The notes beneath the pieces are model-generated. The model ran no database searches, was not told where the DNA came from, and saw nothing but the letters and a program-made list of their open reading frames with translations. 34,685 nucleotides of DNA from Duncaniella sp. (GTDB lineage Bacteria; Bacteroidota; Bacteroidia; Bacteroidales; Muribaculaceae). Below are positions 1 to 34,685 of the stretch, in pieces. The number at the start of each line of letters is the position of its first letter. Positions within the stretch are counted from its first letter, which is position 1. The stretch lies in contig JAMPEV010000001.1 in assembly GCA_023664955.1 (NCBI GenBank), positions 52,936 through 87,620 on the forward strand. Direction: 5' to 3'. The position numbers and the translations under genes are program-made.

Positions 1-54
1 ATGGAGATTCTCCGGGAATTCCAGATGAAGGTCTGAGCAATATTGAATTTTCAT
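1..54 (-). CDS. Metallophosphoesterase, N-terminal fragment (runs off window)
   Basis: Eighteen codons are visible before the window edge. They begin MKIQYCSDLHLEFPENLH, with the Asp-x-His (SDLH) metal-binding motif at residues 7-10 that opens calcineurin-like phosphoesterases. The ATG overlaps the TGA of the upstream metallophosphoesterase in an ATGA arrangement, so the two genes are probably translationally coupled. Everything past residue 18 lies outside the window, so the substrate cannot be judged. The call rests on one short motif plus the operon position. Confidence 0.6.
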   Translation of the reverse strand, partial: MKIQYCSDLHLEFPENLH

Positions 55-644
55 TGTCGCTGTTTTTGATTGATACAGTCAAGTTGCTTTGTGATTTTTT
101 CTCTTACTTGTTCAAATGACATAGGTGTGAAGTCATTGTTGTCTACTCCTACGTCATATTGTGTCGGGTATAGATATTGTAGCCGTCCGGCATCAATTCC
201 GGTATTTGAAGGTCGTGTATGCACATGGCCAAAGAGTTGCCATACATCAGTCTTATATCCCCCCTCAAAACAGAGAAACGGATAATGGCTGAGATATATC
301 TTTTTCTTGCCGACCTCAATGTGCATCTGCATGGCGACATGCTCAAATCGACCTATAAATCCCTGTCGGATATTCTTAAGGTCGTGGTTGCCGAGAATCA
401 GATATATTCTGCCGTTCAAGCGGTCAAGTAATGAAGTCCATTCAGCCGCTCCTCCCAAGCAGAAATCACCAAGGTGAAACACAACGTCATCCGTGTTAAC
501 CGATAGGTTCCAGTTTTTTATCAGAGCCTCGTTCATTTCGGTCACGTCTTTGAAAGGACGTTGGCAGTAACGTATTATATTTGCATGGTTGAAGTGGGTA
601 TCGGAAGTAAAGAATACCCGACTTCCGTCAAATTTGAAATTCAT
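51..644 (-). CDS. Calcineurin-like metallophosphoesterase
   Basis: A 197-residue single-domain, probably cytoplasmic, phosphoesterase. The complete dinuclear-metal signature is present: SDTHFNH (D15, H17, H20), GD at 59-60, GNHD at 85-88, SHYPF with H120, and GHVH with H140 and H142. Length and motif order fit small phosphoesterases often found on phages and mobile elements, which hydrolyse phosphodiesters or phosphomonoesters. The substrate is unknown. It is the third gene of a minus-strand run (after the genes at 1379-2596 and 722-1324) and overlaps the start of a second phosphoesterase by ATGA. Two different phosphoesterases in a row is unusual for a core locus and fits an accessory region. 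Confidence 0.85.
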   Translation of the reverse strand: MNFKFDGSRVFFTSDTHFNHANIIRYCQRPFKDVTEMNEALIKNWNLSVNTDDVVFHLGDFCLGGAAEWTSLLDRLNGRIYLILGNHDLKNIRQGFIGRFEHVAMQMHIEVGKKKIYLSHYPFLCFEGGYKTDVWQLFGHVHTRPSNTGIDAGRLQYLYPTQYDVGVDNNDFTPMSFEQVREKITKQLDCINQKQRQ

Positions 645-721
645 TTTGTTGGTATGTTTTTATGTGGGACTCGGCTGATGAAACAAAATATTCATTTGGA
701 GTCCTCAAAATTTCACTCATC

Positions 722-1324
722 TTACTCGTCCTCGAACAAGAAAGTCCAGTCTTTCTCGAGGAGTTCTTCTTCTAAGGACTTAAGCTCTTCATCAAGACGT
801 TCCTGCATTGTTTCTTTACCATCATCGCCACTCATCATCCAGTCGACACGCTGAGCATAAATCTCTGCAATTCTAATTTGGCGATAAGCCTCTTTCATTG
901 TCTCGATAGATTTGTCGGAGAGCTCAAGAACGTCTTCATCATACGGATAACGATCATACTCGGCATGATGAATTGCGTATAGGACAGGGATACGTTCTGT
1001 GTCCTTAGTTCTCATCATGTCTAACTCCTTTGATTGAAACAATATATCATCTTTGAACTTACGGGCGTAAGGATGATTAACCGTAGCCTCCTCGACTAAT
1101 TCATATTGCTTTAAATAGTTTACCGCTTCTTCCTGTGTCTCAAAAGTTTGATAAAAGCGCGGATATACGTGATAACTATTAGGGCAATCCATTTCATTGA
1201 TCACCCAATAGTCTTCGTGGATCATATCCGGTTTTGGTTTCAAAGCACGTGCGATATCATGCTCGATTGTATCGGCGATTTCTCTCAGCCGGTATTGTTG
1301 GTAGTCAAAATGTCCTCCACTCAT
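722..1324 (-). CDS. Conserved hypothetical protein (MSGGHFDY N-terminus)
   Basis: A 200-residue soluble protein with no signal peptide or membrane segment. I do not recognise a functional domain. The N-terminus MSGGHFDYQQYRLREIAD resembles openings I have seen in hypothetical proteins of phages and conjugative elements; this is an impression, not a search result. The middle is rich in Tyr, Asp and Glu. The last 40 residues are highly acidic and probably helical (MQERLDEELKSLEEELLEK). It sits 54 bases downstream of the 405-residue gene and 77 bases upstream of the phosphoesterase, all on one strand, so co-transcription is likely. Confidence 0.6.
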   Translation of the reverse strand: MSGGHFDYQQYRLREIADTIEHDIARALKPKPDMIHEDYWVINEMDCPNSYHVYPRFYQTFETQEEAVNYLKQYELVEEATVNHPYARKFKDDILFQSKELDMMRTKDTERIPVLYAIHHAEYDRYPYDEDVLELSDKSIETMKEAYRQIRIAEIYAQRVDWMMSGDDGKETMQERLDEELKSLEEELLEKDWTFLFEDE

Positions 1325-1378
1325 AATTTATAGTTGTTTTGAAACCGGCTCCGTGGAGAGTTCCGGAGTCGGGGTTGG

Positions 1379-2596
1379 TTATACATTGTTAGGTTTTACC
1401 TCTTGTTGTTTATTCCAGTTAGTGTCGGCGATAACCTTTTGTCTCAGTTCCTCGGGTATTTGCAAGAGAGCCAATTGGCTGCCAACACCATCTCGTTGGA
1501 AATATCGATATGCTGATGGAGTGATTTCCACAAGATCGGTCTCCTTCAAAATAGGCAATATACTGTCGAGATTGCTGTATTCAAGGATAATTCCACCATC
1601 ATAGAGCTTTTCCACTATGGTCAAATACTCATCAAGATTCCAATAGCTTGATGTGCTAAGTACGAAATGCCATTTGCCAGTTGTCTCATCTTTTCTCACC
1701 CAGAGATGAACACGGGCATACACCACATCAAGGCAGTGAAAGGAACAGTTTTCAGCCTTCCATCGCAAGAAGTCCTCCTCGCTGTCAAGGTTGAATTTCA
1801 TAGCCTCCCTTCCTTGAGAACTGTGCCATTCAAAAATCTCCTCCGGCGTTTTTTCCTCACATATATTGTCGTATACGGCTTGATAGCTTTTCACCCACAC
1901 TTCAATATAGGTACGGAGTGTCATCCTGTCGAATTCATTGGGACGTGGGTCTGTTTCAAGAATATCTATGAGTTTGGGACGGTCGAATGCGTCCATCCAG
2001 CTTTCACCCTGTATCTCATTCAGCCTGCGTCTTGGAATAGTTCCGGTACGCTTCTGATATGGGAGATTCGTTTCCACGAACTCCATGTAGCTCTTCCCTC
2101 CGTCCATGAGTATTTCATCAACGCATTGATTTATTGCCTTTCGGATTTTTAACATTGCCGCTGAATAATCAGCCTTGAAAAGAGAAGCATCTCCCGTGCC
2201 ATGAACGTATCGGGCGCTTCTTATATCCCAGAAATCATGTTCACCGTCTGAAATCAGCATATAGTGAAAGTCGTTGACATACCCTACCGAAATACGATAC
2301 CAAAGAGTATTCTCGTTTACATATTCCTTCCACTGATTCAGATAATCGTCGTAGTCATTGACATCACCCCATTCCTTCATCTCTTCGTAATTGCCCCAAT
2401 CTTCAGGTTTTCCGGAGTCAACACGAAACCAAAGGTATCGGACATTATCATCGCCCATTGGTCGAAGTCTTGACAAAGACTGCTCGATTCTTTTCAATTC
2501 TGCTACGGTTCGGTCATTGACAATAACACCATTGTCAAATCTTCTACTTGATGGAATCGAGTGAATGTCGTTGTATGTTAATATATACTTTTTCAT
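1379..2596 (-). CDS. Hypothetical protein, 405 residues
   Basis: Not recognised. The protein is soluble, acidic and rich in Trp and Tyr, with no signal peptide, membrane span or obvious catalytic motif. Residues 75-125 are dense in aromatic and acidic residues (YNDYDDYLNQWKEYVNENT-like composition). It is the first gene of the minus-strand operon that ends in the phosphoesterases. The stretch before its ATG is A/T-rich, as usual for Bacteroidetes initiation, and I found no convincing promoter between 2597 and 2728. Transcription may arrive by readthrough from the promoter at 2982-3012, past the hairpin at 2729-2773. Confidence 0.55.
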   Translation of the reverse strand: MKKYILTYNDIHSIPSSRRFDNGVIVNDRTVAELKRIEQSLSRLRPMGDDNVRYLWFRVDSGKPEDWGNYEEMKEWGDVNDYDDYLNQWKEYVNENTLWYRISVGYVNDFHYMLISDGEHDFWDIRSARYVHGTGDASLFKADYSAAMLKIRKAINQCVDEILMDGGKSYMEFVETNLPYQKRTGTIPRRRLNEIQGESWMDAFDRPKLIDILETDPRPNEFDRMTLRTYIEVWVKSYQAVYDNICEEKTPEEIFEWHSSQGREAMKFNLDSEEDFLRWKAENCSFHCLDVVYARVHLWVRKDETTGKWHFVLSTSSYWNLDEYLTIVEKLYDGGIILEYSNLDSILPILKETDLVEITPSAYRYFQRDGVGSQLALLQIPEELRQKVIADTNWNKQQEVKPNNV

Positions 2597-2728
2597 TTTA
2601 TTAAAGTTTTATTTTGCACCGGAGCGCGGTTGTTGAAAAGGAGGTGTAAAGGCTTCGGCAAGTGTCCGCAGTAATCCAAAGGAGACGGTTTAATGTCTGG
2701 AGAAGGTTGGATGATACCTGAACACAAA

Positions 2729-2773
2729 AAACGACTGTCGGAAAGATTGGCAGGGACTTTCCGACAGTCGTTT
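2729..2773 (-). terminator. Perfect 17-bp stem hairpin
   Basis: The arms at 2729-2745 and 2757-2773 are perfectly complementary around an 11-base loop. On the minus strand the stem is followed by TTTTTGTGTT. On the plus strand it is followed by a T/A-rich run. This is a rho-independent terminator by form. Both large neighbouring genes diverge from here, so it most plausibly ends the short minus-strand unit that starts at the promoter at 2982-3012. Confidence 0.75.
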
Positions 2774-2800
2774 ATATTTTAGTGAGCCTGTTTTCGTAGG

Positions 2801-2959
2801 CTAACTTATGTCAGCATGAAAACTGAAACAAACTTGTCGGACATTGCCCAGATATAGGCTTGTCGAGGTTGACGGCATCGACGCACAAAGTACGCGTTCG
2901 AAGCCTTTCAAGCCCTGAATGCTGCTAATTGATAATATGTTGCGATGCTGTCTTGCCAT
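2801..2959 (-). CDS. Possible 52-residue ORF or small RNA in its own transcription unit
   Basis: An ATG-started ORF of 52 codons (MARQHRNILSISSIQGLKGF...) lies about 17 bases downstream of the predicted start of a good minus-strand promoter. Its stop is 28 bases before a perfect terminator hairpin. The product is rich in Ser, Arg and Val and matches no family I know. The unit could instead be a non-coding RNA of roughly 250 bases or a regulatory leader for the 405-residue gene. Promoter and terminator are directly visible; coding status is uncertain. Confidence 0.35.
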   Translation of the reverse strand: MARQHRNILSISSIQGLKGFERVLCASMPSTSTSLYLGNVRQVCFSFHADIS

Positions 2960-2981
2960 TTGTTTCGGTTTTTTGTGACCG

Positions 2982-3012
2982 CAAAATTAATAAATTTTCA
3001 CGAATCCACAAA
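2982..3012 (-). promoter_or_regulatory. Bacteroidetes-type promoter, minus strand
   Basis: Read on the minus strand, TTTG (complement of 3009-3012), a 19-base spacer and TAATTTTG (complement of 2982-2989) match the Bacteroidetes -33/-7 consensus. The predicted start is near 2976, just before the 52-codon ORF. Confidence 0.65.
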
Positions 3013-3093
3013 ATAATAAATTTAATCAAGTCTAAATTTCACTAAGGAATTTAATCTGCGATTATTGTTTTCAAAATTTTTATTATGAAAACT

Positions 3094-3123
3094 TTTGTAA
3101 TTCAGAATTTGTTGTTAACTTTG
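3094..3123 (+). promoter_or_regulatory. Promoter of higBA
   Basis: TTTG at 3094-3097, an 18-base spacer, and TAACTTTG at 3116-3123. The -7 box ends only four bases before the higB ATG, so the transcript would have almost no leader. HigA-type antitoxins usually repress their own promoter, so an operator is expected here. Confidence 0.6.
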
Positions 3124-3127
3124 CAAT

Positions 3128-3427
3128 ATGCATGTAATCTCACATAGAAAGTTGAAGGAGTTTTACGAAACTCCGGGCCGAGAAGACTCCAAAGTGGCGT
3201 TGGAACGTTGGTACAATGCCGCCCTCAGTGCCGATTGGCACAACTTATCCGAGATAAAGGATGATTTCCCTACGACGGACTATGTCGGCAATCAACATTA
3301 TGTATTTGACATACGAGGTAATAAATACCGACTTGTCGTTGTAATCAAGTTCACAATAGGAAGAATTTTCATCCGTTTTGTGGGAACACATGCTGAATAT
3401 GACAAAATTGATTGTTCAACCATCTAA
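3128..3427 (+). CDS. higB: HigB-family type II toxin
   Basis: A 99-residue HigB-family toxin (RelE-like mRNA interferase superfamily) that is expected to cleave translated mRNA. The recognisable features are the N-terminal MHVISHRKLKEF strand-helix, the central LERWYNAALSADW helix, and the C-terminal core GNKYRLVVVIKFTIGRIFIR followed by FVGTHAEYDKID. That ending is the hallmark of this family. The length is normal, so the toxin looks intact. It precedes its antitoxin by four bases, the reversed toxin-first order typical of hig loci. A promoter lies immediately upstream. Confidence 0.92.
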   Translation: MHVISHRKLKEFYETPGREDSKVALERWYNAALSADWHNLSEIKDDFPTTDYVGNQHYVFDIRGNKYRLVVVIKFTIGRIFIRFVGTHAEYDKIDCSTI

Positions 3428-3431
3428 ATAT

Positions 3432-3797
3432 ATGGATATGGAGATTTCAAAAGAACAATATGAATACGCTCTTAACCGCATTGAGGAGCTGTTGCCACTG
3501 GTGACAGACGAGACTCCTGCCCACGACAAAAATGCGCTGGAACTTACCATTGTCTCCGATGTGGTTGAGGAATACGAGAAGATACATTATCCAATCGCGA
3601 AACCCACGATTGGAGATCTCATAAGTCTTTCTATCGAAGAAAGAGGTATGACTCAGAAGCAGCTTGCATCTGAAATTGGTGTGAGTCCATCAAGAGTCAA
3701 CGACTATATTTCCGGGCGCGCAGAGCCTACACTCCGAATAGCGCGAGCCATCTGCACTGTCCTTGGAATAGCTCCGGCAGCAATGCTCGGAATGTAA
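3432..3797 (+). CDS. higA: HigA-family antitoxin with helix-turn-helix
   Basis: A 121-residue antitoxin and transcriptional regulator. I chose the ATG at 3432 (MDMEISKEQY) over an in-frame start 54 bases upstream, because that start would overlap higB and add residues unlike the family. Residues 1-60 form the toxin-neutralising segment, with the motif RIEELLPLVTD. Residues 60-121 are an HTH of the Xre/Cro type (MTQKQLASEIGVSPSRVNDY). It should bind HigB and repress the shared promoter. A truncated second copy of its N-terminal segment lies 80 bases downstream. Confidence 0.92.
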   Translation: MDMEISKEQYEYALNRIEELLPLVTDETPAHDKNALELTIVSDVVEEYEKIHYPIAKPTIGDLISLSIEERGMTQKQLASEIGVSPSRVNDYISGRAEPTLRIARAICTVLGIAPAAMLGM

Positions 3798-3879
3798 AAC
3801 AAAAGGTCAACGAACACATCAGCCGCTTCACCCGCACCTCCGAATAACATCGTCAGTAAAGTAACAACCCATACGCACT

Positions 3880-4002
3880 ATGAAGATAACAGAAAAAGAA
3901 TACGAGGCATCTCTCAAACGAATTGATGAACTGCTACCGCTGGTGACAGATGATACTTCCGATGACGACCCCAACCTGATTGAATTGTTGAAGATCTCAG
4001 AC
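3880..4002 (+). pseudogene. Truncated second higA-like antitoxin (N-terminal segment only)
   Basis: Codons 1-41 (MKITEKEYEASLKRIDELLP... to KISD) align closely with residues 3-46 of the intact HigA, sharing the YE.(A/S)L.RI.ELLPLVTD core. After about position 4000 the frame continues to a stop at 4062, but that portion is antisense to the yhcG-like gene and has no antitoxin character. The DNA-binding domain and any partner toxin are missing. This is a paralogous antitoxin fragment, divergent in sequence, so it is not a simple recent duplication of the adjacent gene. Confidence 0.8.
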
Positions 4003-4569
4003 TACCACCAGGCAATTCAGTTCTCGGTTGAAAAACAGCAAATCGGGGAAGAAGTCATGTGAATAAACCTCAAGGTGATACTGATTGCCTACGAAAGCGA
4101 AATCATGTCCGAAAGTCATGATGAATTTTTTGATGTTATGGACAATTTCTTTCTCCACCACACATTCATCTATGTCCTGCATATCGCGGATGCCTATTTC
4201 CTCGGTGTTGATGAAGTCAAGGAGATATTCATCTTTGAACATGTTGAGGGCTTTGATTGCATCACGGCTATTCTTGATTGTTGCCCCGAAATTTGATGGC
4301 ATCACTCCATAATGGTCAGCTACATCCTCTTTGATTTGCTGCTGTAGAAAACGAGTGTCCCATTTGTTTTCAAGAGCCAACTTGATATATTTCCATCGCT
4401 TGGTTACATCTTTTTCGCCATTCAGGATTACCATGTGATGACTGAAACTCAGATTGAGGAACAACTCCAAATCGTCAACCATGGCTGACGATTTAACCGG
4501 GAGCAACGACTTCGTGTCAATTTCGTCAGTCGTGGCTGACGATTTGGTTGTCGTATCGGTCGAAGTCAT
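3997..4569 (-). pseudogene. Truncated YhcG/DUF1016-type PDDEXK nuclease
   Basis: The 190-residue frame resembles DUF1016 proteins: a segment like the end of the YhcG N-terminal domain (SFSHHMVILNGEKDVTKRW), then the nuclease core with FGHDFAFVGNQYHLEV and DLLFFNRELNCLVVV. It stops exactly where the family continues with the catalytic Glu-x-Lys and about 100 more residues, so the active site is incomplete. The break coincides with the end of the higA fragment at about 4000. The N-terminus is also short for the family and starts with a low-complexity Thr/Ser/Asp stretch. A possible -7 box (TAATTTTG, complement of 4622-4629) lies upstream without a clear -33 element. Confidence 0.75.
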
Positions 4570-4633
4570 TAGGACTGTAGACCACTCCTCATAGAATATT
4601 CAGCCAGGACTTTTATATGGTCAAAATTATTTT

Positions 4634-4668
4634 GCCCTGAGGGTCAAATTCTGCGTGCCCCAAAGGGT
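4634..4668. repeat. Two imperfect CCC-GGG palindromes
   Basis: GCCCTGAGGGT (4634-4644) and GCCCCAAAGGGT (4657-4668) are two related short dyads 23 bases apart, between the regulator gene and the yhcG remnant. They could be operator half-sites or a weak terminator for the regulator. There is no T-run after them on the minus strand. Confidence 0.3.
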
Positions 4669-4697
4669 AATTCTCAAGAAATGTCTCGGAACAACAC

Positions 4698-5648
4698 TCA
4701 GGGTATTTCTATTTCGTTAATGTCAATGATGTGATGGAGAATGGCATATACTGCCATTCCTGCCACTGAATGTATGTTCAGTTTTTCGCCTATGCTTTTG
4801 CGATAGGAATTTACCGTGTGAAAGGAAAGGCACATCTTATCCGCTATTTCCTTTGTGGATAATCCCCGGGCAATCCAACGCAATACTTCTTTCTCCCGGT
4901 CGGTCAAAATATTCTCTTCAGCTTCATTTGCGGAGTCTTCCTCTTTGATTTGTTCTTCTCGCTTATTTTTCAATTCACGTTCCAATTTCTCAACCTGGGG
5001 AAATAGAAGGTGATTCTCTATTTCACAGTGTTGAATGAGGTCTTTCCCGCATAGCATGAGATGAATCAAGGCGGTATTTATCATCTCATTGTTCTTCTGT
5101 TTATATTTATATATGAACAGTTCTTTCAAATCATTGAGTTTCGCCGCCATGTGGTCATGACCCAAGGAGAAATCAGATATTTTGAATTGGTCGCAGACGA
5201 CTCCATTCAATAAGTTTTCGATATACGAAAATATTACCGTGTCCTCGTGGTCCATGTGTTTCTTTACCTCTTCTATGTAGTTGTCATAGAACTGTAAGAT
5301 TACAATGGCGATTTCAGGATTCTCGGCTTCATGGATTCCGTCTATCAACGTCTTCTTTATATAAGGTAGTGTATAGTCGGTAAATCGCGAATGTGATTTA
5401 CGCAAATACTCAATCAGAGACATTAGAGAGACGCTGTATGATTCCCAGCTCTTTCCGCTGATGAAATTTATGACCGCAAGGAAAGTGTCTGTATCCACTC
5501 CATTTTCAACACAAACCTTCTCAACAGCTCCATCACCGAAGCCGAGAGATATGTCAAAACGATTAAGAACCACAAGAAGGTTGTTGTTATCCTCAATAAT
5601 ATCTCTGAGAGAGTCGAAACGTGAATATGTCAGTTTATCTTTTATCAT
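4698..5648 (-). CDS. Hemerythrin-domain LuxR-type transcriptional regulator
   Basis: A 316-residue soluble one-component regulator with three parts. Residues 22-62 resemble the N-terminal segment of RIC/ScdA/YtfE proteins, but the usual vicinal cysteines are replaced by SLGFGDG (34-40). Residues 80-220 form a four-helix HHE hemerythrin-like domain with the expected di-iron ligand pattern: H86, H131 and E135, H166, H207 and E211. Residues 247-306 are a LuxR/GerE helix-turn-helix (LTDREKEVLRWIARG, then STKEIADKMCLSFHTVNSY). A charged linker at 220-246 joins sensor to DNA-binding domain. The fold suggests sensing of O2, NO or iron state. It is divergent from the porin-imelysin-cytochrome operon, so it is the obvious candidate regulator. 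Family assignment is firm; the ligand and target are inferred. Confidence 0.88.
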   Translation of the reverse strand: MIKDKLTYSRFDSLRDIIEDNNNLLVVLNRFDISLGFGDGAVEKVCVENGVDTDTFLAVINFISGKSWESYSVSLMSLIEYLRKSHSRFTDYTLPYIKKTLIDGIHEAENPEIAIVILQFYDNYIEEVKKHMDHEDTVIFSYIENLLNGVVCDQFKISDFSLGHDHMAAKLNDLKELFIYKYKQKNNEMINTALIHLMLCGKDLIQHCEIENHLLFPQVEKLERELKNKREEQIKEEDSANEAEENILTDREKEVLRWIARGLSTKEIADKMCLSFHTVNSYRKSIGEKLNIHSVAGMAVYAILHHIIDINEIEIP

Positions 5649-5673
5649 TGAAACGGCGCATTTTTTCCCAAAG

Positions 5674-5704
5674 CAAAATTACTACCTCCAAAAAAAAACT
5701 ACAA
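5674..5704 (-). promoter_or_regulatory. Promoter of the hemerythrin-LuxR gene
   Basis: On the minus strand, TTG (complement of 5702-5704), a 20-base spacer and TAATTTTG (complement of 5674-5681). The -33 box lies inside TGGGATTGT, the same 9 bases found over the -33 box of the facing porin promoter. Confidence 0.75.
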
Positions 5705-5797
5705 TCCCATAAAATAGGTATATTTTTATCAAGATTTGGGTAGAAACGAGAACTCAGATGATTTTTTTACATCAAAAACGCTAAAATGTGGGATTGT
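5701..5797. repeat. Inverted 9-bp repeat over both -33 boxes (candidate operator pair)
   Basis: ACAATCCCA at 5701-5709 and TGGGATTGT at 5789-5797 are exact reverse complements, one over each -33 element of the divergent promoters. Each therefore lies in the same orientation relative to its own gene. This suggests one DNA-binding protein, most simply the hemerythrin-LuxR regulator, controlling both directions. Part of the shared sequence is simply the promoter TTG, so only about six bases are informative. Confidence 0.5.
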
Positions 5798-5824
5798 CAT
5801 GGATTACATTCAACAGTAATTTTG
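5794..5824 (+). promoter_or_regulatory. Promoter of the porin-imelysin-DHOR-CcsBA operon
   Basis: TTG at 5794-5796, a spacer of exactly 20 bases and TAATTTTG at 5817-5824, a full Bacteroidetes consensus. The predicted start is about 18 bases before the porin ATG. GGATT occurs twice, 10 bases apart, across the -33 region (5791 and 5801). Confidence 0.78.
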
Positions 5825-5847
5825 CACTCCATAAATGACCAATCGTT

Positions 5848-7179
5848 ATGTGTAGAAAATTAAAAGCTTTATTTATAAGTGCTATGAGCTATTGCATGGT
5901 TTATGCAAGTGCTCCTTCCAATGAGCAACAATTGCCAAGAGACAGCACTGTGACCGCCATGAAATCAATGGAAAAAGTGGTTTCGAATTTGTCAAGACTT
6001 CACATAGGAGGTTATGGAGAGGTGGCTATGTCGCGCAATTTCTATAGCGACAACTATCTGCGCTATACTCAGCCTGAAAAATATCGCAACCAGTCACATG
6101 GGCGTTTTGACTTACCTCACGTTGTAATATACCTTGGCTATGATTTTGGTAAAGGGTGGTCGATGAGCAGTGAAATTGAATTCGAACATGGAGGTAATGA
6201 GTCAGCAATTGATATTGAGACAGAAGAAGCCGGTGAATATGAAAGCGAAATAGAGCGCGGTGGCGAAGTGGCACTCGAACAATTCTATATTCAAAAGGAG
6301 TTTATGCCTCAGTTGAAACTACGAGCTGGTATGCAGGTAGTACCGGTCGGGGCAACAAATGCTCACCATGAGCCGAATCAGTTTTTTGGAGTGTATCGTC
6401 CCGAGGGTGAGAACACCATAATGCCGTGTACATGGCACGAAGTATCTGTGTCATTGTCAGGTGACATAGGGAAGTGGTCATACATTGCGATGTTCCTGCC
6501 TGGCCTTGACTCGGAGCGGTTTGGCAACCAGTCGTGGATACATGACGGCTCGGCATCCCCATTCGAATTCAAGATAGCCAACAATTATGCATTTGCAGCG
6601 AGAGTTGACAATTATTCTGTAAAAGGGTTAAGATTGGGTGTAAGCGGATATGTGGGTAATTCTTTTAGAAACACATTGTATCCAACGTCATCGTCAAAGA
6701 ATGATGGTATTCACGGAACAGTTACGATTGCATCGTTTGACTTCAAGTATGACGATCACAATTTGTTGGCCAGGGGGTATTTTGACTGGGGCCATCTGAG
6801 CGATGCCGCCCACATAAGCAAATTTAATATTGCCATGTCAAAGAATTCCACATCCAAGCGTCAGGAGATAGCATCCGATGCTATTGCTGCAGGAATTGAA
6901 GCAGGTTATAATATTTTCGGTTTGATACCCAAGATGATGGCTAAAAATCAAAAATTCTTTGTTTTCGGGCGCTATGACTATTATGACTCAATGGCTAAAA
7001 TGGAAAGTGGCACTCCCCTCGGCTGGTGTGGCCGTCATAAAATAACGGCAGGGGTCAACTGGTATCCCATACCACAAGTAGTAATAAAGGGCGACTACAG
7101 TTATGGAATTCTAGAACGAAAATATAATAATGAGCCATCGATCAATATTGGCATCGCCTATACAGGCTGGTTTATGTAA
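5848..7179 (+). CDS. Outer-membrane porin-like beta-barrel protein
   Basis: A 443-residue exported protein. A signal peptide covers roughly residues 1-22, ending YASA. After a short linker, IGGYGEVAMSRNFYSDNY begins an alternating strand pattern that runs to the C-terminus (NIGIAYTGWFM), typical of 16- to 18-stranded porins of the phosphate-selective O/P type. The strand-rich body includes DLPHVVIYLGYDFGKGWSMS and ITAGVNWYPIPQVVIKGDYS. It is first in an operon, 21 bases before the imelysin gene. It may let an iron compound or small solute reach the periplasm, or provide a membrane partner for the two lipoproteins. Specificity cannot be read from sequence. Confidence 0.8.
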   Translation: MCRKLKALFISAMSYCMVYASAPSNEQQLPRDSTVTAMKSMEKVVSNLSRLHIGGYGEVAMSRNFYSDNYLRYTQPEKYRNQSHGRFDLPHVVIYLGYDFGKGWSMSSEIEFEHGGNESAIDIETEEAGEYESEIERGGEVALEQFYIQKEFMPQLKLRAGMQVVPVGATNAHHEPNQFFGVYRPEGENTIMPCTWHEVSVSLSGDIGKWSYIAMFLPGLDSERFGNQSWIHDGSASPFEFKIANNYAFAARVDNYSVKGLRLGVSGYVGNSFRNTLYPTSSSKNDGIHGTVTIASFDFKYDDHNLLARGYFDWGHLSDAAHISKFNIAMSKNSTSKRQEIASDAIAAGIEAGYNIFGLIPKMMAKNQKFFVFGRYDYYDSMAKMESGTPLGWCGRHKITAGVNWYPIPQVVIKGDYSYGILERKYNNEPSINIGIAYTGWFM

Positions 7180-7200
7180 ATTTTTAAATCAACATAAAAA

Positions 7201-8358
7201 ATGAATCTATTAAAACTTTTGACAATTGGGGTGGCTGCTCTGACCATGGCCAGCTGCTCCAACAGCGACGACCCGACCTCATCAGATGAATTGTCGGCCA
7301 AGGAGAAAGCACTTCAGGCGGCCACTGTGGATTATGTGAATCACACTGTATTGCCCACTTATGCAGCCATGGCAGATGCTGCGATTGAGATGTGTGACCT
7401 GTGCCACACCATGCAAGATAAATTTCTTGATGGATCTCTAACTCAGAGCGATGTTAAAGCTGCCGGTGACGCATGGAAACGCGCTCGTAAAAATTGGGAG
7501 TTAAGCGAGGCTTTCCTTTATGGGCCCGCTGCCAATCACAACATTGACCCCCACATTGACTCATGGCCTCTCGATAAGGCCGCTATGGAGAATCTTCTTG
7601 AACAGATAAGAAGAGGCAACCAGTGGACCCTTGAAAACAATGGTGGCTATGGCTTGATCGGCTTCCATGCAGTGGAGTTTATGCTTTTCGAGCTTAGCAA
7701 TGATGAGAACACTGCACTTGTTCACTCTACTGACTATACTTCAGAAGAACTTGAATTTCTTGTTGCCGTAGCTGATGACCTTTGCGCTCAGTGTGTATGC
7801 CTTGAGGCTTGCTGGGCTGGCATGGATAACATTTCTCAGCATAAGCAGGAAATCCTTGAAGAGGCCGAGCTCGACTACAACGAAAATTATGGCGACGAGA
7901 TGAAAAATGCCGGTCAACCCGGTTCACGCTTCAAAACTTACCAAGAGGCTGCTGAAGAAATTATTCAAGGATGTATCGACATTGCTGATGAGGTTGGCAA
8001 TACCAAGATTGGCCGTCCTCACATCGGGTCTTCTCTGGAGGATAAAAACTATATTGAATCCCCTTATTCACTCAATTCTATTGAGGACTTTGCCGACAAT
8101 ATCCGATCGGTAAGGAATGCTTATCTTGGTAGCAATAACGGAGATGCGAGCGTCAGTGACTACGTGCGCAGTCAAAACGCCGATGTTGACAAAGCAGTGC
8201 GCGAGGCTATACAAAATGCAATTGACGCTATTGAGCGGATTCCTGAACCATTTGCCAAGAATGCTGCTGGAAGCTTAAGCGCTAACGCTATGGAGGCCGC
8301 AGGCTCAACTCTGGTTGATGCTCTCGAAAATGCGATGTCAATTGTCGCAGGTCGTTAA
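7201..8358 (+). CDS. Imelysin-like (peptidase M75 family) lipoprotein with a CXXCH motif
   Basis: A 385-residue lipoprotein with lipobox TMASC (Cys19), so it is anchored to a membrane, likely the outer one. The imelysin signature GxHxxE is present as GFHAVE (154-159), and the four-helix-bundle character is clear (SEAFLYGPAANHNIDPHID at 102-120). Imelysin-like proteins are linked to iron uptake and are not proven peptidases despite the family name. Unusually, residues 65-69 read CDLCH, a canonical c-type heme attachment motif, in the first helical region. A second Cys cluster (CAQCVCLEAC) lacks the His. It is 17 bases before a di-heme oxidoreductase gene, and CcsBA is encoded two genes downstream, so heme attachment is possible. 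That is inference. Confidence 0.87.
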   Translation: MNLLKLLTIGVAALTMASCSNSDDPTSSDELSAKEKALQAATVDYVNHTVLPTYAAMADAAIEMCDLCHTMQDKFLDGSLTQSDVKAAGDAWKRARKNWELSEAFLYGPAANHNIDPHIDSWPLDKAAMENLLEQIRRGNQWTLENNGGYGLIGFHAVEFMLFELSNDENTALVHSTDYTSEELEFLVAVADDLCAQCVCLEACWAGMDNISQHKQEILEEAELDYNENYGDEMKNAGQPGSRFKTYQEAAEEIIQGCIDIADEVGNTKIGRPHIGSSLEDKNYIESPYSLNSIEDFADNIRSVRNAYLGSNNGDASVSDYVRSQNADVDKAVREAIQNAIDAIERIPEPFAKNAAGSLSANAMEAAGSTLVDALENAMSIVAGR

Positions 8359-8375
8359 CGATAATATTTAAGAAT

Positions 8376-10019
8376 GTGAAACTTAAACATATAAATTATT
8401 ATACAATGCTTGCCATACTCATGGCAAGCATTTCGTCGTGTTCAGATGACGCCATTACCGACGAGCCGGCACCCATCGACGAATTACCCGACTGGTACTA
8501 TGCCGGTGGCGAACTCGGTACAACTTTCCTGAGCACAAGTAACGCTTTGGAGCAACCTACACCGGCGGTGGAAAACCAGGGCCTGTATCAATCTTTTAAA
8601 AATGGCGAAGCAATATTTGAGAAGCCGTTTATGGCTAACCAGTCGGGCGTAAGGTCAGGGTTGGGGCCGGTGTACATACGCACGTCGTGTCTCCATTGCC
8701 ATCCCAACTACAGTCATGGCTCTCGCATACCTGAAGGCAGTTTTAATACAACCAATCCGGGCAACGGCTGCCTGCTGGTGGTGTATGACCCTCAAACCGA
8801 AGCTTATGTGTCGTGGCTTGCGGGAATGCCCCAAGGCCATGCAGTAGCTCCGTTTAAGGCACCAATCGACGAGTCAAAGATTACGGTGACATGGAAAAAC
8901 GCTACGGATGATTGGGGCAATCGCTTTGACGATGGCGAAACATACGAACTGTCATATCCGGAGGTAAATATGCCTAAGGATGCTATTTATGTAGTTTCAC
9001 AAGGCTATGAGCTGCCTACCGGATATGGGGTGAAACTCGAATCAACTATCGGAATTTTTGGCACTGGCTTGCTTGACGCTATCTCCGAGGCCGACATTCT
9101 TGAGCAATACAGAAAACAAGAGAAAGACGGCATCCTGCCCAATGGGCTTAACCCCGCCTTCTATAGCAGTGGCCAATGGACTTCAATGTATGCCAATTCG
9201 CTACAAGGCGACGGCACGGGGTATGTGCGTAGATTTACATACACCCTTTCGCGCGGTCCGCTTCAAGATGCTGCCGGAGCAAATGCTATCTGGAATATCA
9301 CAAATGTGACCCGCTCCGACCGCCGCTATCACTATTTAGATGCCGCCGGTTCCTACGCCAAGTATTCGGCATTGGATCCTGAGGTTCAGGCAGGCTTTGA
9401 GCAATATGTGCAGCGTATAGATCCGAATCACCGTCACGCTGCATATTGGGAGGGATCGATGGAACAACGCATTCTTGCGTACCTCAACGACAAGGAACTC
9501 GATGTGGAAATGACCGACGACGAGTACACCGACTTCATGGTATGGCATCGAGGACTCGCAATCCCGGCAGTGCGCGACATTGACAACCCTGATGTCAGAC
9601 GCGGACGTGAGCTATTCTCGCAGATTGGCTGCGACTATTGCCATCGTCCGTCATGGACCACCGGAGATGACAAGATTGTTGACCCCGCCAAGTTTTTTGT
9701 CGGTTCAGAATTGCCCCGTTACCCACATCAGAAGATATGGCCTTACACCGATATGGTGCAGCATAAGTTGATGATGATTAACGATATAAGGGGCGGCTGG
9801 TGTAGGACAACTCCGTTGTGGGCACGAGGTCTTCACCAAAAGGTAACAGGAAGTCCAACGGCCGACCGCCTTCACGACTGCCGTGCACGTACAACTATGG
9901 AAGCAATCATGTGGCACGGATATTCGCCCAATAGTGATGCACGCTATTGCATTGAAGCCTTCCGCAAGCTGAACAAAGCCGAGCGCGACGCTATAATACG
10001 CTTCGTTGATGCCATATGA
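8376..10019 (+). CDS. Di-heme oxidoreductase (DHOR/DUF1111 family) lipoprotein
   Basis: A 547-residue c-type cytochrome lipoprotein. I take the GTG at 8376 because it supplies a basic N-region (MKLKHINYY) before the hydrophobic stretch and the lipobox ending at Cys22; the ATG at 8406 would leave a signal without positive charge. Two heme motifs are visible: CLHCH at 105-109 and CDYCH at 419-423. Length and placement match putative di-heme peroxidases/thiol oxidoreductases, which commonly neighbour imelysin genes. It probably acts in the periplasm or at the cell surface as an electron-transfer or peroxide-reducing enzyme; the true substrate is unknown. Its stop overlaps the ccsBA start (ATGA), which indicates coupled translation. 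Confidence 0.87.
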   Translation: MKLKHINYYTMLAILMASISSCSDDAITDEPAPIDELPDWYYAGGELGTTFLSTSNALEQPTPAVENQGLYQSFKNGEAIFEKPFMANQSGVRSGLGPVYIRTSCLHCHPNYSHGSRIPEGSFNTTNPGNGCLLVVYDPQTEAYVSWLAGMPQGHAVAPFKAPIDESKITVTWKNATDDWGNRFDDGETYELSYPEVNMPKDAIYVVSQGYELPTGYGVKLESTIGIFGTGLLDAISEADILEQYRKQEKDGILPNGLNPAFYSSGQWTSMYANSLQGDGTGYVRRFTYTLSRGPLQDAAGANAIWNITNVTRSDRRYHYLDAAGSYAKYSALDPEVQAGFEQYVQRIDPNHRHAAYWEGSMEQRILAYLNDKELDVEMTDDEYTDFMVWHRGLAIPAVRDIDNPDVRRGRELFSQIGCDYCHRPSWTTGDDKIVDPAKFFVGSELPRYPHQKIWPYTDMVQHKLMMINDIRGGWCRTTPLWARGLHQKVTGSPTADRLHDCRARTTMEAIMWHGYSPNSDARYCIEAFRKLNKAERDAIIRFVDAI

Positions 10020-11881
10020 TAAGACATAACCCTTTTACCCTTTTGATACACATTGCACTGGTGATCATACTCGCCGGTGCATTGTGTACTCATTTCTTTG
10101 GAATACAAGGAGAAATTACAATCAAGGATTGTAAATCCTCCCAAATCTTCTCCAACACTTCCGGCACTGGATCTGACCGCCTTCCCTTCGGAGTGTCGCT
10201 AATTAACGCTGATGTAGAGTTTTATCCCGGCACAACAACACCGATGGACTTCAAAAGCACCATCTGTGTCAACAACAATGACTACAAGGTGTCGATGAAT
10301 AAACCCGCCTTAATAGATGGCTGGCGTTTCTATCAATCCGGAATGGACACTGATAGTTCTACGTTCACACTCAGTTATGACCCATGGGGAATATTCATAA
10401 CATATGTAGGGTACATAATGCTTGCAATTGGACTTATTGGATTTTTCTTTCAAAAAAACACGGCATGGCGATCTCTTATAAAACGGGGATCCTTATTAGG
10501 AATATTATTATGTCTTTGCAGCGGTATGGCAAATGCTTCAGAATTGCCTACAATGCAAAAACCTTTGGCAGCTAATCTGGGTAAAGTATATGTATATTGG
10601 AACGACCGTATTTGCCCCATGCAGACAATGGCTCGTGATGTCACCGTGAAGTTGTACGGCAGCGAATCTTATGAAGGTATGACATCGGAGCAAGTGTTGA
10701 CCGGCTGGTTATTTTATTTTGATGAATGGCTTACCGACTATAGCTCTAACAACCCGGAAATTAAGAGTCATGACATTGACAAGAAAAATAAAAAATTGCT
10801 CGAACGCAAGTATCTGATTTCAATTCTTGGCACGGGTGAAGCATTCAAAATCTACCCATATCAAACAACGGAGGGATTTACCGAATGGCTTTCACTGACC
10901 GGACGCCGACCATCCGGAATGTCATTGGAACAATGGAAGTTCATGCAGACAACAATGCCGCATATCAAGGAGTTGCTCCTTCATGGGAAGAACATTAATG
11001 CTAATGATGAAATCAATAGGCTCGTTGCAAATCAGAAGAAGTACGCCGGCGAAGATGATTTACCATCTGCGACCAAAATAAAAGCTGAAATCCTGTACAA
11101 TAGGTTTGTCCGCCCGGTCTATGGTGGTATCATTGCTCTATTGTTAAGCTCCGCTTTCTTGTTTTTCGGCCTATCAAAACGTAAAAGCGGTGTCAAACCA
11201 CTTCTTACATTTGTCCATGCCGCTTTGACCATCACTGTTGTAAACGCTGTGATGCTGTCATGGTGGCTTGGCGGACATGTCCCACTGTCAAATGGCTCTG
11301 AGATGATGATATTTATGGCGGCGATATCCCTCATCTTCGCCTTTTCATTAAAAGATGACATTGTAAAGGGTGCGTTGCTCATGGTTGCAGGTATGGCGCT
11401 CATGGTTGCAGGTATGGCATCAAGATCTCCTCAGATCGGTTCATTGATGCCGGTCTTGTCAAGTCCGCTGCTATCAGTTCATGTCATGGTAATCATGTGT
11501 GCATATGTGCTATTCCTTATGATGGCTGTATTGTCGTTAATAGCCCTTATCAGCAAAAACAACAAGTGCAAAGAAGATTTAAGTAGAATAAACAGAATAA
11601 TCCTGACACCGGCTGTGACTCTGCTTGCCATGGGCATTATGATTGGCGCCGTGTGGGCCAATCAATCATGGGGGCGCTATTGGGGCTGGGATCCCAAAGA
11701 GACGTGCGCATTTGTGATGTTGTTGGTTTACGCCATACCGCTTCATTGGGCTTGCCCTAAATGCAGATGTTTCCGCAAGCCTGATTTCCTGCATCGTTAT
11801 TTATTAATTGCATTGGTCACTGTCCTATTCACTTATTTCGGTGCCAACTTTCTAATCCCCGGCTTACACTCATATGCTTGA
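10016..11881 (+). CDS. ccsBA: Fused cytochrome c synthase CcsBA (System II)
   Basis: A 621-residue inner-membrane protein joining a ResB/CcsB-like half to a CcsA half. There is a membrane span at about 8-29, a periplasmic stretch, a second span near 127-147 and a third near 157-172, then a large periplasmic domain to about residue 368. After that come the CcsA spans with the heme-handling WWD motif WANQSWGRYWGWDPKET (547-563) and the typical GLHSYA C-terminus. The enzyme exports or positions heme and ligates it to CXXCH cysteines. It starts inside the stop of the di-heme oxidoreductase gene, so it looks dedicated to maturing that protein and perhaps the imelysin. A 7-residue tandem duplication (LMVAGMA twice) lies in one CcsA span. 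Confidence 0.9.
   Translation: MIRHNPFTLLIHIALVIILAGALCTHFFGIQGEITIKDCKSSQIFSNTSGTGSDRLPFGVSLINADVEFYPGTTTPMDFKSTICVNNNDYKVSMNKPALIDGWRFYQSGMDTDSSTFTLSYDPWGIFITYVGYIMLAIGLIGFFFQKNTAWRSLIKRGSLLGILLCLCSGMANASELPTMQKPLAANLGKVYVYWNDRICPMQTMARDVTVKLYGSESYEGMTSEQVLTGWLFYFDEWLTDYSSNNPEIKSHDIDKKNKKLLERKYLISILGTGEAFKIYPYQTTEGFTEWLSLTGRRPSGMSLEQWKFMQTTMPHIKELLLHGKNINANDEINRLVANQKKYAGEDDLPSATKIKAEILYNRFVRPVYGGIIALLLSSAFLFFGLSKRKSGVKPLLTFVHAALTITVVNAVMLSWWLGGHVPLSNGSEMMIFMAAISLIFAFSLKDDIVKGALLMVAGMALMVAGMASRSPQIGSLMPVLSSPLLSVHVMVIMCAYVLFLMMAVLSLIALISKNNKCKEDLSRINRIILTPAVTLLAMGIMIGAVWANQSWGRYWGWDPKETCAFVMLLVYAIPLHWACPKCRCFRKPDFLHRYLLIALVTVLFTYFGANFLIPGLHSYA
11377..11417 (+). repeat. 21-bp in-frame tandem duplication inside ccsBA
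   Basis: GCTCATGGTTGCAGGTATGG occurs at 11377-11396 and again at 11398-11417, a period of 21 bases. It duplicates seven codons (LMVAGMA) in a hydrophobic segment and lengthens that membrane span. The identity of the copies suggests a recent slippage event. Confidence 0.9.
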
Positions 11882-11897
11882 ATTCCTTTAACAATAT

Positions 11898-12135
11898 AAT
11901 CCTACGGGCATAACACTTGGACTATGTATTTTTTTGATAATCGGTGTTTTCTATCCTTTAATTATTAAGGGAGAATATTATTTCGGCGTGAAATGCTGGT
12001 GGGCGTTCTTTATCATGGGGTTGTCTACTATGGCCTTATCAATATCTAACGACAATTTCTTTTGGTAAAACACTGCTTGCCGTAATAGCTTTCTCATGCT
12101 TTTGGAGCATACTTGAAGTTTTTGAACAGAAGAAA
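11898..12135 (+). pseudogene. Decayed DUF4491 family membrane protein gene
   Basis: From 11898 one frame reads NPTGITLGLCIFLIIGVFYP, then IIKGEYYFGVKCWWAFFIMG, up to a stop at 12066-12068. The frame shifted by one base resumes from 12064 with TLLAVIAFSCFWSILEVFEQ followed by KK. Together these give the body of a DUF4491 protein, a family of about 100 residues common in Bacteroidales. No start codon precedes the first part; TAT stands where ATG would be expected. The second frame runs into unrelated sequence and stops at 12190-12192. Lost start, frameshift and lost tail make this a pseudogene. It lies directly after ccsBA on the same strand. Confidence 0.8.
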
Positions 12136-12298
12136 TCTCATTCCATGACTCAGCTCCACAGATTACCGCACAGAGCGATACGAATAGGATAGATTCAAGA
12201 CTGTGTTTTTGAGTGAGCTCGACGCATGGATCGTTTACCGATGAGAAAAAATCTTATATAAATTTCATGATCTTGCCCTGATGAGTAACTATCGCATC

Positions 12299-12329
12299 TT
12301 GTATCTTATAAGAAATTTTATTACTTTTG
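12299..12329 (+). promoter_or_regulatory. Promoter of the TlpA-like lipoprotein gene
   Basis: TTG at 12299-12301, a 20-base spacer and TACTTTTG at 12322-12329. The predicted start near 12335 lies downstream of a possible TTG start codon at 12327, which supports ATG 12360 as the true start. Confidence 0.7.
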
Positions 12330-12359
12330 CGCATTAACCACATTCGTTACATATCGCTT

Positions 12360-13463
12360 ATGAAACCAAAGCATTTAATTCTCTGCGGATTGCTTTTTGC
12401 GACAGCTTGCAACGTTGACACTCATCCAAATTACACCGTCACCTACCCCGTCTCAGATGAGAAAAACAATACTATGGCTTACCTCGTAGATTGGGACAGC
12501 GGTGAAAAGACTGATTCAGCGATAGTTGCCGATGGTCAAGTCGTATTCACCGGAGTTGTTGATAAACCTGCCCTCGGACGGCTGATGATTGACGGTGCCC
12601 GTGGTCCGATTTTCGTGTTAGAAAAGGGCGATATTGTGTTCAATGAAGCCGGCAAACCCTCTGGCACAGAATTGAATGACAAGTTTACCTCCTACAGCGT
12701 TGAGCAAAACGAGCTTGGCAAACAATATGAGGCTCTTGACCCCAAGGATTCAACCCAAGTAGCAGAGGCTAAATCACTTAAAGCGGAATTTGACAACATA
12801 CCGGCTAAGGCAGTTTCTGAAAATTCTGATAATCCCGTGGGACTATATTGGTTTCTCCAGAAAGCATACGAAATGTCGCTCCCTCAGCTCGATGAAGCCA
12901 TAGCAAAGAATCCTCAAATGGGCAAATCCTCCAGAGTGCAGAAACTACGCAAGGCTCTTTTGGCTAAAGCAGAAACCACCGAAGGAAAACAGTATAAAGA
13001 TTTTGAAATCACCTACAACGGTAATACCCAAAAACTTAGCGACTTCATTGGCAACGGGCACTACACCCTCGTAGACTTTTGGGCAAGTTGGTGTGGCCCC
13101 TGCATCCGACAAACCAAGGTCATCAAAGAGCTATATAATAAGTATCAGGGGAAGGGGCTCGAAGTAGTGGGCATAGCTGTGTGGGACGAGCCTGCTAACA
13201 CACTGAAAGCTATTGACAGCCATGGACTCACATGGCCATGTATGCTCAACGGACAGACAGGTCCTACCGATCTCTATGGTATCTCAAGCATCCCCTGCAT
13301 CATCCTCATCGACCCTGATGGTATAATAGTGTCACGCGATAAGCAAAACCAAGCTCTGATTGACGATGTTGATTCAGCCATGGCTAATTTCTCACCACAA
13401 GAGATGCAGGTTGAGACTGCCAAAAGAGACAGTGCAGCCGTAGATAGTAAACTAATTTTCTAA
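12360..13463 (+). CDS. TlpA/ResA-like thiol-disulfide oxidoreductase lipoprotein
   Basis: A 367-residue exported lipoprotein (lipobox ATAC, Cys17). The N-terminal third (to about 125) is a beta-rich DUF4369-like domain, the middle is helical, and the C-terminal 145 residues form a thioredoxin fold with the redox motif WASWCGPC (241-248, Cys245 and Cys248) and a cis-proline region SSIPCIILIDPDG. This architecture is very common in Bacteroidetes, where it acts in periplasmic disulfide reduction or cytochrome c thiol handling. An upstream promoter lies within 35 bases of the ATG. It is 22 bases before the TIGR02757 gene. Its proximity to ccsBA is suggestive, but it has its own promoter. Confidence 0.88.
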   Translation: MKPKHLILCGLLFATACNVDTHPNYTVTYPVSDEKNNTMAYLVDWDSGEKTDSAIVADGQVVFTGVVDKPALGRLMIDGARGPIFVLEKGDIVFNEAGKPSGTELNDKFTSYSVEQNELGKQYEALDPKDSTQVAEAKSLKAEFDNIPAKAVSENSDNPVGLYWFLQKAYEMSLPQLDEAIAKNPQMGKSSRVQKLRKALLAKAETTEGKQYKDFEITYNGNTQKLSDFIGNGHYTLVDFWASWCGPCIRQTKVIKELYNKYQGKGLEVVGIAVWDEPANTLKAIDSHGLTWPCMLNGQTGPTDLYGISSIPCIILIDPDGIIVSRDKQNQALIDDVDSAMANFSPQEMQVETAKRDSAAVDSKLIF

Positions 13464-13485
13464 GCTTGCCATACAATCTGATAAA

Positions 13486-14256
13486 ATGACCGACCGCGAT
13501 CTCAAAGAACTTCTCGACACAGAGGCAAATCGCATCAACTCGCCCATGTTTATCGATGATGACCCGGTGCAATTCCCACGCAGATTCACTGATTTGCAGG
13601 ACATTGAAATCTCTTCCATCCTGAGTGCCACAATAGCATGGGGAAATCGCAAGATGATATGCCGCGACTGCGACAAGATGCTCGCCCTAATGGACAATCA
13701 GCCATTCAATTACATGATGGATGAGGGGTATGAGGACTTACCTGACGAATTGAACATTCATCGCACATTCTTCACGCAACATCTTAAATTCTTTCTCCGC
13801 GGACTAAGAAATATATATTCGGAACATGGGTCGCTACAAGAATTTGCCCGACATATCGCCATCGCCTCCGACGAAGCCCCGGCATGGAAATTAGTAGAAG
13901 GGATTAACCGCAAACTCTTTTTATCCAACTCACCTGACACATGGCATTATGCAACTCGATGCCTGCCACAGAATCTCAAGAACTCAGCTCTCAAACGTGT
14001 CAACATGGCTCTACGATGGCTTGTTAGGGATGATGACATTGTAGACCTTGGAGTCTGGGACGTTATAGCGCCGTCGCAACTATACATACCCCTCGATGTG
14101 CATGTAGGAGATGTGTCACGCGAGCTCGGACTTTTGACACGCAATGCCGCTGACCGAAAAGCAGTCAACGAAGTCACCCGGCATCTACGCCGCTTCAACC
14201 CCGCCGACCCCACAATCTACGACTTCGCCCTCTTCGGAATAGGGATGAAACTATAA
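13486..14256 (+). CDS. TIGR02757 (DUF2400) family protein
   Basis: A 256-residue cytoplasmic protein that matches the conserved TIGR02757 family of Bacteroidetes: LLDTEANRINSPMFIDDDPV near the start, SSILSATIAWGNRKMI at 43-58, and the C-terminal LYIPLDVHVGDVSRELGL with DPTIYDFALFGIGM. The helical organisation and the conserved Asp/His segment recall DNA-glycosylase-like (HhH-GPD) folds, but no activity is established. The length is normal. It follows the TlpA-like gene by 22 bases and ends at a bidirectional terminator. Confidence 0.85.
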   Translation: MTDRDLKELLDTEANRINSPMFIDDDPVQFPRRFTDLQDIEISSILSATIAWGNRKMICRDCDKMLALMDNQPFNYMMDEGYEDLPDELNIHRTFFTQHLKFFLRGLRNIYSEHGSLQEFARHIAIASDEAPAWKLVEGINRKLFLSNSPDTWHYATRCLPQNLKNSALKRVNMALRWLVRDDDIVDLGVWDVIAPSQLYIPLDVHVGDVSRELGLLTRNAADRKAVNEVTRHLRRFNPADPTIYDFALFGIGMKL

Positions 14257-14376
14257 AATAAGTAAGTGAGCAGGACGATGAATGATTTTGTACTTGTTAC
14301 GATAGCGCGCTCTGTAACTGAGGTATAATGGCAAAAGCGTCTTCGTAATGATTATAGAATAACAATGAATAATATA

Positions 14377-14410
14377 AAAAAGTCAGCCGGTGAATGTCGG
14401 CTGACTTTTT
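14377..14410. terminator. Bidirectional terminator between convergent genes
   Basis: Perfect 13-bp stem, arms 14377-14389 and 14398-14410, with an 8-base loop and A5/T5 flanks on both sides. It serves both the TIGR02757 gene and the facing glucanotransferase gene. Confidence 0.9.
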
Positions 14411-14432
14411 AATTTAGATGTATATTAATCAT

Positions 14433-17111
14433 TTAGCGACCCGAGTTGAGAATTTCATCTCGCAGTCGATTATTAAACTCTTTCTGGTCCTTCAGATACT
14501 CCAAATCAAGGTGCATACGGTAACGCCAGTAATGACGTGGATTAGCCGGGATATTTATAAGTTCTTCACGTGGATCCCGACGTCTAAGCACTCCGTCAAT
14601 TGACAACCAATCCTGCAATGGCAAGATGCAAAGCATCGACGGTGACTCAAGATGAAAGCGGATGATGCGGTCGCAAATCCATGGCTCAGCATACTGTGGG
14701 GCCTCGCCGGGCTCACGAAGCACTTCATTATAGAAGCGTTGCGTCACGGCTCTGTCAGCCTCCCACCAGCGACGTATTCCGTCCATGTCATGGGTGGAAG
14801 TGGTGCACACTGAATAATAGGGGTAAGACCAAGTGTTTCCAAATTCAGTGTTGGGATCCTTGGGCATACGCTGAATCTCAAGCGAAAGAATCTCAAGTTG
14901 GTTAATCACTGCAGGGACACAAGCCGGAATCATACCCAAATCCTCAGCACACACGAGCATATCAGTGGCATCGATTAGCGGCGGTAACTTCCACATCGCC
15001 TGGCCATACCAGAAGTCATTATTACGGCGATAGAAGAAATCGTTGTAAAGACGGTCGAAGCACCAACGCTCATAATCGTTCAGAGAGCGATAGCTATAAG
15101 TGAATTGCGCAGAGATGCGGGGATGATACTTACCCTTCTCGTATGGGTCTTCGATGAATAGCACATCGTCAATCAAACCTAACAGCGCATTGCATATTTT
15201 CTCACTCTTGTCGTTTTTCTCCTTTGAGGCAAAGTAATCCACCACCTTTCGCTGGGTGTTGAAATCCTCACGGAGACGGTATTTGCCATAGCCTTCGTCA
15301 ACAAGATACGCATCACGGCATTCATCAGTATACTCGCCGAAGAAATCACCGAGCATATAGTCCATTATGAACGGCTTAGTCTGACGGTCAACGTCAATCC
15401 AAAAGTCATAGCCATTGCGGAGCTCATCCGGGGTGAATGGCAATGCGCGGTTGAACACACCTAATAAACCATGTACAGCATCCATAGGAATTTGCCATAT
15501 TCTGAAGAATCCGAGTACATGGTCAATGCGATAAGCATCGAAATATTCAGCCATCTTGCGAAAACGAGCCTTCCACCATGCGAAACCGTCTTTCGACATC
15601 TCTTCCCAATTATAGGTCGGGAATCCCCAGTTTTGGCCCAGTACCGAGAAATCATCCGGCGGAGCACCGGCTTGACAGCCGAGATTAAACAGACGGGGCG
15701 AAATCCAAGCATCAACGCTGGTACGCGAAATTCCGATAGGAATGTCACCCTTTATCGCCACTCCCTTGGAGTGAGCATAGTCTCTCACCTCACGCATCTG
15801 CTTATCAAGGAAATACTGGATGTAATATACGTAATTTATATCATACTGATGCAACTGGATGAAATCTTTAATTTTTTCCGGGTCATACACCGCATATTCG
15901 CCCCATTTCTCCATTTCGGCTGTGTGGTTGATATCACGAAGCACACAGTAGGCAGCATAGGGGATTAGCCACGACTCGTTACTCTCGAAGAACGACTTAA
16001 ACCCGTCAGTAGATAGTACCTTTTCTCCATCCTGAGCGAAAAGTTCACGGGTAAACTCCTTCTTTGCATTGTTAACACGCTCGTAATCCACCTGTTGTAG
16101 CTGATTCAGTTCACGTCCGAGATTGTCGAAGTAACGCTGACGCTCCTCGTTGTGCAGACGCCCCATTGCCGGGAGTCTCAAGTACATAGGATGAAAAGCA
16201 AACGTAGAGTTGGCATTATAAGGATACGAATCGGTCCATGTTCCGGTCATTGTTGTGTCATTAATCGGGAGAAGCTGTACGATGTTCTGACGAGTATCAG
16301 CAGCCCAATCTATCATCAATTTCAAGTCCATGAAGTCGCCAACACCATAATCAGCCTGACTACGCAATGAGAAAACCGGAATCGCCACCCCTGCTCCTCG
16401 CCATGGTGTCAACGGATTAACAAGTCGTTGACCTGCATCTATAACCGCCTCTTCAGTTGTTGCCTTGATATCAACATGACGGTTGTCACGACTTTCCCAT
16501 GCCACGATAGCTCCGGTGTTCTTCTTAACAATAATAAACTTATAGTCAGTACCGGGAGCAATTGAATCAATCGGCACATTTACTGTCCAAGTAGGGTAAT
16601 TAGCATCACTCATCACAGGAGCTTTAGCAGTGTCCCAAGCCCCCAAACAAGCAGCATCGCCGCTCACAGCCACACATTCATCCGGCTTAATCATCGGAGC
16701 ATCAACTGACAGAGTGAGCATACCGGTTTCCGGGAGCACCTCGGCTGAACGGTTTTCGCGATGGCAAATACAATCTACGAACGCACTGCTATAGTATGGT
16801 TTATCCCAAGGCTGGTCCTGCCAACGATCCATAATGCGTATGCGATGCACATTTCCTGAGTGGCTGAATTTATGCGGTTTACCCCATTCATGCTTTACAT
16901 ATCCATTATCTTGATGGCGTACGAAATAACTATATTCTATGGTGCGAACTGTGTCAGGAATATCCACAGTGGTTGACCATGATTCCGCATCCGAAAGAGT
17001 CATCGGGACGGCAAGGTTGGTATCACCATTACCAAGCTCTTTAATCGCTCCCGTCACATAGAGCGATTCACCCCACTCCGTGCGGTAATTTACGTTAAAG
17101 GTTATTTTCAT
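14433..17111 (-). CDS. malQ: 4-alpha-glucanotransferase (GH77) with tandem CBM20 domains
   Basis: An 892-residue cytoplasmic amylomaltase of the long Bacteroidetes type. Residues 1-125 and about 128-235 are two starch-binding CBM20 domains; the first begins MKITFNVNYRTEWGESLYV. The GH77 barrel follows from about 245 (PWRGAGVAIPVFSLRS). Expected catalytic residues are visible: the nucleophile Asp530 in RIDHVLGFFRIW, the acid/base Glu723 in CAEDLGMIP, and Asp775 in TSTHDMDGIRRWW. It transfers maltodextrin segments between glucans in glycogen or starch use. A minus-strand promoter lies about 105-135 bases upstream. No maltose or starch-utilisation genes are adjacent. Confidence 0.95.
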   Translation of the reverse strand: MKITFNVNYRTEWGESLYVTGAIKELGNGDTNLAVPMTLSDAESWSTTVDIPDTVRTIEYSYFVRHQDNGYVKHEWGKPHKFSHSGNVHRIRIMDRWQDQPWDKPYYSSAFVDCICHRENRSAEVLPETGMLTLSVDAPMIKPDECVAVSGDAACLGAWDTAKAPVMSDANYPTWTVNVPIDSIAPGTDYKFIIVKKNTGAIVAWESRDNRHVDIKATTEEAVIDAGQRLVNPLTPWRGAGVAIPVFSLRSQADYGVGDFMDLKLMIDWAADTRQNIVQLLPINDTTMTGTWTDSYPYNANSTFAFHPMYLRLPAMGRLHNEERQRYFDNLGRELNQLQQVDYERVNNAKKEFTRELFAQDGEKVLSTDGFKSFFESNESWLIPYAAYCVLRDINHTAEMEKWGEYAVYDPEKIKDFIQLHQYDINYVYYIQYFLDKQMREVRDYAHSKGVAIKGDIPIGISRTSVDAWISPRLFNLGCQAGAPPDDFSVLGQNWGFPTYNWEEMSKDGFAWWKARFRKMAEYFDAYRIDHVLGFFRIWQIPMDAVHGLLGVFNRALPFTPDELRNGYDFWIDVDRQTKPFIMDYMLGDFFGEYTDECRDAYLVDEGYGKYRLREDFNTQRKVVDYFASKEKNDKSEKICNALLGLIDDVLFIEDPYEKGKYHPRISAQFTYSYRSLNDYERWCFDRLYNDFFYRRNNDFWYGQAMWKLPPLIDATDMLVCAEDLGMIPACVPAVINQLEILSLEIQRMPKDPNTEFGNTWSYPYYSVCTTSTHDMDGIRRWWEADRAVTQRFYNEVLREPGEAPQYAEPWICDRIIRFHLESPSMLCILPLQDWLSIDGVLRRRDPREELINIPANPRHYWRYRMHLDLEYLKDQKEFNNRLRDEILNSGR

Positions 17112-17218
17112 AAGTATGATATAAAATGTTATATAGACTAAACGATTGATGATTACCTGGAACTGACATAAAACATTTATAAGAACCCTATTCCATAAAA
17201 GCCCAATTCAGTCATCAG

Positions 17219-17248
17219 CAAAATTAGGTAATTTCTCTAATAGAACAA
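17219..17248 (-). promoter_or_regulatory. Promoter of malQ
   Basis: On the minus strand, TTG (complement of 17246-17248), a 19-base spacer and TAATTTTG (complement of 17219-17226). This gives a leader of about 100 bases. The rest of 17249-17415 is AT-rich with nothing else I can name. Confidence 0.7.
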
Positions 17249-17415
17249 CATTTTTCAGCGCAAGAAGTTAGCCGAAAATTCACATACATGTTGTAAAACA
17301 TAAAAACTAAGCTCCAAAATCAATACTATCCTATTTATAAATTTTTATTAACCGGTCCAATTAGGAGATAAGGATTTTATGGATTCCAGGTGATGTTTTG
17401 CTCACTTACTTTCTT

Positions 17416-17461
17416 AAAGCCGGCGAAGGCGGGAGATTTCTCTCCCGCCTTCGCCGGCTTT
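17416..17461. terminator. Perfect 21-bp-stem GC-rich palindrome downstream of tRNA-Arg
   Basis: The arms 17416-17436 and 17441-17461 are exact reverse complements around a TTTC loop. The core is AGCCGGCGAAGGCGGGAGA. It lies 12 bases past the tRNA 3' end and probably terminates its transcript, although the T-runs are only three to four bases. Its GC content stands out from the AT-rich surroundings, so a dispersed palindromic repeat is an alternative. Confidence 0.7.
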
Positions 17462-17472
17462 TCAATATTTAG

Positions 17473-17546
17473 TGATCCGGATGCGACTCGAACGCATGAC
17501 CGTCTGCTTAGAAGGCAGATGCTCTATCCAGCTGAGCTACCGGACC
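17473..17546 (-). tRNA. tRNA-Arg (anticodon TCT)
   Basis: 74 bases, full cloverleaf. The acceptor is GGTCCGG paired with CCGGATC (one G-U), the D arm GCTC/GAGC, the anticodon stem TCTGC/GCAGA with loop CTTCTAA giving anticodon TCT, and the T arm ATGCG/CGCAT with loop TTCGAGT. The discriminator is A and no CCA is encoded. It reads AGA codons. Confidence 0.97.
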
Positions 17547-17634
17547 TACCCTTTTATACCTCTCCAAGCATCGGCTCCTCCATCGCCGAGATTTCAGGCT
17601 TAAATCATAGAGGAGTTTGCTCAGAAAAGCGATG

Positions 17635-17666
17635 CAAAGGTAATATTATTTATCGGATTTTGCAAA
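17635..17666 (-). promoter_or_regulatory. Promoter of tRNA-Arg
   Basis: On the minus strand, TTTG (complement of 17663-17666), a 20-base spacer and TACCTTTG (complement of 17635-17642). The precursor would carry a 5' leader of about 84 bases before the mature tRNA. Confidence 0.72.
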
Positions 17667-17699
17667 TCAAAAAATATTTATGGAAATTTTTCTTTAATT

Positions 17700-17731
17700 T
17701 TTGTAAACACGGATGATTTGCACTACCTTTG
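17700..17731 (+). promoter_or_regulatory. Promoter of sdhCAB
   Basis: TTTG at 17700-17703, a 20-base spacer and TACCTTTG at 17724-17731. The leader of about 105 bases contains CTTTGT (17739-17744) and ACAAAG (17769-17774), which can pair across a 24-base loop near the RNA 5' end. It is divergent from the tRNA promoter. Confidence 0.78.
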
Positions 17732-17841
17732 CACTAAACTTTGTGAAGGGCATCACTACGGGGTGCTGACAAAGAAAAAGAATTTCGACAATAGCATACT
17801 AAATCAATTAAACAATACTAATTTCATTTAACAGAACTACT

Positions 17842-18513
17842 ATGTGGTTAACTTGCTCATCCATAGGAAGGAAGTTCGTGATGGCACTCACCGGACTATG
17901 CCTTGTCCTATTTGTCACGTTTCACTGCTTGATGAACGCTGTGGCTATCTTCTGGCCTGACGGCTACAATGCTGTATGCGCATTCCTTGGCGCTAACTGG
18001 TATGCCCTCATCGCCTCTATCGGCCTAGCCGCCCTATTCATCATTCACATCATTTACGCTGTCTGGCTCACACTACAAAACCGCAAAGCACGCGGTAACG
18101 ACCGCTATGCAATTGTGGCTAAACCCGCTCAGGTGGAATGGGCCTCACAGAACATGCTCGTGCTCGGTATTGTAATCCTTGCATTCCTCGTAGTGCACAT
18201 GATCCAATTCTGGGCAAAGATGCAGCTCGCTGAAATCCTCGGCCAGCACTGGCCCGACCCACAAGACGGTATGTACTTCATCAACCAGGCATTCAGCTGC
18301 TGGATTACCCCCGTGGTTTATGTTATCGGATTCGTTGCACTCTGGTTCCACATGAACCATGGCTTCTGGTCAATGTTCCAAAGCTGCGGCTGGGACAACG
18401 ACACTTGGATCAATCGCCTGAAATGCATCGGTCTGTGGTGGACTTCCATCGTGGTTGTTCTCTTCATCATTGAAGTTGTCGTATTCACAATCCGTGCCTA
18501 CACCGGCATCTGA
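17842..18513 (+). CDS. sdhC: Succinate dehydrogenase/fumarate reductase cytochrome b subunit
   Basis: A 223-residue integral membrane subunit with five spans, in the di-heme b architecture of the epsilonproteobacterial fumarate reductase type. Histidines H28, H69, H119 and H170 (or H173) each sit in a span and are the expected axial ligands of two b hemes. It anchors SdhA/B to the inner membrane and exchanges electrons with menaquinone. First gene of sdhCAB, 39 bases before sdhA. In anaerobic Bacteroidetes the complex usually runs as fumarate reductase for succinate production. Confidence 0.95.
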   Translation: MWLTCSSIGRKFVMALTGLCLVLFVTFHCLMNAVAIFWPDGYNAVCAFLGANWYALIASIGLAALFIIHIIYAVWLTLQNRKARGNDRYAIVAKPAQVEWASQNMLVLGIVILAFLVVHMIQFWAKMQLAEILGQHWPDPQDGMYFINQAFSCWITPVVYVIGFVALWFHMNHGFWSMFQSCGWDNDTWINRLKCIGLWWTSIVVVLFIIEVVVFTIRAYTGI

Positions 18514-18552
18514 GCATTTTAATTAACAAAACAATTCTCTACATTAACATAT

Positions 18553-20580
18553 ATGGCAGATATTAAGAACCTTGAGGGTATGATTGACTCTACCCCCATC
18601 ATGAAGGATTTTGCCGACATCGAATCCTCCAAGCTCCCTGAATATCAGATTGATTCCAAGATTCCTGAAGGTCCTTTAGCTCAAAAGTGGACTAACTACA
18701 AGGCACATCAGAAACTTGTGAACCCCGCCAACAAGCGTAATCTCGACGTAATCGTCGTAGGCACCGGCCTGGCCGGCGCTTCTGCGGCTTCATCACTCGG
18801 CGAGCTCGGTTTCAACGTATATAACTTCTGCATCCAGGATTCACCCCGCCGCGCTCACTCTATCGCCGCCCAGGGTGGTATCAATGCCGCTAAGGATTAT
18901 CAAAACGACGGTGACTCCGTTTACCGCCTATTTTACGATACAATTAAAGGTGGTGACTTCCGTTCCCGTGAAGCCAATGTATACCGACTCGCTGAAGTGT
19001 CAAACAATATTATCGACCAGTGCGTGGCCCAAGGTGTTCCATTTGCCCGTGAATACGGCGGCCTCCTTGCTAACCGTTCATTCGGTGGCGCCCAGGTGTC
19101 ACGTACCTTCTATGCTAAAGGTCAGACAGGACAGCAGCTCCTTCTTGGTGCTTACGCGTCACTCAACCGCCAGATTAAGAAGGGTACAGTCCGCTCTTTC
19201 AACCGTCGCGAAATGCTTGATGTGGTTATCATCGATGGTCGAGCACGCGGTATCATCGTACGCAACCTTATCACCGGAGAAATCGAACGCTATGCTGCTC
19301 ATGCAGTAGTACTTGCCACCGGCGGTTACGGTCGTGCCTTCTTCCTTTCCACCAATGCTATGGGCTGCAACGGCTCTGCTGCAATCCAGGCTTTCAAGAA
19401 GGGTGCTTACCTTGCCAATCTCGCATTCACTCAGATTCACCCCACATGCATCCCCGTTCACGGTGAAGACCAGTCAAAGCTCACACTTATGAGTGAATCA
19501 CTTCGTAACGACGGCCGCATCTGGGTTCCCAAGAAGAAAGAGGACGCTGAGGCCATCCGTGCCGGTAAGAAAAAACCGACCGATATACCCGATGAAGATC
19601 GTGACTTCTACTTGGAACGACGCTATCCCGCATTTGGTAACCTCTGTCCGCGCGACATCGCAAGTCGCGCTGCTAAAGAGCGATGCGACGCCGGTTACGG
19701 TGTAGGTACCGGTAATGCTGTATACCTCGACTTCAAATATGCCATCGACCGTCTCGGCGAAGATGTGGTTCGCGACCGCTACGGCAACCTCTTCGACATG
19801 TACCAGATGATTTCTGATGACAATCCTTATGAGACCCCGATGATGATTTTCCCAGCAAGCCACTACACCATGGGTGGTATCTGGGTTGACTACGAACTCC
19901 AGACCTCAATCAAGGGACTCTTCGCAATCGGCGAATGCAACTTCTCTGACCACGGAGCTAATCGCCTTGGCGCTTCCGCTCTCATGCAAGGTCTCGCCGA
20001 TGGTTACTTCGTGCTTCCGTACACAATGCAGAATTACCTCAGTGATCAAATCAAGGTGCCTCACTTCACCACTGACACAAAGGAATTTGACGAAGCTGAA
20101 AAGGCCGTACGCGCACGCATCGAGAAACTCATGAACATCAAGGGAACCAAATCACCTGACCAGATTCACAAACGCCTTGGACATGTGATGTGGAATCTCG
20201 TTGGTATGGGTCGTACTCTCCAGGGGCTCGTTAAGGCAATTGAAGAAGTGGAAGAAGTGCGTAAAGAATTCTACACTGACCTCCGAATCGTTGGTAAGGC
20301 TGACGACCTCAACACCGAACTCGAAAAGGCACTCCGTCTCGAGGACTTCCTTGTTATCGCAAAGATGATGGCAATCGACGCACTCAACCGCAACGAATCA
20401 TGCGGCGCACACTTCCGCGAAGAGTATCAACTCGCCGACGGAGAAGCAGCACGTAACGACAAGGACTATATGTATGTCTCTTGCTGGAAATACACTGGCG
20501 ACAACGAAAAGCCCGTACTCTTGAAAGAACCCCTCAACTACACTGAAATAAAGGTTCAAACACGTAACTACAAGTCATAA
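18553..20580 (+). CDS. sdhA: Succinate dehydrogenase/fumarate reductase flavoprotein subunit
   Basis: A 675-residue FAD subunit carrying the active site. GTGLAG (70-75) is the dinucleotide-binding loop, [11 protein letters not shown] contains the covalent-flavin His102, HPTCIP begins at His296, and RLGASAL includes Arg471 of the substrate site. The C-terminal domain contains [13 protein letters not shown]. The roughly 60-residue N-terminal extension before the Rossmann fold is a Bacteroidetes trait. It sits between sdhC and sdhB, 19 bases before the latter. It interconverts fumarate and succinate on the cytoplasmic face. Confidence 0.96.
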
Positions 20581-20599
20581 GTCAAAAAGAATTGAAACA

Positions 20600-21355
20600 A
20601 TGGAACATACTATAAATGTAAACCTCAAGATTTGGCGTCAACGTGGTCCTAAAGAACCAGGGGCGTTCAAAAACTACCGCGTTGAGAACGTTTCAACCGG
20701 CAGCAGCTTCCTCGAAATGCTCGACATGCTTAACCAGCAGCTCGTTGAACAAGGCGAAGAGCCTGTAGTGTTTGACAATGACTGCCGCGAAGGTATCTGC
20801 GGTATGTGTTCTCTTTACATCAATGGTCATCCCCACGGACCAGTTCAGGGTATCACCACATGCCAGCTTCACATGCGTAAGTTCAACAATGAGGACACCA
20901 TCACCATCGAGCCATGGCGCTCAGCTGCATTCCCGGTGATTCGCGACCTCATGGTGAACCGTAACGCATTCGACCAGATCCAGCAGGCTGGTGGCTACGT
21001 GTCATTCAACTGCGGCGGTGCTCCCGACGCTAACGATATTCCCATCTCTAAGGAAGTTGCCGACGTGGCAATGGACTCCGCTACTTGCATCGGTTGCGGT
21101 GCTTGCGTGGCTGCATGTAAGAATGGTTCTGCAATGCTCTTCGTAGGTGCCAAGGTGAGCCAGTTCGCCCTCCTTCCCCAGGGTCAAGTTGAACGCGCCC
21201 GCCGCGCTCGTGCCATGGTTAAGAAGATGGATGAACTTGGCTTCGGTAACTGCACCAACACAGGCGCATGTGCTGCTGAATGTCCCAAGAACGTTCCACT
21301 CAGCAATATCGCTCGTCTCAACCGTGAGTTCATCAAAGCTAAATTCGCTGACTAA
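20600..21355 (+). CDS. sdhB: Succinate dehydrogenase/fumarate reductase iron-sulfur subunit
   Basis: A 251-residue electron-transfer subunit with all cluster ligands. Cys62, 67, 70 and 88 (CREGICGMC plus TTCQ) bind [2Fe-2S]. Cys163, 166 and 169 with Cys228 bind [4Fe-4S], and Cys173, 218 and 224 bind [3Fe-4S]. It links the flavin in SdhA to the b hemes in SdhC. Last gene of the operon; a terminator follows 43 bases after the stop. Confidence 0.96.
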
Positions 21356-21398
21356 ACCATCGGGTAATTAGCGAATCAGAAAATCCTATAATAATAAT

Positions 21399-21437
21399 GT
21401 GGCAGTGTCTATATCGACGCTGCCACCTTTATTTTTA
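21399..21437 (+). terminator. Terminator of sdhCAB
   Basis: An 11-bp stem (21399-21409 with 21416-21426, one G-U pair), a 6-base loop, then CTTTATTTTTA. Confidence 0.88.
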
Positions 21438-21830
21438 CTTATCAACTATCAGTATAAGCATGTCGAATGTTAAACACATCTATAATTTTAACATATAAGG
21501 TTAAAGTTGTACGATTTTTTTATGATATGTAAACTTTTATTAATCTCAAGCATTATATAAGCAGTGAATTATGTGCAAAATTTCACATGAGTTCACAATT
21601 ATCTTAATTATACATTAAATAATCAATTTATCGAACAAAAAAATCCATATAATTACTCAACTCTAACAAATATCCTGACATAATAACATTACAAATTCAT
21701 AAGCAAAATTCCATACTCTACACATAAGCAAGATTTGCAAAATTATTACAATAACACGCAACTGTAATATTTCTGTAACAATTTTGTAATTATATTTTCA
21801 TTCTGACTCTCAATGCTTTACAAGTATTTT
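21438..21830. other. Gene-free AT-rich spacer
   Basis: Nearly 400 bases, very AT-rich, with no ORF of note on either strand, no strong hairpin and no good two-box promoter. I see nothing assignable apart from general A/T tracts upstream of the sigma-factor promoter. Confidence 0.6.
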
Positions 21831-21854
21831 TGATGAAATATTAATATTTCGTCA
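21831..21854. promoter_or_regulatory. 24-bp near-perfect palindrome upstream of the sigma-factor gene
   Basis: The half-sites TGATGAAATATT and AATATTTCGTCA are reverse complements except for one position. It has no loop, so it looks more like an operator than a terminator. It is centred about 55 bases upstream of the -7 box at 21898-21905, a usual place for an activator site. Confidence 0.4.
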
Positions 21855-21897
21855 GATTTTTTCGCACACAATATCATGCTTGTCGGTTTAAAGTATG

Positions 21898-21905
21898 TAC
21901 CTTTG
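21898..21905 (+). promoter_or_regulatory. -7 box of the sigma-factor gene
   Basis: TACCTTTG matches the -7 consensus. No TTG lies at the normal 19-20 base distance (the nearest is 15 bases away), so this promoter may need an activator. The leader to the ATG is about 100 bases. Confidence 0.5.
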
Positions 21906-22010
21906 AAATGTCAAACAAAAACAACCGCTACAAACACTAACAGAGGGTTGGAATTATGATTGACACCACTAACAAAATAATTAGACGTTCAACTCTAAAA
22001 CGATATAAAA

Positions 22011-22514
22011 ATGGGAAACAAGGAATTTCAAACTAAGCTTATGAGCCTCCAAAGTAACCTACTTAACTTTGCATACATGCTCACCTCAAATCGTGACAAT
22101 GCTTACGATCTGCTCCAGGACACAACCCTTAAAGCCCTTAGTAATGAAGACAAGTATGCCGAAAACACCAACTTCAAAGGTTGGGTTTTCACAATCATGC
22201 GCAACATCTTCATCAACAACTATCGCCGTGTAGCCCGCAGCGCCACAGTCATCGACCAGACTGAGGATCTTTACCACCTTAACCTTTCTCAGGACTCAGG
22301 TCTTGAAACTCCTGAAGGATCTTTTGGTGCAAATGAGATTTCCGACGCTATCAACTCATTCCCCGATGAGTATCGCATCCCCTTCTCAATGCACGTGGCC
22401 GGCTACAAGTACAATGAGATTGCAGAGAAAATGGAACTTCCTCTCGGCACTGTCAAGAGCCGCATCTTCTTTGCCCGCAAGAAACTCCAGACCCGCTTCG
22501 CTGATTATCGATAA
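22011..22514 (+). CDS. ECF-type RNA polymerase sigma factor
   Basis: A 167-residue group IV sigma factor. Region 2 spans about residues 10-75 (AYDLLQDTTLKALSNEDKY, then TNFKGWVFTIMRNIFINNYR). Region 4 spans about 108-160 (FPDEYRIPFSMHVAGYKYNE, then LPLGTVKSRIFFARKKL). It redirects RNA polymerase to its own promoter set. No anti-sigma gene follows; the 245 bases downstream are non-coding. The leader has a 26-codon ORF (21956-22036) overlapping this start in another frame. The target regulon is unknown. Confidence 0.92.
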   Translation: MGNKEFQTKLMSLQSNLLNFAYMLTSNRDNAYDLLQDTTLKALSNEDKYAENTNFKGWVFTIMRNIFINNYRRVARSATVIDQTEDLYHLNLSQDSGLETPEGSFGANEISDAINSFPDEYRIPFSMHVAGYKYNEIAEKMELPLGTVKSRIFFARKKLQTRFADYR

Positions 22515-22759
22515 GAGTTGAAATTCCGAAGCGTGCATCACCTGCACATCTCAAATCCCCATTCTTTATATTAATTTTGCGAACTAAAGTACATTAATCA
22601 ATGTCTTTAGCACAAGACTAAAGTATAAAGGCTAACTGATAATAACACATAACTAAATAGAAATTAATAAAGTAGAGATTAAATAATAAATAAGACATAT
22701 CAATTTCCTTTATGATAGGTTATTAATTTAAGGTAATAGAGATTAACACACAAATCACA
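22515..22759. other. Gene-free AT-rich stretch after the sigma factor
   Basis: No ORF and no anti-sigma gene. A lone TAATTTTG (22572-22579) could be a -7 box reading toward the terminator at 22760, but it lacks a -33 partner. Otherwise I see nothing here. Confidence 0.5.
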
Positions 22760-22793
22760 AAGCGCGGCCGCCTTCACACTGGCAGCCGCGCTT
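22760..22793. terminator. Terminator between convergent sigma-factor and ompH-like genes
   Basis: AAGCGCGG (22760-22767) pairs with CCGCGCTT (22786-22793), with GCC/GGC (22770-22772 and 22781-22783) extending the stem inside. On the plus strand TCTTTATTTAT follows. Confidence 0.82.
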
Positions 22794-22815
22794 CTTTATT
22801 TATCCTTCCTTATTA

Positions 22816-23424
22816 TCACTTGCTTTCGCTAACTTTATTGTAACGAGCGTTAAGACCCTCTACAATTTCGTTAGTTATATCAAGAGCCGGATTGAAATAT
22901 AGGCCGGCAGCCTTCAGAAGAATAGCATCATAACACTTTGTGGCATTATAAATCTTGATATAGTTGTCGATTGAGTCATTGAGCTGAATCTGCTGCTGGG
23001 CAAGCTCATTCTCAGTGTTACGGCTCAAACCAGCCAAATAATTCTCTGCATCCTGCTGCATTTTTTGAAGCTTCTGCATATCGGCATTATAGCTTGCCTC
23101 GGTAAGATAGCCATTAGAACGAGCCTTCTGCTCAATAGCCGAAGCGAATTTTTGGATTTCTACCGCCTTTGACTGACGTGCTCCTTCAATCTTGGATACA
23201 GCGCGCATTGATGCTTCCTGAAAATCTTTTGCAAGATTATAGTGAGTCATCAATGAATCCCCGTCGATATAACGGATGTTAAGGCTTGGAGTAGTTGCGC
23301 CATCGGCTGTTGTCACTGCCTGTGGGGCGGAGTCTGTTTTGGTGTCTGCTCCTCCGCAGGAGGTCATACTTATGGCTAAAAGTCCCATTAGCAGCGATGA
23401 AGCTGACATTGCTAACTTTTTCAT
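22816..23424 (-). CDS. OmpH/Skp-family lipoprotein
   Basis: A 202-residue exported lipoprotein (lipobox ending SMTSC, Cys23). After a low-complexity Thr/Ala linker, LNIRYIDGDSLMTHYNLAKD matches the start of the OmpH fold. A long coiled coil (about 75-160, rich in Gln, Lys, Ala and Glu) is followed by the returning segment LYFNPALDITNEIVEGLNAR. The family includes periplasmic chaperones for outer-membrane proteins; here the lipid anchor suggests an envelope-bound form. The small membrane protein gene lies just upstream on the same strand, separated by an 11-bp inverted repeat. Confidence 0.88.
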   Translation of the reverse strand: MKKLAMSASSLLMGLLAISMTSCGGADTKTDSAPQAVTTADGATTPSLNIRYIDGDSLMTHYNLAKDFQEASMRAVSKIEGARQSKAVEIQKFASAIEQKARSNGYLTEASYNADMQKLQKMQQDAENYLAGLSRNTENELAQQQIQLNDSIDNYIKIYNATKCYDAILLKAAGLYFNPALDITNEIVEGLNARYNKVSESK

Positions 23425-23475
23425 GTGAAAAATGTGAGTAGTTTAATTAGTTTGTTTGTATTATCTTTTCAATTA

Positions 23476-23510
23476 TTAAGAATTGATTTACAGGTAAAGT
23501 CAATTCTTAA
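23476..23510 (-). terminator. 11-bp inverted repeat at the end of the small membrane protein gene
   Basis: TTAAGAATTGA (23476-23486) and TCAATTCTTAA (23500-23510) are exact reverse complements with a 13-base loop. The right arm overlaps the stop codon of the small gene. There is no strong T-run, so termination before the OmpH-like gene may be partial. Confidence 0.45.
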
Positions 23511-23673
23511 GGTGCCCTGCGCATCCAAACCCCTTCTCTCGTAATTTGGGATTATCATGCACATGACCGGAGGGAAATCTGCCGCCTTTGACAAATAATA
23601 CCTTTACCCCTAAAAGCACCGCTGCTAGGGCTACGAGAAGCACTGATATTATGACTACGCTTAGTATTTTCAT
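23500..23673 (-). CDS. Small conserved membrane protein (57 residues)
   Basis: MKILSVVIISVLLVALAAVL is a single N-terminal membrane span. It is followed by a short tail with KGGRFPSGHVHDNPKLREKG and FGCAGHLKN. The K.G.FP..H...N..LR.KG(I/F).C pattern matches small membrane proteins I recognise from other Bacteroidetes, which supports a real gene despite its size. An ATG two codons upstream (23679) is an alternative start. The -7 box TAATTTTG (complement of 23696-23703) lies just upstream. Function unknown; the tail Cys and His residues could bind metal or take part in redox, which is speculation. Confidence 0.7.
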   Translation of the reverse strand: MKILSVVIISVLLVALAAVLLGVKVLFVKGGRFPSGHVHDNPKLREKGFGCAGHLKN

Positions 23674-23695
23674 CGTCATTTTCGGTTTTCCGATG

Positions 23696-23703
23696 CAAAA
23701 TTA
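23696..23703 (-). promoter_or_regulatory. -7 box for the small membrane protein/OmpH-like pair
   Basis: TAATTTTG on the minus strand, 22 bases before the ATG at 23673. No clear TTG lies at the -33 distance. Confidence 0.45.
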
Positions 23704-23840
23704 ACAATTTACCTCTAATTTTTGCGCTCATATCAATTTTATTTTATAACTTAGTGGTGCAAAAAGATAAGATTTAACACTTGTTTGTTTCGAGTGCTAA
23801 TATTTGCTAAAACATTTCGACTTTTTATTAATCATTTTTT

Positions 23841-25301
23841 ATGGAAATCAAAGACCTCCAACCCCAGCTGGTTTTCTCTATTTTCGACCAGATTACCAAA
23901 ATACCACGTCCGTCAAAAAAAGAAGGCAAAATCCGTCAATTCCTTCTTGACTACGCTAAAAAGCACGGCATATCCGTGAAAACTGACAAAGTAGGCAACG
24001 TTGTGATGAGCAAGCCTGCCACCCCAGGCCATGAGAATGCCCCGACTGTAATCCTCCAAGGCCACATGGACATGGTGTGCGAGTCTAACAATAAAGGATT
24101 TGACTTTGAAAACTCTCCAATCGAAACAGTGATAGATGGAGACTGGATCCGTGCCAACGGAACAACACTCGGAGCTGACAACGGTATCGGCATGGCCGCC
24201 GCATTGGCAGCACTCACTGACGACTCTTATACTCACGGTCCATTGGAAGCTCTCTTCACAGTTGACGAAGAGACAGGTATGACCGGAGCTAATAATCTCG
24301 GCGAAGGGATGATTTCAGGGACCATGCTTCTAAACCTTGACTCTGAGGACGATGCTGAGATATTCGTAGGATGTGCCGGCGGTGTTGATACACAGGCATT
24401 CTTCCATTACCATCGCTCTTTTGCGCCAAAGGACTTCCTTTATTTCAAGATCAGTATCGAAGGCCTTAATGGCGGACACTCCGGAGGCGACATCCACCTC
24501 GGTCGTGCAAATGCCAACAAGCTCCTCGCTCGTTTCCTCTTTGACCTTTCCGGCAAGCACGAAGTCGTAGTTTCAGAAATTGACGGTGGCAATCTCCGCA
24601 ACGCTATCCCTCGTGCCAGCCACGCAGTTATTGGCGTTCACACTTCCAACAAGGAGACTGTCCGCACCATGCTCAACCTTTACATTGCCGACCTTGAGAA
24701 TGAATACAAGGGACTCGAACCCAACCTCAAAGTCACAATGGAAAGTGTCGACACTCCCGATTTCACCATCGATGAGACTACATCAGTCAACCTCATACGC
24801 TCACTCTACTGTGCGCCTCACGGCGTGATTTCAATGAGCCGCGAACTCGAAGGTCTCGTAGAAACCTCCACCAACCTTGCATCAGTGAAGATGGCTGCCG
24901 ACAACACCATCGTTGTTACCACAAGCCAGCGCAGCTCTGTAGAATCACGTAAATGGGACATCGCTCGCCAGGTTGAAGCCCTCTTCCTTCTCGCCGGCGC
25001 AGAAGTTAAGCATGGCGACGGCTATCCCGGATGGCAGCCCAACCTCGAGTCACCCATCATGAAGATTTCTCGCGATGCATATAAGGAGCTTTACGGAGTG
25101 ACTCCGGCCATCAAGGCTATTCACGCCGGATTGGAATGCGGACTTTTCCTCACCAAGTATCCCCACCTTGACATGGTATCGTTCGGTCCGACACTCCGCG
25201 ATGTTCACTCACCATCTGAGAGAATGTACATCCCGGCCGTCGAACGCTTCTGGGGTCAGCTTAAACGCACGCTCGAAAAAGTCGCCGATCTAAAAAAATA
25301 A
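23841..25301 (+). CDS. pepD: Aminoacyl-histidine dipeptidase (M20 family, PepD)
   Basis: A 486-residue cytoplasmic zinc dipeptidase that cleaves Xaa-His and related dipeptides. Metal and catalytic motifs are present: GHMDMV (His75, Asp77), TLGADNG (Asp113), VDEETGM (Glu143 catalytic, Glu144 metal), a LNLDSED segment supplying Asp, and a late HAGLECG histidine. The lid domain lies between about 190 and 390 (GLNGGHSGGDIHLGRAN). Full family length. It stands alone, followed 34 bases later by a terminator. A weak TAATATTTG lies about 35 bases before the ATG. Confidence 0.95.
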   Translation: MEIKDLQPQLVFSIFDQITKIPRPSKKEGKIRQFLLDYAKKHGISVKTDKVGNVVMSKPATPGHENAPTVILQGHMDMVCESNNKGFDFENSPIETVIDGDWIRANGTTLGADNGIGMAAALAALTDDSYTHGPLEALFTVDEETGMTGANNLGEGMISGTMLLNLDSEDDAEIFVGCAGGVDTQAFFHYHRSFAPKDFLYFKISIEGLNGGHSGGDIHLGRANANKLLARFLFDLSGKHEVVVSEIDGGNLRNAIPRASHAVIGVHTSNKETVRTMLNLYIADLENEYKGLEPNLKVTMESVDTPDFTIDETTSVNLIRSLYCAPHGVISMSRELEGLVETSTNLASVKMAADNTIVVTTSQRSSVESRKWDIARQVEALFLLAGAEVKHGDGYPGWQPNLESPIMKISRDAYKELYGVTPAIKAIHAGLECGLFLTKYPHLDMVSFGPTLRDVHSPSERMYIPAVERFWGQLKRTLEKVADLKK

Positions 25302-25334
25302 CTGAAGGGAAACCATTTAGAATGATTTTTTGAT

Positions 25335-25368
25335 ACTGCTTTGAACTTAATTGAAAGTTCAAAGCAGT
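25335..25368 (+). terminator. Terminator of pepD
   Basis: Perfect 13-bp stem (25335-25347 with 25356-25368), an 8-base loop, then TCTTTATG. Confidence 0.82.
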
Positions 25369-25644
25369 TCTTTATGTCATAGCATATTCGTTCACAAAAT
25401 TGCCAAAAATAAAATTAACATATTTATACATTTTATATTAAATATACTTAAAATCGAGCAATATCTCATTTTCTTGTAAACTTTTTCGATTTTCAAACGT
25501 CTATAATGTGTATGCTTTAATAATGTCCCTTTCCCGGACTGATTAAAAATGCTTATATTAATGCCGGATAATAATGATTAACCGGATTGCACCTGCAGCG
25601 CCGAGTGGCGCGGATAGGTAATTGTTGCACTAAAGCTTATTTAT
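25369..25644. other. AT-rich spacer with an imperfect dyad
   Basis: No ORF of note. CCGGATAATAAT facing ATGATTAACCGG around 25564-25585 is an imperfect dyad, and GCGCC/GGCGC (25599-25612) is a short GC stem. Either could be regulatory for the muramidase gene 60-80 bases on. I found no two-box promoter here. Confidence 0.4.
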
Positions 25645-26391
25645 ATGACTCGTCGATTAGCATTGTTATGCACCGCCATTCTCATTTCAACTGTGATTTT
25701 TTCAAAGAACGAATTACAAGATGCGAATGCGCCTGCCGACTCTCTTTCAAGAGCTATCGCAGAAAATCAACTAAAATTCCCGATTGACACAATAATCTCA
25801 CTTACCGATCAGGACTTCGAGGAAGTAGCTGACAGTCTTGGTGTTGAGGTTGCTGCCATAAAGGCTGTGGTCGACATCGAGGCCGGACGCGCCCACGAGG
25901 GTTTCTATGCCCCCGGTAAGCCTCTAATCAACTTTGACTTACCACTTTTCCGTCGCTTTGCATCAAAGCGAGGGGTTAATGTGTCAACATACAGTAAGTC
26001 TCACCCCATAGTATTCACCTCATCCAAGGGTTCGCAAAAGACAGCCCATCGTCGTCTCGACGCTGCCAAATCTATTAATACAAACGCTGCTTACGAAGGC
26101 ACATTTTGGGGAATGTTTCAGATTGGCGGATTTAACTGGAAACGTTGCGGGGCGGAAAGCATCAACGATTTTGTAGAAAAAATGTCTCGTTCAGAACGTG
26201 ACCAGCTTGACCTTTTTGCTAACTTTATAACCAATACAGGCCTGGTAAAGCATCTTAAAAATAAAAATTGGGCAGCTTTCGCACGTGGTTATAATGGACC
26301 GTCATACGCACGCCGTAACTACCACACCCGAATGGCATCAGCCTATAACCGCCACACCAAGTTACTCGCAGAAAAGAATTCGGAGTCATAA
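25645..26391 (+). CDS. N-acetylmuramidase (DUF3380-type), exported
   Basis: A 248-residue peptidoglycan hydrolase. Residues 1-20 (MTRRLALLCTAILISTVIFS) are a signal peptide. The domain begins near 52 (LTDQDFEEVADSLGVEVAAI). The likely catalytic Glu79 is in VVDIEAGRAHEGF, matching the family's (V)E...G.GF pattern. The substrate-groove motif GTFWGMFQIGGFNW and the C-terminal WAAFARGYNGPSYARRNYH are characteristic. It should cut glycan strands in the periplasm, for wall remodelling or as a domesticated endolysin. No phage genes are near, so a host role is likelier. Confidence 0.88.
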   Translation: MTRRLALLCTAILISTVIFSKNELQDANAPADSLSRAIAENQLKFPIDTIISLTDQDFEEVADSLGVEVAAIKAVVDIEAGRAHEGFYAPGKPLINFDLPLFRRFASKRGVNVSTYSKSHPIVFTSSKGSQKTAHRRLDAAKSINTNAAYEGTFWGMFQIGGFNWKRCGAESINDFVEKMSRSERDQLDLFANFITNTGLVKHLKNKNWAAFARGYNGPSYARRNYHTRMASAYNRHTKLLAEKNSES

Positions 26392-26406
26392 ATTCTAAAT
26401 TCTTCC

Positions 26407-26450
26407 AACAATCAGTAGGGGCGTACCGTGGTACGCCCCTACTGATTGTT
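26407..26450. terminator. Perfect palindrome between convergent genes
   Basis: AACAATCAGTAGGGGCGTAC plus C (26407-26427) faces its exact complement at 26430-26450, leaving a two-base centre. It sits between the muramidase gene and cysK, so it can end both transcripts. The T-run is poor and the GC-rich core contrasts with its surroundings, so it may be a mobile palindromic repeat. Confidence 0.7.
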
Positions 26451-26500
26451 GATATTTTGTTACAAAATAATGGGGATGGTATGAAGATGGCGTGCGAAGG

Positions 26501-27430
26501 CTACTCAAACAGGTAAGTTGAGAGATAGCGTTCACCGGTATCGGGGAGGAGTACTACAATGTTATTACCGACATTTTCAGGTTTCTTTGCTTCAGATGTG
26601 GCGACATGCAGAGCTGCGCCCGACGAGATTCCGACAAGTATACCTTCTGTTTTGGCTAATCGGCGTGAGGCCTCATATGCTTCTTCCGTCTCCACCGTTA
26701 CAATTTTGTCTACTACACCACCATTGTATGTATCAGGCACGAATCCGGCTCCGATTCCTTGTAACTTATGCGGACCCTGCTGGCCACCACTTAGCACTGC
26801 GGAATCTTTCGGCTCTACGGCAATTATCTGAATGTCAGGATTCTTCTCCTTAAGATACTTACCGATGCCACTGATAGTACCGCCGGTTCCTACTCCGGCC
26901 ACAAAAACATCAACTTTACCATCAAGAGCTTCCCATATTTCCGGTCCGGTGGTCCTATAATGAACCTCAGGGTTAGCCGGATTAACAAACTGACCAAGAA
27001 TAACAGCACCAGGAGTCGCTATTTGCAATTTCTCAGCTTCTGAAATAGCCCCTTTCATCCCCTCGGCACCGGGTGTCAACACAATCTTCGCTCCAAGAGC
27101 CGCTAAGAGCTTCCTACGTTCCACGCTCATAGTCTCGGGCATTGTCAAAATTACATTGTATCCGCGAGCCGTGCCAACGAGAGCAAGCCCCACTCCGGTG
27201 TTTCCGCTTGTTGGTTCGATAATCGTACCACCAGACTTCAAAACACCCTGCTTTTCAGCTTCGTTAATCATGTTAAGAGCCACACGATCCTTTACAGAAC
27301 CGCCCGGATTAAACGATTCTATCTTTGCAAAAATATTACAAAGGGCCTCAACTGACTTATCATAACTGTTGAGTAGTACCAACGGAGTGTTTCCGATAGT
27401 TTCTAAGATTGAATTTAGATATTTACCCAT
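26501..27430 (-). CDS. cysK: Cysteine synthase (O-acetylserine sulfhydrylase)
   Basis: A 309-residue PLP enzyme making cysteine from O-acetylserine and sulfide. The start at 27430 ([18 protein letters not shown]) fits the family; an in-frame start at 27496 would overlap radC and add an unrelated extension. PLP Lys47 lies in GGSVKDR, the phosphate and substrate loops are PTSGNTG (73-79) and GTGGT (181-185), and the C-terminus [13 protein letters not shown] is typical of CysK. Last gene of a minus-strand run, 46 bases after radC; there is no cysE nearby. Confidence 0.96.
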
Positions 27431-27476
27431 AAGATTGAACGTTTTTGCTTTATAACGACACCGTGTACCGGTTAGT

Positions 27477-28184
27477 TCACATACGTCCTTCATCATTATA
27501 AGAATAAAATCTATTCCCGGCTATTATGACATGGTCAAGCACCTTAATATCCAAGTATTCAGCACCATTCTTTATCCTACGAGTCAGATTATCATCCTCA
27601 CCACTAGGCCGATTATTGCCCGACGGATGATTATGAACTAAGATAATCCCTGAAGCCAAGCAGTCAATCGCACGCTTCAGCAGCAGCTTCACATCCACCA
27701 CTGTAGCAGAAAGACCGCCCTGTGAGATACACCTCTTATATGTAACCTTATTTCCTCGATTAAGCATCAATACCCAAAACTCCTCATATTCAAGATGTGC
27801 CAACTTCGGCTGCATAAGCGTCACCACATCCTGACTTGACCGTATCATAGGATTCTCATTCGCTTCGGCCTGCTCCCTGTTGCGCCTCCCAAGTTCGAAA
27901 GCTGCCGCCAAACTAACTGCCTTAGCTTGACCGACACCACGGTATTTACTCATTAACTCATTGATACTCAGTCGAGCAAGATTATCCACACGATTATCAC
28001 AGTCGTAGAGAATCTTCTTCGCCATATCAATTACCGACAATCCCGGCAAACCACCGCCAAAAATTATGGCGATCAACTCAGCATCGCTCAATGACCTTAT
28101 TCCCTGTGACAAGGCTTTTTCGCGCGGTTTATCGTCATCTCCCAAATCCTGAACTCGGATTGAGGTAAATTCACTTTGTTCCAT
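27477..28184 (-). CDS. radC: RadC family JAB/MPN-domain protein
   Basis: A 235-residue protein; I chose the start [20 protein letters not shown] because the longer frame to 28274 would run into the glycosyltransferase gene and lacks homology. An N-terminal UPF0758 region leads to a helix-hairpin-helix-like segment ([20 protein letters not shown], 79-98). The MPN+ metal motif [15 protein letters not shown] follows, with His184, His186, Ser194 and Asp197. The family is widely conserved, but its DNA-repair role is doubtful. It lies 37 bases after the GT2 gene and 46 before cysK. Confidence 0.94.
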
Positions 28185-28221
28185 TAATATTGTTGATTTA
28201 TAGAGTGTTTCTAATATAAAA

Positions 28222-29223
28222 TCATTTACCTTTACGGAGCATGATTTCTTCGTTAACGTCTCGGCCTTGGCCAAGGAGTATCTTCAGGAAATAGGCCTTA
28301 ATGAAACCGCAACCATATCCCACGATCTGTATCACACTTGCAGGCACAGCCTTAAGAGCGATTACAAATGAACCGGTGGAAATCCACGCCATGCAGAATA
28401 TAGCCAATAAATATATTCCTATCGGAAAGAGAAACCAAGGTGAGACCACAATACCGCAAACCACTAAAGTCAGACCAATAATCACCGCCAAAGCCGGCAA
28501 AGCATGCACTAACTTCAAAGAGCCGGGATAAAGAAGTTTCAACGTAATTCTGGACATTCCAAACACATACACTTGACGCAAAAACTTCTTGAAATCAACC
28601 CTGCGCTTATGGTATACGAAAGCGGAATGGATTAGTGAAACATGAAATCCGGCATTTCTAATCCTCGTTGACATATCGATATCCTCCGAAAACATTTCCC
28701 TGAAACCACCCACCTCATCATAAACCTCCCGACTAAACCCCATATTAAAAGTGCGAGGCACAAACTTCTCCAAGCTCACCTTTCCACCACGAATACCTCC
28801 CGTGGTCAGGAATGAAGTCATAGAGTAATTGATAGCCTTCTGGGTGTCAGAAAAAGACTCATGAGCGGCATCCGGACCACCGAAACAATCCGTTGGATTC
28901 TTTGCAAGCTCTTCGGTCAATATCCCGAAATAATTCTGTGGAATCACACAGTCACTGTCAAAAAAGATGAAATAGTCACCCTTAGCCCTATCCAATCCAT
29001 AATTCCGCGCTATCGACCTACCTTCATTTTCTTTGTAATAATATCGAACATTAACATCAGGAAACTCCTCCATAACCATCTCACACGGCTCCGTAGAGCC
29101 ATCCTCAACAAGTATCACCTCAAAATTTTTAAGCAACTGCTTATCAAGGCTCTCCAATAAATCCCGGACCTCGTCAATGCGATTATAAACCGGGACAATG
29201 ATTGAAAATTTCGGCTTATCCAT
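28222..29223 (-). CDS. Family 2 glycosyltransferase with C-terminal membrane segment
   Basis: A 333-residue GT-A enzyme. KFSIIVPVYNRIDEV opens the nucleotide-sugar fold, VILVEDGSTE and FDSD (88-91, metal-binding Asp) follow, GRSIARNYGLDRAKGD is conserved, and SEDIDMSTRIRNAG supplies the acceptor-side Glu-Asp at 180-181. Two or so hydrophobic spans at about 240-285 anchor it to the inner membrane. It probably adds sugars to a lipid-linked or envelope glycan. Its ATG overlaps the nspC stop by one base (TAATG), so translation is coupled to a polyamine gene, with no evident metabolic link. Confidence 0.88.
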   Translation of the reverse strand: MDKPKFSIIVPVYNRIDEVRDLLESLDKQLLKNFEVILVEDGSTEPCEMVMEEFPDVNVRYYYKENEGRSIARNYGLDRAKGDYFIFFDSDCVIPQNYFGILTEELAKNPTDCFGGPDAAHESFSDTQKAINYSMTSFLTTGGIRGGKVSLEKFVPRTFNMGFSREVYDEVGGFREMFSEDIDMSTRIRNAGFHVSLIHSAFVYHKRRVDFKKFLRQVYVFGMSRITLKLLYPGSLKLVHALPALAVIIGLTLVVCGIVVSPWFLFPIGIYLLAIFCMAWISTGSFVIALKAVPASVIQIVGYGCGFIKAYFLKILLGQGRDVNEEIMLRKGK

Positions 29224-30353
29224 TAACTCATGCGATTTTTATAATCTTGGTAATCAAACTGTCGCAAATATTTACAATCGCCTTTATTATCACACATCAC
29301 AATCGCCGGATGCTGAATACCATTAAACATATTGGTTTTCACCGTAGTATAATGATTCATATCCTCAAGAGTGAGCCGATCGCCTTCCTTCAAAGGCTTA
29401 TCAAACCACCAATCGCCCACGTAATCACCACTCAGGCAAGAATTTCCGCCCAAACGATATTTCGGCAGACCCTCTGCCTCCTTGGCACTTTCAGTGATGG
29501 CAGGTTGATAAGGCATCTCCAGACAATCGGGCATGTGGCACGCAAATGAAGCATCAATAATCGCTGTCTTCACCCCTTGATTTTCAACCACATCGAGAAC
29601 ACTTGTAATTAAATCACCCGTACGCCACGTAAAAGCACTCCCCGGCTCCATCACAACCTTCAGCCATGGGTAGCGCGAACGGAACTCCTTAAGCAAACTA
29701 ATAAGATGCTCAACATCGTACCCCTCACGAGTCATCAAATGTCCACCGCCAAAGTTTACCCATTTTAATTGTTGGAAGAACTTACCAAACTGACTCTCAA
29801 ATGCTTCGAGAACTTTAGCAAGGTCATAGGAAGAACTTTCACATAAAGCATGAAAATGCAATCCCTCAATACCCTCAGGAAGCACACCCGTAAGTTGCTC
29901 CTCAGTGACGCCGAAACGAGAGCCCGGGAGAGCAGGATTATAAATCTCCGTATCAATGACAGAACATTGCGGATTTACCCTCAACCCCGGAGAAACGCCC
30001 CTTTCAATGGCCCGCGATCCGTATTTCTCCCACTGATGAAGCGAATTAAACGTTATATGGGTGGCTCTTGACAGAAACTCATCGATGGTAGCATCGGTAT
30101 AAACCGGGCAGTACACATGCGCCTCGCCGCCAAGTTCCTCATTACCAAGCTTCAACTCGTTAAGAGAACTTGATGTGAAATCACGGTTATACTCTCGAAC
30201 CACGTCGAAACTTCGCCACAAGGCATTGGCTTTGAACGCCATAATGATATTCACTCCGGCTTCTTGCTCCACTCTGTTAATGAGCGAAAGATTACGGCGA
30301 AGTTTATCCTCATATACTACGTAAAAGGGAGTTGGTATATCTTGAATCTTCAT
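29223..30353 (-). CDS. nspC: Carboxynorspermidine decarboxylase
   Basis: A 376-residue PLP enzyme of the alanine-racemase fold that makes spermidine (or norspermidine) in the alternative carboxyspermidine route common in gut Bacteroidetes. PLP Lys41 is in AFKANA, the HFHALCE helix and FGGGH phosphate loop are present, EPGSAF follows, and the catalytic Cys306 is in GGNSCLSGD. Normal length. The partner dehydrogenase gene is not in the window. It follows pcrA by 94 bases, a gap where I see no consensus promoter. Confidence 0.94.
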   Translation of the reverse strand: MKIQDIPTPFYVVYEDKLRRNLSLINRVEQEAGVNIIMAFKANALWRSFDVVREYNRDFTSSSLNELKLGNEELGGEAHVYCPVYTDATIDEFLSRATHITFNSLHQWEKYGSRAIERGVSPGLRVNPQCSVIDTEIYNPALPGSRFGVTEEQLTGVLPEGIEGLHFHALCESSSYDLAKVLEAFESQFGKFFQQLKWVNFGGGHLMTREGYDVEHLISLLKEFRSRYPWLKVVMEPGSAFTWRTGDLITSVLDVVENQGVKTAIIDASFACHMPDCLEMPYQPAITESAKEAEGLPKYRLGGNSCLSGDYVGDWWFDKPLKEGDRLTLEDMNHYTTVKTNMFNGIQHPAIVMCDNKGDCKYLRQFDYQDYKNRMS

Positions 30354-30447
30354 CTATCTGTTAGGAATTGAGTTTATATCTACTTAGCTTAGAAGGTGAT
30401 TGAAAAGAATTTACTACTTTCGACACAAGATGTTAACAATAGCAACA

Positions 30448-32862
30448 TCATCCCACAATTGCAAATTTAGCAAACTTCAGCAGCAACATTCTTTTACCGG
30501 TGGTGTTGAAATCCACCGCGATTTTCGCATCCATGCCTGATTGGTCAACACCGGTAATCACACCTCTTCCGAACTTGCTATGTTCAATCACATTCCCCTC
30601 CTTTACCTCACTAACCGTATGAAGCGAGAATCCACCAACCGAAGTCTTAACGGCAGACCGTGAATTAACATTTGCCAAGGTCGATGAGGCAGGGTAAGAA
30701 GGTTGTGCCGATGAGACAGATATCCGCTGATTCGTATCAATATTTCTCCATGGGGCCGGAGAATTTGTGGATGACTGAGATGATGATTTACGCCGCAAGT
30801 CGTTCAGGCTACGAGCCGACCCTGCCATTGATGCGTGGTAATTAACGGTTGGACGTGTCTTCGGATACCCCGAAGTTGACCCGAAGTCAGTACCGGCAGA
30901 TAGTTTAAGATATTTGCTATCAATATCTTTCAAGAACCGTGACGGACGGCAACTCATAGTCTGACCATTGCGAAAACGAGAAGCCGCATAGGAAATCATG
31001 CAAAATTTCCTTGCCCTCGTAATAGCGACATACAGTAATCTGCGTTCCTCCTCTATCTGCGAAGGTGAATCCTGAGCCATGGCCGACGGAAAAAGCTCCT
31101 CCTCAGCACCAACTATAAACACGTTATTAAATTCCAGACCCTTAGCAGCATGGACAGTCATCAAAGTAACACGTTCCTCCAAGCCGTCGTTATCCGAATC
31201 CTGGTCAGTAGCAAGCGACACCTCCGACATGAAGTGCATTAATGATTTCTCCTCATTGCCCTCCTCCTCACGCATCTCAACAAAATCCTTCACACCGGCA
31301 AGCAATTCCTCCAAATTCTCCTGTTTGGATATGCTCTCGGGTGTCCCGTCTGATAAGAGCATGGTAAAGAGACCTGTACGGTCAATTATCATACGTGCGA
31401 CTTGATATGCGTCCTCACCCTTCTCGTTAGCCTGTATAAAAATGCCTATCAAATCGGCAAACGCATTAAGTTTTTTCGATGTACCCGAATTAATTCCCAC
31501 GTCGTAATGTGGCAGATTTTTTATCACATTCCACACACTCGTCTTATGGTCGATAGCGCATCTTGTTAATTTATTGAGAGTTGTGTCACCAATACCACGT
31601 GTGGGAAAATTTATAATACGCTTCAAAGCCTCATCATCATCGGGATTAATCGACAGACGGAAATAAGCGATGGCATCCTTTACCTCCTTGCGCTGGTAAA
31701 ATGACAGACCGCCATAAATCCTATAAGGAATATTACGCTTACGGAGAGCCTCCTCAAGCACACGGCTTTGGGCATTAGTACGGTATAATATCGCAAACTC
31801 ATCGCAGCCATCGCCGGAATTCATCTTCACCTGCGATATTCTCGAAGCTACCTGATAAGCCTCTTCAAAATCGCTATAGCATTTTGCGACCTCAATAGGC
31901 GAACCAATCTCATTCTCGGAATATACATTTTTCCGTATCTGGTCCTGATTCTTATCTATAAGCGAACCGGCTGCGTCAATGATGTTGCGGGTCGAACGGT
32001 AATTTCTTTCAAGTTTGAAAGTCTGAAGATTCGGATAGGACTTCTTTAGGTCAAGAATGTTTCGTATATTCGCCCCGCGGAAAGAATAAATACTTTGAGC
32101 ATCATCTCCCACCACACATAGTTTCTCACTCACCTTAGTGAGCTGGGTCACTATCACATGTTGGGCAAAGTTAGTATCTTGATACTCATCCACAAGCAGA
32201 TACCTGAAATATTCCTGATAATGATGCAGCACATCAGGATTGTCACGCAGCAACACGTTGGTATAGTAAAGCAAATCGTCGAAATCCATTGCTCCTGCCA
32301 CATGACATCGATCGCGGTACACACGATAAATCTCACCCATCAGAGGTCGACGAGCCTGACGGTCCGCCTCCATTATATCACTGTACGTAACATAATCTTC
32401 AGGCGATATTAATGCATTCTTCGCCGTGGAAATAGCGTTGATAACCACCGAAGGCTTGTAAATCTTATCGTCAAGATTCATATCCTTTATGATGGTCTTG
32501 ACAAGCGACTTACTGTCAGCTGAATCGTAAATTGTGAAATTACTTTTATACCCAAGCCTCTCGGCGTTACTGCGAAGAATGCGTGCGAAAATGGAGTGGA
32601 ATGTACCCATCCATAGCTTTGATGCCACATTATGTCCCACAAGCTGCTCCACACGCTCCCTCATTTCCCGGGCGGCCTTATTAGTGAATGTAAGTGCAAG
32701 TATTCTCCATGGCTCGTAACCAAGCTGGAGCAGATGCACTATCTTATAAGTCAAGACACGGGTTTTGCCGGAGCCCGCACCGGCAATAACCAGTTGCGGG
32801 CCCTTGCAATATTCCACCGCGTCTCTCTGCTGAGAATTCAGTTTACTCAGGTATTCGTCCAT
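30448..32862 (-). CDS. pcrA: PcrA/UvrD-type superfamily 1 DNA helicase
   Basis: An 804-residue 3'-5' helicase for repair and displacement of DNA-bound proteins. The motifs run in order: QRDAVEY, Walker A GAGSGKT (28-34), LTFTNKAAREM, DEYQDTN (Walker B), GDDAQSIYSFRGA, LERNYRSTRNI, LMTVHAAKGLEF and YVAITRARK. A long Ser-rich linker (about 680-745) leads to a C-terminal Tudor-like tail (EGNVIEHSKFGRGVITGVDQ) as in PcrA. It starts 33 bases after the dipeptidase gene and is the second of the minus-strand run. Confidence 0.96.
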   Translation of the reverse strand: MDEYLSKLNSQQRDAVEYCKGPQLVIAGAGSGKTRVLTYKIVHLLQLGYEPWRILALTFTNKAAREMRERVEQLVGHNVASKLWMGTFHSIFARILRSNAERLGYKSNFTIYDSADSKSLVKTIIKDMNLDDKIYKPSVVINAISTAKNALISPEDYVTYSDIMEADRQARRPLMGEIYRVYRDRCHVAGAMDFDDLLYYTNVLLRDNPDVLHHYQEYFRYLLVDEYQDTNFAQHVIVTQLTKVSEKLCVVGDDAQSIYSFRGANIRNILDLKKSYPNLQTFKLERNYRSTRNIIDAAGSLIDKNQDQIRKNVYSENEIGSPIEVAKCYSDFEEAYQVASRISQVKMNSGDGCDEFAILYRTNAQSRVLEEALRKRNIPYRIYGGLSFYQRKEVKDAIAYFRLSINPDDDEALKRIINFPTRGIGDTTLNKLTRCAIDHKTSVWNVIKNLPHYDVGINSGTSKKLNAFADLIGIFIQANEKGEDAYQVARMIIDRTGLFTMLLSDGTPESISKQENLEELLAGVKDFVEMREEEGNEEKSLMHFMSEVSLATDQDSDNDGLEERVTLMTVHAAKGLEFNNVFIVGAEEELFPSAMAQDSPSQIEEERRLLYVAITRARKFCMISYAASRFRNGQTMSCRPSRFLKDIDSKYLKLSAGTDFGSTSGYPKTRPTVNYHASMAGSARSLNDLRRKSSSQSSTNSPAPWRNIDTNQRISVSSAQPSYPASSTLANVNSRSAVKTSVGGFSLHTVSEVKEGNVIEHSKFGRGVITGVDQSGMDAKIAVDFNTTGKRMLLLKFAKFAIVG

Positions 32863-32895
32863 TAGAGTAGATAAAAGCTCTTATCAAAGAGTGTT

Positions 32896-34518
32896 TTATT
32901 TAATCAATAAATGCTCGCCGGTGTCCTCCACAATCGAGCGATAGTAACGGTCATCATATCCGGCATAAATCGGTGACACCGGCATACCTTCGGGAGTGCG
33001 TGCAAATTGGCCATCCTTTTCGCGCTTGATGTTGCCATCGATATATTTCACAAGGAGATAGTCACCCAGAGCTTTGTAACGCTTCACATAGCGGTTGCTC
33101 GCCATAGCAGAGTGATCGTTGAGAAGCGAGCGAGCCGCATCAGGGTCGAGGGTTTTGACCTCTGCAAGAAGTTTATTAACCTCAGTTTCAAGAGTGTCCT
33201 CCTCAGCCTTCTGCACCTTGCGGATGTCAGGAATCATCAAGCTATACTTGTTATACGCCTGATTGGCGACATAATTATTAACCCAAAACGAAGCATCCCA
33301 TGATAGATTGTACATATCACCATTACCTACGGCAAATTCGTGGGGCACTGTTGTAACACAGTTATAAATAGGCACATACACACAAGTATTGGCATCATCA
33401 GTGCCAAACCATAGAATACCCTTCATCAAGTCAGGATGATTCTCATTCATCTGAGACACAAACGAGAAACCGGTCTGCTGAGTAGCTATCGCGCGTTCAT
33501 TAAGATATTCCTTACCATCCACCTTGAATGTCATCGGACGCCAGCGGTAAGGCACAGCGTAAGGTCCCGCGCCGATATCCTTTGTCATATCCATATGAGT
33601 ACCCTCAAAATGGTCACGCATAGCCCATTTCATATCATTTAGACTCACTTTCTTCTCCGGTTTCACCCACAATGGGAGTGCTTCGCCCTTCGCTTCGAGC
33701 ACCCAGGGAAGATACTGGTCCATTCCGTCAGCAAACATATTGAAATACGACCACACTCGACCGTCACATCCGCGGGTAGCAGTCCCATCAAGTTCGCCGT
33801 AAGCCAATGAGAAACTGAACTCCTCATCCTTGCCATTGAAATATCCCATTTTGCGGGCAAAATCAATCACATCGGGCGAGTAAATGGTATTCTCATCCCC
33901 CTTCAACGGGAATTTATGGATGCGGGGATGATTCGCATGACCGGCAATGCAATCATCAGGGATTCTGCGTGCCACCCACACAGCACCCTTCTCTTTACCG
34001 CCCTTACCGATAAGTTCCATAATCCACGCTTCGTTGGCATCGGCTATTGAGAATGACTCACCGCTTGAGTAGTAGCCATATTCCTTAACGAGGCCAGTCA
34101 TGACTTTTATCGCCTCTTTTGCAGTCTTTGCTCGTTCAAGGGTAATGTAAATGAGCGAACCGTAATCAATTATACCCGTTGTATCGACCAACTCGGCATG
34201 ACCGCCCCAAGTACTTTCCGATATAGTCAATCCATGCTCATTCATATTACCAAGTGTGGTATAGGTATGAGCCACTTGTGGTATTTCACCAAGATACTTA
34301 CCAGTGTCCCATTCGTAAACCTTACGCATCTCACCGGGCTGGTGGTCACCACCGGGCGTATTGTATAATTCGCCATAAAGCGTATGGCTATCAGCAGCAT
34401 AGGTAACAAGCACCGAGCCGTCGGCGGTAGCTTTCTTCCCGGCAATCAAACTGGTACAAGCTAAAGCCTCAACCGGAAGAAGAGCCATCAACGCCAATAC
34501 TAATTTATTCATCTTCAT
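32896..34518 (-). CDS. C69 family dipeptidase, exported
   Basis: A 540-residue N-terminal-nucleophile hydrolase. A signal peptide (1-20, ending VEALA) precedes Cys21 in CTSLIAGKKATADGSVLVTY; maturation exposes Cys21 as the catalytic residue, as in lactobacillus-type PepD dipeptidases. Other family segments are MNEHGLTISESTWGG, DYGSLIYITLERAKTA and SIADANEAWIMELIGKGG. It probably degrades dipeptides in the periplasm for amino-acid uptake. It has a consensus promoter 68-98 bases upstream. A weak 5-bp hairpin (32878-32891) with a short T-run follows the stop, so pcrA may be reached by readthrough. Confidence 0.93.
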   Translation of the reverse strand: MKMNKLVLALMALLPVEALACTSLIAGKKATADGSVLVTYAADSHTLYGELYNTPGGDHQPGEMRKVYEWDTGKYLGEIPQVAHTYTTLGNMNEHGLTISESTWGGHAELVDTTGIIDYGSLIYITLERAKTAKEAIKVMTGLVKEYGYYSSGESFSIADANEAWIMELIGKGGKEKGAVWVARRIPDDCIAGHANHPRIHKFPLKGDENTIYSPDVIDFARKMGYFNGKDEEFSFSLAYGELDGTATRGCDGRVWSYFNMFADGMDQYLPWVLEAKGEALPLWVKPEKKVSLNDMKWAMRDHFEGTHMDMTKDIGAGPYAVPYRWRPMTFKVDGKEYLNERAIATQQTGFSFVSQMNENHPDLMKGILWFGTDDANTCVYVPIYNCVTTVPHEFAVGNGDMYNLSWDASFWVNNYVANQAYNKYSLMIPDIRKVQKAEEDTLETEVNKLLAEVKTLDPDAARSLLNDHSAMASNRYVKRYKALGDYLLVKYIDGNIKREKDGQFARTPEGMPVSPIYAGYDDRYYRSIVEDTGEHLLIK

Positions 34519-34585
34519 GATTGGTTATTTTGTTATAATATTTTCAAACAATTGCCCATCGATATTCACAGAGCGTTTTCATCAG

Positions 34586-34616
34586 CAAATTTAGTCAAAA
34601 TCTGTCATTTCCACAA
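34586..34616 (-). promoter_or_regulatory. Promoter of the C69 dipeptidase gene
   Basis: On the minus strand, TTG (complement of 34614-34616), a 20-base spacer and TAAATTTG (complement of 34586-34593). It may serve the whole minus-strand run down to cysK. Confidence 0.72.
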
Positions 34617-34685
34617 CTGGATAGTTTAAAATTACAGGGCTGGAGCATTAAATTTATATAAGATTCAGTTAAAACTGAGGTGCAA

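Follow-up and report, generated by a model that had tools for sequence, protein, structure and literature searches.

The window, a 34,685-nucleotide stretch of DNA from Duncaniella sp., which belongs to a bacterial family that inhabits the gut, contains a five-gene locus at positions 4698–11881. A hemerythrin-LuxR regulator of 316 amino acids is encoded on the reverse strand (4698..5648) and diverges from four forward-strand genes, which are predicted to encode an outer-membrane porin-like barrel (443 amino acids; 5848..7179), an imelysin (M75) lipoprotein (7201..8358), a di-heme oxidoreductase (DHOR) lipoprotein with a GTG start (8376..10019) and a CcsBA System II cytochrome c synthase (621 amino acids; 10016..11881). 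The porin and imelysin genes are 21 bases apart, the imelysin and DHOR genes 17 bases, and the DHOR and CcsBA frames share four bases (ATGA). In all these respects the open reading frames agree with a preliminary description of the locus, which gave the same five genes, coordinates, gaps and overlap. The 199 bp divergent gap between regulator and porin holds two operator/promoter elements, and a DUF4491-like frame (11874..12068, forward strand; PF14898, assigned via relatives only) overlaps the ccsBA stop and is interrupted by an in-frame TAA at its sixth codon, followed by 58 open codons. The elements and the interrupted frame had both been missed previously. Scans for sigma-70 promoters and terminators gave nothing above chance.

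The operon proteins were assigned from profile matches and conservation. The porin has a weak match to Porin_O_P that is nevertheless over its cut-off (1.9e-5), and its Glu-rich stretch E109–E144, which includes H114, is nearly invariant in 115 sequences. The imelysin matches Peptidase_M75 (2.2e-47; PF09375 score 162.4 bits against a cut-off of 23.5) and carries the GxHxxE motif, here GFHAVE at residue 154, that is found in 115 of 115 relatives; its fold is in the canonical order, since residues 34–367 match 4ecg in one stretch and the permuted 3n8u in two. DHOR matches PF06537 (3.6e-37) and has the two CXXCH heme sites of its family (C105–H109 and C419–H423), and is by annotation a putative peroxidase. 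The lipobox cysteine is identical in all aligned relatives of both lipoproteins (residue 19 of the imelysin, 115/115; residue 22 of DHOR, 119/119), and a simple lipobox pattern fits 96/115 and 103/119 of them, respectively. A plasmid search returned DHOR relatives in two records only, at 52% and 36% identity. CcsBA joins a short ResB part (3.1e-18) to a CcsA part (Cytochrom_C_asm, 5.5e-32) and shows System II features, in that the WWD motif (WGRYWGWD at residue 552) and H12, H489 and H577 are kept in 98–100% of 98 sequences; its score against the TIGR03144 equivalog profile (126.8 bits) lies under the cut-off of 187.6. It is the only Cytochrom_C_asm match in its own assembly, which is 82.7% complete, and NrfA has no match there. 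Exactly one CcsBA/cytochrome c synthase was found in 20 of the 23 genomes of the family that carry the operon, and in 19 of those 20 it lies beside DHOR.

The regulator comprises a degenerate RIC-like N-terminal region, an HHE domain (residues 78–218; Pfam Hemerythrin, 1.9e-7) and a GerE/LuxR helix-turn-helix (residues 247–302; GerE, 4.4e-18). Six candidate di-iron ligands, H86, H131, E135, H164, H207 and E211, are arranged at the spacing of RIC proteins, and 83 of the 88 sequences aligned have all of them; the five regulators that lack H164 are all linked to the operon (L256, L258, L260, L262 and L267). Membership of the RIC family itself (YtfE/ScdA) is ruled out by the absent Cys-Cys motif, the DfCCgG position being occupied by SLGFGD, and by a score against TIGR03652 of 54.6 bits, below the cut-off of 204.7. 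The 88 sequences, which remained from 123 hemerythrin matches once duplicates and short ones were removed, divide into 75 fused and 13 split forms with three form changes on the tree. An HHE domain joined to a GerE/LuxR helix-turn-helix, fused or in tandem, defines the hemerythrin-CdhR type, and the regulator has this composition; it resembles these regulators in domain make-up. This type of regulator is not novel, the combination of hemerythrin and CdhR having already been reported (PMC10434189). We infer that the protein senses iron and binds DNA. Its helix-turn-helix part shares 40% identity over 101 amino acids with a LuxR protein of Phocaeicola barnesiae that adjoins a copy of the element described below.

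Conservation of the locus was surveyed in 119 distinct Bacteroidales loci, which remained from 140 after identical DHOR cores were dropped; the DNA upstream of DHOR reaches 4.2 kb or more in 103 of them and is shorter in 16. The best 80 of at least 567 DHOR loci were kept from the scan of named genomes, so that the set leans to close relatives, and six named genomes amount to 27.8 Mb. Fifty-seven new loci were added from a set of 62 operon genomes from which G048 and G107 were excluded for fragmented matches, and three others were already represented. Porin, imelysin and CcsBA partners accompany DHOR in 115, 116 and 114 of the 119 loci, and the conserved unit in these sequences is the four-gene porin-imelysin-DHOR-CcsBA operon. 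The regulator adjoins or lies near the operon in 24 loci on scattered branches (16 divergent upstream, two upstream but farther away and six downstream and convergent), among them L242, with a helix-turn-helix only at a contig end, and L228, with a very distant hemerythrin; therefore, there is no fixed five-gene module. The self-contained module proposed in the preliminary description accordingly stands for its four right-hand genes and not for the regulator, and linkage of the regulator is absent from most loci (95/119). The other upstream neighbours of the operon are mostly unrelated in appearance. Nor do the linked regulators form a single clade, as the 22 linked rows among the 88 (which include L002, the window's own, and L025, from G089) require nine label changes on the tree. 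Dedication of the regulator to the operon by co-occurrence is likewise ruled out, the fused regulator being found in 12/23 Muribaculaceae genomes with the operon and 33/76 without it (99 genomes, p=0.48).

Missing linkage in 95 of 119 loci (16 of the 119 having less than 4.2 kb upstream of DHOR) and chance-level co-occurrence are what would be expected if regulator and operon were accidental neighbours with unrelated functions. Against this, both promoters carry the same rare element, and it recurs across the order at linked and unlinked loci, so that we regard an accidental arrangement as very improbable. The element, TACY-N8-RGKA-TTG, consists of a 16 bp dyad (TACY-N8-RGKA) that continues into the −33 TTG; wherever a −7 box is found, it starts 20 nt after the TTG. 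The operator of the regulator promoter matches TACYNNNNNNNNRGKATTG exactly (5702..5720, reverse strand) and is followed, 20 nt past its TTG, by the box TAATTTTG (5674..5681, reverse strand). The operon promoter has the right half GGGATTG exactly but a degenerate left half (ACGC), with three mismatches at 11 specified positions (5778..5796, forward strand), and the box TAATTTTG again follows 20 nt past the TTG (5817..5824, forward strand). We take both boxes to be of the Bacteroidetes −7 type. The 2.18 Mb assembly has just two exact copies of the right half with its −7 box, both of them between the regulator and the porin. With up to one mismatch there are 11 matches, nine of them inexact, against two for the reversed pattern. 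The dyad and TTG alone give 10 matches against 14 in the reversed control, and are therefore unspecific without the promoter box.

Across the order, the exact element lies upstream of 46/108 porin genes compared with 0/1,080 shuffles, and in a slightly longer upstream stretch at 47/85 unlinked and 7/23 linked porin genes. Allowing one mismatch, 24/64 unlinked regulator genes carry it compared with 8/380 other genes (p=4e-16), 86 of the 88 regulators having enough upstream DNA for this promoter test; at the same stringency the element is missing from the promoters of 40/64 unlinked regulators and 24/85 unlinked porins. The full element is present in 126/297 Muribaculaceae genomes, where the reversed pattern scored zero in every row, and the 99 unique sites resolved at up to one mismatch comprise 72 at porin genes, seven at regulator genes and 20 others. 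It is not a generic promoter element, since the other TTG-N20-TAnnTTTG promoters in these loci peak at five to six mismatches, and yet 23 in the set of 261 are exact. The same candidate operator at linked and unlinked loci indicates that the regulator would also act in trans, and it probably controls the operon.

Alternatively, the shared element could be the binding site of another regulator, of LuxR/NarL or Fur type, with both the hemerythrin-LuxR gene and the iron genes under its control, so that the hemerythrin regulator would be one of its targets. FUR-family proteins are nearly universal (97/99 genomes; Fur, PerR and Zur pooled) and may contribute, which also leaves unsupported the idea that hemerythrin-LuxR has replaced them. 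Moreover, a NarL-type regulator of 215 amino acids adjoins a cysK-like gene carrying a closely related element, and the element occurs in 11/44 genomes without a strong hemerythrin-LuxR match. However, genomes with such a match (fused, or E ≤4e-40) have the element more often, in 30/55 cases (p=0.004), the regulator is found repeatedly beside the operon, and a 16 bp dyad suits a GerE/NarL-type dimer, NarL sites having 7-2-7 geometry. Additionally, the six sites that precede cysK-like genes differ in inner sequence and form a separate subclass, with GTGGTA in 5/6 compared with 0/48 exact porin sites. Control by another protein is in our judgement unlikely.

Sixty other sites, chosen from among the matches listed and away from known porin and regulator genes, bear on what the hemerythrin-LuxR regulator would respond to. 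Among these listed matches, TonB-dependent receptors follow 10 sites (seven scanned) and FeoAB four (all scanned); the first gene is something other than iron transport at 46/60, a first reading frame lies within 300 nt at 41/60 only, and four sites are at further regulators (L335, L361, L369 and L373). Of the genes immediately downstream of the element, those recognised serve iron transport, and the relatives respond to iron starvation (PMC10434189), both of which argue against an HHE domain that senses O2, NO or peroxide and an operon that serves as an oxidative or nitrosative stress response with DHOR as the peroxidase. Such a signal would nonetheless suit the DHOR annotation and the RIC-like domain, as NO and O2 both bind to di-iron sites of this kind (PMC9268430). 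Rubrerythrin genes lie close to three of the regulators at 39 loci looked at (L043, L046 and L049; two scanned) and divergent from one receptor site (L356), so that an oxygen or peroxide signal would fit these too. On balance, we consider a stress-sensing role rather unlikely.

In the explanation that we favour, and regard as likely, the four genes form a surface operon for iron uptake during iron starvation, controlled by a CdhR-like hemerythrin-LuxR regulator of the di-iron type that also regulates its own gene. Under iron scarcity the di-iron site of the HHE domain would be lost or altered, and the LuxR domain would then bind the dyad and turn on both the regulator's own gene and the operon; if the box lies where expected, the dyad centre would be near −43, a class II activator position. 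At the cell surface iron would be bound by the imelysin, oxidised or reduced by the di-heme DHOR and handed on by the Glu-rich porin. We propose that the operon brings its own CcsBA because DHOR needs two covalently attached hemes at times when any other cytochrome c genes are silent, or in cells that lack them, as is suggested by CcsBA being the sole synthase found in 20 of the 23 operon genomes. More tentatively, and with somewhat less than even confidence, the hemerythrin domain may be the cell's iron gauge, whose labile di-iron site empties at low iron and directly activates the LuxR domain. The Bacteroidales would then have, in addition to the Fur family, a second iron regulon comprising the regulator itself, feoAB, receptors of the heme and siderophore type and the imelysin-DHOR-CcsBA operon. 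FBXL5 provides eukaryotes with an iron-sensing hemerythrin domain, of which this would be a bacterial analogue. The shared element points to control of the operon, and of further iron genes in related bacteria, by a hemerythrin-type protein with a two-iron site.

Iron acquisition at the cell surface, already put forward in the preliminary description, is the best-supported role of the operon, given the element before iron genes and the behaviour of a Bacteroides thetaiotaomicron counterpart. This locus, BT2473–BT2482, is induced 62.7–323.7-fold in low iron (PMC10434189) and likewise brings together porin, thiol oxidoreductase, peptidase M75 (imelysin) and CcsA genes; unlike the window it has extra fimbrillin-family and hypothetical genes, another helix-turn-helix regulator and a different numbered order, and the listing in that report names no hemerythrin regulator. 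As it rises, expression of the nrf operon, which has a synthase of its own, drops 30–36-fold (PMC10434189), which suggests the same reason for a dedicated CcsBA. The pairing of imelysin with DHOR was rightly described as known, occurring in IrpA/imelysin-DUF1111 operons with a proposed role in iron uptake (PMC3143127). The operon shares this pair and differs from IrpA/EfeUOB systems in adding a porin and a dedicated CcsBA; membership of EfeUOB is ruled out, no EfeU (Ftr1-type) permease being among its genes. Some of those systems are under Fur (PMC3143127), whereas the regulator proposed here is hemerythrin-LuxR. With the RIC proteins YtfE and ScdA the regulator shares six di-iron ligands of the same spacing and identity (PMC9268430), and it departs from them in having an invariant Cys46 instead of DfCCgG and a C-terminal LuxR DNA-binding domain.

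Among the closest known systems, the hemerythrin-CdhR regulators combine a hemerythrin-domain protein with a DNA-binding regulator, either split, as in PG1236–PG1237 of Porphyromonas gingivalis and BT0519–BT0520 of B. thetaiotaomicron, or fused, as in PIN17_RS10465 of Prevotella intermedia; the split pairs are reported to be induced by iron starvation, and CdhR is reported to activate hmuYR (PMC10434189). That report describes iron regulation in Bacteroidetes as scarcely known, calls the way in which CdhR works unclear and regards its binding of iron as unproven; the words motif, regulon, promoter and binding site are absent from its main text (PMC10434189). The candidate operator, the putative regulon and the predicted connection between regulator and operon are new as far as our literature search reaches, and together with the target list, the conserved ligands and the invariant cysteine they make the CdhR question directly testable. 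In contrast to the split pairs, the regulator in the window is fused, and it diverges from an imelysin/DHOR/CcsBA operon with which it shares a candidate operator.

All five reading frames of the module lie exactly where the preliminary description had placed them, and the ATGA overlap and the 21- and 17-base intergenic gaps that it listed are likewise present. The regulator (4698–5648, minus strand) carries Pfam Hemerythrin and GerE domains, and the divergent plus-strand genes encode a barrel with a weak Porin_O_P match (5848–7179), an imelysin (7201–8358), a DHOR protein (8376–10019) and a CcsBA synthase with ResB and CcsA domains (10016–11881). Porin residues 109–144 form a Glu-rich stretch that hardly varies and contains an invariant His, which is atypical of a general porin and, as a sequence feature, suggestive of metal binding. 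Just beyond the regulator, Pfam identifies a HigB-type toxin with an HTH antitoxin (3128–3797) and a partial YhcG-type nuclease frame (3997–4569); further along, succinate dehydrogenase/fumarate reductase-type flavoprotein and iron-sulfur genes (17842–21355) are preceded by a 223-aa protein with no Pfam match. A DUF4491-like frame (11874–12068) overlaps the ccsBA stop and has an in-frame TAA at codon six. DUF4491 genes adjoin unlinked hemerythrin-LuxR genes in six loci of relatives (L043, L046, L049, L050, L054 and L361) and one lies directly behind the operator element described below (L332). The small protein is thus a possible part of the system, perhaps decayed in the window.

The neighbourhood survey upheld four of the five genes as a unit. 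The family was taken to be Muribaculaceae; named relatives mostly bear the label Muribaculaceae or Porphyromonadaceae. A DHOR search in 297 genomes of the family was positive in 62, and 57 further loci were fetched; with the best 80 of at least 567 named Bacteroidales DHOR loci added, the set came to 119 distinct loci after duplicate removal. The conserved unit is porin-imelysin-DHOR-CcsBA: of the 119 loci, 115 have the porin gene, 116 the imelysin gene and 114 the CcsBA gene. The regulator, originally proposed as a fifth member, is close in 16 plus 8. It is divergent and upstream in the 16 (the window, L053, L067, L120, L122, L211, L213, L214, L216, L217, L225, L251, L256, L258, L260 and L262; a DUF4491 gene intervenes in L053). 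In the 8 it is nearby, either farther upstream, as a split pair (L221) or fused (L267), or downstream, as split pairs (L239, L241, L246 and L228, whose hemerythrin is a very distant one), fused (L268) or as an HTH alone at a contig end (L242). Upstream neighbours elsewhere look mostly unrelated, except for clade-specific repeats (e.g. the DUF308 gene, five Bacteroides-type loci). Mapped onto a hemerythrin-domain tree of 88 rows, linkage in 22 of them requires 9 label changes, so it has been gained or lost many times. Horizontal transfer is likely: identity of the DHOR reaches 80% with genes of other genera but is 64–74% with those of its own genus, where the operon is present in 8 of 27 genomes.

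Among 99 genomes, 20 of the 23 with the operon have exactly one Cytochrom_C_asm match, beside DHOR on the same contig in 19 and on another contig in one (genome G001, where the contig with the DHOR gene breaks off just behind it); two have a second match, and one shows none, its DHOR contig ending within ccsBA. A match over the cut-off occurs in 22 of the 76 operon-free genomes. The window's assembly (2.18 Mb, 82.7% complete) has one match and no NrfA match, and on these grounds CcsBA is very probably dedicated to DHOR.

The regulator keeps the six ligands of the RIC di-iron proteins at RIC spacing, as do 83 of 88 aligned sequences; in the available text of PMC9268430, these residues hold two irons in YtfE. 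SLGFGD replaces the RIC motif DfCCgG and the score falls below the RIC cut-off, so that by sequence the protein is RIC-like but not a RIC. Cys46 is invariant (88/88), and a Cys-Cys pair occurs within residues 21–70 of one relative (L022). The five exceptions to the ligand set (L256, L258, L260, L262 and L267), all operon-linked, have lost the ligand at the H164 position with the other five kept, and may have altered or single-iron sites.

Alignment of promoter regions revealed a common element, TACY-N8-RGKA-TTG. Wherever the box TAnnTTTG, which we take to be the Bacteroidetes -7 consensus, is present behind the best site, it starts 20 nt after the TTG. The exact 19-base element occurs in 46 of 108 porin upstreams versus none of 1,080 dinucleotide shuffles, and stands before the porin irrespective of regulator linkage (when the stretch is extended slightly, 47 of the 85 unlinked loci and 7 of the 23 linked ones). 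If one mismatch is allowed, it precedes 24 of 64 unlinked regulator genes versus 8 of 380 other genes around them (p=4e-16), one of the 8 being divergent from a regulator (L041). The full element with box is found in 126 of 297 genomes, the reversed control giving zero in every row. Six named genomes of Bacteroides, Phocaeicola and Caecibacteroides (27.8 Mb, from rounded sizes) hold 14 sites and no control matches; six of these sites, one per genome, belong to the porin gene, as read from the frame behind four and from identity with the L235 and L240 porin sites for two. The window's regulator promoter matches the element exactly (5702–5720, minus strand). The operon promoter (plus strand) has an exact right half (5790–5796) correctly spaced from its box (5817–5824), but the left half is degenerate. 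Across the whole assembly there are just two exact occurrences of GGGATTG-N20-TAnnTTTG, at these two promoters. The sequence evidence lends good support to this DNA logic.

Some elements lie elsewhere in the operon loci. Five Bacteroides-type loci (L227, L229, L230, L235 and L248) encode a divergent 190–211-aa protein upstream of the porin, and in L230 this is a DUF308 gene with its own exact element. In L237, L239, L241, L243 and L246 an element (at most one mismatch) with -7 box lies 49–78 nt past the ccsBA stop, facing away from the operon; four of the five have no reading frame of 80 aa starting within 500 nt. This element perhaps serves a small gene or RNA.

Among the matches listed for the 297 genomes, 60 other sites were fetched away from known porin and regulator genes, of which 41 have their first reading frame no more than 300 nt away. 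This frame encodes a TonB-dependent receptor at 10 sites and FeoAB at 4 (identity confirmed in 4/4). All seven receptors scanned are TonB-dependent-receptor-like; three of them (L343, L370 and L374) show a likeness to heme, siderophore or B12 receptors that stays below family cut-offs throughout, and in the rest the likeness is only weak. A CbiK-type protein follows the receptor of L343 and DUF4876 that of L356. A regulon concerned with iron alone is at odds with the rubrerythrin genes near three of 39 regulators viewed (L043, L049 and, by sequence likeness alone, L046) and with the one diverging from the element-bearing receptor gene of L356. Six sites precede cysK-like genes (L348, L364, L365, L368, L376 and L379; the one scanned is of the PALP family), where the element is similar yet distinct: TACC..GTGGTATTG in five of six, the inner bases GTGGTA in 5/6 versus 0/48 exact porin sites. 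A NarL-type 215-aa regulator beside some of these genes may serve them. Behind the remaining sites, the genes are of mixed kinds or unrecognised.

The signal, direction of control and chemistry we infer as follows. In low iron the apo or altered hemerythrin regulator would most likely activate from a dyad centred near -43, amplifying its own expression and switching on the surface system, in which imelysin would bind iron, DHOR alter the redox state of this iron and the Glu-rich porin let it in.

In the mostly open-access literature searched, as far as its accessible text goes, we found neither hemerythrin-regulator control of an imelysin operon nor an operator; earlier work on CdhR binding sites may exist. 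The available parts of PMC10101095 describe CdhR as an activator of hmu and show a joint rise of a DUF4876 gene, a TonB receptor and cdhR in one mutant. According to the available parts of PMC10434189, CdhR regulates hmuYR by a mechanism called unclear, with iron binding unproven, and hemerythrin-CdhR is fused in P. intermedia and a split operon in P. gingivalis (~7-fold up in low iron) and B. thetaiotaomicron (16–20-fold up). There, the hemerythrin regulator and the imelysin operon are both listed as iron-regulated: BT2473-BT2482 (porin, thiol oxidoreductase, peptidase M75, CcsA and others) rises 62.7–323.7-fold in low iron, whereas nrf, with its own ccsAB, responds in the opposite direction, falling 30–36-fold (PMC10434189).
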